DNA of 64,000 nucleotides. It comes from Sulfurisphaera ohwakuensis (GTDB lineage Archaea; Thermoproteota; Thermoprotei_A; Sulfolobales; Sulfolobaceae). Numbering within the stretch: the stretch's first letter is position 1; every line of letters begins with the position of its first letter. Below the pieces are notes generated by a model, which saw nothing but the letters and a program-made list of their open reading frames with translations, made no database searches and was not told the DNA's origin. Of the stretch, positions 1 through 64,000 are shown piece after piece. The stretch lies in the NCBI RefSeq assembly GCF_009729055.1, contig NZ_CP045484.1:682001-746000 (forward strand), read 5' to 3'. The position numbers were made by a program, and so were the translations under genes.

Positions 1-68
1 AGGAGGGGTTCAGATAGGGCGATCTTCATAGAAACAGTAGCTCTGATCGCTTTAACCCTCCTAGCCAT
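1..68 (-). CDS. tnpB: TnpB (IS200/IS605 OrfB) N-terminus, cut by window edge
   Basis: On the minus strand an ATG at 68-66 opens a frame reading MARRVKAIRATVSMKIALS, the typical basic N-terminus of Sulfolobales TnpB, the RNA-guided RuvC-like nuclease of IS200/IS605 elements. Only 22 codons lie in the window, so intactness cannot be judged. The start is supported by the left-end hairpin of the element 40 bases upstream (minus orientation), in the same arrangement as the tnpB element at 56.3 kb. Confidence 0.75.
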   Translation of the reverse strand, partial: MARRVKAIRATVSMKIALSEPL

Positions 69-74
69 TAAAAG

Positions 75-175
75 AATTTCGAAAAAAGAAGTATTTAAAC
101 TTTCTATAAGGGGGCTATCCATCCCCGCCTCAGAGAGGCGAGGCTTTTCGCCCCCTTAACCCCCAATTTTTTGTA
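75..175 (-). repeat. IS200/IS605-type left end with stem-loop
   Basis: The outer stem pairs AAGGGGGC (108-115) with GCCCCCTT (150-157). Inside it CGCCTC (126-131) pairs with GAGGCG (135-140) over an AGA loop, and a C-rich tail AACCCCC follows. The same fold recurs at 23182-23230 and, in the other orientation, at 56266-56317, there directly upstream of a tnpB start. This identifies it as the left end of an IS200/IS605-family element transcribed leftward, which would be the structure recognised by the Y1 transposase. Confidence 0.75.
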
Positions 176-375
176 AATCTTCTTCAGCACTTTGAACTCA
201 TTTCCCAATTCTTAATCTCCTATATCCTCAAAGTAGTTTCTAACATAATCAATGATGAACTTTGTTACACTCATTATATCCTTTTCAACCTCATCCTATC
301 CTTATAATTCACTAAATTTAGACTGTAACATTTCTGCGTAACTTTTAAATATTTTTAAATAGTGTAGAGAGGTAT

Positions 376-981
376 TTGACACCTAGTGAAGTTGCTGAAA
401 TATTTGGGATAAGTAGGAGTGGTGTTATTAAGTGGATTAGGGAAGGGAAAATAAAGGCTATTGAAATTAACGGTAGGTGGAGGATACCTTATAGTGAGGT
501 AGAAAGATTAATAAGTGGAAAAGAAAAAGTTAGGCAAGTAGCGATTTACGCTAGAGTTTCATCAAATACACAAAAGGACGACTTGGAGAGGCAATCAAAC
601 GCGTTAAAGGAATGGGTTAAGAAAACCTTTGGTGATGTAATGATAATAGAAATTAAAGACATCGACTCTGGATTGAAAGAAGATAGAAGAGGATTAAAGA
701 AACTCATAGAATTAGCCAAGAGGAGGCAGATTAACACAATAGTAGTAGCTTACAAGGATAGGCTAACACGTTTCGGTTTCGAATACCTCGTAGAGTTATT
801 CAAGGCTTACGGAGTAGATATTATAGTATCATTTCAAGAAGAACCTAAGGATTACATGCAAGAGTTAGTTGAGGACTTTGTAGAAATCGTTAAATCGTTC
901 GCCTCAAGAATTTACAGTCATAGATCTCACAAGTACGAGAAGGTGGTAAAATGTGTTGAAGACATTGAAAAGGACTGTTAA
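376..981 (+). CDS. tnpA: IS607-family serine recombinase (TnpA)
   Basis: This is a serine recombinase that would excise and insert an IS607-type element. Residues 1-45 form a MerR-like helix-turn-helix (SEVAEIFGISRSGVIKWIREG), and the resolvase catalytic domain follows with YARVSS (nucleophile Ser near 62), DIDSGLKEDRRG and YKDRLTRFG. The length of 201 residues is normal. It starts at a TTG preceded by a GAGAGGT ribosome-binding motif and an AT-rich TATA-like stretch near 351-359. The gene looks intact, but its normal partner tnpB is reduced to 24 codons immediately downstream, so the element is no longer complete. Confidence 0.9.
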   Translation: MTPSEVAEIFGISRSGVIKWIREGKIKAIEINGRWRIPYSEVERLISGKEKVRQVAIYARVSSNTQKDDLERQSNALKEWVKKTFGDVMIIEIKDIDSGLKEDRRGLKKLIELAKRRQINTIVVAYKDRLTRFGFEYLVELFKAYGVDIIVSFQEEPKDYMQELVEDFVEIVKSFASRIYSHRSHKYEKVVKCVEDIEKDC

Positions 982-1024
982 GCTGGAGAGCAACCCTCTC
1001 AACTACTGGAAGTATCATGTGTAG
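953..1024 (+). pseudogene. tnpB: IS607-associated tnpB, 5' fragment
   Basis: A GTG overlapping the end of tnpA opens a frame reading VLKTLKRTVKLESNPLNYWK, characteristic of the start of TnpB. The frame stops after 23 residues at a TAG whose last two bases are the first bases of the MITE at 1023-1193. Insertion of that MITE, with loss of the remainder, is therefore the likely cause of truncation. The tnpA/tnpB overlap is the normal IS607 arrangement. Confidence 0.75.
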
Positions 1025-1193
1025 CAGTTTACGTAAAATCCTAACTATAAGATAATTTTTAAATCATCAGCTTAAGTAATGAATATTGTTACTATAAAAA
1101 CGATAGAACTTATCCTATTTACTGAAATTAGATATAAGTATTAGAAAATTCCTTGTAAGAATTATCTTGGGCAACGATTTTCCAATAAATGCT
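1023..1193 (+). repeat. MITE family 1, copy 1 (171 bp)
   Basis: A near-identical copy lies inverted at 54110-54281. Shared blocks include the left tip AGCAGTTTACGTAAAATCCT and the right tip CAACGATTTTCCAATAAATG. The two tips are imperfect inverted repeats of each other (15 of 23 positions match by eye). No coding potential is seen. It sits inside the IS607 tnpB and supplies its stop codon. It is a non-autonomous element whose parent transposase is not in the window. Confidence 0.75.
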
Positions 1194-1365
1194 ACTCAAA
1201 TTTTAACTTAAAGACGCTTTGTGGATTCTTGAATTTTTATCATATTTATGCTTAATTTTAAATTTAATAAAAATTTTATTAACCTAACACCTAAGAAAAT
1301 TGAAGTGTCCAACAAAACAGCTTAAAGAGTAATCATTATTAACTTTTTCTGAGAACTGAATACCT

Positions 1366-1890
1366 ATGGAGAAGGATCTTTATAAGGTTGGAGAAGAGTA
1401 CGTTGAGGCTAGGATCATTGAGTGTTTATCTGATCTTCTTCTCTCATTGACCTTATGGAAAGAGGGATACACTAGGAATTCTGCTGGAAAAGCATTTAGT
1501 GCTGTAAAAGCACTTATGAGTGCATTAGTGGTCGTTAATGAGGATAAACTAATTAGTATTGCTAAAGACAAGGAGGAAAAGGAGTGGATTAAGAAGAAAG
1601 CTCACATAGTCCCAACCCACAGTATGTATGCTTTAGCACAGATGTTAAGGAAGATAGGGATTGATATTCTGAACCTTGTGAGAATAGCATTAGACCTTCA
1701 CGATTATCAGTATAATGGTTTTGAGCCCGATTTCAGCAGATATACTAGGAAAGATGATGTATTTACTGACCTAATTACCGTCATAAAGGAGACTAAAAAC
1801 ATAATACACACATATTTCTCCAAATATGAGGTCAAGGAAATTTCTGAGAAAATTGACGGATTAATTAGAGAATTAATAGAAGGACATTGA
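1366..1890 (+). CDS. PaREP1 family protein
   Basis: The 174-residue, mostly helical protein has the pattern of the PaREP1 family, which is abundant in hyperthermophilic Crenarchaeota: an early YVEARIIECLSDLLLSL helix, then KAFSAVKALMSALV and a late DLHDYQYNG segment. The family has a HEPN-like helical fold and often occurs near toxin-antitoxin and defence genes; its biochemical role is not established. It begins at ATG with no other frame competing and stands alone between mobile-element debris. The function is inferred only at family level. Confidence 0.7.
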   Translation: MEKDLYKVGEEYVEARIIECLSDLLLSLTLWKEGYTRNSAGKAFSAVKALMSALVVVNEDKLISIAKDKEEKEWIKKKAHIVPTHSMYALAQMLRKIGIDILNLVRIALDLHDYQYNGFEPDFSRYTRKDDVFTDLITVIKETKNIIHTYFSKYEVKEISEKIDGLIRELIEGH

Positions 1891-1982
1891 GCGAGAATCT
1901 ATCTACAAACAGTTTTAGATCACAAAGATTTTTTAGGCTCTCAAATTTTTATATTATTTCATATTGATTTTACAATTATGTA

Positions 1983-2009
1983 ACTCATAGGAAAATTGTT
2001 ACATTTTTA
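1983..2009 (+). repeat. Dispersed IS/MITE tip
   Basis: ATAGGAAAATTGTTACATTT matches the tip at 9074 (TATAGGAAAATCGTTACATT) and, more loosely, 44898-44920 on the other strand. It resembles the right tip of MITE family 1. It directly abuts the MITE at 2014-2135. It is probably a solo terminal repeat left by a mobile element. Confidence 0.45.
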
Positions 2010-2013
2010 CATA

Positions 2014-2135
2014 GTGTCGTCATTTGTATATAAATTTATCAAATGACCTTTCTTTATAGAGAGTGAAAATATTGGATTAACATATTACTATGTGCTAAAA
2101 ATTCATAGAAATATAAATAGCTCAATAATGACACC
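2014..2135 (+). repeat. MITE family 2, copy 1 (about 122 bp)
   Basis: The block GTGTCGTCATTTGTATATAA at its left and AGAAATATAAATAGCTCAAT near its right match 14677-14794 closely along the whole length. The ends GTGTCGTCATT and AATAATGACACC are imperfect inverted repeats. There is no open frame. It is a short non-autonomous element. Confidence 0.65.
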
Positions 2136-2173
2136 AGCTTATACTCAAAAATCTCGAAATATTATATGTATTC

Positions 2174-2356
2174 TTGAAGAAAAAGCTAATTTGTCCCAGA
2201 CTCCCTAGTTCAAAATATGATAAGAATATTACAAATTCGATTGAATTAATGCCGAAATGGTTTAAAGATATGTTATTTAGTGAAACCATTATACATGGTG
2301 AAATTGATAATGATATAGTAGAAAGAGTAATTAAGAGATTAGAAGGAGTTAAATAA
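2174..2356 (+). CDS. Small hypothetical protein or gene remnant (60 aa)
   Basis: A TTG-started frame of 60 codons lies just downstream of a MITE. The sequence (LICPRLPSSKYDKNITNSIE early, VERVIKRLEGVK at the end) has normal archaeal composition and is not recognised. The frame is open further upstream to the MITE edge, so it may be the 3' end of a gene cut by the MITE. No convincing ribosome-binding site or promoter was found. Confidence 0.35.
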   Translation: MKKKLICPRLPSSKYDKNITNSIELMPKWFKDMLFSETIIHGEIDNDIVERVIKRLEGVK

Positions 2357-2463
2357 AGGACTGGGAAAAAGTTCATAGGAGATATCAGTAGTCTTATTTT
2401 CATTAAAATAGTCGGATTAACTACTAGAAGTATAAGGTTATTACTCTTAGGCACGGAAAGGGC

Positions 2464-3600
2464 ATGAGGATGAGGGTTACCGATCCCTATTCCGAAAAAA
2501 CGTCAGTATTTCCTTTTTACCCTCTCTTCATAAAAATAGATAGTATTGCCATGTATAAGGTTTGGGAGATAATCAAAAAATACCCGTTAATCTTATACTT
2601 AATGGACTTCAGTTATGGAGGAAATAAAACTTTCAAAAGTACTAAAGCTTACGATCTGTTAAAGGAAATGGAAAATTACATTTACCCTACAAGGGAGGAC
2701 GATTATGTCAGATGCTATTATTATCTCTTCTTACCGGTTAACGTGAAGGGAAAGATAAAGTTCGTACCCACAAGCTTTTGCTATCTTAAAGAGTTTGACG
2801 AGTATGAGTTCTTCGTTCACACTAAAGGTGGGATAAGGATTGGGAAAGGTGATGAGAAATTACCACAATGTTATAATTCGTTGTTAATAAGAGTTTACAT
2901 TTTCATGAAAATGCAATATGAAGACCCCATATTTATTACCACTAAGGACATTTATAAACACTACTTAGTTGGAGAAGTTAAGCTGAAATACGTTATAAAA
3001 CCTAAAATGAGTAAGGATGATGCCAAACAGTTACTTATACAATACAAGGAGAACTTGAAGAATAAGCTCCAGTCAGATGATATAACTTTAAGGGATTATT
3101 TAGAGGTTGTTAAAATAGTTTATGAGGCAAACAAGCTCGAGATGGACAATGACCTTAAAGAGTTATATAAACGTTATGCTGACGGTAGGGATTGCGGTAT
3201 GATGGATTTACCGTTAGACGATAAGGAGGCGTTTAAGAAATGGTTGCATGGTGAAGCCCATTGTGGTGGCCACCCGTTTGAGATCATTAGGGGAGGGTTT
3301 ATAACTTACGGCGTTTACTTATACCCTCCTAGAAACGGTAGGTATACTATTATAGCTAATGACTTCATTGATGAGTATATAAACGCTGTTAAGGAGTTCT
3401 TGAAGAGGAAAATCCCGTTTAGGGCTCCTGACTTGATAAACGTATTAAAGTACTTAACCGGAGAACTTGTGGTTAAGGTTAATGATTATTCGGACTTCCC
3501 CAGGCATTTGTTTATATTCTACTCAGAGGTTGAGAATAAGAAGAAAATAAAGTGGGAGGAAGTAGAGGAGGTAAATTATAGGAGAAAGAGGCATAATTAA
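2464..3600 (+). CDS. Hypothetical protein, 378 aa
   Basis: A long single-frame gene with normal composition and no membrane segment; I do not recognise the family. The only striking motif is near residue 260, HGEAHCGGHPFE, with three histidines and a cysteine in 12 residues, which could bind a metal. The C-terminus is basic (NYRRKRHN). It starts at the first ATG, with a second ATG two codons later. It stands alone between a MITE-linked fragment and a repeat, so context gives no function. Confidence 0.6.
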   Translation: MRMRVTDPYSEKTSVFPFYPLFIKIDSIAMYKVWEIIKKYPLILYLMDFSYGGNKTFKSTKAYDLLKEMENYIYPTREDDYVRCYYYLFLPVNVKGKIKFVPTSFCYLKEFDEYEFFVHTKGGIRIGKGDEKLPQCYNSLLIRVYIFMKMQYEDPIFITTKDIYKHYLVGEVKLKYVIKPKMSKDDAKQLLIQYKENLKNKLQSDDITLRDYLEVVKIVYEANKLEMDNDLKELYKRYADGRDCGMMDLPLDDKEAFKKWLHGEAHCGGHPFEIIRGGFITYGVYLYPPRNGRYTIIANDFIDEYINAVKEFLKRKIPFRAPDLINVLKYLTGELVVKVNDYSDFPRHLFIFYSEVENKKKIKWEEVEEVNYRRKRHN

Positions 3601-3673
3601 CCGTTTTAGAGAACTGCCAGTGGTTATTCCTAGTTCTACTTCTCCGTGGAATTAAAAGTTACGTTATGAGATA

Positions 3674-3778
3674 GCGTTCAATGGTAATCAATATAATTTA
3701 CTTTAATTAACGATTTTTTATAGGAAAATAAATATTATAGAACCTAACTAGTATTATAATACCTAATGGAGATTACAT
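3674..3778 (+). repeat. About 100-bp repeat, copy 1 (paired with 4690-4786)
   Basis: Aligned blocks with the second copy are GCGTTCAATG/GCGTCCAATG, ATAATTTACTTTA, an AAATA...AGAACC core, and ATAATACCTAATGGAGATTA versus ATAATACTTAATGGGGATTA. Copy 2 runs straight into a truncated IS110 transposase; copy 1 leads into a short frame that soon stops. It is likely a conserved element end or upstream region of an insertion sequence; its identity is unknown. The rest of 3601-4023 shows nothing else. Confidence 0.5.
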
Positions 3779-4023
3779 CAAGATTATGCTATGCATTAAA
3801 TTCTATGTCAGAAGAGTTCTCTCTTAGCCTTGATTATCGAAAAATATGAAATTATTTCCAATTGCATTTAATAAACTGATTTTACATTATCATATTGTTT
3901 ACAACTAAGTGAATTTGATTCTAAGTAAACGTGTTTTATAACTTTTTACTTTATTTAGTTGTTCACATTAATTACACATTGTACACTTTCTCGTGCAGTA
4001 TACGAACCTTAAGACGTTTAGGG

Positions 4024-4407
4024 TTAAAATTTAGCTCCAAACTTTTTTAAATCTGAATCATTACTTATCATTTCAGCGTTAATCTTTCGTGAACAATAAT
4101 AGTGTATTGCGTCTTCAAAATCAAGATTATTCTTACTGGCTATCTCATATACCTCTTTTAGTTCATAAGGTTCCAGGTGTACAAACTTGACGTTTAGTCC
4201 TTCAAATACTTCTGATAATTTCCTCAAGATTTCCTTTTCATCTTCTTTCGTTAAATTTTTGAGGATTATGATAAGTTGAAAGAACGTAATTTCTGAAGTG
4301 TAGATCTCGTCAGTATTGTTTATCCAATATTCTGCTCTATCACCTAATTCCTTGTCGTCAAGTAAATAGTATACTAACACGTTTACATCAAGATATCTCT
4401 TAACCAC
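4024..4407 (-). CDS. vapC: VapC-type PIN-domain ribonuclease toxin
   Basis: This is a predicted Mg-dependent endoribonuclease toxin of a VapBC pair. The 127-residue protein carries the PIN acidic set: D7 in YLDVNVLVYYL, E39 in TSEITF, D96/D99 in LDFEDAIHYY, and D117/D119 in SNDSDLKKFG, so the active site looks complete. It overlaps the upstream antitoxin gene by 25 bp, consistent with translational coupling and a functional pair. RNA target specificity cannot be read from the sequence. Confidence 0.88.
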   Translation of the reverse strand: MVKRYLDVNVLVYYLLDDKELGDRAEYWINNTDEIYTSEITFFQLIIILKNLTKEDEKEILRKLSEVFEGLNVKFVHLEPYELKEVYEIASKNNLDFEDAIHYYCSRKINAEMISNDSDLKKFGAKF

Positions 4408-4676
4408 TTCTTACTCCTCTCTTCCAAAGCCTCCTTCAATACTTCGTCTACGTCCTTTGAGTTAAGGCTGGCTTTAAATAACCCCCTATAACTCTTTTTT
4501 ACATAAGGTAAGAGTTCTATTTTATCGTCTTCAACTACGAGTTTTACTTTCTCAGTAATATTAAACTCTTCCCTTACTTCCTTAGGGATTACTATCCTCC
4601 CCTTCTCGTCAACGTTAAGTAAATATTCTTTTTTCATGAGTTCCACTTTTATTCCCCCACATAAAAAATTAACCAT
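4383..4676 (-). CDS. vapB: AbrB/SpoVT-type VapB antitoxin
   Basis: The DNA-binding antitoxin would neutralise the adjacent VapC and autoregulate the pair. It has a swapped-hairpin AbrB domain (LNVDEKGRIVIPKEVREEF), then an acidic, helical C-terminal tail (VDEVLKEALEERSKKWLRDI) suited to wrap the toxin. The longest start gives 97 residues, but the first 13 (MVNFLCGGIKVEL) look like untranslated sequence. ATG at 4637 or GTG at 4646 is a likelier start. Confidence 0.82.
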   Translation of the reverse strand: MVNFLCGGIKVELMKKEYLLNVDEKGRIVIPKEVREEFNITEKVKLVVEDDKIELLPYVKKSYRGLFKASLNSKDVDEVLKEALEERSKKWLRDILM

Positions 4677-4689
4677 TCAGTAATGTTAG

Positions 4690-4786
4690 AGCGTCCAATG
4701 CATAATTTACTTTATTAATAAAATTTTTACGAAAAAGTAAATATACAGAACCCAATTGCAAGATAATACTTAATGGGGATTATACA
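4690..4786 (+). repeat. About 100-bp repeat, copy 2
   Basis: It is homologous to 3674-3778 and ends in TAATGGGGATTATAC, where the truncated IS110 reading frame begins. The first residues of that frame (MGIIHRHHILM) may therefore come from this repeat rather than from the transposase. Confidence 0.5.
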
Positions 4787-5369
4787 TAGGCACCACATAC
4801 TAATGTCTCTAAAAGACCTAATTTGTAACCGTGGGAGGTTGGAAAAACTCGCAAATGGGGATTTTACACAAGAAGAGCTCTACAACCTAGAATACACACC
4901 AATAGTACTTGAAGAAATAAGAGTATTGGCAAAAACACTCTTGGAAACGCAAGAGAGGTTGAAAGAGGTTAGGAGGATGATTGAGGAGCAAGTTCCCGAG
5001 GATCACGTTTTGTTGACTATCCCGGGAATTGGGAGGCTTGCAGCTGGTATAATTATTGGTGTTGTTGGTGATATTAGGCGCTTTCCTAAGCCAGAATCTT
5101 TTGTTGCTTATTGTGGTTTAGACCCAATTGTGGAGAGGAGTGGTAGGGGTGTGATAAGTAGGGGGATTTCTAAGAGGGGTAATAAGTATTTGCGTAGTTT
5201 ATTCTACTTTCTTGCAAAGATGAATTATTCTAGGAACCCAACGTTGTTGAAGTTTTATGAGTCCCATAAGGATAGGCTGCAAGGTAAGAAGTTGTATACT
5301 GTAGCAGTTGTTCTAATTTTCCTCAGTAATGCGAAATCCCCTATACTACCGATAAAGTTTTTAGTCTGA
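4773..5369 (+). pseudogene. IS110-family transposase, C-terminal part
   Basis: The Transposase_20 half of an IS110 (DEDD/serine) recombinase is present: EDHVLLTIPGIGRLAAGIII, then VGDIRRFPKPESFVAYCGLD and ISRGISKRGNKYLRSLFYF. The N-terminal RuvC-like half, present in the copy at 21893 (GIDVSKDKL...), is missing, and the C-terminus diverges after LQGKKLYTVAV. The element was truncated at both ends and is inactive. Confidence 0.85.
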
Positions 5370-5630
5370 CGTTTTGTTAATAACGAAATGTGAGAAGGAA
5401 TTCCTCAAATTAACTCAAATATGTTTATGGAATGCACTAGATTTGGTGAAAATCTTTAAGCCGCGTTAAAGTAGAACAACTACTATAGTTAATTTAGTGG
5501 GTCTTACTGTTACTGAACTTCTATAATCGAGAAGTTTTCCAATAAGTGTAGTAGTTACATATCTCTCAGAACCTAAATAACATACTTCACTTAATTTGTA
5601 AAAATTTAAATGTCTATAATCTAGTGATAA

Positions 5631-5918
5631 TCATGTAACTTCGTTTATGTTTATATAAAAGCCTCCTATTATATCCATTATGCATACATTATCCCCTCTC
5701 TCATAAGGACCAAACTTATCAAGGTAAAAGTCAGGAATAGGTGTAAAGGCAACACTCTTCTTCAACTTTTCCTTTGTTTTCTCTAATTCTCCCTTAACGC
5801 TCCTATCGAAGCAATGCAATCTGTAAAAGAAGGGAGAATCACCAACCCATACTACGGTTCCTCCTCTATGGAGAAATCTCAGAAGTTTACTATCAGTAAA
5901 AATAGGGAGTGATGTCAT
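5631..5918 (-). CDS. Hypothetical protein or fragment (95 aa)
   Basis: An unrecognised frame with ordinary protein-like composition (LHRGGTVVWVGDSPFFYR in the first third, GDNVCIMDIIGGFYININ near the end). It begins with ATG but reads like an internal domain, so it may be the remnant of a larger gene. Neighbours (IS110 fragment, ABC permease) give no clue. 5370-5630 holds a repeat-like TTTTCCAATAAGTGTAG stretch near 5535 and nothing else. Confidence 0.4.
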   Translation of the reverse strand: MTSLPIFTDSKLLRFLHRGGTVVWVGDSPFFYRLHCFDRSVKGELEKTKEKLKKSVAFTPIPDFYLDKFGPYERGDNVCIMDIIGGFYININEVT

Positions 5919-6173
5919 AAATTCTTATTTACTACAGAGGTAATAAGTTAATGTGTTTATTGAACTAGGCCAACCTTCCAAAGAGCTTAAACAGATTATT
6001 GAAATGAGAGACTAAAAAGTCACAAAAGATCCTTAAACTCCCATTGTTGTAAACGTATGCTTGTTAAGAGGTATAGTATATAGTGCCTACCTTTAGTTTA
6101 ACATATAATCACTCCTTCGAAGAGAATTCATAATGAAAGTAGGGATTATCGTGATTCTTAACCAGGATTCTGG

Positions 6174-6923
6174 TTATATTTTAATACTCATAACTCTTAT
6201 GTAAGTTGCAACTACGGCTATAATAGTAACGATAACGGGGACTAAGATGGCGTCTTCTAAGTTTGGTTTAATTGGATTAAATCCCTTTGATATATTATAG
6301 TAATACTTATAGAGTCCTTCTGCTAATATTGGTAATGATGTGTAATAGAACTGCTTCATTGAATTTATTTGTGATATGAAACTGGAATAAATAAAGTATA
6401 CAATTTCCCATAAAATAATGTTAACCATTATAGTCACTTTACTCCCTTTATCATAAAATAGTGCACTAAATAGGGAATTAAGTGAGGTATACGCAATTAC
6501 ATATAAGTATAGTATCCCTATGTATTCTAAGTTTGGTAAACCTTTGTAGACTGATATGACTATTAAATTACTCAGTATCGGTATTAGATAACCTATTAGG
6601 CTCACAGCAAACAGAGATACGAGGAACTTAGAAGTCACTAAACTACTTCTCTCACCCAACTGTAAAAGGATATACTTAACGTTAGAACCAAAGTCTTCAC
6701 TTACTAGATCTCCGGCAAATATTATTGAAGCAACTACGGTAAAGTTAAAGGTATCATAAATCATGTCCTCATAAGGTACATAATCTAATCCGTTTTTAAA
6801 GGACAGATAGCCTAAGTAGGCAAGCATTGCAGAGAGTAGTGTAAAGGCTACTAAAATCCATAAAAACCTCTTCTTTCTGACAGTCGTAAAGAAGAACAGT
6901 TTAAGGAGTGAATTCCTCAACAT
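6174..6923 (-). CDS. ABC-2 type transporter permease
   Basis: The 249-residue polytopic membrane protein has about six hydrophobic segments (for example WILVAFTLLSAMLAYLGYL near residue 25 and VPVIVTIIAVVATYI at the C-terminus). It overlaps the ATPase gene upstream by 23 bp, so the two are translationally coupled and form one exporter. The layout is that of small ABC-2 drug, peptide or lipid exporters; the substrate is unknown. A wHTH regulator lies in the divergent cluster. Confidence 0.75.
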   Translation of the reverse strand: MLRNSLLKLFFFTTVRKKRFLWILVAFTLLSAMLAYLGYLSFKNGLDYVPYEDMIYDTFNFTVVASIIFAGDLVSEDFGSNVKYILLQLGERSSLVTSKFLVSLFAVSLIGYLIPILSNLIVISVYKGLPNLEYIGILYLYVIAYTSLNSLFSALFYDKGSKVTIMVNIILWEIVYFIYSSFISQINSMKQFYYTSLPILAEGLYKYYYNISKGFNPIKPNLEDAILVPVIVTIIAVVATYIRVMSIKI

Positions 6924-7446
6924 TTACATACTCACCACAGAGTTCATCTTGAGTTTGAGTAGTTAAAATAATTGGATTAGTTATATTTTTCAAATACTCC
7001 CTTAAGACGATAACACTTTTTTCATCTAAGTTTGCAAATGGTTCATCTAATAAGAGCCAATCATGTCTACCGGAAAGTGCTAGTGTTAGATATAACTTTT
7101 TCCTTTGACCCGTTGAAAGATTCTTTATTTTGCCGTTATAATCTATCCTGAAAATATCATTAACCTCACCTTTAAACCAAAAGATTATCTTAAGAAAGTC
7201 TTTAGCTGTTATATGACCGTAAAACTCCTCATCCTCTGCGTAAAGTCCTATATTCTTAATCTCTGGATCAGCCTTAACTTTACCGTTATGATGAATTAAA
7301 CCGGATAAAGCGAGCAGTAAAGAAGTCTTACCGCTACCGTTTCTTCCCTTTAGGCATATAATTCTTGACCTTGAAGAAAAAGTGATGTTCTTGAGGATAA
7401 TTTTATCCCCTCTTTTTAACTCTGGTATATTTACTTGAAGCATCAA
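6901..7446 (-). CDS. ABC transporter ATP-binding protein
   Basis: The cytoplasmic ATPase powers the permease encoded immediately downstream. The Walker A GRNGSGKTS lies at residues 34-42, the signature LSTGQRKKL near 110, and Walker B WLLLDEPFANLD directly after. The length of 181 residues is short for the family; the C-terminal part after the H-loop region is minimal, but all nucleotide-binding motifs are present. It starts at ATG 7446, with a second ATG next. Confidence 0.88.
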   Translation of the reverse strand: MMLQVNIPELKRGDKIILKNITFSSRSRIICLKGRNGSGKTSLLLALSGLIHHNGKVKADPEIKNIGLYAEDEEFYGHITAKDFLKIIFWFKGEVNDIFRIDYNGKIKNLSTGQRKKLYLTLALSGRHDWLLLDEPFANLDEKSVIVLREYLKNITNPIILTTQTQDELCGEYVNVEEFTP

Positions 7447-7517
7447 GTTATAATTAATATATCTAAGCCTTTAAAATAAGGATAAAGTATGTAACACAAA
7501 CTTAATTATAAAAATTG

Positions 7518-7928
7518 ATGGCATTAAAAATCACACATAAAGTTTATAGTACAAACTTCCTACAGGTTTTAAGGATAAAAAACAAAGTGTTAAATATGAA
7601 TAGGAATGAAATCGAGGATACTCACTCTTCTTTTTATTATCTTACAATGGATATTAGAAATAAGATTCTACAACTCTTTGAAGATTTTCCATCGTGGTTA
7701 TTACACATTCCCTTACGAATAAGATATCTAGATCTCGAGGACAAATACATTATTCAACTTTCTAATAAGAGTCCGAGATATATGGGTGTAAAGACGGAAA
7801 TGTTATCAATTATTAATGGTCTTAAAGTTTATTGTAAATTAAACTATCATTCTAAGAATATACACAATATACTTGAGTTCATAAATTTATTATATGTAAC
7901 TAAAATGTTACTTCACCAATATCCGTGA
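7518..7928 (+). CDS. Hypothetical protein (136 aa), divergent from ABC exporter
   Basis: A soluble-looking protein not recognised as a family. ATG at 7518 is preferred over the TTG one codon earlier; a TATA-like TTAATTATA about 18-25 nt upstream suggests a leaderless transcript. It overlaps the next gene by 4 bp. With the following membrane protein and winged-helix regulator it forms a three-gene plus-strand operon divergent from the exporter. Confidence 0.5.
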   Translation: MALKITHKVYSTNFLQVLRIKNKVLNMNRNEIEDTHSSFYYLTMDIRNKILQLFEDFPSWLLHIPLRIRYLDLEDKYIIQLSNKSPRYMGVKTEMLSIINGLKVYCKLNYHSKNIHNILEFINLLYVTKMLLHQYP

Positions 7929-8500
7929 TAGAAATGGCTAATGAAGTCCCCTTAACTTCCTTCATAGAAAATATTGAATCTGAATTAATAGAAAGAATAA
8001 GAAATATACTTGAGCTTATCATAATTTTATCTAGCGTTGCGTATCTAGGCGTTTACTTAATATCAACGTTAGACTTAAGCCCATACTTTTACTTTACTCC
8101 GTTCATTTTTTACTTCATCGTTGGGTACGAGATTAGAAAATTAATGAAACTTCATAAAAGTTATTTGAAACTGTTGCGTCTCAGAGAGAAAAGGAAATTA
8201 GATGAGATGAGAAGAAGATTCGTATTAGTTAACAACCTGATCCTAATTTTTAATATAATACTCGCACTTATTGTCTTTTACAAATTACCTTATTTAATCC
8301 CACTTATGATGAGCTTAATATTATATTTATATCATGGAATTGATAAGAGGATAATAAGCAGAGAAAAGGTCTTGATAGTAACCTTAATAAATGTTTTATT
8401 TTCCATAATTATGGTTTACGATCCTAGCGACTTTTACGTATTAACGTCGATGACAAATCTTATTGACTTAGTGGTGATGAAAGTTGATATTGGAAGATAA
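7925..8500 (+). CDS. Hypothetical membrane protein (191 aa)
   Basis: Four hydrophobic stretches are visible in two pairs: LELIIILSSVAYLGVYLIS with FYFTPFIFYFIVGYEI, then LILIFNIILALIVFYKL with YLIPLMMSLILYLYHGI. A charged coil (LKLLRLREKRKLDEMRRR) separates the pairs. The family is not recognised. It overlaps its neighbours on both sides (4 and 17 bp), so it is co-translated with them. It may be a membrane partner of the regulator or an immunity-type protein; this is inference only. Confidence 0.55.
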   Translation: MIEMANEVPLTSFIENIESELIERIRNILELIIILSSVAYLGVYLISTLDLSPYFYFTPFIFYFIVGYEIRKLMKLHKSYLKLLRLREKRKLDEMRRRFVLVNNLILIFNIILALIVFYKLPYLIPLMMSLILYLYHGIDKRIISREKVLIVTLINVLFSIIMVYDPSDFYVLTSMTNLIDLVVMKVDIGR

Positions 8501-8915
8501 GCTTTACGTTTATATCCTAACACTCCTTTATATATCCGATGAAATATCGTTTACTGACTTGCAAAGAGAGTTGGAAAAGTTAGGAGTTAAAACTACTAAG
8601 GGTAACTTACAACATCACTTGGACAAACTGAAGGAAAAAGGGTTTATAGAAAAACATTATGTGCCCTTTTTTCTCAATAAAAGGAAAGTAGTATATAAGA
8701 TAACCGATGAAGGAATGAAAATTCTTGAGGAATTTATTAAAGAAATCACTTACCTAGAGAAATTGATTAATAATGTAAGTGCATATAAATGCGTTTATTT
8801 TCCTTACGAGGAACTTTGGGAGAAAGTTGTAAAGGAGGCAGAAAAGAGAAAGATTGAAGTCCACGATATGCTTAAAGAGATTATTGATTGGTATTTTAAT
8901 TCAGAAAAGGTTTAA
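8484..8915 (+). CDS. Winged-helix transcriptional regulator (PadR/ArsR-like)
   Basis: The 143-residue protein has a DNA-binding winged helix: a YISDEISFTDLQRELEKLGV helix pair, recognition helix TTKGNLQHHLDKLKEKGFI, and wing FLNKRKVVYKITDEG. A C-terminal helical dimerisation tail follows. It begins at TTG 8484 or 8490 inside the preceding gene. In archaea and bacteria such regulators commonly control adjacent ABC-2 exporters, so the divergent ABC pair is the likely target. Confidence 0.75.
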   Translation: MILEDKLYVYILTLLYISDEISFTDLQRELEKLGVKTTKGNLQHHLDKLKEKGFIEKHYVPFFLNKRKVVYKITDEGMKILEEFIKEITYLEKLINNVSAYKCVYFPYEELWEKVVKEAEKRKIEVHDMLKEIIDWYFNSEKV

Positions 8916-9073
8916 GTTAGGGAAGAGCAAAGTAGACTCTTAAAAGGCTATTAAAATTTTTACGTTAATCTTATGAATTAGATTTCGCTTAACATCAGAC
9001 ACTTCTAGCTAAAAAGAGAAATCTACTTCTAAGAGCGTAGAAGTAGATCAAGTGGTTAACACCCAGTCCAGCT

Positions 9074-9103
9074 AGCACTTATAGGAAAATCGTTACATTT
9101 TTA
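9074..9103 (+). repeat. Dispersed IS/MITE tip
   Basis: AGCACTTATAGGAAAATCGT is almost the same as the tip of MITE family 1 (AGCATTTATTGGAAAATCGT on the minus strand at 1193) and continues as in 1983-2009. ACAAGGAATTTTTC sits inverted near 9150, also resembling the MITE interior, so this may be a diverged or partial copy. Confidence 0.45.
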
Positions 9104-9261
9104 CGTTGCGTTGAACATATGTAAGAGATATTATCTTATTAACTGAAAAATTCCTTGTGATAAATGAAATAAAGTAAGGGAGTAAATTCAAAGTATTTAT
9201 TAGTTAATGAACAAACATTGTAATTTTTTGGTAAAGTAATTTTCTAAAACTACTAACCTCA

Positions 9262-9408
9262 TTAGTTAAGCTTACTTACAACATAGTTTGGATCATTAAC
9301 AGCAACACTGACAATGCTTGCCTTACCCAATCTTCTCATTCCGTAGACAGCTGTCCAAATAGCTCTGATAATGCTTTCTCTTATCTCATCTATCTCTTTC
9401 TCTCTTTA
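9262..9408 (-). pseudogene. 3' fragment of an unidentified gene
   Basis: A minus-strand frame of about 48 codons without a proper start ends in TAVYGMRRLGKASIVSVAVN and then a stop. Its composition is clearly protein-like, but the family is not recognised. It lies in a 600-bp stretch (8916-9523) otherwise holding only the repeat tip at 9074. Confidence 0.35.
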
Positions 9409-9523
9409 CCAATCTCTTAGAAGAATAAACTTTCATCTTGTTCCGAGAGTTTTTTGAGAGTGATTTTCCGATTAGTTAAAAATATAAACTTTAAAAAAAA
9501 AGTCAAATTTTGAAGGTGAAAAA

Positions 9524-9904
9524 TTGAATGATATTATCAATTTTTTTAAGAGTAAATTGAAAAAGAAAGACCTGGAAAGAGTTGAGAGGTGTATAATAAG
9601 CAAAAGATTCACTCCCGAATCTTATGAGAGAGAATTTGAGAAACATATTACAACTGCTCCTTCTGATTTATCTTCATGTAGAAATATTAAGCATGAAAGC
9701 GATCACATTATTTTACTATGTAAAAACTCGTATGTAATAGATTACGGAAAAATTAAGATAAAGGTAGACCTTTTAAATAGTTCTGCTATAGAACTTCTTG
9801 AGTATAACATAGATGCATTGGAGTATATGACTTTAGTTCAAATTCTTTCCCTATCTAAAGAAGGGGCAATACCTATAAGAGACTTTTATATAATTAAAGA
9901 TTAA
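9524..9904 (+). CDS. Hypothetical protein (126 aa)
   Basis: A lysine-rich N-terminus (INFFKSKLKKKDLERVER) is followed by an unrecognised soluble domain with three cysteines. TTG at 9524 is chosen as start because AAGGTG lies about 6 nt upstream; no ATG fits better. It ends 70 bp before the permease and its control site. No function can be assigned. Confidence 0.5.
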   Translation: MNDIINFFKSKLKKKDLERVERCIISKRFTPESYEREFEKHITTAPSDLSSCRNIKHESDHIILLCKNSYVIDYGKIKIKVDLLNSSAIELLEYNIDALEYMTLVQILSLSKEGAIPIRDFYIIKD

Positions 9905-9927
9905 TTTTTGTTTAAAAAAAGATTTTT

Positions 9928-9962
9928 GGGTTACCCGAAAACCTTAAATATTCGGGTTACCC
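9928..9962 (+). promoter_or_regulatory. Permease promoter with paired GGGTTACCC operator half-sites
   Basis: GGGTTACCCGAA (9928-9939) and TTCGGGTTACCC (9951-9962) form an inverted repeat with one central mismatch, and each half is itself nearly palindromic. The TATA box CTTAAATA (9943-9950) lies exactly between them, so the left half covers the BRE region and the right half lies between TATA and the start. The permease ATG is at 9975, about 25-28 nt after the TATA box, so the transcript is probably leaderless. A dimeric repressor bound here would block TBP/TFB or polymerase. Confidence 0.65.
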
Positions 9963-9974
9963 TTAATAATAGCG

Positions 9975-11555
9975 ATGAGTCAGCAAGAAGTTCCACGCCT
10001 GAAAAAGGGTCAAGTAAGTACGTTAGGTGCTTTAGTTGAAGAAATAGCAGCAATGGCTCCAGCATGTGACGTAGTAGCCTTTATAACTTCCGCAATCGCA
10101 TACGCCTTCGCTTTAACGCCCTTAGCATTCCTATTAGCCACATTAGCAATGTATTTAGAAGTAAATACGTTATATCACCTAGCTAAAAGGCATGCTAGTG
10201 CAGGAGGGTATTATGGTTATATTGCTAACGCCTTTGGCCCTGTACCAGCCACTATATCCGGATTACTTTACGTCTTATATCAAGTAACAAGTACTGCAGC
10301 GATTCCTACTTACATAGGCGGTGCTATTATTCCCGCATTCTTAGATTACTACTATCATATAGTGTTACCATCTTGGTTATGGTTACCGCTGATCCTAGTA
10401 TTCGTAATAGTTCCAATAACATTGGCAATAATAGGGATAAGACCACAGATTACTACTTTGAAATTCGCTTCACTATTCGAAGTAACATTTTTGGCAATAA
10501 TAGGAGCAATTGTAATTGCTAAGGCGCCAGATAATACATTAGCTGTGTTTAATCCCTTTGCTTGGCCTCAATATGCTAAGGATTTTGCACCATACGGAGG
10601 ACCCGCTGGAGCTTTGGGATTAGCAATGGTCTTTTCAATTACTAGCTTTATCGGCTATGGAGGATCTGCACCTTTAGGTGAAGAAGTTGAGCATCCTAAA
10701 CAAATACTGAGGGCTTTGAGCTTAGGCGTGTTTATAGTAGGTGCAGTATTGACTGAAATGGCATATGGTATAGTTGCAGGTTGGGGAGTAAATAATTTAA
10801 CAGCACTAACTAATAATCCAAACCCAGATGTACAGGCAATACCGGGTATAATAGTGATGGGATTATATTTAGGTATAATAGGTTCGATGGGATTGTTCCT
10901 TGTTGCAATGAATTCAGCGTTTTCTGATGCGGTAGCAATGCAAAGTAATGCTGGAAGGGTTTACTTCTCTATGGCTAGAGATAACGTAATTCCAAAGTGG
11001 TTCTCAAAGATCCATCCAAAATACCATACTCCTTACAGAGCGTTAACATTTATAGGAATAGCATCATCGATTTCAGCCATCTTAACAGCTTTTGCAATGT
11101 TTGCAGCTAACGGGCTTAATCCTATTCAAGCATTAACAACAACTACTGCTAATGCAAATGTGCTTCAAGCCCTAGCGGATACTTTTGAATTCTTAACTAC
11201 GATGGCTTTATTTGGAATGGTATTGACTCACTTCCTTTTAAACACGTCTTTAATAACTTTATTCTTCAGATTGAAGGAAAAGCATAAGGATCTTTTGCAC
11301 GCAATATTCCATATATTACAACATTACATTGCTCCCGCAGTGGCTACTGGAATTCTAGGATATGCTTTATATGCATCTATATGGCCTCCAGTATTACCAG
11401 AAACTCCAGCAGGAATAATATCTATAGCTTTCTTAGCATTCGCAACAGGCTATGCAATATATTTAAAGATTTATAAACCCCACGTACTGACGCAAGCTGG
11501 CAAGAAAGTAAACTTGTGGGCAGAAGAAGGAGAAAGTAGTGCAAAAAATGAGTAG
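9975..11555 (+). CDS. APC-superfamily amino-acid permease
   Basis: The 526-residue integral membrane transporter likely imports an amino acid or amine with a cation. It has the conserved APC start STLGALVEEIAAMAPACDVV on helix 1, then about 12-13 hydrophobic helices and the cytoplasmic SAPLGEEVEHPKQILRAL after helix 6, a classic APC motif. The C-terminal tail is hydrophilic. It is monocistronic, led by the palindromic promoter at 9928-9962, so its expression is probably tuned by an effector-binding regulator encoded elsewhere. The substrate cannot be read from the sequence. Confidence 0.88.
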   Translation: MSQQEVPRLKKGQVSTLGALVEEIAAMAPACDVVAFITSAIAYAFALTPLAFLLATLAMYLEVNTLYHLAKRHASAGGYYGYIANAFGPVPATISGLLYVLYQVTSTAAIPTYIGGAIIPAFLDYYYHIVLPSWLWLPLILVFVIVPITLAIIGIRPQITTLKFASLFEVTFLAIIGAIVIAKAPDNTLAVFNPFAWPQYAKDFAPYGGPAGALGLAMVFSITSFIGYGGSAPLGEEVEHPKQILRALSLGVFIVGAVLTEMAYGIVAGWGVNNLTALTNNPNPDVQAIPGIIVMGLYLGIIGSMGLFLVAMNSAFSDAVAMQSNAGRVYFSMARDNVIPKWFSKIHPKYHTPYRALTFIGIASSISAILTAFAMFAANGLNPIQALTTTTANANVLQALADTFEFLTTMALFGMVLTHFLLNTSLITLFFRLKEKHKDLLHAIFHILQHYIAPAVATGILGYALYASIWPPVLPETPAGIISIAFLAFATGYAIYLKIYKPHVLTQAGKKVNLWAEEGESSAKNE

Positions 11556-11844
11556 GATTTTTTAATATCTTAATTCTTTTTTAATTTATTTTTATATTTA
11601 CAATTAAAAGATTTAAAGTGAGTATCTCGCCCTTTAAAATCTGGAAAAAGTGCAGCTAAAGCTACATTGCATTTATCTCAAGTATTTAAATTTCATGTTT
11701 TTAATTTAATAACTCTTTTTCTCTTTTTCTTATTCTTGCTGTAGATTTTCATATATTCTAACGTAGCAGAGATCATAATTAACTTATGGGAAAAACACGA
11801 AACTACTCCCATTTATCGTTCTGTATTTAAATTGTATTAAATTA

Positions 11845-12189
11845 TCATAATATTTTTATTACTTTTTTTGATAGTTCAAAAAATCTTTTTGCTTCATCTT
11901 CGTCCTCTAAGTGAATTTCAACTGGTGCATCAAAAGGTAGCTCGTATGCATCCATAGCTCTTAGTAATATTTCTTCTCTTAACGTCTTTCTTTCCTTATT
12001 GTTTAATTTTCTTTTTACTACTATAAGTATATCAATATCGCTTAACACAGTTATTCTATCTTCAGCAACACCACCTATTACGTAGACTTCTACATTAGGT
12101 TCCAAATCTCGCACAGCCTTAGCTACTTTTTCGGCATATTCTCTCCATCTCCTTAAATGAGAAAACCTAAACTTAACCCAACTTGACAA
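11845..12189 (-). CDS. MNT-type nucleotidyltransferase of a HEPN/MNT pair
   Basis: This minimal nucleotidyltransferase (114 residues) would act as the antitoxin of a HEPN RNase by adding nucleotides to it. The glycine turn VYVIGG (35-40) is followed by the metal-binding D51/D53 in LSDIDILIVV and a third acidic strand VEIHLED near 90. The usual G-S is G-G here. It overlaps the upstream HEPN gene by 17 bp. Confidence 0.82.
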   Translation of the reverse strand: MSSWVKFRFSHLRRWREYAEKVAKAVRDLEPNVEVYVIGGVAEDRITVLSDIDILIVVKRKLNNKERKTLREEILLRAMDAYELPFDAPVEIHLEDEDEAKRFFELSKKVIKIL

Positions 12190-12598
12190 TCTTCACTACC
12201 TCCTCTAAGAATTTTATTATACTTTCTGAAACCTCGATTAAGGGTTCTAAATCGTCTCTTTCATATTCAATATATTCGTATCTGGAATCTATATAAGCGT
12301 CTTCAATAGCCACTAACTGTTGTCTATATTCCCCTACTAATTCGTTAATCTTTCTAGATAACTCATCATAGCCATTTTCTTTGAGCAACTTTGATAAATA
12401 ACTAATTAGTTCCCTTATTCCATGTCCTTCATAATCTTTTCCAAAAAGTTCAAAGATCACTGCTTTAACATACAATTGTAATGCTTGCTCCACATGAAAC
12501 GCACCTATATCATAATATCCTTCGCTAAGATCTCTCTTAGCTTCTTCTAAAAAGCGTAGCGCTCTCCTTTTTAATAATCTTACTCTATTTCCGCTCAC
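12173..12598 (-). CDS. HEPN-domain protein of a HEPN/MNT pair
   Basis: The all-helical HEPN protein of 141 residues has KRRALRFLEEAKRDLSEGYY and GAFHVEQALQLYVKAVI at the start and SRYEYIEYERDD near 105-118, where related toxins carry their RNase or AMP-acceptor tyrosine motif. It precedes and overlaps the nucleotidyltransferase, the standard order. Whether it is an active RNase cannot be told; the canonical RxxxxH is not obvious. Confidence 0.82.
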   Translation of the reverse strand: MSGNRVRLLKRRALRFLEEAKRDLSEGYYDIGAFHVEQALQLYVKAVIFELFGKDYEGHGIRELISYLSKLLKENGYDELSRKINELVGEYRQQLVAIEDAYIDSRYEYIEYERDDLEPLIEVSESIIKFLEEVVKIVKLG

Positions 12599-12817
12599 AA
12601 CTATAATTAGAAGTGAAAGGAAAAATAGTTTTTATGAGATAGAGATGAAGTAATATTTCCCAGAATCTGCAAGTATCATAAAAAAGACTATATATCAGTG
12701 AGGTTTATCGCACTAACGTATTTCATCGTAATATTTTCATAGAGTTTTTATTTCAAGAAAAGATAAAATTATATTGGTATCAAGAACATTCTTTTAATCT
12801 TCCCTATGAACTTTTTA

Positions 12818-12955
12818 TTAACTCATCGATAAATCACGTATTCTTGCTATCCCGAATATTCCGTCTGCATGATTTTCATTTCTCTTATTTTCTATTAGAT
12901 AATTTATCGCATCATAATAAGAAACTTTCCTCCCTAATTTCTTCTCTAGCATCAT
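12818..12955 (-). pseudogene. Antitoxin-like gene remnant
   Basis: A 45-codon minus-strand frame reads MMLEKKLGRKVSYYDAINYL, closely resembling the core of small VapB/CopG-type antitoxins of Sulfolobales. The coding signal extends about 10 codons upstream (KKKLTETA) before a stop, and no toxin follows. It is probably a decayed toxin-antitoxin locus. The rest of 12599-13140 shows nothing. Confidence 0.4.
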
Positions 12956-13139
12956 AGCGGTCTCAGTTAACTTCTTCTTAGGTTCTGTTTAACCTAGGCT
13001 ATTTCATTAATTTTTATCTTTTTCGCTTAATATATACATTTTTCTTTATAGGTATTTTATGTTTTCGTAGAGCATTTCTATCATTCTTACTTATTTTGAT
13101 CTGAGTTACGCCCTGTCTTGAAAGACTTTCCCCTCATCG

Positions 13140-13310
13140 ATTCGGATTTACGTCTCTCATTTGAGGGTTAGAGACCCCCTCCATTCAAATCCACAACGGC
13201 AATAACATTACGATCATTCTCATAACCGCAAGAACACCTAGACTAACGATAACCAACCTCCCTCATCCCTTTACCACAATTAGGACATGAGTATGAAATT
13301 TATAGCTTAA
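13140..13310 (-). pseudogene. tnpB: tnpB 3' remnant with right-end sequence
   Basis: On the minus strand the zinc finger of TnpB is readable (YSCPNCGKGMREVGYR, then RCSCGYENDRNVIAVVDLNG), with a frame change between the cysteine pairs. The downstream part matches, at the DNA level, the remnant at 22965-23010 (ATCGATTCGGATTTACGTCT versus ATCGATTCGGGATTACATCT). It is the inactive tail of an IS200/IS605 element, where the right end and guide RNA scaffold lie. Confidence 0.7.
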
Positions 13311-13322
13311 TAACGACACTAT

Positions 13323-13513
13323 GAGTGTGTCCAACAATTTAAATTATTTGAAACTTATTCGTAGATCGACATCAAACCCGATGTTATTTAATAACTCTTA
13401 ATTTAATAAAAATATTATTATCAAATTTTTAGCAAAAATCTCACGTTAAGTTAGGAAGACACTACTCACTTATTTCAGTAAATACTAATTTAACAAAATA
13501 GTTAGACACACTC
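13323..13513. repeat. MITE-like element with GAGTGTGTCYAAC termini
   Basis: GAGTGTGTCCAACAATTT at the left and its inverted counterpart AAAATAGTTAGACACACTC at the right bound 191 bp of AT-rich non-coding DNA. The terminal repeats match at about 16 of 18 positions. A related single end, AAGTGTCCAACAAAAC, occurs near 1303. The parent transposase is not in the window. Confidence 0.5.
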
Positions 13514-13546
13514 CTTTCAAACACCACTAACTTTTTATTTTAAAAA

Positions 13547-13861
13547 TTATTTCATGAACTCGTTAAAATCATCTATAATAACTAAATGAGGTGAAGAAAG
13601 AACGTTCTTAACTATCCAATAGTCTTTATTTTTATAGCAAACTAATTGATAATCCAGTTTTATTCCATTAAGTTCTTCACCAAATGAGTAAAGAATTTTT
13701 AATCCTTTTCTATCTAGGCAATTCTCACTAATTATTAAAATATCCAGATCACTAGCGGGATAATAATTTCCTTTAATCCTACTACCGTGGAGAATTATAG
13801 CTATCTTTCCAAATATTGGTCTAATCTTTTCCGCTAATTGAATGAAGAAGATCCTCTCCAA
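13547..13861 (-). CDS. MNT-type nucleotidyltransferase of a second HEPN/MNT pair
   Basis: The 104-residue minimal nucleotidyltransferase has a complete head motif: LHGSRIKG (G26, S27) followed by SDLDILII (D38, D40), with a third acidic residue in KLDYQLVCY near 75. It is the predicted antitoxin that modifies the co-encoded HEPN protein. It overlaps the HEPN gene by 41 bp, which implies tight translational coupling. Better preserved catalytically than the pair at 11.8-12.6 kb. Confidence 0.85.
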   Translation of the reverse strand: MERIFFIQLAEKIRPIFGKIAIILHGSRIKGNYYPASDLDILIISENCLDRKGLKILYSFGEELNGIKLDYQLVCYKNKDYWIVKNVLSSPHLVIIDDFNEFMK

Positions 13862-14234
13862 ATTTTATCACCATTAATGCAGTATTTAAACACTCCTCTG
13901 CATCTTGTCTATTATATGTATAAGATAGATTATATCTTGAAACTAAGTATTCATTACTTATATCTTTTAGTTTCTCCCTATTATTCCTTATAAAATCTTC
14001 AATAATTTCAAGATCCTTTCTTTTTAACCTTATATAGCTTAAAATTTCCCTAATGTCATGAACTATGGAAAAACTCCCAACTAATGAAATACTAACTCCT
14101 TTAATATATAATTCAGCTGAAAGGCTAGAAAGGAAACAAGCTTCAGAGTAAAAATCTTTTTCAAGCGAAATCTTAGCTAATTCTAAGTATCTCTTGGCCT
14201 TCTCCATTAATTCGTTAGCTTCACTGGAAACCAT
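13821..14234 (-). CDS. HEPN-domain protein of the second HEPN/MNT pair
   Basis: The 137-residue helical HEPN protein shows MEKAKRYLELAKISLEKDFY, CFLSSLSAELYIKGVSISLV and IVHDIREILSYI, then VSRYNLSYTYNRQDAEECL where the conserved tyrosine-rich motif sits. It precedes the nucleotidyltransferase in the usual order. It is the likely toxin component. Little identity to the HEPN at 12173, so the two pairs are not a recent duplication. Confidence 0.82.
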   Translation of the reverse strand: MVSSEANELMEKAKRYLELAKISLEKDFYSEACFLSSLSAELYIKGVSISLVGSFSIVHDIREILSYIRLKRKDLEIIEDFIRNNREKLKDISNEYLVSRYNLSYTYNRQDAEECLNTALMVIKFGEDLLHSISGKD

Positions 14235-14389
14235 AAGATAAGGTTATTGAGCAAGAATATAAATAACGAGGAAGTAAATTATAATGTTTATCCGTCATGT
14301 AACTGAGTGTAGCTTCAATAATAAATCTTTCATTCATATTTCAAGAATAGTGCTAGCTGAGATTGCCACGTTACGTTGTCCAAGATGAT

Positions 14390-14540
14390 AAAAATGGAGA
14401 TTGATGAGTAATACTAACTCTCGTCCTCATTCCCCTTGTCTGCCTCCCCACGCCTAGGTTAGGGAATATGGGCACCCAACCGCGACGCTGAAGCCTCATT
14501 GAACCCGTCCTCCTCACATTGCTCCTCTGGTTCATCGTAG
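14390..14540 (-). pseudogene. Probable TnpB/IS605 3' remnant
   Basis: A GC-rich block in AT-rich surroundings. Its minus-strand translation (for example GSMRLQRRGWVPIFPN) and GC-rich, structured DNA resemble the tail region of archaeal tnpB genes, but no zinc finger is left. The assignment rests on composition and resemblance only. Confidence 0.4.
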
Positions 14541-14676
14541 AGTTCTCTTCTACATGCTAATGTTAATGTAAAAGCTTATAAACTTTCGTAAAGGGAGAGC
14601 TAGAAATGTTAAATGATAACAAATGACACAAACTTCACGATTTATTAGGAACTGCTGACACGACAGTTTGTCCATA

Positions 14677-14794
14677 GTATCGTCATTTATGTATAAATTT
14701 ATTAAGTGACTTTTTCTTCATGTAGGGTATGCTGTTAAATAAAGTATTATTATACGTTAAAACTTATAGAAATATAAATAACATAATGACGACC
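14677..14794 (+). repeat. MITE family 2, copy 2 (118 bp)
   Basis: Aligns end to end with 2014-2135. Termini GTATCGTCATTTATG and CATAATGACGACC are inverted repeats. It is non-coding and lies upstream (in minus orientation, downstream) of the membrane cassette. The remaining sequence of 14541-14951 shows nothing further. Confidence 0.65.
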
Positions 14795-14951
14795 TATGCA
14801 TCCACTTAATTTTCTCTAGTTACAAAATTTTCAAGATAATAGATGATTATTCTTTGAAATTATTTTTGTAAAGAACAAATTTGAGGTCTAGGGAGAAGTT
14901 AAATCAAATAAGAGATTAGATGATGAGACTATTGTCTAATTCTTGTTTATT

Positions 14952-15638
14952 TTATAGCAAATTTTCTAAATCAAAAGGAATATGAATTCCGAACATGTAA
15001 ACTATAATAAAATTAACGGAAGTTGCAACAAAAGGAATCAAATATAATTGATCGAATCCCCCTAAGCCTCCAAATACTAGAACATTCTCTTCTCCACTGA
15101 AAGAAAGTCTTTTATCAAAACTCAGTATCATAGTCATGTCTATCTCCCTGGATTTAAATATATCTTGTAATAATAGTGCAATAAAAGAGGAGATGAAAGT
15201 ATTCTGTACAACAATCTTTATATTAAATAAAAAAAGATTTATAAATATAAATAGGAAAGAGATAAAATAATTGGTCACTACACCAACTAATAAAGGCCCT
15301 TGTACAACCTTACTGAATTTATATGCTAGAGCTAAACTTAAAATTATAGAGAATAATAAAAGAAAAGTCTCCTTAGATATAAAAACTAATAATAGTAAAA
15401 AAGAGATTACTATCTCAGAAAATACAGAAAGATTTATCCCGCGGAACTTATCTATCTTCAAATAAAAGCCCGAGAGAAATGAGTTCGTTAAAGCTAAAGG
15501 AATTACCAATTTGTTAACATTATGATTGACAATAAAGCTTATAATAAAGAACAATGGAAGTGAGACAATCAGAGTAAACGAGAAGTTAAAGGCAAAAACG
15601 TCAAATCTGTATCGCTTAATAGCGAATCTATTCTTCAT
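14952..15638 (-). CDS. Cassette A gene 4: DUF1614-like membrane protein
   Basis: A 228-residue polytopic membrane protein. The C-terminal region has VFGGLGGFDQLYLIPFVATS, matching IIGGLGVRDLLVLMPIVAML in the protein at 17942, and both resemble the G-G-x-G-x-x-D motif of DUF1614-type membrane proteins. The start ATG at 15638 has GGGGA about 8 nt upstream and lies 2 nt after the stop of the (frameshifted) gene 3, so it is coupled to it. The function of the family is unknown. Confidence 0.65.
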   Translation of the reverse strand: MKNRFAIKRYRFDVFAFNFSFTLIVSLPLFFIISFIVNHNVNKLVIPLALTNSFLSGFYLKIDKFRGINLSVFSEIVISFLLLLVFISKETFLLLFSIILSLALAYKFSKVVQGPLLVGVVTNYFISFLFIFINLFLFNIKIVVQNTFISSFIALLLQDIFKSREIDMTMILSFDKRLSFSGEENVLVFGGLGGFDQLYLIPFVATSVNFIIVYMFGIHIPFDLENLL

Positions 15639-15640
15639 TT

Positions 15641-16055
15641 TTATATCCCCAGTTTATTATAAACTAAAACCTCTATAAAGCTTAAAACGACTAGGTAAAT
15701 TAACCCCAAATATATAGCATTTTCATGAGAAAAAGTATACATTCTATAAAACTCTACGAATATGATACCATGGGTACTTTTTTCCTCCTCGCTATTTGAG
15801 TTTTGTGTGACTGTGTCTATAGTTATGGAAGGAATAATAGGAGGATATTTTACTCTATTGTTAATAATTAGGATTTTTTACATTTTCTACGAAGTAGATT
15901 ATAATAAAAATTATACTACTAACAATTCTAATATTAATTATTGAAAATATTGAGATAAATGATAAGGAGCTATTTCCTAAGGGAGATATAAGAGCAAGTA
16001 CTAAGAGTAAAAAGCTGATGAAAATAACATAGAAATAATTGTTAAGCTTGCTCAT
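15641..16055 (-). pseudogene. Cassette A gene 3: membrane protein with a frameshift
   Basis: The frame starting at 16055 (AGGTGA upstream) stops after 64 residues at 15861. Removing one base from the A6 run near 15876-15881 continues the frame to 15641, giving about 137 residues. The join restores homology to the protein at 20173: IIIYFVENVKI versus LLIYILVEHIKV, and near the C-terminus FVEFYRMYTFSHE versus FMEFYIMFRFSKE, then FIEVLVYN versus IIEVIVYD. It is therefore a paralogous membrane protein, either frameshifted or expressed through slippage. The family is unrecognised. Confidence 0.7.
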
Positions 16056-16059
16056 TTTT

Positions 16060-17160
16060 TCACCTTAAAAATTCATAAAGAAATAAAATGCATAACGATG
16101 ATAAAAAAGTGACTAAAGCTATCATTAACCAAGCAACTAAACCTTTTTTCTTATTATTAGTTGAAAATATAGCGGTAATGTAAGCAAGTAGTACGAATAA
16201 GGCATACATTATTATATAGCCGAAGTCGAGAGAAGGATACTTTAATCTTGGTAATAGAAAAAGCTGAGGAATAGTTGAAATAAAAAGGTATTGTGCATAA
16301 GAGATCAAAAATTCTTCTTGCGATAATCCAAAGGATGTGAAAATTATTGAAGATAAAAATGTTATAATAGATAGAATTAATATATCTACACAGAATTTGT
16401 CCAAAAAGAGAAAAAAAGATATAAGATTAGGCTCAGATAAAAAGAATGCTGAGGAAGATATGAAAGAAAGTATAAGAATAAAAGACATTAGATGTAAGAC
16501 ATTTTTTAAATGAAGATTATTTAATACTGGTTCTGACATAAATTTACTGATAATAGAGTTTACTAATTTACTTTTTTCTCTCATGTAAATATAAATAAAT
16601 ATAAAAGTAAAACCTGCTATATAAGGAACTGTTAAAAGAAAAATTAGAAGATAAGAGTTATTATAAGGACTTGACTTAAAGTAATTTGAAACTTCATAAT
16701 ATGATATTCCGAGCAAGTATCCTCCAAGAATCAATAGCATGTACTTTCTTATTTTCTCGAACTTAAATAAGTTATTCTTAACTTTCTGCCGTATTTCAGA
16801 TATTTTCCAATAGTCTACATAGTCGTGCACGATTACAAAGGGTTTTATTGTATAGATCATTACAAAATCTACGTCTCTTCCAACATATTTTTTATCTCCA
16901 ATGTAGTAGGAAAATCCATCTTCCTCTATCTTATATAGCTTTCTAGTAACTAATAAAGGCACTAAATAACCAATAATAAAGTAAGATATGAAAAAAATTA
17001 TAATTTCCCAGAACTCATTATATGGAATGAGAGTCCCAACAGGAGCAATAATTAGTGGAATAAATCCTAACGTCATAATTAGAGCTGATAAATATCCATC
17101 TATCTGCTTGAAGCTTACAAATTCAGCCAAGTTTTGAATAAAAAAATTTTTATCTTGCAT
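16060..17160 (-). CDS. Cassette A gene 2: polytopic membrane protein (366 aa)
   Basis: It has eight to ten hydrophobic helices with one larger cytoplasmic-type loop (residues about 75-140, KLYKIEEDGFSYYIGDKKY...) and is not a recognised transporter family. ATG at 17160 is preferred to the TTG at 17181 because GGGGGG lies 8 nt upstream of it. Near the C-terminus IIFTSFGLSQEEFLISYAQY resembles LIMRTFGFEEMDIIKSLLLF of the protein at 19128, the basis for pairing them as paralogues. It follows gene 1 directly and is probably the membrane partner of that small protein. Confidence 0.65.
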   Translation of the reverse strand: MQDKNFFIQNLAEFVSFKQIDGYLSALIMTLGFIPLIIAPVGTLIPYNEFWEIIIFFISYFIIGYLVPLLVTRKLYKIEEDGFSYYIGDKKYVGRDVDFVMIYTIKPFVIVHDYVDYWKISEIRQKVKNNLFKFEKIRKYMLLILGGYLLGISYYEVSNYFKSSPYNNSYLLIFLLTVPYIAGFTFIFIYIYMREKSKLVNSIISKFMSEPVLNNLHLKNVLHLMSFILILSFISSSAFFLSEPNLISFFLFLDKFCVDILILSIITFLSSIIFTSFGLSQEEFLISYAQYLFISTIPQLFLLPRLKYPSLDFGYIIMYALFVLLAYITAIFSTNNKKKGLVAWLMIALVTFLSSLCILFLYEFLR

Positions 17161-17181
17161 TTTTATTCCCCCCTTGATCAA

Positions 17182-17520
17182 TTATGCAGTAGCTGTAATA
17201 CCTCCAAGAATAAGAAGAGTTACTGGATCACTCATAGCTGCTCCAACAACAGCTCCTGCAATTATATCGGCAATTGATCCTCCATTAGCAGCAATTATAC
17301 TGCCCCACTCATACATTATTGGAAATACATTGCTCCAAAAATAAGTTGCAGCTCCCCAAAATCCACCAGAATTACCTGTCAAATAGAAATATATTGCTTG
17401 TGTTAGCATAATACTGTTTATTGGGATTGCTACTAGGAAAAATGTCATTAGTAGGCTCGTTTTTATAGCTTTCTTAATGTCTATTTCTGTTTCTTCACTT
17501 CGAACTACAGTTGTTATCAT
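17182..17520 (-). CDS. Cassette A gene 1: small hydrophobic pilin-like or peptide-like protein (112 aa)
   Basis: A short charged N-terminus is followed by two or three hydrophobic, glycine/alanine-rich segments (SLLMTFFLVAIPINSIMLTQ, ADIIAGAVVGAAM). The C-terminus SDPVTLLILGG parallels ADPFTAAIVIGG in the protein at 18724, and NVFP parallels NVYMP. It could be an assembled membrane or pilus subunit, a secreted toxic peptide, or a channel subunit. No family was recognised. It is the first gene of a minus-strand operon of four. Confidence 0.65.
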   Translation of the reverse strand: MITTVVRSEETEIDIKKAIKTSLLMTFFLVAIPINSIMLTQAIYFYLTGNSGGFWGAATYFWSNVFPIMYEWGSIIAANGGSIADIIAGAVVGAAMSDPVTLLILGGITATA

Positions 17521-17941
17521 AATTCTTTATTCTATGTTACATTTTAATATGCTATGACTTATTTCTTTCTTTAAAAAATTTTCATAATTTAAGACCTTTC
17601 TCCTTTATTTAAAAAACAATACATAAACATAACATATGCTAACTATTCTTTTAATTAGCAAATCTTTTTAAACAGTTTGCATAGTAAAGCTTAAAATTAA
17701 ACATTGTAGATGTAGATAAAGTATCAGCGTTAATCTACTTACATATATATAAAAATGTAGTTAAAGTACAAGAATGTCTCTTAAATTACACAAGACACCT
17801 TTCCTATGTCAAGCAGAGGACCTTATCTTTTAAAGTATTAGAAAGTGTAAATAATAAATTAACAGTAAGAAAATAAGAGGCTTTATCTATGTTGAGTTAA
17901 TAAAGATATTCACGCTTTACATTTCTTCAATAGTACTGAGG
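17521..17941. other. Intergenic region between the two cassettes
   Basis: AT-rich, 421 bp. It contains the promoter of cassette A gene 1 (in minus orientation) and the 3' side of the gene at 17942. No open frame, repeat or RNA-like structure was found. Confidence 0.4.
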
Positions 17942-18562
17942 TTATTTAGGTAACATTATATCAAGCAAGAACGCCATCAACATGGCTACAATTGGCATCA
18001 AAACTAATAAGTCTCTTACTCCTAAACCTCCTATGATTCCCTCACGGTTACATCTTATACTTAATTTAAAATCAAGAAGTAAAGTTGGAATAAAAGTACT
18101 TATAAAAGCAAAATAATAAGAAAATTTATTAAATATTAAAAAATTAACTAGACCGGAAAACATTGAAATTAGTATTGAGTATTTTATCGAGTAACCTATA
18201 CTATTCTTAAAATATAACCTATTCTCGATAAAGAATAATAAGGAGGAAAAAAGAAGTAGGAATAAATCATAATAAATTTGCAATAACTCCTTGTAAATTA
18301 TAATAAGTAAGAAGATAGTCAAAGAAAGAGGAAAAAAGAACCCAGAGAGGTTAAAATAAACTCTATCGTAAATAAGAATGTCAATATAACTTCCTATTGC
18401 GAGAAGTAATGAGATAGTGAAAATCGTGATTAAGTTGATCTCCCTAATAATTAATATTAGAATTAATGCAGTTAAGAAGATGGAGAAAAGAAAGGATTCA
18501 ATTGTGCTTAAGATATAAGTTGTAGTGTAATTAATCTTCCTAAATCTTATTCGCATAATCAT
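17942..18562 (-). CDS. Cassette B gene 4: DUF1614-like membrane protein
   Basis: The 206-residue membrane protein with about seven hydrophobic segments is the paralogue of the protein at 14952. Both end in a G-G-L-G-x-x-D-x-L-x-L-x-P motif (GGLGVRDLLVLMPIV here, residues about 178-193). Unlike its paralogue it is transcribed away from the rest of its cassette, divergently from 18724. It starts at ATG 18562 with a second ATG two codons later. Function unknown. Confidence 0.62.
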   Translation of the reverse strand: MIMRIRFRKINYTTTYILSTIESFLFSIFLTALILILIIREINLITIFTISLLLAIGSYIDILIYDRVYFNLSGFFFPLSLTIFLLIIIYKELLQIYYDLFLLLFSSLLFFIENRLYFKNSIGYSIKYSILISMFSGLVNFLIFNKFSYYFAFISTFIPTLLLDFKLSIRCNREGIIGGLGVRDLLVLMPIVAMLMAFLLDIMLPK

Positions 18563-18723
18563 ATATGAATATAGTCAAATCATTTATATTCTTTTTCAAA
18601 ATCAAATACCTTTTTATGAAAGTGTAAAAACCGAGTAATCCTCCCATAAGAGACTACAAATTGACTGAATATTATTAAAGAAAAAAATAAAAAGCTATAA
18701 TTGATTAATATTATAGTGGTGTA

Positions 18724-19107
18724 ATGTCGCAACAGATAACTATAAAGAGGAGAACTATAGTTCCAATGCTAAAAGCTATAGGTGTTTTAATGTTTGTAAT
18801 GCTACTAGTTCCATTAGAAGCTAGTGTAACGGGGAGTATAATAGCAGGACATGCATTGTTTGACTATTCTCTTTCGCAAGGTAATTATTTTGGTGTAGGG
18901 GTAGCAGTTTACGGTATTGCTAACTGGTTTTATACTAATGTTTATATGCCTGGTATAGTAGCAGCTACGACGGGTACACTTACACCACTTTCGATGGCTC
19001 TTTTCCTTTCTGGAGGAGATCTCATAGAATTTTTTGCTTATGTAGCACTCTTAGCAGATCCATTTACTGCAGCAATTGTTATAGGAGGTTTTCTCGTTAG
19101 CATGTAG
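18724..19107 (+). CDS. Cassette B gene 1: small hydrophobic pilin-like or peptide-like protein (127 aa)
   Basis: A basic N-terminus (ITIKRRTIVPMLKAI) is followed by a long hydrophobic helix (LMFVMLLVPLEASVTGSIIA), a central aromatic stretch (NWFYTNVYMPGIVAA) and a C-terminal hydrophobic hairpin ending LLADPFTAAIVIGGFLVSM. It is a diverged paralogue of the protein at 17182. GGTG lies just upstream of the ATG. It is the first gene of a three-gene plus-strand operon with two membrane proteins. Confidence 0.65.
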   Translation: MSQQITIKRRTIVPMLKAIGVLMFVMLLVPLEASVTGSIIAGHALFDYSLSQGNYFGVGVAVYGIANWFYTNVYMPGIVAATTGTLTPLSMALFLSGGDLIEFFAYVALLADPFTAAIVIGGFLVSM

Positions 19108-19127
19108 GATTAAGACGGTGACATAAA

Positions 19128-20180
19128 ATGAATTCAAGCGATTTAATTTTTTTAATAATTCCGATTTACAATTTAGTTTCTTTCTTATATCTTATATCAC
19201 GTACATTTCGTAATAAAAGGATAAGTTATGATGGGGGGTTATATAGTTTAAATAGTTTAAAAGGAATTTTTATTTTTTTACTAAGTTCTATAATATTATA
19301 CATTATTTACCTTAAACTTAATGGGCTGGTTGTGGAATATTTACTTATAATAACATATTTCATATCCTTAGTTGTATCGGCTTTTGGTGATTATATTCTC
19401 ACAAGTATAATGAAAATTGATATCGATAAATATGATTTTGTATATAACTTATTATATATTTTAACGAGTGTAACTAACTCAAATATATTTTATTTTGGAC
19501 CTTTATTCTTCTACTATATTATTTATGTTAACCCTATTGGATTGAAAGATTTAGATAATTGGATGGCGTATTTGAGGAACACCTTAGGTTTACCAATACT
19601 TACAATAGTTTTTTTAGTCCTCGCCAACTTCGTTGCTTTTAGTATTTCTTATTTAGTAATTTTTCTTCCTAGGAATTTATTTCAGAGTGTTAGGAATGAG
19701 TATGGTGATGATGAGAATTATGTTGTTAAATCTTTGTTACCGTTTATAATCTTGATTACAATAAATTTTGGTATATTTTTAATTTCTGAACTAATATATA
19801 GTGGAATTACTATAGATAAGTTTGCCTTTATGTTATTATTAGGTAGGATCTTATTATTTATGATAATAATGGTGGGTATAACGTATTCAGCTTCACTTAT
19901 AATGCGTACTTTTGGTTTTGAAGAGATGGACATAATAAAATCTTTGTTGTTATTTTTAATCCTAATTAATATAGTATATTTGATATTACCAATTACCATA
20001 CTATATAAAATTGTTGCAATACCACTGTCATTATCATCGATTTTATTAGCTTATGTAATCTCACCACTCTTATTAAGGAAAAATTTAGGTAAGGCTTATC
20101 TATCTTACATCATTATTCTTATCGTGAGCATAATCTCTAATCTACTACTCATAACTATAGTAGGTGGTATACTTGAATAA
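19128..20180 (+). CDS. Cassette B gene 2: polytopic membrane protein (350 aa)
   Basis: It has about nine hydrophobic helices and small loops; the largest hydrophilic segment is around residues 185-200 (NEYGDDENYVVKS). The start ATG has GGTGA 7 nt upstream. It is paired with the protein at 16060 by position, size and the C-terminal TFGFEEMDI motif. Not recognised as a known transporter, secretion or rhomboid-type family. Confidence 0.62.
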   Translation: MNSSDLIFLIIPIYNLVSFLYLISRTFRNKRISYDGGLYSLNSLKGIFIFLLSSIILYIIYLKLNGLVVEYLLIITYFISLVVSAFGDYILTSIMKIDIDKYDFVYNLLYILTSVTNSNIFYFGPLFFYYIIYVNPIGLKDLDNWMAYLRNTLGLPILTIVFLVLANFVAFSISYLVIFLPRNLFQSVRNEYGDDENYVVKSLLPFIILITINFGIFLISELIYSGITIDKFAFMLLLGRILLFMIIMVGITYSASLIMRTFGFEEMDIIKSLLLFLILINIVYLILPITILYKIVAIPLSLSSILLAYVISPLLLRKNLGKAYLSYIIILIVSIISNLLLITIVGGILE

Positions 20181-20592
20181 TATAGTAAGGAAATATCTCA
20201 TAATTAGTTGTATAGCATTTCTGCTTTCAATACCTCCTTCATTTCTTTCACCATTAAAATTAAAAGTAAGATTTCTAGGATATGTAGATATTATAGTGAT
20301 ATTTGCATTAAATAGTATAGTATATTTACTTATTTATATTCTCGTAGAGCATATAAAAGTAGAAAGTGTTGCATTACTAGTTTCGTTTGTAGCTCTATTT
20401 TCTGAATTTTATATAGCATGGTCAGCAATTTTTGATAATTTGATGATGGGGTATTTTACCATATTCTTAGCCTTCATGGAATTTTATATTATGTTTAGAT
20501 TTTCAAAAGAACTAATTAAGGGATTTATTGCATTATTTATTCTTGCGATAATAGAAGTTATAGTATACGATATATTTTACATTTTAATATAA
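20173..20592 (+). CDS. Cassette B gene 3: membrane protein (about 139 aa)
   Basis: Four hydrophobic segments. TTG at 20173 is favoured over GTG at 20164 because AGGTGG (20162-20167) sits at ribosome-binding distance and the homologous start in cassette A begins with KLNN where this one has LNN. It overlaps gene 2 by 8 bp. It is homologous to the frameshifted gene at 15641-16055 along its length (EFYIMFRFSKE and IIEVIVYD blocks). The family is unrecognised. Confidence 0.62.
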   Translation: MNNIVRKYLIISCIAFLLSIPPSFLSPLKLKVRFLGYVDIIVIFALNSIVYLLIYILVEHIKVESVALLVSFVALFSEFYIAWSAIFDNLMMGYFTIFLAFMEFYIMFRFSKELIKGFIALFILAIIEVIVYDIFYILI

Positions 20593-20824
20593 AATAATAA
20601 TCATAGTAACCTACCATTACTTTATCTCTAGATAGTCCGGCTGCGTTAACGAGATTTAACACACTATATTCTTCATTAAGTCCCTTATATTCCTCATTGT
20701 TAATTATTACTTTATCTTCACTCCTTTCAAGGTTTAAATCCTTCATTCTTAATATCTCTTTGGCAAACCTTTCTCTATGCACCTCAAGAAGGTAATAAAA
20801 CTCGTCAGAGTTAATCTCAATCAC
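20558..20824 (-). CDS. Hypothetical protein or truncated gene (88 aa)
   Basis: An acidic, soluble frame (EVHRERFAKEILRMKDLNLE, then SRDKVMVGYYDYYF) begins with GTG directly after the right end of an IS605-type remnant and overlaps the end of the membrane gene by 35 bp. It may be the 3' part of a gene cut by that element. The family is not recognised. Confidence 0.4.
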   Translation of the reverse strand: MIEINSDEFYYLLEVHRERFAKEILRMKDLNLERSEDKVIINNEEYKGLNEEYSVLNLVNAAGLSRDKVMVGYYDYYFILKCKIYRIL

Positions 20825-20839
20825 TATGTTTCTCCGTTT

Positions 20840-21010
20840 GTCCCTACACTTTCATTTCACTCATTTTATCTTCAATGAGAGAGTGTAGGGACTTAGTCCT
20901 CAACCACTATGGGTCATGGGACTCCTTTGAGCCCAACGGCACGGGGCTCACATCTCCGTTATCTCCCTCACCCTTTTGGGCATAGCCCACATCGGTGTGA
21001 GAGATCATCT
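20840..21010 (-). pseudogene. tnpB: tnpB 3' remnant with right-end RNA region
   Basis: GC-rich block in AT-rich DNA. The minus strand reads MPKRVREI followed by a block with GAGCCCCGTGCCGTTGGGCT, a pattern typical of the 3' end of archaeal tnpB, where the omega (guide) RNA scaffold lies. The tip shows an inverted repeat: GTCCCTACACT at 20840-20850 and AGTGTAGGGAC at 20881-20891. The catalytic domain is gone. Confidence 0.6.
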
Positions 21011-21054
21011 TTATCGGAAAAATTTTAACATTATCAAATATAAAAAGATTTTTA

Positions 21055-21290
21055 TTAACGTGAAAAAGGATTCAGCCCATATATTAAAAGCAAACCTTTA
21101 GTTATCTTCTCGGTAGCTTGCTGTAGATCTTCGATTTTTCTACTTTTAAATCTTCTTAAGTACTCCTTGTCTCTTTTCCCTTCTCGTACCTCTTTTTCTA
21201 CTTTAACTTCTATGCTATTTTTAGTTTCTACAGCTCTTTCTCAATTTACTAATCCGTCCTTTATATAATCTAGGAAAAATAACTTCTTAT
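21055..21290 (-). pseudogene. Decayed gene fragment, unidentified
   Basis: The minus-strand frame reads FLDYIKDGLVN, an in-frame TGA, then ERAVETKNSIEVKVEKEV and ends IYGLNPFSR. The coding signal is clear on both sides of the stop, so this is a degraded gene. It is adjacent to another decayed gene; the product is unknown. Confidence 0.45.
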
Positions 21291-21305
21291 TTGATATTTA
21301 TTTCC

Positions 21306-21729
21306 CTAAAATATCTTGTCTCTAATCACATAATTCGCAGTGTATTCTGGATACTTATTATAAACGTATCTGAGGAGATCGTTTAAAGGCATCTTAAGTT
21401 TTTTCCGTAACAAACATTTTAAACTCTTCATCCAGAATCTTAGTTTGAGCTTTTTCCGTTATCTTATAAATCTTCTTAAAACCCATCATAGCCCCAGTAA
21501 CTGGATCCTCTACAACATATTCCTTAATTTCAATAAATCCTAATCTCTTTAATTTATAAACGTCATCTTGAAGCTCTTTACTAAAAGGACCGAAATAATA
21601 GGGAATAAAAGTATAGTCCAGTTCTAGTCCCAACTCTTTTTGACCAAGAAATACCGTCTTCTGCAACCTAATCGGAGTAACTGTAACGTTCAAATCTCTA
21701 GCTAAGCGTAGAATTTCGATGACCTGACT
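21306..21729 (-). pseudogene. YwgA/DUF4065-like gene, truncated and frameshifted
   Basis: The core IRLQKTVFLGQKELGLELDY and FIPYYFGPFSKELQDDVYKL resembles YwgA/DUF4065 (Panacea/SocA-like) proteins, a family linked to phage and toxin-antitoxin systems. The frame stops at 21394, but dropping one A from the run GGAAAAAAC continues it as KLKMPLNDLLRYVYNKYPEY to 21306. At the 5' side the frame is open until it meets the IS110 left end near 21730, so the element probably removed its start. Confidence 0.6.
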
Positions 21730-21748
21730 TCCTTATATAAAACATATT

Positions 21749-21870
21749 AGTCAGATCTGTGTAATACAGATCTGACTGGGGTGTAGGCCGTTGACTTCCT
21801 TGGGCTTGAAGCCCGTCGGGGAGCTTGGCCCGCCTCCAATTCGGACCGGAAGTTGGGCAAAAAGCCCGAA
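21749..21870 (+). ncRNA. Candidate bridge RNA in the IS110 left end
   Basis: A TATA-like TTATATAAAA (21732-21741) precedes a perfect 12-bp hairpin (AGTCAGATCTGT, loop GTAAT, ACAGATCTGACT, 21749-21777). GGGCTTGAAGCCC (21802-21814) and a nested hairpin TTCGG...GGGC AAAAA GCCCGAA (21840-21870) follow. GC content is far above the surroundings. In IS110 elements with an N-terminal RuvC-like domain, the region before the recombinase gene encodes the bridge RNA. The assignment is by position and structure; the target- and donor-binding loops were not resolved. Confidence 0.55.
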
Positions 21871-21892
21871 TAAAACATAAGGGTGAGTATAC

Positions 21893-22837
21893 ATGGAGGC
21901 CCCAGTCGCAGGAATAGACGTATCAAAAGATAAATTAGTAGTATATTTCCAAGGCAAATACTACGAGTTTCCTAATGATAGGCAAGGTTATGAGGAGATA
22001 ATTAAGATCTTGCCTAAGGGTTGTAAAGTGGGTATTGAAAGTACTGGAATTTACCACATTAACCTAGCAAAGTACTTGATGGGAGAGTATGACGTTAGGA
22101 TTATTAATCCCTTCATACTCAAGAAGTTCAAGGATTTTAGGGGTAAGAAGAGTGATAAGAATGATGCTAAAAAGCTTGCTGAACTAGTTGTAAGTATGGG
22201 TAGTGAGTTTACAACAAGTGATGCTAGGGAGTTAACTAGCCAATGGGATTTTGTTACTAGGAGTATTGCTAGGGTTAAGAATAGGTTGAGGAGGGATTTG
22301 ACACTTTTGGGCTATAAGGATAGTCTGTCCAAGAAGAACTTAGAGGAGGTTTTGAGGGGTGGGGATAGTATTGTCTTGGCTGAGGTTAGGTTTCTTTTGG
22401 AGGAGTTGGAGAGACTTGAGGTTAGGAAGAGGGAGATTGAGGAGAAACTTGAGGATCTTGTTCCCAAGGATAGTTTGATTTTCACCATTCCTGGTATTGG
22501 TAAAACCTTGGGTTGTATAATTTTGGGTTGGTGATATTAGGCGCTTTAGTGATAAGAAGAGGTTTGTTGCTTATTGCGGTCTTGACCCAGTTATTGAGTC
22601 TAGTGGTAAGAGTGTTGTTTCTAAGGGTATTTCTAAGAGGGGTGATGCTGTTTTGAGGAGAGCTTTCTATCTTGCAGCTTTAACTGCTATTAGGGTTAAT
22701 CCTGTTATCAAGCGTTTTATGAAGAGCATAAGGGAAAGTTGAAGGGTAAGAAGTTGATTATTGCCTGTGCAAGGAAATTAGCTGTTATTACTTGGGCTGT
22801 GCTGTATTATAATAAACCATTTGATGCTAGCGAGTGA
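21893..22837 (+). pseudogene. IS110-family transposase with two frameshifts
   Basis: The N-terminal RuvC-like domain starts AGIDVSKDKLVVYF and continues with GIESTGIYH and DKNDAKKLAEL (DEDD-type acidic residues present). The C-terminal Transposase_20 domain has FTIPGIGKTLG. The frame breaks near 22530, where ATTTTGGGTTGGTGAT lacks two bases of the expected G-V-V-G-D codons. It breaks again near 22720, where CGTTTTATGAAGAG lacks one T of F-Y-E-E. Between and after the breaks the sequence is otherwise intact (RRFSDKKRFVAYCGLDPVIE; LAVITWAVLYYNKPFDASE to the stop). GGTGAG precedes the ATG. Inactive. Confidence 0.85.
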
Positions 22838-22894
22838 TAAGGAGAGCCTTACTTTTCCATAAGTAGTGTGGACTATGCTCGATTTTTCATGGAA

Positions 22895-23245
22895 AGGTTT
22901 TTATACCGGAAGCTCCCCATCCTGGAAGGGTCGGGGGTTCCCTTCCAGAGGGTTCATCGTTCCCACCATCGATTCGGGATTACATCTCTCATTTGGTGGG
23001 CAGTCGGGTGGGGCAGAGACCCACCCCCAAAATTAGAGTAGGGGATCCGTCATCCATATTGTCCGAATCCCGTGAAAGAGAGAAGAGGAATGATAGTTGC
23101 CCCTCCCTCAGTCCCATCGAGCTGGGGAAGAGCGTCATTAACATCACTAAAAGATATCTCGATAAAGGGGTATATAAATATAAGGGGGATATCCATCTCC
23201 ACCCTGAAGGGTGAAGCTTTCCGCCCCCTTAACCCCCATTTTGTA
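22895..23245 (-). mobile_element. Internally deleted IS200/IS605-type element (about 350 bp)
   Basis: In minus orientation the left end with its stem-loop is at 23182-23230 (AAGGGGG with CCCCCTT; inner ACCCT/AGGGT). It is followed by only the 3' tail of a tnpB-like frame (HPTAHQMRDVIPNR in one frame) and the GC-rich right-end region down to about 22895. The tnpB start and catalytic region are missing. Both ends in one short block suggest a non-autonomous derivative comparable to MITEs derived from IS605-type elements. Apparent small plus-strand frames here are not genes. Confidence 0.6.
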
Positions 23246-23449
23246 AAATTGTTTTTCTACCATATATAACTAGTTATACAAGTTAGCTTAATATATTTCT
23301 AAGATTATAGAGTCTTTCTCAAAGGATAGTTATGTGCCCAATCCTAGTTATGATTTGAGTAACAAAAAGATATGTTTTGTATTAACTAATCTCATTTTCT
23401 CTTCACATTTACTATGAAAAAGATTATACCTTGTTTGACTCTCATCTTG

Positions 23450-24559
23450 CTATGAATATACTTTTTCTACCCTCACCACTAACTTCCTATAACCGTTAAG
23501 AACTTCATTATCAATCTTCTCCTTTTTCACAATCTCCTTAACTTTAAACCTTTTAGCAAATTCCTCTAAAGCTATTCTAGCCTCTAACCTAGCTAATGGC
23601 GCTCCTAAACATAAATGTATTCCGGAACCGAAACTCAAATGAGGATTAGGAGTCCTATCTGGTATAAATGAATCTGGATCTTTAAACACTTCTTCATCTC
23701 TATTAGCAGAGGCTATCCAAACCCTAACCAACTCTCCCTCATCTATAACCTGATCACGTATCTTCACCTTCTCTTTCGTAACCCTTATTGTCCTCATAAC
23801 TGGTGGAGAAAATCTTAACGCTTCTTCAACAGCCTTTAAAGCACCTTTTTCTCTAACATAACCCCAAGTATTATATAAAGTAAAGTCTTCGATTGCATTT
23901 CCTATTAAGTTAGTAGTTGTTTCATTACCCGCAATCATTAAAAGGATAAAATACCCTTCCTTCTCCAGTTCCGATAAGTTTGAATTAGCAATCCTTCCAG
24001 TTAAATCAACTATTTCTTTACCTTTTCTCGAATCTAACTCTTTCTTGGAGAAGGATATTAATTCTAGATATTTTCTTCCAATAGAAAATATCTCGTCAGC
24101 TCTACCTAATCTTAACGCTACTAAATCTGACCAATCTTTGACTTTTTTAACATCTGAACTTATCCCTAACATTTTAGAAATAACCAAGATTGGTAATGGA
24201 ATCGCAAAAGATTCTATAACATCAAACTCTTTATCTAACTCAGACAGTAATTTTACAGTAACTTCTCTCACGAAATCTACTGGGAGGTTTGAGGGGTTAA
24301 AAGCATCTGCTGTTAAGCTCCTTAACTCATCATGAAGAGGAGGATCAGAAGTTAACATAGTATACCTAGTGGGAATGTCAAAGGAAACTTTACCACTCCT
24401 CAACATCTCAAGTTTATCGTTATAACCAGTTAAATTAGATGAAAACCTCTTATGATCGTTAAGCACCATTTTACAATCTTCATATTTGAATAAGTTCCAC
24501 ACCTTACCGTCATAGTAGACGGGGCTTTCTTTCCTCATTTGTTTAAACCAATCATACAT
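23450..24559 (-). CDS. cyp119: Cytochrome P450, CYP119 type
   Basis: A soluble thermostable P450 of 369 residues, close to Sulfolobus CYP119 throughout (for example RYTMLTSDPPLHDELRSL, NPNPHLSFGSGIHLCLGAPL). The oxygen-activating I-helix AGNETTTN lies at 210-217, the ExxR pair at E246/R249, and the haem-ligand cysteine at C317, the same number as in CYP119. The physiological substrate is unknown; CYP119 is known to hydroxylate fatty acids in vitro. ATG 24559 lies about 26 nt after a TATA-like AATTTATTA (minus strand), consistent with a leaderless transcript. Confidence 0.95.
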   Translation of the reverse strand: MYDWFKQMRKESPVYYDGKVWNLFKYEDCKMVLNDHKRFSSNLTGYNDKLEMLRSGKVSFDIPTRYTMLTSDPPLHDELRSLTADAFNPSNLPVDFVREVTVKLLSELDKEFDVIESFAIPLPILVISKMLGISSDVKKVKDWSDLVALRLGRADEIFSIGRKYLELISFSKKELDSRKGKEIVDLTGRIANSNLSELEKEGYFILLMIAGNETTTNLIGNAIEDFTLYNTWGYVREKGALKAVEEALRFSPPVMRTIRVTKEKVKIRDQVIDEGELVRVWIASANRDEEVFKDPDSFIPDRTPNPHLSFGSGIHLCLGAPLARLEARIALEEFAKRFKVKEIVKKEKIDNEVLNGYRKLVVRVEKVYS

Positions 24560-24589
24560 AGTAATAATTGTGTGTTTATCCTAATAAAT

Positions 24590-24605
24590 TTTAGATATAT
24601 CTAAA
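24590..24605. promoter_or_regulatory. 16-bp palindrome between divergent P450 and DUF1028 promoters
   Basis: TTTAGATATATCTAAA is a perfect palindrome. It lies next to the P450 TATA box (about 24581-24588 on the minus strand) and next to the DUF1028 TATA-like TTTAAATA (24608-24615). Each TATA lies about 25 nt from its start codon. A dimeric regulator here could control both genes. Confidence 0.55.
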
Positions 24606-24636
24606 TGTTTAAATAAGTGAGAAGGAAATAGTACTT

Positions 24637-25440
24637 GTGACCTATTCAATAGTTATATACGATCCGGAGGAAAAAGCATGGGGTGTAGGAGTAGCGAGTA
24701 AGTTTTTAGCTGTAGGTGCTTTCGTACCCTGGTTAAAACCAAATGTAGGGGCAATAGCTACACAAGCGTTAGCTAACCTAGAGTATGGAAAGAAAGGGTT
24801 AGAACTATTAGAGAAGTACTCAGCTGAAGAAGTATTAAGAAAATTGACAAGTGAAGATCCCTTAAGGGAAAAGAGACAAATTGGTATTGTTGATTCTAAA
24901 GGGAATGGTTCAGCATTCACCGGGAAAGAGTGTTATCCTTATGCGGGTCATATCGTTGGTAATAATTTTACAGTTCAAGGGAATATTTTAGCTGGAGAAG
25001 AAGTCCTAGAAGCAATGGCTAAAGAAGCTGAAGGAAAGGGTAAAATTTACGAAAAAATACTCAGAGCATTAAAGGCTGGAGAAAGTAAAGGCGGTGATAG
25101 GAGAGGAAAGCAGAGTGCTGCAATAATAGTTGTGAGAAAGGAGGAAAAGAGTAATAAAGAGTTCGATCCATTCTCTGTAGGAAAATATTTAGATATAAGA
25201 GTCGATGATAATCCAGATCCCCTTAAAGAACTAGAGAGGTTACTGAACCTTTGGGCTGCGACTTTCTTTGATGAGGAGTTTGTAAGTGTTGAAGATTATA
25301 AAGAAGAAATTGAGAAGGCGTTAAAGAGGTTAGGGTTTAAATCCCTTAGAGAGTGGGTGGAGTTAAATAACTTTGAAGGAAAATATACCGGAGATAAAAT
25401 TGGTAAAAGTGTGCTAAAGATTTTGTTAAGTGAGGGGTAA
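24637..25440 (+). CDS. DUF1028 family protein
   Basis: The 267-residue protein begins MTYSIVIYDPEEKAWGVGVA and continues with VPWLKPNVGAIATQALANLE, the hallmark of DUF1028, a predicted Ntn-hydrolase-fold family. A C-terminal helical extension (IEKALKRLGFKSLREWVEL) follows, as in longer members with a peptidoglycan-binding-like domain. The reaction is not established. GTG start with a TATA box at the right distance indicates a leaderless mRNA. Divergent from CYP119, with a shared palindrome. Confidence 0.85.
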   Translation: MTYSIVIYDPEEKAWGVGVASKFLAVGAFVPWLKPNVGAIATQALANLEYGKKGLELLEKYSAEEVLRKLTSEDPLREKRQIGIVDSKGNGSAFTGKECYPYAGHIVGNNFTVQGNILAGEEVLEAMAKEAEGKGKIYEKILRALKAGESKGGDRRGKQSAAIIVVRKEEKSNKEFDPFSVGKYLDIRVDDNPDPLKELERLLNLWAATFFDEEFVSVEDYKEEIEKALKRLGFKSLREWVELNNFEGKYTGDKIGKSVLKILLSEG

Positions 25441-25734
25441 TTGACAGAAACTTAATATCAATAGGAGAGTAAATATTAGATAAACTTTGATTAATGATTA
25501 GAACTATATGAGGTACTAATTTAGCTAATTAAGGGGTATAGATATCTAATAGTTATTTACAAGTTTTTTAGTGAATATTATCTTTAAGTGAGTAGGAAAT
25601 CACAATTTAAGTAAAAACCGACACTAAAACATTCCATTTACGGTGTTTATAAGCTCTTGTCTTTAATTAAGCATAAAGTGACTTAAATTATAGGGTCTAT
25701 TTACTTTAAATATATCTTCTTAGTATTAGTCTAT

Positions 25735-26628
25735 ATGAACAAAAGGGATATACAATTACTGCACAAAGTAGGACAATACTATTTACAATATAAAGGGATA
25801 TTAGACGTTGAAAGCTCCTTCTTACTCTTGAGGGTACGCAAGAAATAGAAATAGGTGATTATGCTCTCTCCTATATTTACTATTATATAATGTATTTAAT
25901 TACGAAAGATGCAGTGAGGGCTTCAGAAAAGGCAAGAAAGAGTAGACTCACGCATAGGGAATTTGCTGTAGAATATTCTGAAGATCTTTATGGCGAACTT
26001 CATGTAGATCTTACTATTCCCGTATATTCTACAGGTCTAGTAGCATATCACACCTTTACTGAAGGTTATAATGCTCCAGAATATGCAGTATTAGGCTACT
26101 TACTTAGGAAAATATTTTCTGTAATTAAAGAAAAGAGGGAGAAGATAACAATTTCGCCTCCTCCCTTAAGATTCTTCAACTTCATTGAGAGTTTTAACAA
26201 GGAATTTTCAAAGTTAGAAGAGGTTAAAGAAGAGTTTCCGGAAGGCTATTTTAAGCCCCCGTCTTATACAGACCCTGACTGGCTTGTTATGGCTTATAAA
26301 TCGTACTTCCTTGCTGAGGAACTCGAGAGGATTAAGGTGGGATTGAAAAAAGGAGGAGAGGAGATCAACAAGGATTTAATAAAGTTCATTATGTGGAAAC
26401 TTTATGAACTGTACACTTTCTATCTTGTTGCTAACTACCTTGAGTCTAAAGGGTATGAGATAAAGAAAGAAGGAGAAGAATATGTAGCAATAAAAGGAGG
26501 TAAGGTTCTTAGACTTATGTTTAACGCACCACTTCCATATTCCTCGCTGATTAAAGTAGACGAAGAAACTAGTGCAGAAAAATACAAAGGAAGACCAGAT
26601 ATTACTGTAGTACGAGGAAAACCCATAA
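25735..26628 (+). pseudogene. Predicted PD-(D/E)XK-type restriction-like gene, frameshifted and truncated
   Basis: ATG at 25735 (TATA-like TTTAAATATA upstream) opens MNKRDIQLLHKVGQYYLQYK and stops at 25849. The next frame carries on from about 25825 as LTLEGTQEIEIGDYALSYI into the long frame at 25890-26648, showing one frameshift. The C-terminal part reads KGRPDITVVRGKPI, the first acidic motif of a PD-(D/E)XK nuclease of the DUF2357/McrBC-like kind; the expected E-x-K follows nowhere, because the gene is cut at about 26628 by minus-strand mobile-element sequence. 25441-25734 shows no other feature. Confidence 0.6.
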
Positions 26629-27024
26629 TGCCTTGTAATCACCACTGAATAACTTGTACCGTCCATTGCTGCATCAATTGATAATCCCTCAACAATTTGT
26701 GATAGTAGGTTGTAGAGTGCAACGAACTTACACTAACTCATAAGGACTGGCCTATGTATACTGATAAACCAAACCCCTACTAACAACGTGATCAAGATAA
26801 TGAAACAAAACATCACCACCAGATAAACTAACATCCCTACCAGGATCATCCCAAGAACGCAAAGGATCCTCCTGCCTCTTACCCAAAATCACAACATCAT
26901 ACCAATCTGGCCTAAAATCATCAGCCAAATCCGGTAATTGAAAAGAAAACCTAGGTTCTGAAGCATACACATTGGCTATTATATTTTCCTCAAATTCTTT
27001 TAATGAAGATGTTTCACTTTTCAT
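26625..27024 (-). pseudogene. Probable transposase remnant
   Basis: The frame 27024-26752 (FRPDWYDVVILGKRQEDP, FHYLDHVVSRGLVYQYT) stops, and a second frame then reads FVALYNLLSQIVEGLSIDAA followed by MDGTSYSVVITRHYG down to about 26628. The two look like one protein with a frameshift. The D-G-T-S motif resembles the catalytic aspartate region of DDE transposases, but the family was not identified. It truncates the nuclease-like gene on its left. Confidence 0.45.
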
Positions 27025-27052
27025 AATTATTTTTAAATCGTCCTCTATATTG

Positions 27053-27430
27053 ATGCCTTTTTATGCTTATGTTGGTAGGTTTGATTTTAGGATTTCTTTA
27101 CTGACTCACGATGTTAGTGATGATGCTGTTAGGGAGTTAACTAGGATTCCCAAATTGTTGAGGGTTTCCTATTTGCATAACGATAAGATGTACTTCTACA
27201 TTATAGGACAAGATCATATGTTTGTCAAAATAACTGAGTTCATAAATACTTTATCGAATAATTATGATTTCGTTTATGATCTACATTTGCACCCTATAAC
27301 ACCTTCTATGAATTTTTCTGTAGCATCTTCAATTCCTTATGAGCATTTTAGTAAGGAGGGTAAATGGATTATTTCTGAGGAGGAATTATTAAACGTTTTT
27401 GAGAAGGAGTTAGCTAGAATTAAAAAGTGA
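27053..27430 (+). CDS. Hypothetical protein (125 aa)
   Basis: An unrecognised alpha/beta protein (FYAYVGRFDFRISLLTHDVS; EGKWIISEEELLNVFEKE). ATG 27053 is chosen because a TATA-like TTTTTAAAT at about 27030 would give a leaderless start there; the upstream extension to 26972 overlaps the opposite-strand frame and looks non-coding. It lies at the edge of the defence island with no partner. Confidence 0.5.
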   Translation: MPFYAYVGRFDFRISLLTHDVSDDAVRELTRIPKLLRVSYLHNDKMYFYIIGQDHMFVKITEFINTLSNNYDFVYDLHLHPITPSMNFSVASSIPYEHFSKEGKWIISEEELLNVFEKELARIKK

Positions 27431-27609
27431 ATAATGTTAAATAAAGACCTTTAATCTCATATTAGCTAAAAGTTAGTTCTAATAATACTTCACTCTTATA
27501 ACTATGATATTTATCTAATAGAGTAGTTAAGTCACTGTTACTTAACCTAGAAGAGCAATTATAATAGCAACGAAAATCATTTTATATAATTATCTAAATA
27601 ATTGAATAA

Positions 27610-29169
27610 TTATATATTCTCTAATTTAGTCAAAATATCCTTATAGATTTCCTTTTCTTCTATGTTTAAGTTAGATAAGATCTTAATTAGCTGAAGTAAT
27701 TCTAGAGTCTTGGATGCTGGTAAGGTTTTTATTAAATTCGGATCTTTTTTGACTCTAGTTAATAAGCCTAACACATTATTACTACGTTCAGTGAATTTAA
27801 TTTTCTTCTTATCACTTATCATATAAAGTATTCTGAAGAATAACTTACTTCTCCCGTAAAACTTGCCAATTATGTAATATTTAGCCATTTTATCGTTAAT
27901 ATTGCAATTTATCGAATTACATAAAATATTTACTACTTCTTTAAATACCTCTTTTGTTATATCACTATTAACACCAATTATTCTCTCATATTTAGAGAAC
28001 TCCTTAAGTACAACTTCAAGAGCTTTAGCTATTGCCTCAATGTCACTTACATTTTCAATTCTCTTCTCTTTTAAAATACTGTGAAGTTCATTAAGTGTAA
28101 TAGTCCCACTTTTACCTTCACCTAAAGATATTCTAAACCCTTTCCTCTCGTAACTTACCGATAACACTTTGTATTTTGACTTTAGCAGAGCTCTTATATC
28201 TTCTTCTTTTATAATTTTCAATAAGAATGTTTTCTTATTACCTATTATATCTTCAAAGCTTAGCCTCTCCTTACTTTTCTCCACGAACGAATTACACGCA
28301 TCATCTAAGCAATTAAAGAAGTGTTCAGCGTAAAGGTAAGGGGTTAACAATCCGTTTACTGAATTGCTCAAAGTTCTCTTTAAGAAGCTTAAATAGAAGT
28401 TATATATTTCAGTTTGTAAATCATAGTCTAATGAAGCTACGTAAATCCCTTCTTTTGCGTTAATTACTGCCATTACTGATTTTACGAAATATTTACTTGG
28501 TAAAATTGCCCATTTCCAACTTATTCTTGGTTGTACTTTATAGAACATACTCTTAATTCCTTTCTTATTTACAACAGTAAACATAGAATTATAAGAGATG
28601 TAATCTAAAAGTGCTAGAGATAGTATAGGCCTAACGCTTTTATCGGTTTCTCTAATTTTATGAGTTAATTTATTTATCGTGTAAAGTTGTAATGGCGAGA
28701 AAAATTTGTAGACAGTATTAAAACCGTAAATACTTACCCTAAAATTTACAGTTTCTCTAGGTATATCCTCCTCTAGGATTAGCTCGAAACTATCATCTAT
28801 AGGGATAACTGGGGAAGTGAGCAGATCTTTCTTGCTTATCTCAAAGTTCAAGTATTGTTCTAGTAATGAACTAAATTCTTTGAAGTTAATTTTCTTTATT
28901 ATACTATTACAATTAGGGCATTTAATTACTTTATTCTCGTTTACCTCAAAAATCGTTTCACAATAAGGGCATCTGATCTTCCACTTACCTATTTTAATTT
29001 CATCTAATACTCTTACTTCCTTTGAAATATTTCTCGCACATGTTATAACATCCTTAGGAATATAGCGGGAGTTTAGTATTTTATAAATTATTTTGGGTTG
29101 TATTGAGGGTCCTCTCCAGTAAGGTAATATAGCATTTAGTAGTCTCACTTCTTTTTCTCTATTTTGCAT
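27610..29169 (-). CDS. Zn-ribbon protein of the defence island (519 aa)
   Basis: The Zn-ribbon, near residues 65-90, has CPYC and CPNC knuckles separated by a short basic stretch. The rest is mostly helical and not recognised. It is the last gene on the minus strand after the beta-CASP nuclease, 60 bp away, so it may belong to the same transcript. Role in the island, possibly nucleic-acid binding, is inferred from the Zn-ribbon and position only. Confidence 0.55.
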   Translation of the reverse strand: MQNREKEVRLLNAILPYWRGPSIQPKIIYKILNSRYIPKDVITCARNISKEVRVLDEIKIGKWKIRCPYCETIFEVNENKVIKCPNCNSIIKKINFKEFSSLLEQYLNFEISKKDLLTSPVIPIDDSFELILEEDIPRETVNFRVSIYGFNTVYKFFSPLQLYTINKLTHKIRETDKSVRPILSLALLDYISYNSMFTVVNKKGIKSMFYKVQPRISWKWAILPSKYFVKSVMAVINAKEGIYVASLDYDLQTEIYNFYLSFLKRTLSNSVNGLLTPYLYAEHFFNCLDDACNSFVEKSKERLSFEDIIGNKKTFLLKIIKEEDIRALLKSKYKVLSVSYERKGFRISLGEGKSGTITLNELHSILKEKRIENVSDIEAIAKALEVVLKEFSKYERIIGVNSDITKEVFKEVVNILCNSINCNINDKMAKYYIIGKFYGRSKLFFRILYMISDKKKIKFTERSNNVLGLLTRVKKDPNLIKTLPASKTLELLQLIKILSNLNIEEKEIYKDILTKLENI

Positions 29170-29229
29170 GAAATATAAAAGCTATACTAAACACTCTCGG
29201 TATAACGATATTAATTTAAGTATTAAGTA

Positions 29230-30510
29230 TTATGGAAGATTCTCTGCACAACTATAACCTAATTTGTTTATGTATTCGCACATAGTTAGTGGGGCTTCTG
29301 TATGTATTGGGATTACCTTCTTAGGTTTAATGTATTCTAATATAGTCCTTAACTCATATGGATAATAATGACCAGAGATTCTCAACCTATAGATTATAAA
29401 GCCTAAAGCCTTATACCAATTATCCTCTATACTTTCATCTTCTCCACTTTCAGCATTACTTTCTGTGGATAGTGATATAACTGCAGAGCCCTTAATTATT
29501 TCACTTAATCTCCTTCCAAAGTCTATTAGGTTCCCCTTAACTGTAAATATAACATAATCTTGTGGAGATCTAATTATCTCCTCTTCATCTATTATTTCAA
29601 ATTCTATGCTTTTATCATCAAACTGATAAGCTTTATCTGTTAGATTAAATTTTGATATCCAGAAGCTAGCCATTTTTATTAATCTGCGTCCAGAAAACAC
29701 TGGAATTCTGCCTTTCTCTTTAGCAACTAGAAGAAGATATGCTAGTTCTTCTAGATCTATAGGATCTATAGAGACCGTGATTAGTGAATTATCATGATTT
29801 TCGAAGATATTATTAACTTGCTCGTTAAAATAATGGGGCTGTAAAGGAGAGATAGCAGAGGAGAAGTTAGTTCCCTCTATTATTAATATGTCAGTATCTA
29901 ATCCCCTCTCTTCGTATTCCTCAAGAAGAGTTTTTTCGTGAATTCTATTGTGTAACTCTTGATCTGCTACTTTTAGAGGAGATGAAAGTCTTAAGTCACC
30001 AGAGTATAATATTCTAACGTCTCCGTTATTATAATAGAACGAATAGGCTGGGTAAGCACTATGTTCGACTTGTAATGGCAATACCCCATCTTGATTATCT
30101 CTTATATCAATTACGTTAACACCTAGAGGAGGAGATATATATGCAGTCCAGTTGTCAGATTCTTTATACGGTTCTATGAATCGATTAAAAGTATCTTTAT
30201 CTGGTACATATAGTAACGTGCCTACATTTAATAAGTGTAGAACCCCTAAGTGGTCCAGGTGTAAGTGTGATATATAAATCTTGTTAAATTCATCAGATGG
30301 TGGTATGATCCCTAGCCTCCTTAATTCTGAGGCACTTGATGGTTGAATATTAACGTTATAATATTTTTTAAACCTTGAAAATCTTATCCCTTGGTCAAAG
30401 ACTAGGGTATTGTCCTTATTTTCTATTACAATAAAATTACCACCAATTTCTCTATATCCTTGTTTGATTCTGATCAGAGTATTCCCGTATTTATACTCCA
30501 TGTTTAACAC
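29230..30510 (-). CDS. Beta-CASP metallo-beta-lactamase nuclease (RNase J-like)
   Basis: The 426-residue MBL-fold protein has motif II HLHLDHLG at 82-89 and GDLRLSSPL later. Beta-CASP hallmarks follow: IIEGTNFS (motif A acidic residue) and, near the C-terminus, SGHYYPYELRTILEYIKPKK (motif B His) and VIPIHTEAP (motif C His). This is the RNase J/CPSF layout, so it is probably a Zn-dependent RNA or single-strand nuclease. It overlaps the helicase gene by 20 bp and must be co-translated with it, placing a processing nuclease inside the restriction operon. Confidence 0.8.
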   Translation of the reverse strand: MLNMEYKYGNTLIRIKQGYREIGGNFIVIENKDNTLVFDQGIRFSRFKKYYNVNIQPSSASELRRLGIIPPSDEFNKIYISHLHLDHLGVLHLLNVGTLLYVPDKDTFNRFIEPYKESDNWTAYISPPLGVNVIDIRDNQDGVLPLQVEHSAYPAYSFYYNNGDVRILYSGDLRLSSPLKVADQELHNRIHEKTLLEEYEERGLDTDILIIEGTNFSSAISPLQPHYFNEQVNNIFENHDNSLITVSIDPIDLEELAYLLLVAKEKGRIPVFSGRRLIKMASFWISKFNLTDKAYQFDDKSIEFEIIDEEEIIRSPQDYVIFTVKGNLIDFGRRLSEIIKGSAVISLSTESNAESGEDESIEDNWYKALGFIIYRLRISGHYYPYELRTILEYIKPKKVIPIHTEAPLTMCEYINKLGYSCAENLP

Positions 30511-33187
30511 CTACTAGTGCATTATTAACGTAAGTATAAATCCATCCGTCACTCTTTACTTTTAATAAATCTAACGGGCTTACAATTTTTATATATCTAA
30601 CCTCGCCTTTACCTTCTGCTCTTATTTTATCTCCTAAACTTATCTTCCATCCTTGTTCACTAAGAGCTTTTATTACAGCCTCTTTAACGTCTTCATTATG
30701 CCCTTTAACTCCTATTATCGCCCCTACTATAGTTGGGTTAACCTTATAGTCTTCCCTACTATTTGGTACCCAATTATCCTTTCCTCTACGTTGTCTATAA
30801 GATATAAACTGCTGTTCAATATAGTAAAGTTTTTGTTGCACGTAGTCTATTGCCTTATACACCCATAAGTTATCTTTCACTAACACTTCATCTGGATAAA
30901 TTGTATTACAATGCAGCAATTTAGGAAGGATATTCTTAATGAAGTCACTTTCACGTATTATATCGCCTTTAGAATTTATTATTATAGGGAGATGTATCAA
31001 GTTCTTATTAGACTTAGTCTCTACACTTGTATCTATAAGATAAATGTTGTAGTCTAAACTATCACAAACTATATAATTCTTACGTATCTTAGCAAATCTA
31101 GAAAGTAAGGAGTAAAATAAATATATGTTCTTGCCTACTCTGTTATCGTCGTATGTTTCGAATAAAGATAATTTCTGTATAACTATTTTTCCATTAGAAA
31201 AAATTCCATCTTGATATCTAACATATTGTTCTAAGAATGATTTAATTGCTTCATTAAGCTCTTTCCTATTTTCAAAGCCTGAGAGATTTCTAATAGAGTC
31301 AATCTCGTTTATAACTGCACCTTGCATCTTTTCAAATAACGCGAACTTCCTCATAGTTTCTTTTAGTATTTTTATCCTCTTTAATAGAGAATCCACTAAA
31401 TTATCTAAATTTCCTTGTAATGCAGACTCCCATACCTTAATTGGGGTAACTTTTTCTTTTTCATTATTAGGGTCACTATAGATTGTGTATATTGGTATAG
31501 TCTCTTTATCCTCACTAAGATCAAATATCTTGTTCACAGTGACTCCTTGGTATATTAAAGCATCAACTACTTTTTCATTAGACCCAGTACCCTTAGTTAT
31601 TGATAAAAGTTTATTATAATAATTTTCGAGTAAGGCTTGCTCTAGAGGGATCTTTAATGAAATGTAATATATATATACAGGCTTGATCTGCTTAAGTCTC
31701 CATACTCTTCCGTTCCTTTGTTCAAACCTTACTATGCTTAACGGGATCTCGTAGTGTATTATAACATTAGCACTCTGTAAATTTAACCCCTCTGAGGCTA
31801 CGTCTGTAGCAACTAAAACTTTACTTTCCTTACCCTCTAACCATTTCTTAATCTTATCTATTCCCTCTTGATTTACTGTTTCACTAGTTACTACTTTAAT
31901 TTCCCTATCTGTTAAATTGAGAGCTTCCTTAAGCTTTCCTAAAATATAATTCGCAGTGTCCTTATATTCTGTAAATATTATTACCTTATCCCCTTTACTT
32001 AAATGAGTTTTCACTAAATTTGTAAGTGCCTTTACTCTACTATCGTTATTAATAACCCTTTTAGCATACTCTATTAACTGCGGTATGAAATCTTTAAATC
32101 TTTCAAGATATGGAGCATTTATTTCAGCTAATTCATTTGCTATATCATCAGGTTCTACGTCTTCCTCAGTTTCCTCCTCTTCAGCGTATTCCTCAGCTTC
32201 ATCTATAACCTCATTTTCATTGACTTTCATGCTCCTATTCTCTATTACGTGTTTAAAAGTCACTAAGCCAGCTAAAGGGCTAGACAGTGAACGTCTACCT
32301 ATTATAAATGCTAAGAGCTGAAGGGCTTTAGGCTTCTCACCTATACTATCGTAATAATCTTTAAGTATTGCTAAAGAGAGCTCTCTTATTAATGTATAAT
32401 ATCTTTCCTCATCTTCCGTAGGTTCTACTAGATACTGAATAAAGTACGCTTTAGGGAATATTTCCTCTTTTTCGTAAACTTTATTTACGTTATCTTTATT
32501 CCTCTTTAGTATTATAGCCCTAACAGTACTCCTTAATACTGCTTCACTATTATCCCTTAAATGGGGGTCTATAAGGACAAGTCTCTTTATGTAATCGTTG
32601 TCGTTACCCCTATGAGGTGTGGCTGATAGGCCGATAAAGTGAGAGTTTGGGTTTTTAGTTACCAACGAGGCTAAGGTTGCATATCTCTGATTTTCTTTAT
32701 TACCTATTATTCCTACTTTATGTATTTCATCAACCACAATTAAATCCCAATTAACAGATAAAAAGTTAGACTTATGTTCGTTTCTCTTTATAGTATCTAC
32801 ACTAACTATATAGATCCCGTTTTCGCTTAATGTTACCCTATATTTTCTATAATCAATCACTGGTAATTGCCACTCTTTATCAAATTTCCTTAACTCAGAT
32901 ATCCACTGGTTAATTAAGACCTTAGGGACTATTAATAAAATCCTTTTAACTCCCCTATTCTTAATTAATTGATCCATTATCATTATTCCTTCTATTGTCT
33001 TCCCGAGTCCCACATCATCGGCTACTAGAAACCTTACTGGATCCCTTGCGAGAAGCCTATAAAATATTTCAGCCTGATGAATGTAAGGCTCATAATCCCC
33101 TCCGGTTAAAAGAGGATACCTAAATAAAGGATGAGATTCCTTTAATTTATCTAAGTAGAAAAGGATAAATTCACTCATAGAGGTCAC
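30491..33187 (-). CDS. SNF2-family helicase (DrmD/RapA-like)
   Basis: The superfamily 2 helicase/translocase (898 residues) has motif I DDVGLGKT (57-64), motif II DEIH (153-156), motif III SATPHRG (188-194), motif V ATDVASEGLNLQSA and motif VI QRNGRVWR in the second RecA lobe. An acidic insert lies between lobes (about 340-370) and a long C-terminal region follows. SNF2 proteins of this kind are the DrmD component of class 1 DISARM. It overlaps both neighbours, so the operon is tightly coupled. Confidence 0.88.
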   Translation of the reverse strand: MTSMSEFILFYLDKLKESHPLFRYPLLTGGDYEPYIHQAEIFYRLLARDPVRFLVADDVGLGKTIEGIMIMDQLIKNRGVKRILLIVPKVLINQWISELRKFDKEWQLPVIDYRKYRVTLSENGIYIVSVDTIKRNEHKSNFLSVNWDLIVVDEIHKVGIIGNKENQRYATLASLVTKNPNSHFIGLSATPHRGNDNDYIKRLVLIDPHLRDNSEAVLRSTVRAIILKRNKDNVNKVYEKEEIFPKAYFIQYLVEPTEDEERYYTLIRELSLAILKDYYDSIGEKPKALQLLAFIIGRRSLSSPLAGLVTFKHVIENRSMKVNENEVIDEAEEYAEEEETEEDVEPDDIANELAEINAPYLERFKDFIPQLIEYAKRVINNDSRVKALTNLVKTHLSKGDKVIIFTEYKDTANYILGKLKEALNLTDREIKVVTSETVNQEGIDKIKKWLEGKESKVLVATDVASEGLNLQSANVIIHYEIPLSIVRFEQRNGRVWRLKQIKPVYIYYISLKIPLEQALLENYYNKLLSITKGTGSNEKVVDALIYQGVTVNKIFDLSEDKETIPIYTIYSDPNNEKEKVTPIKVWESALQGNLDNLVDSLLKRIKILKETMRKFALFEKMQGAVINEIDSIRNLSGFENRKELNEAIKSFLEQYVRYQDGIFSNGKIVIQKLSLFETYDDNRVGKNIYLFYSLLSRFAKIRKNYIVCDSLDYNIYLIDTSVETKSNKNLIHLPIIINSKGDIIRESDFIKNILPKLLHCNTIYPDEVLVKDNLWVYKAIDYVQQKLYYIEQQFISYRQRRGKDNWVPNSREDYKVNPTIVGAIIGVKGHNEDVKEAVIKALSEQGWKISLGDKIRAEGKGEVRYIKIVSPLDLLKVKSDGWIYTYVNNALVGVKHGV

Positions 33188-33566
33188 GAAAAGATTTACT
33201 AACTCTAAAAGTATCTATTATGTTATTTCTCCTTGAGTATCTACTTAGAAATTCCGTATACCAAAACTGTAAGCTGAACTCATCCATTCCTATTATTATC
33301 TTCCCTAGCTTATTAATTCTCGTAGCATAAACTTTTCTAATGGTTTGTCTCACGCCACCATAAATTATCATAATTTTAAACAATCTCTCGTTCTCAGTCC
33401 TTATAGTTTTCTTAGTCCTCTTATATTCAACATTAACGTTCTTAAGAATTATATCATAAATTTCATTCAGGCTCACAGCAGCCTTAAAGACTCGCGAGCT
33501 ACTACTGTTTCTTACAATGTAATAATAAATCCTATTAGGGCTAGTTTCTCTTATGAGGTACTCCAT
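33171..33566 (-). CDS. Small hypothetical protein of the defence operon (131 aa)
   Basis: A basic protein of mixed structure (EYKRTKKTIRTENERLFKIM; LSRYSRRNNIIDTF), not recognised. It starts 1 bp after the DUF499 gene and overlaps the SNF2 gene by 17 bp, so it is a true member of the operon. It may be an adaptor between ATPase and helicase; this is inference. Confidence 0.6.
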   Translation of the reverse strand: MEYLIRETSPNRIYYYIVRNSSSSRVFKAAVSLNEIYDIILKNVNVEYKRTKKTIRTENERLFKIMIIYGGVRQTIRKVYATRINKLGKIIIGMDEFSLQFWYTEFLSRYSRRNNIIDTFRVSKSFRDLYE

Positions 33567-33567
33567 C

Positions 33568-36500
33568 TTAACACACCTTAACTCTTACTTTTATAATCCC
33601 TTTACTAATTAAGTCGTTAATTTCCTCAACTTTATTTATCTCTTTAATTTCCTCAACTTTTATCTTAAGTGAGCCAGAAACCTTAGACTTCAAACCTATC
33701 AAGCTTAATAGGGGATTTAAGAAATTAACGAAATCGAGAATACTAGACCCTAAAGGCTTAGCACTCACAAAAATTTTCCTATTAGGGTCTTCTACGTTAA
33801 TTTCACCCTCTAAGACCTTTTTACCGATTATTAACGAGTTCAACTTGGTAATCACAGTCCTTATATCATTAACATTTATTATATCTATCTCAGAAATCTT
33901 TGAATCTTTATTTAACTGGTCTACAATCCTCTCGCACTCGTTTCGCCTTAACCTAGTGACTACTTCAACCCTCTTCTCCTTATTATCATATTTAGCATTT
34001 ACAATAATTATACCGTCTTGATTTAACGTAATCCTCAGAGTAGTCTGAAAATCTGGGACTCCCTCAGTTACGTCTAGTACTCCATAATTACTACTTAAGT
34101 ATACCTTAGAGTTAAAATTGCCTACTTTTTTCACTGCTATTTTAACTTCCTTTACTTCACCGGGCAAGCCTTCGACCTCTTTAGGCTCAGCATACAACTC
34201 TATACCGACCTCCAAAGTTTCCTCAACTAGTCTAATCTCTCCTATCTTAAATTTAACAAACCAGTTTTCATCTTTCTTAAGTTCTTTTAGGGGTATTCTA
34301 GCGCCATCGGGTAATTCTAATACATAATACCTCTTAATCACTTTATCGCCTTCCTCTATGATTTTCTCTTGAGATACCAGTTCGTCGATCTCTTTCTCTG
34401 CAGCGTCTTTAGCTGGCAAGATTATTGAAGCCTCATCAACTAATATTTCTCCCATGCCTTCATATTTCTTATAATAAACTCCCCCCCTAGTCATAACGCC
34501 TACTTCTAACTTCTCCACGCCGTTACGTATAGCGTTATAAATTGCCGAATCTGTGACGAAAGGTAAAGAAGGATTAGTGTAAAATACCTCCCTTAAGTCC
34601 TTAACCGAAAATGATTTACTTGTTATATTAATCCCTATATTATCCAGATACCTTTTTAACGTTTCAAAGTCGAAATTCTCTTCACGAACTATTTTAACCT
34701 CATCAATTAACGTGCTTTCGACTTGCTGAAGTAACGTCTTTTCTCCTCCTTTCAAGTCTACTATTCTAACTTCATTATTTCCAGTGGGATAAGCTACTTT
34801 ATCGAAATATTGAAATATTTGATTATATATTGCATTTTCTAAACTATTTACATACTCACGTAATATTTTATCAGCGTATTCCCTAGAAATTTTATCACTA
34901 TAATAAGGTGTTACATCCATTTTAGAACAAGAAATATACCTTCTCGTATAGTCTTCTATTTTATCCCTATTAGATCCTATGGATGGGAATAGTAACGTTA
35001 TAGTATTGGAATATCTCCTTAAGCTCTCTGTCCTTCCAGAGGGTACATAGTATAATATTTTCCTCGCAACTTCTTCAGAAGCTTTAAGTACCTCATTGAT
35101 ATCCCTACAACCTTGACATACTGGCTTACTTAATATTGCAAGGTAATATGATGGTTCGTCAACGTTAACTAATTCATTCTTATTTCTAAGTATAGTCCTA
35201 TACAATTTTAGTAAAAATCCGCTGACAGTTTTCTTACCCTTCTTTTGTACAACGTCTATCGGAGTTTCAGCTAATTCGAGCATAATATTATTTAACTTCT
35301 CCTCTACCTCAGCCTGCGGCACTTTACTTGCATCTTTTTCACATATCGTTTTAGGATCTAAGAAATAAGTAACCCAATATCTCCCCTTATCATTCATAAT
35401 ATATGGGATAATCATATCAACATTCTTCGAATTGCTACTAATACTCTCTAAAATCTCCTTCACATCAGATGGGAGCATACCTATTGAGTTAAGGTATTCT
35501 GGGTCAAGAACTGAAGTAATTATTTCCTTATCATCAGGTAATGCAGAAGCAAGTTGACCCGCATCTAACCCTAACTGGTAATAATATGTTGTAATAAATA
35601 TATAATTTGCTAATAAAAACACTATTTCCAATCCCTTAGATCTCTGAATGATAGTGTCTGCAACTGTACCATAATTCTTGAAATTCTTCAGTAGTAAATC
35701 GTGTATCTGAGGATCTTTTATACTTATATCCGATGGTAAAATTAAACTCCTTGTAAGTTTATAGTTCCATAAGTCCCTTATTACATACCTAGTTATCTTT
35801 ATACCCTCGCGAGTACCTTGAAGATGCATATTCCCTTCTAATAACCTCTTTAAAGCCTCAACATAAAGTGGATGGAAAGGATAAGTTCTCGCAATATCCT
35901 GGACTATGGAAACGTCAACGTAGTCTCTATACTGATCGGCTAACTTCTGGTATTTGCCTACTACATTACTCTTAACAGCCTCATTTACTTCTTTGAATAT
36001 TCTCTTTATTAATACATTAGCTAAATCCGTAGATGTCTCTATAGGCGCTCTAAATGCCTTACCGCTTCTCTCTAACCTTTTAGCTAAAGCTTCTATAACT
36101 TCTGACTCGTATCCTGCCTCAATGTACCCTATAATATCTTGCTTATTAGGAGAAATCTCAATTTTAGCCGGGATTGTAGCTACTAACACTACTGGCAAAT
36201 TAACGCCCATCGATGCTAAAGCTTCTAGGAATAGCAAACACTGCTCATAATACTCTTTATATCTGCCCTTTAATCTTAAAAGATAATAAGCTATCTCATC
36301 TACCAGAATAAGAACCCTTTCCCCTTTAAATAACCTCTCAAGATCGTCTTTTTGCGGAGTTATCATATCCTCATCAAATTTTTTAATTACATCATATTTT
36401 CCAAGTTTATTTGCAATATAACCCCATAAGGTCTTTATTTCAACATTACCATCCTTTAAGGGATCTACCGGTGATGGGGCGGTTCTGCTATCCTTACCCC

Positions 36501-36852
36501 CAATTCCTATTACTTTAACGCCTTCTAAAACATTAAGCCCAAACTCCTTCGCTATTTTAGGATTACTAAAAGCGTGATACAGCAAAAGTAGAGTATGTGT
36601 CTTACCACCTCCGAATAAGGAATATATCGTTATAGTAGTCCCTTTACCTTGGCTTAAAGCGTTAGTTATTTCATTAACTAAAATCCTCATGGAGTCAGTT
36701 ATGTACGTAACAGAGAAGAACTCTTTAGAGTCTAAATAAATTGATGGGGCATTCCCAACTATAACATCACTGAGTTCAGGAGCCATCTGATCGTCCAAGC
36801 TAGGATTAAATACGTCTTCCCTTACTTTATTCTCGTAAACTAAGTCAGCCAT
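33568..36852 (-). CDS. DUF499 AAA+ ATPase
   Basis: A large (1094-residue) P-loop ATPase of the DUF499/COG1483 type. Walker A FGGGKTH lies at 80-86 (preceded by TTITIYSL), Walker B VLILVDEIAYYL near 180, and a long C-terminal region carries beta-rich repeats. DUF499 ATPases are habitually encoded beside DUF1156 methylases in archaeal and bacterial defence islands, as here, with an 8-bp overlap. The exact role is not established; substrate remodelling or recruitment for the methylase/nuclease is likely. Confidence 0.85.
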   Translation of the reverse strand: MADLVYENKVREDVFNPSLDDQMAPELSDVIVGNAPSIYLDSKEFFSVTYITDSMRILVNEITNALSQGKGTTITIYSLFGGGKTHTLLLLYHAFSNPKIAKEFGLNVLEGVKVIGIGGKDSRTAPSPVDPLKDGNVEIKTLWGYIANKLGKYDVIKKFDEDMITPQKDDLERLFKGERVLILVDEIAYYLLRLKGRYKEYYEQCLLFLEALASMGVNLPVVLVATIPAKIEISPNKQDIIGYIEAGYESEVIEALAKRLERSGKAFRAPIETSTDLANVLIKRIFKEVNEAVKSNVVGKYQKLADQYRDYVDVSIVQDIARTYPFHPLYVEALKRLLEGNMHLQGTREGIKITRYVIRDLWNYKLTRSLILPSDISIKDPQIHDLLLKNFKNYGTVADTIIQRSKGLEIVFLLANYIFITTYYYQLGLDAGQLASALPDDKEIITSVLDPEYLNSIGMLPSDVKEILESISSNSKNVDMIIPYIMNDKGRYWVTYFLDPKTICEKDASKVPQAEVEEKLNNIMLELAETPIDVVQKKGKKTVSGFLLKLYRTILRNKNELVNVDEPSYYLAILSKPVCQGCRDINEVLKASEEVARKILYYVPSGRTESLRRYSNTITLLFPSIGSNRDKIEDYTRRYISCSKMDVTPYYSDKISREYADKILREYVNSLENAIYNQIFQYFDKVAYPTGNNEVRIVDLKGGEKTLLQQVESTLIDEVKIVREENFDFETLKRYLDNIGINITSKSFSVKDLREVFYTNPSLPFVTDSAIYNAIRNGVEKLEVGVMTRGGVYYKKYEGMGEILVDEASIILPAKDAAEKEIDELVSQEKIIEEGDKVIKRYYVLELPDGARIPLKELKKDENWFVKFKIGEIRLVEETLEVGIELYAEPKEVEGLPGEVKEVKIAVKKVGNFNSKVYLSSNYGVLDVTEGVPDFQTTLRITLNQDGIIIVNAKYDNKEKRVEVVTRLRRNECERIVDQLNKDSKISEIDIINVNDIRTVITKLNSLIIGKKVLEGEINVEDPNRKIFVSAKPLGSSILDFVNFLNPLLSLIGLKSKVSGSLKIKVEEIKEINKVEEINDLISKGIIKVRVKVC

Positions 36853-39631
36853 TTAACCACCTCTCTATACCTACTTTTTCACCAGACAAACGCTTAGAGG
36901 GTTCCTTCTCTATGTCGTTATCCGGTAAGACTTTCGCAAAGACCTTTGCAATAGCTAAAGCCTCATCTACGAAACGAGTCCTCTCTCTGAGCTTCTCAAT
37001 CTCATCCTTAAGCTTATCGGAATATTTTAACGAGACGTATTCAAGGTAATGGAAGACTTGAATCGGATTAGAGAAATCATATTTACCTTGAAGGACCATC
37101 TTCACTTCTGGAAGTCGTTCTAATGCGGTAATTGCATCTTGATCTTGTTCAGGCTCTACTAAAGCTATTGTATCCTTGCTATCTGCAACGCTAATAACTC
37201 CTTTACTTTGTAAATCTTTAAAATCTAAACTACCAGATGAGATGTTCAAAAATACCAGGCTATTGTTATCCAATTTCCTCACCCCTTTCTTAGGCGGAGG
37301 GAGTAAGAGTTTAACTAAAACGTAATAAACCGTATAGGGATCTGAAATCCTCACACCTATTCCCTTTGATAACCCTTCAATTATTGCTTGTGCAGTGGTA
37401 GGAAAGACGTAGTTTGTAACCAGATCTTCGACTGCGTTTATTCCTTCCCCTCTTAAACCTAAGATTTTTTCGTATTGAGTAAACACACTGAGAACCTTTC
37501 CTAAGACTTCTATATAAGTATCTATAGAGAGCTTAAGCTTCTGTTTGGTTAGCATAGTTGATACCCAGTCAGAAACTTTTGAAATAGCCTCCTTTCTGAC
37601 CTCTTGAATATGCTTAGCACCTTCAGCTTTTTTTCTCCATACTATAACTATTGATTTATCTAATGAGATTGTAGTGTTGCGGGCAGTTATTCTTGTCTCA
37701 TCTTCTGTCGTTATTGCATGAGTTGCAGTTATCCTAAACTTTGAAACATACCAGCCCGCATAAAGTAGAGATATCCAAGCATCTGGAGACGTATGATTGT
37801 AGAAAGTAATTAATAAGCCATCATCCTTCAAAATTTCAGTTAGTTTATTAAATGCTTGAGCAAGTCTATTTCTAAAATACTCATAAGAACCTACACCATC
37901 TCCAAATGTCTTACTTCTTTCTTCATCTACTCCTATATCTTTTGGTACAAATTCCTCCCATTGTGTACTATAGGGAAACGGAATTATCCTTTTTAACCAT
38001 ACGTAATAAAAGTCGCTTACTTCTGGGTACGGGACGTCATCAGCATAAGGTGGATCAGTAACTATGACATCTACTTTATTACTTAAAGTCAATTCGTTTA
38101 CATCAAAATTAAGAATTTCAACTTGTGAATTAGAATTAGTTTGTATCAAATATTCTAACCCTTCAATTATATGATCTAAACTCCTTGTTAATGAGCCTAT
38201 TATGTCAGCTAAAGGAGAAATCTCGACCCAGTTCCATGTAAATGCAAATCCTCTAAATGTTAATGCATGAGCAATAAATGTTCTGTTAGGGTGAACTGAT
38301 GATAGCATACAGTTATGCCTTATATGGTTTAGGAATGCTATAGTTAAATATGTTATTATTGCTTCCTTGTATTCCTCATCTCCTTCTATCTTTTCCCTAA
38401 GTTCATTCAGTTTAGTAATAATTTTAGAGAACATTATTAATTGTCTTGCATTAAAAAGTTTATAGAATTTATTCATTCCCCATGCTACAGTTGTCCTTCT
38501 TGATGCATACTCAGCTACCTTTTCAATTGGTATATGGTTAATATCAATGTCTCTTAATTTTTCAAAGCTTCTCCAAAAGATCTCTCTATCCTCATCCTCA
38601 ACTTCACTAAATTCTAAGTCTTTTCCCTCTCCCTTAAACTTAACTAAGAGTGTTGGCCTTGCTTTAGCGTTTTGTAACTCTTCTAGGCTAATCTCTCCAT
38701 TTAGATATTTTTCATATTTTTCATTCCAGTCCTTTATCGCCTCCCTAACGTACCACTTATCTCCCTTACCAGGGAAAGTCGTGTTACAGAATAAGCATTT
38801 AGCATAACTCTTTTTTGCATTAACGTTTCCCTCTGGAACTCTATATTCCTTACCGTTAACTATTATTTTATCCTTAGTCTTCTTTGCGGATATAGTCTTC
38901 TTGTTAAGTTCTTTATTTAGATCAATTACCTCTATTCTTAGTCGCATGCCACTAACCTCCGGTTTCATGAAAACTAATCTTTTGAAATTACCAGACTTAA
39001 CTTCTTCTTCACTCTCTCCTTCTTCCTCATCTTCACTCCCTTTTAATGCTAATAACCACCATTGACTAACTAAAGGAGTATAATTGCCACAGTGCGGGCA
39101 CTTCACCTCCCATGTGCCCACGAAGCCCGAATACTCTCCATATAATTCTTTAACGTCATCTTCTAAGCTCTTAAGTAGTTCTTGTCCATACTTTTTAACG
39201 TCTTCAATGAGTTTTCTTCCGTACTTAGGGTATTCAAGTACTGCTTTTAAAAAGACATAAGCAGTTGGTAATAATTCGGAAGCAATTACCTTGCCTACAT
39301 TCAACCTTTTAGCTTCAAGCGGAATTGAACCAAATCCGGCAAAAGGGTCTAAAATTGTGAAGTTTTTAAATTCATCATTTACTAAGGGTTGATATTTATG
39401 GGGAAGATTCTCCGATAATCTAATCATTCTCTTAAACTTATCAAGAGGATAATCTTCTGGAAGTAGTGATGCTGCAGTAAATGCCCTAGCGGAAATTAAG
39501 GGTTTCCTAGTCCACCAGAATATCATTTCCCAATAAACCGGCCTTCCTGGACCTTTTTCTTTTGCGGCTTTCTTGTCAATTTCAGGGATAAGCGAGGAGA
39601 ACTTGTCACTCTCAATTAATCGTTTCTCCAC
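36845..39631 (-). CDS. DUF1156 adenine-specific DNA methyltransferase
   Basis: The N6-adenine DNA methylase (928 residues, COG1743) carries the DUF1156 N-terminus (EKGPGRPVYWEMIFWWTRKP). SAM-binding motif I DPFAGFGS lies at 95-102, zinc knuckles at CPHC and CLFC, and catalytic motif IV DPPY near 525, followed by PEVSDFYYVWLKR. It would mark host DNA for the restriction machinery encoded downstream. First gene of the operon; a TATA-like GTTAATAAATTA (minus strand) lies about 25 nt before the ATG. An inactivated inverted copy lies upstream at 39952. Confidence 0.9.
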   Translation of the reverse strand: MEKRLIESDKFSSLIPEIDKKAAKEKGPGRPVYWEMIFWWTRKPLISARAFTAASLLPEDYPLDKFKRMIRLSENLPHKYQPLVNDEFKNFTILDPFAGFGSIPLEAKRLNVGKVIASELLPTAYVFLKAVLEYPKYGRKLIEDVKKYGQELLKSLEDDVKELYGEYSGFVGTWEVKCPHCGNYTPLVSQWWLLALKGSEDEEEGESEEEVKSGNFKRLVFMKPEVSGMRLRIEVIDLNKELNKKTISAKKTKDKIIVNGKEYRVPEGNVNAKKSYAKCLFCNTTFPGKGDKWYVREAIKDWNEKYEKYLNGEISLEELQNAKARPTLLVKFKGEGKDLEFSEVEDEDREIFWRSFEKLRDIDINHIPIEKVAEYASRRTTVAWGMNKFYKLFNARQLIMFSKIITKLNELREKIEGDEEYKEAIITYLTIAFLNHIRHNCMLSSVHPNRTFIAHALTFRGFAFTWNWVEISPLADIIGSLTRSLDHIIEGLEYLIQTNSNSQVEILNFDVNELTLSNKVDVIVTDPPYADDVPYPEVSDFYYVWLKRIIPFPYSTQWEEFVPKDIGVDEERSKTFGDGVGSYEYFRNRLAQAFNKLTEILKDDGLLITFYNHTSPDAWISLLYAGWYVSKFRITATHAITTEDETRITARNTTISLDKSIVIVWRKKAEGAKHIQEVRKEAISKVSDWVSTMLTKQKLKLSIDTYIEVLGKVLSVFTQYEKILGLRGEGINAVEDLVTNYVFPTTAQAIIEGLSKGIGVRISDPYTVYYVLVKLLLPPPKKGVRKLDNNSLVFLNISSGSLDFKDLQSKGVISVADSKDTIALVEPEQDQDAITALERLPEVKMVLQGKYDFSNPIQVFHYLEYVSLKYSDKLKDEIEKLRERTRFVDEALAIAKVFAKVLPDNDIEKEPSKRLSGEKVGIERWLNG

Positions 39632-39951
39632 ACTAGTAAGAAAGAAAAGTAATTTATTAACTTTTCTATTTTTAAGACAGAGTGTTAAGTGAAAGTTAAA
39701 TAAATGGTCAGAATCTAAACCCTAGATTTGTAATAATAAGATAGCGAATAATTGGCTTATAATTAGAATTCCTATAAACTCTATTCTAAGTTTAAACCCC
39801 GAGAACATATATACTAACTATAAGATTTCATAAGGCATGTATTTTGTGTTTAAACTCATCATTATTACTCTTAATATCGTCAATAAATCTATAACTAAAA
39901 TTATGTTAAAAAAGACAAAAACTTATAATTTACTTAGTCTAAGATTTTGAT

Positions 39952-42690
39952 ATGAAGAAGTTATTAATTGAGAGTGATAACTTTTCGCTTATAGTACCAG
40001 AAATTGATAGAAAAGGGCCAGGAAGACCGCCGTTCTGGGAAATAGTATTCTGGTGGGGTAGAGAGCCTTTATTCTCAGCTAGGGCGTTTATAGCAGCAGC
40101 ATTACTTCCAGAGGATTTTAACATTAGCGAGTACGAGAGAATTATAAGACTAAATAAGGATTTGCCTCATAAATTTAATCCAGAGACTGACGAGAGGTTC
40201 AAAAACTTTACCTTTTTAGACCCTTTCGCTGGATTTGGTTCCTTTGCATTAGAGGCAAAAAGGCTCGGACTAGGAAAGGTTATTGCGTAGGATCCAATAC
40301 CCACTGCGTATACGTTTCTTAAAGGGGTACTTCTCTATCCAAAATATGGTCAAAAACTAATAACAGACGTCGAAAAGTATGGGCAATATTTGATAGAAAG
40401 CTTAAAGGATGACGTTAGAGAACTTTATGGTGACCATACTGGCTATGTTGGATCATGGGAAGTTAAATGTCCAGTTTGCGGAAATTACACTCCATTATCT
40501 TTTACCTGGAGTTTATTAGAATTAAGGAGAAGCGGAAATGAAGATGAGGAAGATGGAGAGGAAAAGGTAAGGGTTGGAGCTTACAAGAGAATAGTTTATA
40601 TGAAACCTGTCGTAGAAAACAATAAGCTTCGTATTAAAGTAATCGATCTTAACAAAGAGATGGAAAGTAGGAATATTTTTGCAAAAGTTTCTAAGAATCG
40701 TATAGTGATCAAGGATTCTGGTAAGTCTTATGAGATTCCGCAAGGTAATGTTAAGGTTGAAAATAATTACGCTAGGTGTCTATATTGTGGTTCTATTATT
40801 CCGGGTAAAGGTGAGAAATGGTATGTTAGAGAGGCTATTAGGGAGTGGAATGAGAATTACGAAAGGTTCTTAAATGGTGAGATATCACTAGAGGAATTAC
40901 GAAACTCAAAAGCAAGACCTACATTACTAGTTAAATTCAAAGGTGAGGGTAAAAATCTATATTTTCAAGAAATTACCGATGAAGACAAAGAAGTATTCTG
41001 GGAGGCTTTCAATAAGTTAAGAGAAATCAATATTATGAAAATACCTACTGAAAAGGCTTTTCCTTACGGTCTTCTTGCTTTTTACTAGATGGGGTATGGA
41101 TAGGTTTTATAAATTATTCAATGCGAGACAGTTTAGTGATTCTAAGCAAAATTGTTGATAAAATAAATGAATTGAGAGATAAAATTGAAGGTGATGAGGA
41201 TTACAAAGATGCTATACTAACATATCTTACAATGGCCTTTTTGAATCATGTAAGATATAACAGCATGATAACATCGATAGAAAGTACGAGATCTTTTAAC
41301 GTCCCTGTTACTGCATTTAGAGGATTTGCATTCTCATGGAACTGGGTAGAAATTTCTCCTTTGAGTAACATATCCGGTTCCATAACTAAATTATTGGAAC
41401 ACGTTAAAAAGGGTTTGGAATACTTGACATACACTAATACTGATTCTCAAGTTGAAGTCCCCTTTTATCAAGATAACTTACAAATGGAGCCAGTTGATTT
41501 AATAGTAACTGATCCTCCTTTTGCAGATGATAAGCCTTATGTCAGTGACTACTTCTACGTTTGGTTAAAAAGAGTATTTCCGATTCCTTATAATACTCAA
41601 TGGGAGGATTTTATGCCGAAGAATATTAATAAGGTCTATAAGGGTGTAGTAGGTACATTAGAATATTTTAGGAAGAAACTTGCTGAGGTTTTTCTCAAAT
41701 TTTACGACCTTTTAAAGGATGATGGTACGTTAGTTACATTTTTCAGTAGTTCTTCACCAGAAGCATGGGTATCATTACTTTATGCGGGCTGGTTCATTTC
41801 TAAGTTCAGAGTGATTACTACTCATGCAGTTACTACAAAGGATAGGACTAGAATGACAGCAAATGTAAGTACTGTAACGTTAGATAAGTCTATTGTAATT
41901 GCATGAGGGAAGAAGGCTGAGGGTAGTAAATTAATTCAAGATGTAAGAAATGAGGCTATATCTAGCGTATCTAAATGGTTCTCGTCCTATATAAAATCGG
42001 GTAAGTTATCAATAGACACTTATATGGTGGTTTTAGGTAAGGTATTATCAATATTCACCAAATATGAAAAGATCATAGGAATCAGCGGAAATGGAGTACA
42101 TTCCATAGAAAATCTAATAAAAAACTACATTTACCCGGTAACTACTCAAGCTATAATTAAAGGGTTATCGGAATCTGTAGGTGTTAGAATTGATGACCCC
42201 TATTCCAGCTTTTATATCTTGGTTAAGGTGTTATCGCCTCCAACAAAAGGAGTTAGGAAAATAGATAGGAATAGTTTAGTATTGTTAAATGTAACTGGAG
42301 ATACAGTAGAGAAGGATTTAGAAAAGAATGGAATAATTCAGGTTAACAGAAAAAAGAAAACTATACTTTTAGCTGAGCCTGAAAATGCCACTGATATAAG
42401 TAACATTATACTCTCTTTCGAAAAACTCGAACATGTTAAAGAAGCTAAAGTTGGTGACTATAATTTTAACAATCCCGTCCAAGTACTCCACTATTTAGAG
42501 TACGTAGCGTTAAAGTTCCCAGATAAGTTAAAGGAGGAGATCGACAAATTGAGAGAAACTAGTAGATATGTGAATGAAGCGATAGCAATAGCTAAAATAT
42601 TCTCTGAGGTTTTACGGAAAATGATATTAAAAAAGTGCCCTCAAGAAAAAACTCAGAAGTCGAAAGATTATTATAGCAAGATGAATTGAT
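39952..42690 (+). pseudogene. DUF1156 DNA methyltransferase, inactivated paralogue
   Basis: Homologous end to end with the methylase on the opposite strand (RKGPGRPPFWEIVFWWGREP; DPFAGFGSFALEAKRLG; DPPFADDKPYVSDYFYVWLK). It is broken by TAG at 40288 within VIA-DPIPTAY, by frameshifts around 41075-41130 (RFYKLFNARQ readable in another frame), by TGA at 41904 in place of the tryptophan of VWRKKAEG, and by a frameshift near 42615. Four or more lesions show it is long dead. 39632-39951 between the two copies contains only promoter-like AT-rich DNA. Confidence 0.88.
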
Positions 42691-43010
42691 TGAGTTATAT
42701 CATTGTTTATATATATAAAAATTAAATTAAAATAGATAGAATAAAAAGTCCATACAAAAAGTAGATGCAAAAATAGAGTTCTAGATATAGAGAATACTAG
42801 ATAAAAGACGCTATACTTCAGAATATAAGTTAAAAGGGTCATAATGTTAACGTCTTACGCTGTTTTTCCTTCATAGTTGAAAGGTGTTATCTACTATTTT
42901 CGTGCGTATGTAAAGGATTAAGAATATGAGAGAGGAGATTCTAATTTTTCCTAGGACATAACCCTATGAGTAGTTATATTTAAATATACAACAGTGTAAT
43001 ACTCCTATTA

Positions 43011-43895
43011 ATGAAGGTAATACTCAAGTCACAATATTATCCTTTCTTCGGCAGTGTTCTTGATAAATATCAGAAATTACTCGAATTTTCATATAAGTTA
43101 TTATCCGCTCTTTCTATAAATATTGAGGAAATTTATACTGCAAAGCTTTCAGTTCTTGATAGGTCTTATTATTCCCCCGTAGTTAAAGTCCTTAATCCTC
43201 ATGTACTTACGCTAACGATTGATGAGAATTTGAACATAAAAACAAAAATAAGGGATGAAAATTTCATTTGGAGAGAATCATATCTTAGGGTTGAATTCTT
43301 AGGAAAGGTTGAAGATGAGGAAGCTATCTTTGTGTTAACAATTAGAGGCAGTGGGCAAGACAGGAAGAAATATGGGGATGTGGAAATTTATGCCTATAAT
43401 AACAATTTTGATGGCTTTGATAAACTCTTTATCAAGCATAAAATAAATGTTGAAAAAGCTCTCACAGAAGAGGTTAAGTATTTTGTTATAGCCCCACTAT
43501 CGTCAGTTATCTATGATCTTTCCAGAATAGTAGCGATCTCAGCTAGTGATGTAAGGTCATTCTTAGCTTTGGTGACGAAGTTTTTAAGGAATCTCTCTGC
43601 AAGAGAGAATGCAATAGAGAGAGTTGCAGTTTCCAAATTAAACTCTTTCCTTAACCTTAGTACTTTATATGCAAAAGTATATAATCAGGAAAAGTTCGTT
43701 AAGGCAACGTTTAATGCATTTAGAGAAAAAGGATATATAACGAAAGCAGGGAGCATAACTATTTATGGTGATAAACCTCTATATGAAGGATATATCAACT
43801 TTCTAGAGAAGGTTATAATCCCCTTAATGTCTGATTTTCCAAGCCAAGATGATTTTGAGAAAAGATTAGAAAAAGGGCTAAATGCACTTAGTTGA
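43011..43895 (+). CDS. Hypothetical protein of the defence island (294 aa)
   Basis: A single clean frame with early lysine/leucine-rich helices (LDKYQKLLEFSYKLLSAL) and a mixed middle (FLGKVEDEEAIFVLTIRGSG). Not recognised. It ends exactly 1 bp before the stop of the convergent nuclease-like gene. 42690-43010 upstream is AT-rich without features. Confidence 0.5.
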   Translation: MKVILKSQYYPFFGSVLDKYQKLLEFSYKLLSALSINIEEIYTAKLSVLDRSYYSPVVKVLNPHVLTLTIDENLNIKTKIRDENFIWRESYLRVEFLGKVEDEEAIFVLTIRGSGQDRKKYGDVEIYAYNNNFDGFDKLFIKHKINVEKALTEEVKYFVIAPLSSVIYDLSRIVAISASDVRSFLALVTKFLRNLSARENAIERVAVSKLNSFLNLSTLYAKVYNQEKFVKATFNAFREKGYITKAGSITIYGDKPLYEGYINFLEKVIIPLMSDFPSQDDFEKRLEKGLNALS

Positions 43896-44516
43896 TTACA
43901 TGAACCTCAATATTCCTTTTATGTAAACATAAGCATATATACTACTACCAAAACTCTCATTCTTTTTCTTATTTTTACCGAGTTTTTTCTGTAATTTGTA
44001 TGTATTTGGATCATATGTATATCCTTCAGGTATTGCTGATCCTGATTCAGGCATATAAATTATTGCAGTACACTCAGATCTTAACTGGTTAGGTAAATGA
44101 TCAATAGAACTATGTAACTGGTCTAAAACATCCATCAAATTTTGCTTCCCATACGACTTTAATTCTACTATGAAAGTAAAAGACTTACTTTTTAACAAGA
44201 TAATATCTGGATGTTTAAATATGAAACTCTTTTTGCTATAAATCTTAATCAAATAATCTTCATTACATATAACTTGTTCAAAGCAAGATTTTACATCATT
44301 ATTTCTGATTGAATTAATAATAGCCGAATATTCAGAATATACTTTATCAGAATATATGCAATCATCCTTTTTATCATACTTTCCCTCTCTTCTTACCTTT
44401 TCTAAATAATGATGTATAATTTCAAGTACGTTCCTTATATCTGAATTGCATTCACAAACCTTCATTTTATTACTCATAAAACATTGTAAAAAAATGTTAT
44501 TACAATTTGTAGACAT
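43896..44516 (-). CDS. PD-(D/E)XK nuclease-like protein (206 aa)
   Basis: The core HPDIILLKSKSFTFIVELKS fits the PD-(D/E)XK nuclease pattern: PD, then E-L-K on the next strand. A following helix region (LMDVLDQLHSSIDHL) fits as well. The N-terminal region is cysteine-rich (CNNIFLQCFMSNKMKVCECN) and could bind metal. It could be the restriction nuclease of the island or a stand-alone defence gene. The conserved C-terminus (SIYAYVYIKGI) recurs as a remnant at 44919-44957. Confidence 0.55.
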   Translation of the reverse strand: MSTNCNNIFLQCFMSNKMKVCECNSDIRNVLEIIHHYLEKVRREGKYDKKDDCIYSDKVYSEYSAIINSIRNNDVKSCFEQVICNEDYLIKIYSKKSFIFKHPDIILLKSKSFTFIVELKSYGKQNLMDVLDQLHSSIDHLPNQLRSECTAIIYMPESGSAIPEGYTYDPNTYKLQKKLGKNKKKNESFGSSIYAYVYIKGILRFM

Positions 44517-44897
44517 ATGAGAATGTATAACTAAAGACCTAATAATTAATTTTAGTGTTCATTCATCGTGTACTTTCTTAGACTTTAAAAGCCAAGATCA
44601 TAATAAGTTACAAACTTAAACTATGATAACTACTTATTAATTTTAACTTGTCCTTTACATCATATAATAGTCTACCTAGAGATTTCTAGGTATTTATCCT
44701 AAATATGAAAATCTCTTATTACGACTTATTCTTGTTAGTAGTTTTAAGATATTCCATTATCATAAAAAGTTATAATATTTGTTCGTTAGTTATAAAATAT
44801 TTTAAATTTAGACTTCTTAATCATCTTACTTATCAAAAAAGAATTTTCCTATTAGTAAGATGAATTTCTTATATATTTTTAGCGCAAAATATAAATG

Positions 44898-44920
44898 CAA
44901 CAATTTTCCTATAAGTGTTA
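44898..44920 (-). repeat. Dispersed IS/MITE tip
   Basis: In minus orientation AACACTTATAGGAAAATTGT, the same family as 9074-9096. It directly abuts the nuclease paralogue remnant at 44919-44957, so a mobile element probably inserted at the 3' end of that gene. The rest of the 640-bp gap 44517-45156 shows no open frame. Confidence 0.45.
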
Positions 44921-44957
44921 TTCCCTCTATGTAAACGTAGGCGTATATGTTATTGCC
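44919..44957 (-). pseudogene. C-terminal remnant of a second nuclease-like gene
   Basis: Aligned with 43908-43946, the two differ almost only by transitions at synonymous-type positions, giving IYAYVYIEGI versus IYAYVYIKGI. This indicates a former paralogue of the 206-residue protein, now reduced to its C-terminus. Confidence 0.45.
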
Positions 44958-45156
44958 TAGTGAAAATTTTCAATTACTGACTCATTCAGTTTCGTTCTTC
45001 ACTCCCTATATTATTTTACATAGGTATTTACGTCTTTGATTAGTATAGGGTAATATTATTTTTATCAATAGATATAAATAAAATTGTTAAATTCTATTAT
45101 CTTGTTGTAGTTAATTATTAGAAATCCTTTTATATTACATTACATATTATAATCAT

Positions 45157-46233
45157 ATGTTAATGAGATATTGGGGCAGAAAGCCCATAGAGCTTATTGA
45201 CGAATTACTTACAGAAGTTACAGATAGTACGGTTATTGATCCATTTGGTGGTGCTGGGTCAATTGTTTTGTCCGCTTTGCGTCACGGGAATAGGGCTATT
45301 TATTTAGATATTAATCCTTACGCTTGGTTAGTAGCGTTTGTTAATATAGTTAGTATTGATGCTGAAGAATTTAAGAGGAAAAGTGAGGAGGTTTTAAATA
45401 ATTTAGTTATTATAAGGAAGAGGACATTAAAGAGCGACTTTCTTTATTATTCTAATGGTAAACCTTTTTGGAAAAAGAGGAGTGTAGATAGGGTTTCTCA
45501 GTTCTTCACTACAGATAACTTCAGAAAATTATATTCTATCTTAAAGTCTATTGATAACGTAAATGCTTCCCCAGAAGTGAAGATAGCATTATATGGTGCT
45601 TTTTGTTCTTCTTTATTCAAAGCATCAAAGATGAAGAGAGAAAATGCAGGTAGTTGGGGAGTTCCTTCATACTGGATCCCAGAAAGTCATAAAGAGATAG
45701 ACGCAATAGAAGCTTTTAAATCAGAGGTTAAAAGGTTTTTCTCGTATTTCAAAAGTCATAAGGGATATAAAATTGGTGAAGAGGTAAAAATGCAGATAGG
45801 AAGCTCATTAAGCTTCAATTATAACAAAAACCATATTCTTTTTACAGACCCTCCTTTCTTTGATGAAGTACAGTATATGGAACTTTCGTTCTTTTATTGG
45901 GTATGGCTAAGAGAAAGCAAATTTAGAAATGTAGCGAGGTATTTTTTAGGAAAAAACATTACTTTTAGGATAAGTTATGAAATGATCGTAAATCCTAATA
46001 AAGGAATTAATTATGACAAATACCTAGAAATGTTAGACAAGTTTCTTTTAAGAACTAAGAGAATAAAAAGAAAGTATCTCCTCTTTCATTATGATAAAAA
46101 AGATTTTATGCGAAGGGTCATCTCATTAACGAGAGAGAGGTGGAAAGAAGTTAAGATAGAAAACTTTGAGATAGAGAATCAGAGGAATATAGGCCCCAGA
46201 GGCGGTAAGAAATACGTGTTAATTTATTCATAA
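45157..46233 (+). CDS. DNA adenine methyltransferase (358 aa)
   Basis: Class alpha-like N6-adenine methylase with MRYWGRKPIELIDELL, SAM motif I DPFGGAGSIVLSAL (about 28-41), LDINPYAW, and motif IV DPPFFDEVQYMELSFFYWVW (about 229-248). It is related to the DUF1156 type but lacks that N-terminal domain and the zinc knuckles. It is convergent with the DUF1998-PLD gene, overlapping its 3' end by 10 bp. Probable modification enzyme for the second half of the island. Confidence 0.82.
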   Translation: MLMRYWGRKPIELIDELLTEVTDSTVIDPFGGAGSIVLSALRHGNRAIYLDINPYAWLVAFVNIVSIDAEEFKRKSEEVLNNLVIIRKRTLKSDFLYYSNGKPFWKKRSVDRVSQFFTTDNFRKLYSILKSIDNVNASPEVKIALYGAFCSSLFKASKMKRENAGSWGVPSYWIPESHKEIDAIEAFKSEVKRFFSYFKSHKGYKIGEEVKMQIGSSLSFNYNKNHILFTDPPFFDEVQYMELSFFYWVWLRESKFRNVARYFLGKNITFRISYEMIVNPNKGINYDKYLEMLDKFLLRTKRIKRKYLLFHYDKKDFMRRVISLTRERWKEVKIENFEIENQRNIGPRGGKKYVLIYS

Positions 46234-48329
46234 AGTTTATAATTCTTAGTTATTTCGTTAAATTGTTCTAAATACTTGCCCACATCATAAGGATCTATAC
46301 TAACAGTAACTGTCTCCTTATTAAACTTTAATCCATTTTCGGTGAAATTCGCAGAGCCCGTTAGTGCTATTGAATCGTCTATTATCATCATTTTAGAATG
46401 TACAATTCCCTGCTCGGAGGTCGCAGGTATTTTTATTACATGAATACCGTTATTTTCAGCTACCTTAATTGCATTTTTATTCTTTTCATCATCTAAGCAT
46501 ACGATAGTTATCAGCAAGTCTTTCTCTTTCTTAGCCTTTATTAAAACGTCAATTATTTCCTTCCCTATCCATGGAGATATAAGTTTAATATCATTTTCGG
46601 CTAAGTTTACTAAATCAACAAAAATATGGTATAAGTTATTTGTAAATGGGAAGGACGTCCTACCAAGCCAATTATCATAGGTAGAGATAAACTGATTTAT
46701 AAGTTTCCTACTTATAAGGAATGGTTGATCGTAAGGCCCAAAAATACATCCCTTATCCATTCCTACACACATATTACATCCATCCCAACATAAGGGTAAT
46801 TCAGAGATCATATCCTTAAAAGCTTGCCTAGTATCGCTATCCATATTAACTTTTTGACTAAATCTTTTCCCTAAATAGTTTCTAATTACTAAATGATTTG
46901 GAAATGTTTTAGGAAACGGGCTATTGAGTTGCCATTCATTAAATATATTTAAGGTTGTTTGAATTATTTCCTTGTCCAATTTTTTACTAAAATTGTTAAT
47001 AACATTGCCCAAACCATTTAGTGCCTTATTGAGTTTTCCCTCATGAGCGTTATACACATTAGGTAAATTACTTAAAACGTTGGAAAGTTCCTTATCCCCT
47101 TTATTTATCATTATGCTCAATGTTTTTAAATATCCTAAACCCCCGTAGATGCTTTCAACAATATATACAGAGCTTGAAAGCTCTCCAAAGATTGGATGAG
47201 CAATATAATATGTGAAATTTCCAGAGGCATTTATGCTACTCATTGGCTCTAATATGTTAGTGATAATGACGTGAGCTAAAGTATGTAACAATACAAGACT
47301 TCCAAATAATGTCAGATTGTCCTCATTACAACTCTCTTCAGCTTCTCCGTTTACTACTTTGTCTATTAAATCTTCGAATCTTTTCATTGCAAGGAATCCT
47401 TTTTGGGATAAACTGTATTTTTTTAGTCCAATATCGTTCTTATCTCCAAAATATATTGACATTTTCATACATAACCAATCTTTTATTTCTTGATTATTAT
47501 TAATTAAAAACGAGATATAGTCATTTAATGACGAACTATTAAATTTGAATATTATGCCATGTAGATTATTTAATCTAAATCCTATACCATTTTCGTAAGA
47601 TACCCATAAGAAATCCTTATACATTAGGTCTGCAGCCTTGTCATAAAAGATTGTAGCATCAGAAAAGGCTTCCATCCTTAATTTTTCACTAAACTCTATT
47701 TTACCTAATATTCTATCAGCGTTTCCTATCTTAACCACTATCAGAGCTAATATCTTTTTATTTTTACTATTATCTTCCATTACATATCTCACGACATGTG
47801 GAAAGATAGTATATAATCTTTCATAAGGTATAGGTCCTTCGTAATACTTACACCCTTTACCATCTTTAGATTTTTCAAATAACTTACAATTACTTTTTAA
47901 TGGGCAATCCTTCTTCTCATGGAGTAAAATCATACCGTATTTACAGTGATATCCATTTCTTAATGATTTATAGCTGTATTCTAAGATTAGAGGAAAAGGT
48001 TTAGCAGCATCGTCTCTTTCGATTCTATAGTCTGGTTTAGCTAAAGATCTATGTTTATATTCTACGGAAAGATCTGAGTTTTCAGCGAAAATGAAAGAGT
48101 TTATTATATCTGGAAGAGTTACTTTAAAGTCTCTTTTATAATATGGTACATAAAACTCATCGTTAATACCAGCATTCCATTCTATATTAAGTTTATTATA
48201 GTATTCCAAGGGCACTAGTATTATTCCATATCCTTGTTTGCCAAAAAGTAATTTAAATGGAGTAAATGTATATAAAGACTGAATTCCGCTTCTTTTAGTA
48301 CCAGAATATTCTTCACTCATTTTCATCAC
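46224..48329 (-). CDS. DUF1998-PLD fusion (DrmB + DrmC in one chain)
   Basis: The first about 550 residues form a DUF1998 region: cysteine cluster CKYGMILLHEKKDCPLKSNC near 130-150, LLHTLAHVIITNIL near 350, VYIVESIYGGLGYL near 390, and CWDGCNMCVGMDKGC near 520. The last 120 residues form a phospholipase-D-like nuclease with one HKD motif, HSKMMIID, followed by TGSANFT. DISARM encodes these as separate proteins, DrmB and DrmC. It overlaps the helicase gene upstream by 17 bp. Confidence 0.82.
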   Translation of the reverse strand: MMKMSEEYSGTKRSGIQSLYTFTPFKLLFGKQGYGIILVPLEYYNKLNIEWNAGINDEFYVPYYKRDFKVTLPDIINSFIFAENSDLSVEYKHRSLAKPDYRIERDDAAKPFPLILEYSYKSLRNGYHCKYGMILLHEKKDCPLKSNCKLFEKSKDGKGCKYYEGPIPYERLYTIFPHVVRYVMEDNSKNKKILALIVVKIGNADRILGKIEFSEKLRMEAFSDATIFYDKAADLMYKDFLWVSYENGIGFRLNNLHGIIFKFNSSSLNDYISFLINNNQEIKDWLCMKMSIYFGDKNDIGLKKYSLSQKGFLAMKRFEDLIDKVVNGEAEESCNEDNLTLFGSLVLLHTLAHVIITNILEPMSSINASGNFTYYIAHPIFGELSSSVYIVESIYGGLGYLKTLSIMINKGDKELSNVLSNLPNVYNAHEGKLNKALNGLGNVINNFSKKLDKEIIQTTLNIFNEWQLNSPFPKTFPNHLVIRNYLGKRFSQKVNMDSDTRQAFKDMISELPLCWDGCNMCVGMDKGCIFGPYDQPFLISRKLINQFISTYDNWLGRTSFPFTNNLYHIFVDLVNLAENDIKLISPWIGKEIIDVLIKAKKEKDLLITIVCLDDEKNKNAIKVAENNGIHVIKIPATSEQGIVHSKMMIIDDSIALTGSANFTENGLKFNKETVTVSIDPYDVGKYLEQFNEITKNYKLYE

Positions 48330-51177
48330 CTTCTACATTTGCCGATTCAATTGAAGGTGAAGGTGGAGTCATTAGTAGATCCATAAATATATCGTTTGTG
48401 GATTTTTCTCTCATTATACTAAATATATCGTAAGATTTATCTACATATAAGTTTGACTTGTTGTTATAATATTTAAGATTACCAATACATTTTCTTGCAC
48501 TAATATCATTAATAATACTATTTATAATATTTGATAGATCTTCTATGTTTTTAATTATACTGTTAAATTTATTTATAATAGCATCAATATACTTTTTAGT
48601 ATGTTGATTTTTCATCATAGTCCTAATATCATACTTCTTCGTTAGTTTTTGTCTAGTTTTTTCAAGCAAGCTTTCGAGTGATTTTATCTCTGAAGACTTT
48701 GAATTTATCAAATATAATATCTCATTGATTATTTTAATATTGAGGGGTCCAGTCTCTAATATTTCCTTTAATTCCTTTAACTTACCGCTAATTTTATTTA
48801 ATATTCCCAATAACATTCTATTATCATACCCAATAATGTTTCCTATTTTATGCTCAAACAAATAATTTATTGTCTCATTAATATCAGCCTCTATTTCATT
48901 AAAAATTGTATTTAAACCGTTAGCGATTTCTCTGCAAAGCTCTTCTTCATCTTTATCCTCATTATTTATACTACGTTTAATTACGCTAAGTAAGTCCATT
49001 ATATCATCTTTAATTAAATTTAAATCAATACTTAACATTTCTTCCAATTCTGACTGGGAATTAGCTATGTTATTCTCTGCATCATCAATTAACTCTTCTA
49101 TGATGTTTTCACATTCTGCAAAGCTGCTTCCATCATCTACACATGTTTTTACTTTATTTATTGCTCTCTTTAGTAAGACATATGAAAAAATATACTGTAA
49201 TATTATCTGTGGATTATTTGAATCTAAAGTTTTCGATACAGAATTATAACTCATATTAATTAACGTACTTCTAAGCTCGTCGTTAAACATATATAGTGAA
49301 GCGTAAGGAGTAGATTGTAAAATTACAATTCCGGTAGCTATTCTATAAGTCTTATCGCTCCTACCAGCTCTTCCGACTCTCTGTATAAAACTTTCTCTCG
49401 ATAACGGTAATTTATGTTGAACTATTACTGCAATATCACCTATATCTATTCCTAGTTCTAATGTTGACGTAGAAAAAAGCATTAATTTCGAGGAATCATT
49501 TTTAAACTCTTCTTCAGTCTTTAGTCTCTGCTGTAAAGATAATACTGAATAGTGTTGATCTATTCCTTTTTCTAAGTCTGCAGCAAGTTTTTCTAAGTAT
49601 ACATCACTATTACAAGCATTACGATAACTAGATAAATATGGCCAGTAGTATTCATTATTAGTATATAAATCATTTGGACTATTGTAACAGATATGATCTC
49701 TTATTTCTCTTGCTTTTCTTTCTCCAAGTATCGTATTCTTAAAATATTTGTAAAAATTAGTAACACCTGCAATACTATCCGCAAATAGTATACCTTTAAA
49801 GTTGTATTCTTTCAGCCATGCCAAAACTGCTTCTGTAACATCTTCCGTTAATGTTTCGACTCCTTTTCCTATATTAGGAAGTAAAAACTCATACAATATT
49901 AAGCGCTGCTTGCTTATTTTAGATTGATTCTTATTGTAATAATCATTATATGTTAATATGTCAGCTGGAAGGCAATCAATATTATCACATACTAATTTAG
50001 AAATAAATTCTCTATAGTTAGGAATAGTGGCAGAAGAGAATATAATCTTCTCTAATCCAGTAGTTTTAGTAAGTTTCTTTAGAGCTAAGAGAAGCCTTAA
50101 AATAAACCTTAAATGAGAATATAATAAGCCATCATAAGCGTGGACTTCATCCAATACCATATATTTTATGTTCTTAAAGTTGTTTACAGTATTCATATTT
50201 AATAATCTCCTATATAAAATCCATAAATTAGTAATCAACACATTAGGTGGTGAGTTCTTTATGGATTTCTTTGTAGGAATTATAAAGTCATAAATCTTGC
50301 CACATTTGCTACATCTTATCCCATTTCGGGCGTATACTAAATCACCATTACACTTAGGATTAGGACATCTGAGTCCTCTATAACTTAGGCCGTCATTAAT
50401 TTCATTAGGAGTATCACCGTCCTCTAATGCTATTGTAATTTTTTTATTTTTATCAATTTTTGCTAACTCCTCATTAATTATATCAAGGTACCTAATAAAC
50501 TTCTCAATTTGATCTTTTGCTAGTGCCTTTCTTGGATACACAAATAGAACGTTTATAGGCTTCTCGTCCTTAAAGATAGATTCTAATAAATACACTAATG
50601 AAGGTATTACAAAAGCAATAGTTTTACCAGTAGCTGTAGGTGCTACTAAGGGTATATAGTTATACTCAGTATTAAGAATCTTATCAATAATGTATCCTTG
50701 AAAACTAGATAGTCCAGTTATTTTAAGCTCCTCTAGCAACTTTTTAATAATATCTATAATTAATTTCCTTTCTTTATCTGATAAATCATCATTAACTAAT
50801 TTATTATCTATAATATGAATTAGTTTATCTATAGTAAAAGCTCCAAAATCTGGGTATGGTTCTTTTTCTAACATAATATCAAATTCCAATGAATATGGTT
50901 CAGAAGATATGAATTGTCTAATGAATGCCACTTTAGCTAATAAATCCATGTGTGCTGTTCTATATTTATCATCATATTTAATAATCATCTTCCTATTAAG
51001 TAAAACTAGAAAAATATTATTTCCCTTATTGTATTTTTTTATAATATCGTTAATGTCATTCTTAGTAAGTAGTGCACTCTTAAAATCTTTATTCTGGCTC
51101 TTTCTAAACTTGTCTACTTCAATTTGCAATAAATCTTGGTAGAATGATATTATATCATCGTCATTTTTACTTGACAT
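48313..51177 (-). CDS. YprA/DrmA-like DEAD/DEAH-box helicase with Zn knuckles
   Basis: The superfamily 2 helicase (954 residues) has motif I APTATGKT (about 180), an internal Zn-ribbon of two CPNPKC/CSKC pairs (about 275-300), motif II DEVHAYDG (about 345), motif III SSATIP, motif V STSTLELGIDIGDIAVI and motif VI QRVGRAGRSDK. The C-terminal 300 residues are coiled, Asn/Ile-rich and unusual. YprA-type helicases paired with DUF1998 are the DrmA-DrmB core of DISARM. It overlaps its upstream gene by 11 bp. Confidence 0.85.
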   Translation of the reverse strand: MSSKNDDDIISFYQDLLQIEVDKFRKSQNKDFKSALLTKNDINDIIKKYNKGNNIFLVLLNRKMIIKYDDKYRTAHMDLLAKVAFIRQFISSEPYSLEFDIMLEKEPYPDFGAFTIDKLIHIIDNKLVNDDLSDKERKLIIDIIKKLLEELKITGLSSFQGYIIDKILNTEYNYIPLVAPTATGKTIAFVIPSLVYLLESIFKDEKPINVLFVYPRKALAKDQIEKFIRYLDIINEELAKIDKNKKITIALEDGDTPNEINDGLSYRGLRCPNPKCNGDLVYARNGIRCSKCGKIYDFIIPTKKSIKNSPPNVLITNLWILYRRLLNMNTVNNFKNIKYMVLDEVHAYDGLLYSHLRFILRLLLALKKLTKTTGLEKIIFSSATIPNYREFISKLVCDNIDCLPADILTYNDYYNKNQSKISKQRLILYEFLLPNIGKGVETLTEDVTEAVLAWLKEYNFKGILFADSIAGVTNFYKYFKNTILGERKAREIRDHICYNSPNDLYTNNEYYWPYLSSYRNACNSDVYLEKLAADLEKGIDQHYSVLSLQQRLKTEEEFKNDSSKLMLFSTSTLELGIDIGDIAVIVQHKLPLSRESFIQRVGRAGRSDKTYRIATGIVILQSTPYASLYMFNDELRSTLINMSYNSVSKTLDSNNPQIILQYIFSYVLLKRAINKVKTCVDDGSSFAECENIIEELIDDAENNIANSQSELEEMLSIDLNLIKDDIMDLLSVIKRSINNEDKDEEELCREIANGLNTIFNEIEADINETINYLFEHKIGNIIGYDNRMLLGILNKISGKLKELKEILETGPLNIKIINEILYLINSKSSEIKSLESLLEKTRQKLTKKYDIRTMMKNQHTKKYIDAIINKFNSIIKNIEDLSNIINSIINDISARKCIGNLKYYNNKSNLYVDKSYDIFSIMREKSTNDIFMDLLMTPPSPSIESANVEGDENE

Positions 51178-52441
51178 TATTTTTATTTAATAATACAGAA
51201 GTATAAATACTTTCAAACATCTTCTTTATATTAACTACATCAACGTAATCTAGCTTGCACTTTAGTTTCTTCTCCATTTCGCTACTTAAACTTAATATGT
51301 TTCTTTTTTCTTTTAAAGCCTTAAGAAATTCTTTTCTAGTAATAGAATCTTTAAAGATATTTATAATTTTCTCATATGTTTCTTTTTTCTTCTTATTTGT
51401 TAAAAATGAGATAGTTATTAAAGGATGAACAAAAATTATATCCCCCATGTTATCTATTATAAACATAGGGATTAAATTACCATTATTTCTAAATTCTAAA
51501 TTCTCGTCCTCGAATAACAAATGTGTTAAGTTATCTATGTTAATCTTTATTTTAAAATTTGAAGAGTACATAGCTAATTCAACTTTTTTAATAAATTCAG
51601 TAAATAATTGTTTAAACTCATCAAGATTTCCAAGATTAAGGAAATCTAGTTCATTAATACTTTTCCTTAGGTACATGGATCTTAATATGAGGAAAGCAAA
51701 TCTGGTCATTATATCTGTATCGTTAAAATGATTTTTAGTTAAATATGGTATAAATTCGATACTCTCTTTTTTATTGTTTTTTTCAATTTCTAAATCTTTA
51801 ATTATAAAATATGTCATATAATTATCATCTATCATATTTTTGGCTGCTTTAAGGCCAAAGTTTATATCTAAGTATTCTACACCGTTTTTAGAATTTTTAA
51901 CATAAGTATGATATATTTTGAATATATGTAAACTATCATTACCTACAATAACATATGTATTACCTAATAGTGGGTTACGCTCATTGTAAGGTGGACTTAT
52001 TGAAAAAGTCCAATATAACCCTAATGCTTTTCGAACATTTGGATCATCCAAATAAGTTGCTGGGTTCTGATATTCACATATACTCGAAGGATAACATGTT
52101 AATATAGAATCAAACTGTATAATAATATCTGTATAATTTTGAAAAAAATCCTTATACTTCCCCCAGTATTTTAAAGTAACTATTCTATCCAGAGCTGGTG
52201 AATAAATAGGTATGAATTGGACTGAATTTCTTAGATAATAACTATATTTACCTAGAAATACCCTTTTAATGTTTTTAGCCCCTATTATATTGCTTATATT
52301 GAAATAGTAAGCATAATTACCTGAATTAATAGAAGAGTCGGAAATAATATTAACAAACTCCTTGTAATAATCTATCATTCCTGCAGAGGCTAAAAGTTTC
52401 TGTACGTGTGACTCATGATTAGCTCCACTACCAGTTGTCAT
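51167..52441 (-). CDS. Hypothetical first gene of the helicase operon (424 aa)
   Basis: Not recognised. It is soluble, Asn/Ile/Lys-rich like the helicase downstream, and without clear catalytic motifs; N-terminal MTTGSGANHESHVQKLLASA may form a helix-capped lid. It overlaps the helicase by 11 bp, so it belongs to the system. It is a candidate accessory or sensor component. 52442-52786 upstream is AT-rich and feature-free. Confidence 0.55.
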   Translation of the reverse strand: MTTGSGANHESHVQKLLASAGMIDYYKEFVNIISDSSINSGNYAYYFNISNIIGAKNIKRVFLGKYSYYLRNSVQFIPIYSPALDRIVTLKYWGKYKDFFQNYTDIIIQFDSILTCYPSSICEYQNPATYLDDPNVRKALGLYWTFSISPPYNERNPLLGNTYVIVGNDSLHIFKIYHTYVKNSKNGVEYLDINFGLKAAKNMIDDNYMTYFIIKDLEIEKNNKKESIEFIPYLTKNHFNDTDIMTRFAFLILRSMYLRKSINELDFLNLGNLDEFKQLFTEFIKKVELAMYSSNFKIKINIDNLTHLLFEDENLEFRNNGNLIPMFIIDNMGDIIFVHPLITISFLTNKKKKETYEKIINIFKDSITRKEFLKALKEKRNILSLSSEMEKKLKCKLDYVDVVNIKKMFESIYTSVLLNKNNVK

Positions 52442-52786
52442 TAAATATTATTTTATAATGATAGACATATAAGTATTATTTATGTTCTAATATAAAATAC
52501 GTTAAGAAAGTTAAGGAGTTTTTAAAGGGTATCTAAGGGGGAGGAAAATATAGAGGATAAAAATGGGCTCTAAGAAAAGTAAGATAATCAAAACGAAAAT
52601 TTTTAGTATTTAAAACTCATCAACAAATTGATTGATCATAGAACTAACAACTTGAGGGAAATAAGTGTAGCTAAGTCAAGAGAGGGACTTTTTGAGTTCA
52701 AAGTTCTCTTCTTTCAATTTATATATGGGTCTATCTCGATTTAGGAAATCTCAATATTTATTATCTCTTAAAACACACAAAATAAT

Positions 52787-53242
52787 ATGTACATAGTTAT
52801 TAACGGAAAGATTAACAATTTCCTCTTTTCCTTAAATGATTATTTAAACAGAAACACCTCTTTCATAAAAAGGTTTGACGAAGGTACTTTCATATGGGGT
52901 GTAAGTAGAGTTTATTCCGTAGAAAAACCGGGAAGTAAGATTCTCTTATACTTAAGTATGGATGAGGAGAAAGGCTTTAACGGCGGAATTGTACTTTCTG
53001 GAGAAATTAAGGAAATTGGAGAGCTAAAGGAGAAATACTGGCCAGAGGGAGAATGGCCACACTATATTGCACTTAAGGTTAGATATATACCACGTTCAGT
53101 TATTGAGGAGAAAGATCCTAAAAAGTGGAAATATGCTAGCAGGGAAAAACTTAAGGAACTCTTCAACTTTAGACCACTACCTGGAATCCAGAAATTGGAT
53201 GATAAAATAGGAGAGGAAATAGAAAAGTTGTTAAAAAACTAG
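52787..53242 (+). CDS. EVE-domain protein (PUA-like, predicted modified-base reader)
   Basis: The 151-residue protein has FIWGVSRVYSVEKPGSKILL, a middle strand pair, WPEGEWPHYIALKVRYIP and a C-terminal LKELFNFRPLPGIQKLDDKI, the layout of EVE/YTH-like PUA domains. EVE proteins are thought to recognise modified bases in DNA or RNA and often sit next to restriction-modification genes. It starts at the first ATG and is divergent from the 424-residue gene. Whether it reads the methylation made in this island is inference. Confidence 0.65.
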   Translation: MYIVINGKINNFLFSLNDYLNRNTSFIKRFDEGTFIWGVSRVYSVEKPGSKILLYLSMDEEKGFNGGIVLSGEIKEIGELKEKYWPEGEWPHYIALKVRYIPRSVIEEKDPKKWKYASREKLKELFNFRPLPGIQKLDDKIGEEIEKLLKN

Positions 53243-53581
53243 GATTAAGCAAAAAGTAATACGTATTAGAAAAGAGAGAGATGATACTTTACTTAACAGT
53301 TAAGAGTAAGCTAACAACAATACTCATTCAAAATTTAGTTAAAATTTACTGAAATAATCCCTTTTAATATTCTTTGAGGGAGATTCAAGGCTCCTTTGCG
53401 AATTCCCTTTTATTTTCTCGTCTTGAGACTAAATAATTTGATTGTACATTGACAATTGGAGAGACTAAGGAGCTATACTATGAACTTAATGGTGATAATG
53501 ATATATAATCAATTACTTCTTCATAGAATTATACTAACTCTATTAGAAAATCAAAATTCGAAAAGAATCAACGAATCGCCA
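53243..53581. other. Intergenic region
   Basis: AT-rich, 339 bp. A 61-codon frame at 53456 is low-complexity and antisense to the end of the next gene; it is not considered real. Nothing else seen. Confidence 0.35.
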
Positions 53582-54136
53582 TTATTTTTGCTCATACATA
53601 CTTCTATTACTATCTTCAATTTCATCAATATAGTCGTCTAGTTCAGTGCTCTTCACTAAATTCTTATTTATTTGTGCAATTTTTCTCATAAATTCAATAG
53701 TCTCTTTCTGATGATCTCTTATTTCTTCAAGGTATTTTTCATCTTTTTCCTCTCTACCTACACTGTAATCCGCTATTACTGCTGTCCTAGCAAGATATGC
53801 TGTATAAAGCATAATGTCTACCATTTCCTGGATTCCTAGGTCATACATTGAGAGTATTTGATCAATTAGATAAGGCTTATTATTATAAATACTTAATATT
53901 ATCTTAATCTCTTTTGGCAAATTTTTACAGATATCATCTTTTGCCTCGGATTGAAAACATTTCCTTGTGATATCTAACAATTGTCTATAAACTTCCTTCA
54001 ACTGAACGATAATCGCCGTTTCTTTTCTTATCTGTAACAACTGAGCATAAGTTTTATTGATCTGACTAAAATAATCTGAAGTTAGTTCATATAATTTTGC
54101 AATTCTTTTAGCATTTATTGGAAAATCGTTGCACAA
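53582..54136 (-). CDS. Hypothetical helical protein (184 aa) starting inside a MITE
   Basis: A mostly helical, soluble protein with an acidic C-terminal tail (DDYIDEIEDSNRSMYEQK); not recognised. The first nine residues (MCNDFPINA) are encoded by the right tip of MITE family 1 at 54110-54281; the same tip at 1172-1193 would encode the same residues. The start may therefore have been created by the insertion, or the true N-terminus was lost. No ATG close downstream. Confidence 0.5.
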   Translation of the reverse strand: MCNDFPINAKRIAKLYELTSDYFSQINKTYAQLLQIRKETAIIVQLKEVYRQLLDITRKCFQSEAKDDICKNLPKEIKIILSIYNNKPYLIDQILSMYDLGIQEMVDIMLYTAYLARTAVIADYSVGREEKDEKYLEEIRDHQKETIEFMRKIAQINKNLVKSTELDDYIDEIEDSNRSMYEQK

Positions 54137-54281
54137 GATAATTCTTACAAAGAATTTTCTAATACTTATATCTAATTTCAGTAAATAGGATAAGTTCTAT
54201 CGTTTTCATAGTAAGAATATTCACTGCTAAGAATGATTTATTTAAAAATTATCTTATCGTTAGGATTTTACGTAAACTGCT
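54110..54281 (-). repeat. MITE family 1, copy 2 (172 bp)
   Basis: Reverse complement of the element at 1023-1193 with few differences, same tips. It lies at the 5' end of the 184-residue gene and upstream of csa3, so it may carry promoter sequence for either. 54282-54525 holds AT-rich DNA with the csa3 promoter. Confidence 0.75.
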
Positions 54282-54525
54282 AATATAATAAAAACCTCAT
54301 CTTAAATATGTATAAGTACTCAATTGTATCTAGGAAAATTAAAGATTTAACTCTCTGTATTGTATAACTAACATAGCTATTATCTTTGTGTTTTATCAGA
54401 ATTTATACGGTTTTCTATATGTTATAAATTATCTTAAACGTGTTTTCTCGTTATTTTAAATCTGAAAAAGAATTTTATTATTTCATTTCTACGAAAAATT
54501 TATTGCTCTCATTTTTCACTATTCT

Positions 54526-55137
54526 GTGATGATATTAGTAGTTACTTTAGGGTTTGATGAAAAATTCCAGATTAGGGCATTAATGAGGAGATTTAACAAT
54601 CTGGAAAAAGTTATCGTAGTAGGTTCTTTCAACGATGAAAGGGCTAAAAAGGCTTTAGAGTCTTTTGAGAACGTTATGAAGAGTGCTCAAGTTAACTATG
54701 AGCTTGTTGAAGTTGACCCTCACAATTTTTACGATACTATTATTACCATTACTAAGAAGATTATAAATAACAACAAGGGAAGGATGTTTGTATTAAATAT
54801 TAGTGGAGGAATGAGGATTTTGATCATAGAACTTCTCTTTGCTTTTATTTTTTCTGGTCTTGAGGCTGAAGTTGAAATTGAATCTGAAGATTTCAACACA
54901 GTAGTATCGTTCAGATTAAGTGATATGTATCCAGCTCATTTGACTCAAGATCACATTAGAATTTTAATGTCGATCAAACAAGGTTATACTAGCATTAATT
55001 CAATTCATAAACGCGTTGACATGTCTTTATCTACTACATGGAGAAGGTTAAAAGAACTGAGAGAGATGGGTTTGATAGATGAAGAGAATAGGTTAACTGT
55101 TAAGGGAGAACTAGTTATTAAAATGTTCAGCCCTTAA
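54526..55137 (+). CDS. csa3: Csa3-type CARF-wHTH transcriptional regulator
   Basis: The 203-residue protein has an N-terminal CARF domain (MILVVTLGFDEKFQIRALM; later NISGGMRILIIELLFAFI, the ligand-contact loop) and a C-terminal winged helix (SINSIHKRVDMSLSTTWRRL). Csa3 proteins bind cyclic oligoadenylate-type ligands and control CRISPR adaptation or Cas genes in Sulfolobales. No cas gene or repeat array lies in the window, so here it either acts at a distance or regulates neighbouring defence genes. Confidence 0.82.
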   Translation: MMILVVTLGFDEKFQIRALMRRFNNLEKVIVVGSFNDERAKKALESFENVMKSAQVNYELVEVDPHNFYDTIITITKKIINNNKGRMFVLNISGGMRILIIELLFAFIFSGLEAEVEIESEDFNTVVSFRLSDMYPAHLTQDHIRILMSIKQGYTSINSIHKRVDMSLSTTWRRLKELREMGLIDEENRLTVKGELVIKMFSP

Positions 55138-55517
55138 TTACTCTCTTAAATCCCTCTTAGATACAATGTCTAATCAGTTTCTAGTTTAAACTAGTTCAAA
55201 ATGGTTTTAAATTCTAGGCAAAAATTGAAGAGATCCACAAAGCAATAACAAATTATAGTTAAAGAATGATGAAAACCGCTGAGAAAATCAGTGAAGCTTT
55301 TAATGAAGGCGCAAATACTCTAATTTAATTCTTATATTCATGATTATATATTTTATATAGAAATAAGAAACTACTCTATGCTTTTTCTATAAATCCAAAT
55401 GCTGGTAAGCTGAAATACGTTTTCCTTTAAGATATCGATGAAGAGAGCTAAGGCTTAAACTTCCACCTTACGAACTTTTTCTCTAAGCTTTTAAATTTCT
55501 ATTTCCTATTTACTAAC
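55138..55517. other. Intergenic region
   Basis: 380 bp. A short readable stretch near 55225-55328 (KIEEIHKAITNYS, stop, RMMKTAEKISEAFNEG) looks like a tiny helical gene remnant. No other feature. Confidence 0.3.
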
Positions 55518-56072
55518 GTGTATAAACTTATAATAAACGATTGGAGTTTAGCACTCCACGATTTCACTAGTTACCTTTTGGAGGGTTTAGGAGATAATTT
55601 GAAAATGGTTATTGGATTAAGTGAAGATGCATCTGTATATGATAGTAATGTTTTGGTTGTAGTTAGAGAAGTGAATGATGAGGTTAGAAGGATTGTAGCT
55701 GAAGCTGCAATAAAAACAAATGAAAAACATAAATCCGTCATAAGTTATTATTTAACTGACGAGAAAGACGTCAAGGCAATAGAGGTTTTTAGTAGAGCGA
55801 GTATTGAGGAGGTTGATGATTGTGAAAAAGCATTTGAGGATTTTTACAAAGAGATTAGAAATTATGTTAGCGATGTAGTATTTTTGGGGAATAAGTATTT
55901 TTATGATAGTAATGTTTTGGTTGTAGTTAGAGAAGTGAATGATGAGGTTAGAAGGATTGTAGCTGAAGCTGCAATAAAAACAAATGAAAAACATAAGTGC
56001 ATAATAAGCTACTACTTAACGGATAATAAAGGGTTAGTTGATGAGTTTAGGCAAATGGGAAGTACTGTATAA
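55518..56072 (+). CDS. Degenerate MNT-like nucleotidyltransferase with internal duplication
   Basis: The start (LHDFTSYLLEGLGDNLKMVI) and the following YDSNVLVVVREVNDEVRRIV have the position and size of a minimal nucleotidyltransferase partnered with a HEPN gene, but the G-S and paired Asp residues are largely lost (G-L-S, D-S-N). The segment YDSNVLVVVREVNDEVRRIV and 12 further residues occur twice, from DNA repeats at 55638-55732 and 55902-55996. It overlaps the HEPN gene. Probably the antitoxin of the pair, structurally altered. Confidence 0.6.
   Translation: MYKLIINDWSLALHDFTSYLLEGLGDNLKMVIGLSEDASVYDSNVLVVVREVNDEVRRIVAEAAIKTNEKHKSVISYYLTDEKDVKAIEVFSRASIEEVDDCEKAFEDFYKEIRNYVSDVVFLGNKYFYDSNVLVVVREVNDEVRRIVAEAAIKTNEKHKCIISYYLTDNKGLVDEFRQMGSTV
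55638..55732 (+). repeat. 95-bp perfect direct repeat, copy 1
   Basis: Identical to 55902-55996 over all 95 bases, in the same reading frame; spacing 264 bp start to start. Flanks diverge immediately. Confidence 0.9.
55902..55996 (+). repeat. 95-bp perfect direct repeat, copy 2
   Basis: Second copy of 55638-55732. Perfect identity suggests recent duplication or gene conversion. Confidence 0.9.
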
Positions 56073-56250
56073 GGAGGCGTTAAAAGATATAGAAGTTGGG
56101 AATTATAATAAGGCAGCATCTGCTATATACTTTAGTATAAGAAAAGCAGTTGAAGAGGTCTTAATTAAGATGAAACTTAACATACCTAGAAGGGATGATA
56201 AACTTGCTAATGTATTAAAGCATTTAGGGTTTGATGAGGAAGCAGAATTA
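56041..56250 (+). pseudogene. HEPN-domain gene, 5' part (interrupted)
   Basis: The frame MSLGKWEVLYKEALKDIEVG, SAIYFSIRKAVEEVLIKMKL and HLGFDEEAEL is the N-terminal two-thirds of a HEPN protein paired with the nucleotidyltransferase at 55518. It is cut by the TnpB element; the remaining 40 codons are at 57589-57711. Joining EEAEL to MELYNLRKKADYSD keeps the frame. ATG 56041 is preferred over TTG 56038. Confidence 0.75.
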
Positions 56251-57588
56251 TAGAAATTGGGGTTCAAAGGGGACGGAAAACCTCGCCTCTCTGAGACTGG
56301 GATGAATAGTCCCCTTTGTAGAAACTTTTTTTAACTCACTCATAAACATTCTGTTAATGCCTAGCGTAGGGTTCCGCTTCCGTGCATATGCTAACGAGCA
56401 AACATTTAGGGCGTTAAAAGCCCAGTTGAAGTTAGCATGTGAGATATATAATACCCTACGCTGGGCAGATATCTATTTCTACCAGAGGGATGGAAAAGGT
56501 CTCACACAAACAGAGTTAAGACAGCTCGCTCTGGATCTGAGAAAACAAGATGAGGAGTACCAACAGCTATACTCCCAAGTAGTACAGCAAATCGCCGACC
56601 GTTATTACGAGGCTAGGGATAGATTCTTCAAAAGTCTAGCACGTTTCCCTAAGGAGAAGAAACCACATAAGTACTACTCCCTCGTTTACCCGCAAAGTGG
56701 ATGGAAGATAGTAGGAACAAGAGAAATAAGAACTAAGAGTAGGAGGAACAAGAAGAAGCTGGTACTTTTGAGGTTAGCAAACCTCGGTGTGTTCAAGGTG
56801 GTAGTGCATAGGGACTTCCCGCTAGATAAGGTTAAGAGGGTGGTAGTTAAGCTAACACGTTCAGAGCGAGTGTATATCTCCTTCATAGTTGAGTTTCCTC
56901 AACTGGAAAAAAACGAACAAAGTAGTAGCCATAGATGTTGGGATTGAGAAACTCCTAACTACGAGTGATGGGTACTATTTCCCCAACTTGAAACCATATG
57001 AGAAGGCGTTAGTAAAGTTAAGGAGACTCCACAAGGCTCTTTCAAGGAAGAAGTTTCTTTCAAAGAACTGGTTTAAGGTAAAAGTGAAGTTAGCTAGGGC
57101 TTATGAATACTTGAAGAACTTGAGGGAAGATCTTTACATGAAGTTGGGCAAGTGGTTCGCACAACATTATGATGTTGTAGTAATGGAGGACATAGATGTT
57201 AAACAGCTTGTTGACAAGTCGGAGAGGAAGTTGAGGATGAGGTTACATGATATAGCATTCCACGAATTTAAGGAGATGATAAGTTATCAACTTGAAAAGT
57301 ACGGTAAGAAGTTAGTCTTGGTAAACCCAGCGTGTACTTCAAAAACTTGTGCCAAATGTGGGTATGTGAAAAAGGATCTAAGTCTTTCTGATCGTATCTT
57401 CATTTGCCCTAAATGTGGTTGGGTTGGGGACCGTGACTATAATGCTTCTTTAAACATTCTAAGGAGATCGGGGTGGGAGCCATCCTTAGTGCCTGTGGAG
57501 CTCCGCCCTCTACCCATGGCGAAAAGTTATGGGCAAGGTGGGGCTATGAATCAGGAAGCCTAGCCCTTCAGGGCGAGGTAGCTCACTT
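56251..57588 (+). mobile_element. IS200/IS605-type TnpB-only element
   Basis: The left end has the family stem-loop (AAAGGGGAC/GTCCCCTTT, 56266-56317) with inner GCCTC/GAGAC. A tnpB gene follows, and the right end has the hairpin GCCC TTCA GGGC (57562-57573). No tnpA is present, so movement would need a transposase in trans. The insertion splits a HEPN gene without an obvious target duplication, as expected for this family. Confidence 0.8.
56357..57563 (+). pseudogene. tnpB: TnpB RNA-guided nuclease, one frameshift
   Basis: The N-terminal part ([20 protein letters not shown]) ends in the frame at 56947. The RuvC part continues in the +1 frame as [19 protein letters not shown] (first Asp), [12 protein letters not shown] (Glu), the C-x2-C zinc ribbon ([19 protein letters not shown]) and [10 protein letters not shown] (final Asp). 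The break is at the A7 run in GGAAAAAAAC near 56910; six A's would restore the frame. All catalytic residues are otherwise present, so loss is recent or slippage may rescue it. The omega RNA would overlap the 3' end and right end. Confidence 0.88.
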
Positions 57589-57711
57589 ATGGAACTATAT
57601 AATCTAAGAAAAAAGGCTGATTATTCAGATGAGAATATAGATAGGAATGAGATAACAAAAGCTATTGAAAAATATGAAAGAATTTTATCAGCAATTAATA
57701 AAGTTAAATAG
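57589..57711 (+). pseudogene. HEPN-domain gene, 3' part (interrupted)
   Basis: Forty codons, MELYNLRKKADYSDENIDRN and so on to NKVK and stop, match the last helix of HEPN proteins, where the L-R-K-x-A-D-Y motif is conserved. It continues the gene at 56041-56250 across the element. It lies in the position where the TnpB guide would be read. Confidence 0.75.
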
Positions 57712-57968
57712 AGTTTAAACTTCAATTATAAGAAAAACCTACTTAAAATAGTAGATTGTGTCAAAGGAGTATAAGTTCAATGAATTAAAGAAAAACTTTA
57801 TTAATTTAAACGAAGACAATGAAAAAGATAATTGATATTACTAAAATGTGTTAATTATTTTTATATATTCATTTTAAAAGTTTGCATGTAAGGAATTCCT
57901 TAGACTCCAAATTTTTCAATCATCATCTTTAAATGAAATAAAAGATAAAAAAATAATTTTATTTTATA

Positions 57969-59579
57969 TTAATAATTCATCCAATCTGGGAATATTTGGC
58001 TTAGTGGTAATGCAATTACCCATCCATAAGAGTTTGCTAGGTACATTGTTCCTCCTGCAATTACTGGATTAACAATACCGAATCTTCCTCCCACATAATA
58101 CATTGTAATTATTTTACCGCTATGCGGGTTTAAGACGTAAATATACTGTCCGGCAGCAACCCATAATAACCCGTGATAGTATGTTGGACTTCCTCTAGGT
58201 CCTCCAGGATATGATGGCGGTATTTGTAAGTCTGGCAATCTAGTTTCCCACAGAATTGAGCCGTTTAATAAATTAACAGCGGCTACTCTACCTAATGAGG
58301 GTATTCCTACGTAAACTGTGTCTCCTACAATTAATGGTATTCCTCCTTTAAATGCTGGTGGCGTATATCCTCTACCTAAGTTTGTAGTCCATAGAACTTT
58401 GCCGTTTGTAGCGTTTACTGCTAAAAGCATTGTATCTACTGTGCCATTTGGTTCTGCATTAGCTACGGTACTTTGTACAACTATTCCGTATTTCTGAGAA
58501 ACGGCTGGTGGTACATCGCCCATACCAGTATTATAAGGTTCATTAGGTGCTGGTAATGTAGCATTCCAAACTTCTTCTCCATTATACCCATTTACAGCTA
58601 TTAATAATCCGTAAGGCTTTGATAACGAGGTAAATCCTCCAATAAATAGTGGTGTACCGTTTGGTAAAACGTAATAGTTTACGCTACTCATACTTGCAAA
58701 TAATCCAGCAAATCTATCCATCCATATTACTTGCCCGGTTGATGCATTAACTCCTATAAAACAACCAGCACCGGTTGTATAAGCTAGAATTCCGTTATAT
58801 ACTGCTGGTGCAGGCATTGCTTCTCCCATAGTAAATCTCATCCATATTAATCTACCGTCAGTTGCATTAAATGCGTAAATTGCACCATAACCCATTCCTC
58901 TTACAATCTGGTCATATTGACCTTTCTCATAATGTACAAAATTGGCGAAATTAAATCCAACATCACCCACAGTAACGAAAACTATTCCGTTCCATACGAT
59001 TGGGTTATTCATCGCATAACTTGCTAGTCCAGTTGCATACCAAACAATTTGCCCAGTAACTGGATTTATTGCGAATATACTCCCTGGTAAACTGTCCATC
59101 TCTACAAATAGTAAATTATCTGCTAAAGTCACTCCTAATGGTTGTCCTACCATTTGAGTTAGCATAACTAAGGCTTTCTTTACACCCATTACATTAGCCC
59201 CGGGTAATTGGGTTGGTGGAGTTGTTAGTGGGATTGAGACACCTCCAGCTATCTGTGCCGCTGGAAGATCCCAGTTTACACCTTGTAGTATTGCTTTGCA
59301 AGATGTTTGGACTACTGCATTATGATCTTGTTGTGAGTTAGTTACTGGCCATACAGTTGGCATACTCATATTAATATTACTCATGTTTCCAGGATAGTAA
59401 ACTACTTTTACTGTATATGGGAAATATGTACCGTTATATTCAGTGTATATGAAAACCTGGGATGAAGGTGTTGCATCAAAAAACTGACTTTTACTAACTA
59501 ATATTACACTTGCCGTTACGATTAATACTAATGAGAGAAGTCCTAATATTATTTTACTTCTTTTCATCGTATATAACAA
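57969..59579 (-). CDS. Secreted PQQ-type beta-propeller protein
   Basis: The 536-residue protein has an N-terminal signal or anchor helix (KIILGLLSLVLIVTASVILV). At least seven PQQ-propeller blades follow with the A-x-D/N-x-x-x-G-x-x-x-W motif (INPVTGQIVWYATG, FNATDGRLIWMRF, VNASTGQVIWMDR, VNATNGKVLWTTN, VNLLNGSILWETR). It faces the acidic exterior. It may be a quinoprotein dehydrogenase-like enzyme or only a structural propeller; the usual PQQ-ligand residues were not traced. ATG 59567 (MKRSK) is a better start than the longer one. Confidence 0.82.
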   Translation of the reverse strand: MLYTMKRSKIILGLLSLVLIVTASVILVSKSQFFDATPSSQVFIYTEYNGTYFPYTVKVVYYPGNMSNINMSMPTVWPVTNSQQDHNAVVQTSCKAILQGVNWDLPAAQIAGGVSIPLTTPPTQLPGANVMGVKKALVMLTQMVGQPLGVTLADNLLFVEMDSLPGSIFAINPVTGQIVWYATGLASYAMNNPIVWNGIVFVTVGDVGFNFANFVHYEKGQYDQIVRGMGYGAIYAFNATDGRLIWMRFTMGEAMPAPAVYNGILAYTTGAGCFIGVNASTGQVIWMDRFAGLFASMSSVNYYVLPNGTPLFIGGFTSLSKPYGLLIAVNGYNGEEVWNATLPAPNEPYNTGMGDVPPAVSQKYGIVVQSTVANAEPNGTVDTMLLAVNATNGKVLWTTNLGRGYTPPAFKGGIPLIVGDTVYVGIPSLGRVAAVNLLNGSILWETRLPDLQIPPSYPGGPRGSPTYYHGLLWVAAGQYIYVLNPHSGKIITMYYVGGRFGIVNPVIAGGTMYLANSYGWVIALPLSQIFPDWMNY

Positions 59580-59640
59580 AAGATAAGAAAAGATTAATAC
59601 TTAACTAGTTTATAAGGAAATTATTAAATTATGATTAAAT

Positions 59641-59850
59641 TTGCTTAATAAAATGAATAAGATCTCTTCATTGGATTTATACTTTCTGAGGCTGTTAGTT
59701 TATGTGGAAAATAACAGTATAATTATAGAAAAGAAAAGTGGAAATATTGCATCATTAAATCTTAGGTTAGGTAGGAAGTTTATTGATGAGGATATTAACA
59801 AAATTATAGCAGAGGCTGGAGAGGAAACTGGAAGAAATAGTAGTAGTTAA
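59641..59850 (+). CDS. Probable VapB-like antitoxin remnant (69 aa)
   Basis: A short frame (LDLYFLRLLVYVENNSIIIE; RLGRKFIDEDINKIIAEAGE) just upstream of, and overlapping, a decayed PIN toxin. ATG at 59653 is the likelier start. The position and length fit an antitoxin, though the family was not recognised. Confidence 0.45.
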   Translation: MLNKMNKISSLDLYFLRLLVYVENNSIIIEKKSGNIASLNLRLGRKFIDEDINKIIAEAGEETGRNSSS

Positions 59851-60164
59851 TACTAATTTTGTGATTGTGGTAACTTTTGATGATCATATTTTTCATAAAT
59901 TAGCAATAAAAGATTGATTTTGGAAAAATATGCAAAACTTACTTACTCACAATCACAATCTCTGAACTTGCATACTTTCTAAAAACGATTTAGTTTATTG
60001 ATAACGTTTTGTCTGATCCAAAGATAGAAGTAGTTGAAAATAACTTGGAGGGCGTATATTTTGCAATAAGAAACTCATCTAAATCGTATGATGATTTCAA
60101 TGACTATATGATAATTTCTCTAGCTAAAAAAAGCTTAAAATACTTACTTATGATTAGAAAATGA
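59828..60164 (+). pseudogene. VapC/PIN toxin, decayed
   Basis: The start LEEIVVVNTNFVIVVTFDDH matches the first strand of a PIN domain, but the catalytic Asp is Asn (VVNTNFV). The frame stops at 59915-59917; later coding pieces (DNVLSDPKIEVVENNLEGVY; YDDFNDYMIISLAKKSLKYL) continue the domain to a stop at 60162-60164 in another frame. The toxin is inactive. Confidence 0.6.
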
Positions 60165-60189
60165 AGGAAGAAAGTACTACATTAAATGG

Positions 60190-61434
60190 TTAGTCTCTTC
60201 TAATAGCGTCAATTACTGTGAGTTTTGATGCTTTCCAAGCTGGATATATTCCGGCAATTAAGCTTACTATTATAGCTACAGCTAAAGCTATTGCAATAGC
60301 TTCAACAGATATTATAGGCTTAAAGGTAAATGCTGATATAGAACTAGCACCTCTACCAAACCCTCTTCCGAATCCTCCTCTAACTCCACTACTATTCGGA
60401 ATAGACGTGCTACTATTTGCAAAAGACGATATAATGTCGAAGAATGATGTTCCAATTAAACCTACTAAAATCCCTGCAATTCCACCTAATAACCCAATTA
60501 TTCCAGACTCCGTAAGGAAAACTAGCAGTACGTCCCTAGTAGTTAAGCCTAGTGTTTTCATTATTCCTATTTCTCTAATTCTTTGATAAACTCTACTTAA
60601 CATTATACCCATTATTCCTATTGCTCCTACAAATAGAGATATTGAGGCTACTGAAATAAGTAAGAAGCTAAATCCACCAGTTATCGTTGATACAGTGTTG
60701 ATAAGTTGCTGAACTGTAATTACACTAAGCTCATTACCATAAATATCTTGAATTAAAGTAGCCACGGTATTTACATCATTAACACTATCAGCCTCTATGA
60801 TTATCTCACTATATGTTGTTCTATTTAAGATAGCCATTGCCTCACTTAGCGGTAAGAATATTGATGTTTCAGAGTTTGACAACGGATTTGCACCAGAAGG
60901 AGATAAAACACCTACTACTTCTATAGGTACTGTCTCATCTTTTCCAATTTGTACCGTTATAGTATCGCCTGGAGTTATAAACACTCCGGGCAAAGGATTA
61001 GCGACTTGGGAGCCAATAACTGCTTCTGGTGTTGTAACTGGCGGATATATAGTGCCAGATGTTAATAATACTTGACCTAATAACGCTGAAAGGTTATTAA
61101 TTCCTATAATTGTAACTCCCATACTTTGTCCTTCAATATTTATTGTACCGAATCCGCTAACAACTGGGTAAATTGCTTCTATATCTGGTAAACCTTCAAG
61201 GCTAACTACTGTAGCTTGTGTTAACACTGCACCTCTAGCCGGTAAAACTAAGATAGTTTTAGGACCTAGGGATTCGACTATTGAGAGAATTGACTGGCTA
61301 ACTCCTTGAGTAAAGGCTACTAAGATAGTAACGCTAGCAACTCCTATTAAGACTGCAATTACAGCTAAAATAGCTATAGCTTTTCTTGATATTAAACCTT
61401 TATACGCTAACCAAATTATATCATTGACTTTCAT
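60190..61434 (-). CDS. FtsX/MacB-type ABC transporter permease
   Basis: The 414-residue protein has an N-terminal helix (KAIAILAVIAVLIGVASVTI), a large extracytoplasmic MacB_PCD-like domain, and three C-terminal helices of the FtsX domain (ISLFVGAIGIMGIMLSRVYQ; EIGIMKTLGLTTRDVLLVFL). An unusual Gly/Arg-rich insert (RGGFGRGFGRG) lies in the last external loop. It overlaps the upstream secreted protein gene by 4 bp. A MacB-like ATPase would be expected upstream, beyond the window. Confidence 0.85.
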   Translation of the reverse strand: MKVNDIIWLAYKGLISRKAIAILAVIAVLIGVASVTILVAFTQGVSQSILSIVESLGPKTILVLPARGAVLTQATVVSLEGLPDIEAIYPVVSGFGTINIEGQSMGVTIIGINNLSALLGQVLLTSGTIYPPVTTPEAVIGSQVANPLPGVFITPGDTITVQIGKDETVPIEVVGVLSPSGANPLSNSETSIFLPLSEAMAILNRTTYSEIIIEADSVNDVNTVATLIQDIYGNELSVITVQQLINTVSTITGGFSFLLISVASISLFVGAIGIMGIMLSRVYQRIREIGIMKTLGLTTRDVLLVFLTESGIIGLLGGIAGILVGLIGTSFFDIISSFANSSTSIPNSSGVRGGFGRGFGRGASSISAFTFKPIISVEAIAIALAVAIIVSLIAGIYPAWKASKLTVIDAIRRD

Positions 61435-64000
61435 TCTTTTCTCCTCCTCCTTAGCAATAATACTACGATGACTATCACTATAACTACTACTATAAGTATT
61501 CCTATAAATGTAAAGAACTTACCATGAGTATTTGTACTATGAAAAGTAAAAGTTTCTGACGAATTTGTAACGTGAATTGTAATGTTTGAATATGTGTGAA
61601 TCACTTGACCAATATCATTAGTGTAAACGAATTCAATTGGTACCAGAAATACTCTTCCAGTAAAGTTAGCAAAGTTTCTAGTAAAGCTAAATGGGTCTGA
61701 AAAACCATTAAATGCTGTTCTGTTAAATGCAGTAACATTAAGTATTCTAAATGCAAAGGTAAATGTTGATGATGTATCTGGCCCTAAATTACCTACATAA
61801 TAAGTATTTTGTCCTACGACTTCTAATCCTCTTGTTGGCTCTGCAATAACAATTAAACCGTTAGCGCTGCCAGTTCCAAAGTTATAAATTGTTCCAGTTA
61901 CTGATACAATTGTACCTAAATTAAGTGTCGTTACACTAGTTACTACAAGATCTATTGATCCTGCTGCAAGTGAGTTTATTAGTTCTTCAGATTCTTTTTG
62001 CTGTCCAGATATATAATAAGACATACTCGAGCTTATGCTTACAATTCCTGTAGTTCCTACATATACTTGTATTGGAATAGAAAGTGTTTCTAATGGTTTT
62101 AATTCTGGAATTGTTATAATAGTATTGTTTACATAAATTTCTCCTTGAGGTGAAAGGGAAATGGTAATGTTATAAATAGGTTCGTTAAGTGTGTTCGTTA
62201 TAAGTAATTTAGCGTTTTGCAATATATCAGATGTTAGAACGGTATAGTTTAATCTAAGCAAAATTGGAACTGATGGAGCATTAAGTTGACTGAAATAAAT
62301 TGGTATGTTCAATTCTTCTGAATTTTGAACAAGCGAATCAAAGTATGACACACTTACTGTTAATGTATATGTACCGGGGGAAGATGAGAAGAGCTCTATT
62401 GGAACTGTGTAATTTCTGTGTGGACTAATTGTATGGATTTCAAATACTGTATTATTTAAGTATATACCTTGAGAAGATAAGGATATACTCACATTATATA
62501 AGGTTGTATTTAATGTGTTTTGTAGAATTAATTGTGCGCTTTGGAATTCTCCCGGTGATAAAATTGGTGGGTTTAAAGATATTAAGATTGGTACGTAATT
62601 CTTACTTGCTACGTAAAATCCTAATTCTTGAGAGTATTGTGACTCTTCATATACACTATTCAAGTAGTTTAATGAAATTGTTATAGAGAGTGAATTCCCT
62701 TGAAGTGTCTCTGGTACAAATAATTCAATTGGTATCGCTACACTTTGCCCGGCTTTTATTTCTGGAATTTGAGTTTTGTAACTTAGGACTGATGCTTGAG
62801 GAGAAGAAACTGATAAAGTTACGTTATAAATATTTCCACTACCTTGATTAGTGAGTAAGATAGTAACGTTATTTATGCTGTTAGAGTATAAGATAGAGGT
62901 TAGAGGTGTAATTTGAATTTCATTATTTCCCATGGCAATTAATGTAAATGAAGTATATTGTACTACACTAACAGTTTCTCCTTCTCCTTCAACAGCGTTC
63001 CAGATGATTTTAATGGGAAAAGTATACGATGTTAAATTAATGTTTTTAGTATTCACAGAGAAGGTTAGAGGTATAATTTCATTTGGTTGAACGCTTCCTC
63101 CATTAATAATTATCTCATCTCCTCCACTTTCATTAGTAAAACCTTGTGGTAAGGTTATAATTATTGAGTAACTGTTTATCTCAACAGGCCCGATATACTC
63201 TAGCTGAAGGTTTATTGGTACATTATCTTGATAGGAACCTATATTATCTATTACGCTTGGATTTAACAGTTTACCTTCAACGGTTTGATTACTGTTAATT
63301 GAAACACTTACATTTAAGGATTTGTATAGAGTTCCGAATACTAACGCAGTTAGCTTTAACTGATATGTTCCTACTGTCGCGTTACTATAAACATTAGCTA
63401 ATACCTGAACTGTGGTTGGTGTGGTTGTGGAAATCTCAGGAACTTTAACCTCCTTAGTCACAAATTGTATAGGGTAAGAAGAGTTTAAGAATAAAGTCAC
63501 ATCAGTTGCCGATACACTACCAGTATCATAAATTGTTATGTCAATTGGTACATCTCGTTCTCCAGGGAATAAAATACCGGATGTTTGGGCTGTAGCATAT
63601 AGGTTCACATATCCTAAAACGGGTAGTTGGGCTGAAACTACGCAATCTGGAAATACAATGCTTGAGTTATATATTGAAATGTAGAAATTATATACTCCCA
63701 GAGGTATTGAGGGAGATATATTGACCAGAAATACTAAGCTTAACTGTTGTCCGGGTTCAATTTTGCTAATTTCATAAGTTGTATTTGAAGTAAATGGTGA
63801 TATGGCTGGAAAATTATAAGGTTTAATTATAACATTATATAAGGTAAACTCTCCATTATACGTTAACGTGACTTGTGCAGGTACTAAAGTTTCTCCCGGT
63901 GCTATGTTATATGGAGGTGTAACTTCCCATTGGGCCGTAACAGAGAAGTTAGCTGAAGTAGTGGGTAAAGCTAAAGAAAGTAATGGTGAGATTAACAAGA
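61431..64000 (-). CDS. Large secreted, membrane-anchored beta-rich protein (partial)
   Basis: Over 855 residues of repeated beta-sandwich (COG1361/NEW3-like) domains. The recurrent pattern is roughly S-P-G-E-x-x-x-x-x-L-x-L-x-N-x-x-x-x-x-x-Y-N-V-x-I-x-L-S, as in ILSPGEFQSAQLILQNTLNT. A single C-terminal anchor is FIGILIVVVIVIVIVVLLLR plus RRRKE. The frame is open to the window edge; the first residues LISPLLSLALPTTSA look like the end of a signal peptide, so the start is just outside. It probably acts on the cell surface with the FtsX-type permease. Confidence 0.75.
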   Translation of the reverse strand, partial: LLISPLLSLALPTTSANFSVTAQWEVTPPYNIAPGETLVPAQVTLTYNGEFTLYNVIIKPYNFPAISPFTSNTTYEISKIEPGQQLSLVFLVNISPSIPLGVYNFYISIYNSSIVFPDCVVSAQLPVLGYVNLYATAQTSGILFPGERDVPIDITIYDTGSVSATDVTLFLNSSYPIQFVTKEVKVPEISTTTPTTVQVLANVYSNATVGTYQLKLTALVFGTLYKSLNVSVSINSNQTVEGKLLNPSVIDNIGSYQDNVPINLQLEYIGPVEINSYSIIITLPQGFTNESGGDEIIINGGSVQPNEIIPLTFSVNTKNINLTSYTFPIKIIWNAVEGEGETVSVVQYTSFTLIAMGNNEIQITPLTSILYSNSINNVTILLTNQGSGNIYNVTLSVSSPQASVLSYKTQIPEIKAGQSVAIPIELFVPETLQGNSLSITISLNYLNSVYEESQYSQELGFYVASKNYVPILISLNPPILSPGEFQSAQLILQNTLNTTLYNVSISLSSQGIYLNNTVFEIHTISPHRNYTVPIELFSSSPGTYTLTVSVSYFDSLVQNSEELNIPIYFSQLNAPSVPILLRLNYTVLTSDILQNAKLLITNTLNEPIYNITISLSPQGEIYVNNTIITIPELKPLETLSIPIQVYVGTTGIVSISSSMSYYISGQQKESEELINSLAAGSIDLVVTSVTTLNLGTIVSVTGTIYNFGTGSANGLIVIAEPTRGLEVVGQNTYYVGNLGPDTSSTFTFAFRILNVTAFNRTAFNGFSDPFSFTRNFANFTGRVFLVPIEFVYTNDIGQVIHTYSNITIHVTNSSETFTFHSTNTHGKFFTFIGILIVVVIVIVIVVLLLRRRRKE

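What the first reader, a model, noticed from the sequence alone, without database searches (positions are those of the whole stretch)
56041..57711. TnpB element inserted into a HEPN gene, with its guide position reading that gene
The HEPN frame rejoins cleanly across the element. In TnpB systems the guide is the sequence just beyond the right end, here the 3' part of the HEPN gene, so TnpB would target the intact allele and favour retention of the insertion.
Basis: partly seen in the sequence, partly recalled or inferred. Interest (0 to 1): 0.6.

Follow-up and report, generated by a model that had tools for sequence, protein, structure and literature searches.

The report
Broken TnpB transposon inside HEPN gene

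Summary
A 1335-bp IS200/IS605-family, tnpB-only (IS1341-type) element at 56252-57586 lies 3' of a TTAT motif inside a UPF0332-like HEPN gene. The uninterrupted ortholog in a sister species gives a unique junction (ELFME). All 27 copies in this genome follow TTAT; all that keep their right end close in CTCAC. The putative guide is 57587 onward, i.e. HEPN sequence.

The mechanism is only partly supported. This copy's tnpB is frameshifted in an A7 run (56907-56913) just before the first RuvC motif. The one sister copy of its subfamily carries the same lesion plus a 7-bp deletion, so the lineage apparently moved with a dead tnpB. The only Y1 transposase found in the genome is itself frameshifted before its catalytic tyrosine. 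The guide-RNA scaffold is well preserved (11 of 27 pairs covary) and 20 intact TnpBs (82-87% identical) exist elsewhere, so targeting in trans is possible but unproven. The sister species' intact allele lacks the TAM and has a seed mismatch, so it is not a predicted target. A guide taken from the right flank is generic to every TnpB copy, and the retention model dates from 2021. A known kind, with a decayed nuclease.

The parts
56248..56251 (+). TTAT target/TAM motif, last bases of the left HEPN piece
   Evidence: 27 of 27 copies in the genome are preceded by TTAT; agrees with TTTAT reported for S. islandicus solo-tnpB elements (PMC10640517)
56252..57586 (+). IS200/IS605-family tnpB-only (IS1341-type) element, 1335 bp, no target duplication
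   Evidence: Unique junction against the uninterrupted ortholog in G002; same ends in sister copies
56265..56318 (.). Left-end hairpin: CAAAGGGGAC (56265-56274) / GTCCCCTTTG (56309-56318)
   Evidence: Direct reading; kept in the other subfamily as CAAAGGGGGC/GCCCCCTTTG
56357..56947 (+). tnpB 5' ORF (196 aa), ends out of frame
   Evidence: NF040570 positions 2-192
56907..56913 (+). A7 run: +1 frameshift relative to the in-frame CCG GAG AAA ACG AAC of the nearest outside relative
   Evidence: same lesion in sister copy L013
56889..57563 (+). tnpB 3' ORF (224 aa) with RuvC D-E-D motifs and CxxC zinc finger
   Evidence: PF01385, PF07282, NF040570 positions 194-389
57466..57586 (+). Predicted omega-RNA scaffold (three stems plus right-end hairpin 57558-57579)
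   Evidence: 21-sequence alignment: 99.1% of cells paired, 11 of 27 pairs with two-sided changes, 0/500 shuffles reach it
57587..57606 (+). Predicted guide: first ~16-20 nt of the right flank, HEPN 3' part
   Evidence: Geometry of TnpB reRNA (PMC8612924); no other site with 2 or fewer mismatches in the genome
56041..56251 (+). HEPN gene, 5' piece
   Evidence: 94% identical to ortholog L056 over residues 1-72; PF05168 on the ortholog
57587..57711 (+). HEPN gene, 3' piece, holding the conserved RKKADY segment
55518..56072 (+). Upstream gene overlapping the HEPN start, conserved next to HEPN in two sister species; internal 130-bp repeat

Best explanation
A tnpB-only IS200/IS605-family element, moved by a transposase (TnpA) acting in trans, inserted 3' of TTAT in a UPF0332-like HEPN gene after this lineage split from its sister species, and destroyed that gene (shown by sequence; the trans TnpA is inferred). 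Its tnpB carries a +1 frameshift just before the RuvC-containing half; the sister copy shares it, so the break most likely predates the last jump and this copy makes no full TnpB (sequence shown; loss of activity inferred). No intact Y1 transposase was found in the genome, so the insertion probably stays simply because it cannot leave, not because TnpB polices the site (inferred). The omega-RNA scaffold and guide remain intact in sequence; if transcribed, the RNA could be loaded by TnpB from about 20 intact sister elements and direct cutting of re-emerging or incoming intact HEPN alleles that carry TTAT (inferred, perhaps 25-30% likely).
For: Exact empty site in G002. TTAT before 27 of 27 copies. 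Frameshift: A7 here against in-frame relatives, shared by L013, which has unrelated flanks and whose locus is vacant in G002 with TTAT in place. L013 also has a 7-bp deletion. Only one Y1 TnpA in the genome, matching profile 2-99 of 121, with the catalytic-Tyr segment out of frame. Sister species lack the family, so all insertions are recent. 20 other copies keep a full 410-aa TnpB; protein identity to this copy is 87% (N part) and 82% (C part). Scaffold covariation.
Against: A frameshift in a homopolymer could be bypassed by slippage, or be a sequencing error. Between the two sister copies the coding differences outside the deletion are 4 replacement to 4 silent, too few to show relaxed selection. 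A diverged TnpA missed by the profile, or one on a virus or plasmid, could still mobilise the element. No RNA data for this genome.
Confidence: 0.75

Rival explanations
1. Guide-RNA satellite: the copy is dead for TnpB but its omega-RNA is loaded by TnpB from intact sister copies, and that complex cuts intact HEPN alleles, retaining the insertion.
For: Scaffold kept with compensatory changes between the two subfamilies; 20 intact TnpBs at 82-87% identity; TTAT would sit next to the target in this lineage's empty allele; guide is unique in the genome, so no self-damage.
Against: No RNA evidence; S. islandicus tnpB-only elements show no sense-overlapping transcript (PMC11043419); little excision is expected without TnpA, so little to police; the known intact ortholog lacks the TAM (CTGT) and mismatches at guide position 2.
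Confidence: 0.27
2. One reading: the A7 frameshift is bypassed (for example transcript slippage losing one A), giving active TnpB that targets the intact allele.
For: All three RuvC acidic residues and the zinc finger are present in the downstream ORF; A7 runs can promote slippage; the frame is restored by losing one A.
Against: The sister copy has lost even this option through a 7-bp deletion; a canonical -1 shift on A_AAA_AAC runs into TAG within a few codons (sequence); the nearest relative has no such run; this copy also changed a conserved Tyr to Cys near the zinc finger.
Confidence: 0.08
3. Assembly error: the true run is A6 and TnpB is intact.
For: Homopolymers are the commonest error site.
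Against: Same A7 in two copies at separate loci; L013 has a further 7-bp deletion unrelated to homopolymers; 20 of 25 other copies read open and the window's long intact genes contain six A/T runs of 7 or more.
Confidence: 0.09

Closest known systems
S. islandicus solo-tnpB (IS1341-type) elements (PMC10640517, PMC11043419)
   Same: tnpB without tnpA; predicted TAM TTTAT (here TTAT, preceded by T in 15 of 27); many copies per genome
   Different: This copy's tnpB is frameshifted; whether they are the same lineage was not tested by a tree
SisTnpB1 / SisTnpB7 (IS605-type, S. islandicus; shown to be RNA-guided nucleases)
   Same: Right end closes in -TCAC and the guide follows it; structured right-end RNA
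   Different: Those have tnpA and TAM TTTAA; the paper gives about 37% identity between IS605- and IS1341-type TnpBs
ISDra2 TnpB (Karvelis 2021, PMC8612924)
   Different: TAM TTGAT; intact TnpB and TnpA
TnpB of plasmid pNOB8, plasmid pHGQ25 and Acidianus two-tailed virus
   Same: Nearest named relatives of the C-terminal half, 72-78% aa identity; similar right ends
   Different: Uninterrupted annotated genes on mobile replicons

Membership tests
IS200/IS605 family, IS1341 group | Insertion 3' of a fixed short motif without target duplication | tested here: met
   TTAT in 27/27 copies; empty site in G002
IS200/IS605 family, IS1341 group | Subterminal hairpins at both ends | tested here: met
   LE 56265-56318; RE helix 4 with 4 covarying pairs
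IS200/IS605 family, IS1341 group | tnpB present, tnpA absent | tested here: met
   Only tnpB ORFs inside the element; one Y1_Tnp in the whole genome, elsewhere and frameshifted
Functional TnpB RNA-guided nuclease | Single open frame with N-terminal part, RuvC D-E-D and zinc finger | tested here: not met
   Split by +1 frameshift at 56907-56913
Functional TnpB RNA-guided nuclease | Structured omega-RNA at the 3' end | tested here: met
   Covariation, 0/500 shuffles; no Rfam match
Functional TnpB RNA-guided nuclease | omega-RNA expressed and extending into the flank; TAM-dependent cleavage | not testable with these tools
   Needs RNA-seq and biochemistry
HEPN (PF05168, UPF0332 type) | HEPN profile match | tested here: met
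   Ortholog L056 E=1.7e-8; weak match to AF0298, 2hsb, E=0.004
HEPN RNase toxin of a HEPN-MNT pair | R-x4-6-H catalytic motif | tested here: not met
   Conserved segment is RKKADY, with no His in either ortholog
HEPN RNase toxin of a HEPN-MNT pair | MNT nucleotidyltransferase partner | tested here: inconclusive
   Neighbour 55518-56072 matches no nucleotidyltransferase profile

The most novel reading that the evidence does not exclude
The element is an omega-RNA satellite: dead for both tnpA and tnpB, yet able to jump and to target its own empty sites by borrowing both proteins from other elements in the same cell.
Probability: 0.2. Interest if true: 0.5.

Novelty: new member of a known kind. 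Interest (0 to 1): 0.3.

Why it matters
It shows that a TnpB element sitting in a gene does not mean the guide-directed retention model operates there: the copy can be a passenger whose nuclease was lost before it moved. If the scaffold is still used by sister TnpBs, it would be a natural case of trans guidance between diverged TnpB subfamilies, which is directly testable.

Tried and rejected
TnpB protein scans of genome contigs and viral contigs found nothing confirmed. Rfam gave no match. The single-sequence RNA fold was not significant (z -1.58); the covariation test was used instead. A first pairwise alignment of the L013 empty site used the wrong coordinates and was misleading; the correct stretch shows TTAT followed by a 9-bp length difference. 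The suspicion that the 2.56-kb copies carried tnpA was rejected: the extra gene is a DDE transposase. A second intact HEPN allele in the genome was sought and not found.

Full report
What is there. The window lies at 682001-746000 of a single-contig 2,803,915-bp genome. At 56252-57586 a 1335-bp element interrupts a HEPN gene. In a same-genus genome (G002, 2,694,756 bp) the locus is uninterrupted at 92-93% identity, upstream gene and HEPN included. The ortholog reads GAA CTG TTC ATG GAA (ELFME). Here the six bases between GAA and ATG can be drawn as k from the left (TTATAG...) and 6-k from the right (...CTCACTT); only k=4, TTA TTT, gives Leu-Phe. The ends are therefore unique, there is no target duplication, and the rejoined frame is 112 aa. 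G003 holds a 52% identical intact HEPN with the same neighbour.

The family. A genome search finds 27 full-length copies. All follow TTAT; all that keep their right end close in CTCAC. 25 form one subfamily (98.4% mean identity); the window copy and L013 form a second, 98.65% alike and 83% from the first. The sister species G001-G003 lack the family at full length. In the family-level search 13 of 31 genomes, this one included, have matches, the best outside copy at 79%; further relatives lie on pNOB8, pHGQ25 and Acidianus two-tailed virus.

The nuclease gene is broken. The window copy has ORFs of 196 and 224 aa that match the first and second halves of NF040570 guided_TnpB. The break is a run of seven A at 56907-56913; the nearest outside relative (L102) reads CCG GAG AAA ACG AAC in frame, so this is one extra A after a G-to-A change. 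L013 has the same A7 and a further 7-bp deletion. The flanks of the two copies are unrelated and both sites are vacant in G002, so two insertions share one lesion: the simplest reading is that the lineage moved after tnpB broke. By contrast 20 of the 25 other copies keep 410 aa.

The transposase. Only one Y1_Tnp match exists in the genome, at 646906-647199, matching profile positions 2-99 of 121. Its frame ends early, and the segment with the catalytic tyrosine (YLVSTAGNLSSETIKKYIEEQWMKED) lies in another frame. Its left flank does not resemble this family's left end (sequence). I infer that the family moved through a TnpA supplied in trans and since lost, or carried by a virus or plasmid.

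The RNA. An alignment of 21 right ends (121 nt here, 57466-57586) supports four helices: 99.1% of cells paired, 11 of 27 pairs with two-sided changes, 31 such cells, none of 500 shuffles as high, and every slid control far lower. The window copy keeps all 27 pairs (read off the alignment). The last helix may also serve as the DNA hairpin recognised by TnpA, but the others lie in the 3' part of tnpB, where omega-RNA scaffolds lie. So the scaffold is likely real in this family; expression is unknown. Literature: S. islandicus solo-tnpB elements have TTTAT as predicted TAM (PMC10640517), but only its IS605-type tnpBs show the sense-overlapping transcript (PMC11043419).

The guide would be TTATGGAACTATATAATC. 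It has no second site with two or fewer mismatches in the genome. The inferred empty allele of this lineage would have TTAT next to it. The known intact allele in G002 has CTGT and a mismatch at guide position 2, so it is not a predicted target. Retention by cutting the donor joint was proposed by Karvelis et al. (PMC8612924) and is generic. In cis it is unlikely here because tnpB is broken; in trans it is open.

The host gene. The protein matches PF05168 and weakly the UPF0332 protein AF0298. It lacks the R-x4-6-H motif of active HEPN RNases (RKKADY instead), so calling it a toxin would go beyond the evidence.

Verdict. Observation confirmed; interpretation partly supported; a known kind of element, with the instructive twist that this copy is a nuclease-dead passenger.

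Noticed in passing
L127-L136 (G000:C1, e.g. 2471081-2472300, 1021525-1022744, 2434087-2435299): A DDE insertion sequence (349-aa transposase, PF14210+PF01609) has ten near-identical copies; eight sit in the loops of terminal hairpins of TnpB-type elements or look-alikes (4 left ends at one position, 2 right ends, 1 left end of another family, 1 hairpin-like spacer). The IS seems to seek these hairpins; a similar interruption is seen in another genome (L117)..
   Followed up: partly
L134 (around G000:C1:2647767): One copy of that IS lies inside a CRISPR array (46 repeats of CTTTCAATTCCATTAAGGATTATC in the locus), within a spacer that itself resembles a TnpB right-end hairpin, so the cell may hold a spacer against a TnpB element..
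   Followed up: partly
window 55638-55767 and 55902-56031: The gene upstream of HEPN contains a 130-bp internal repeat (91-92% identical). The two sister species have it too (88-90% within the gene) though one differs from this genome by 33-36% there, so the two repeats seem to be kept alike by gene conversion..
   Followed up: partly
window 45157-52441: Helicase, PLD-like and methyltransferase genes with matches to DISARM (DrmA, DrmC) and Dpd profiles: a probable defence island..
   Followed up: no
window 54526-55137: CARF-wHTH regulator Csa3 just upstream of the gene pair with the interrupted HEPN gene..
   Followed up: no
G000:C1:646906-647199: The only Y1 TnpA of the genome is frameshifted before the catalytic tyrosine, yet 27 recent TnpB copies exist: the source of mobility is missing..
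   Followed up: partly
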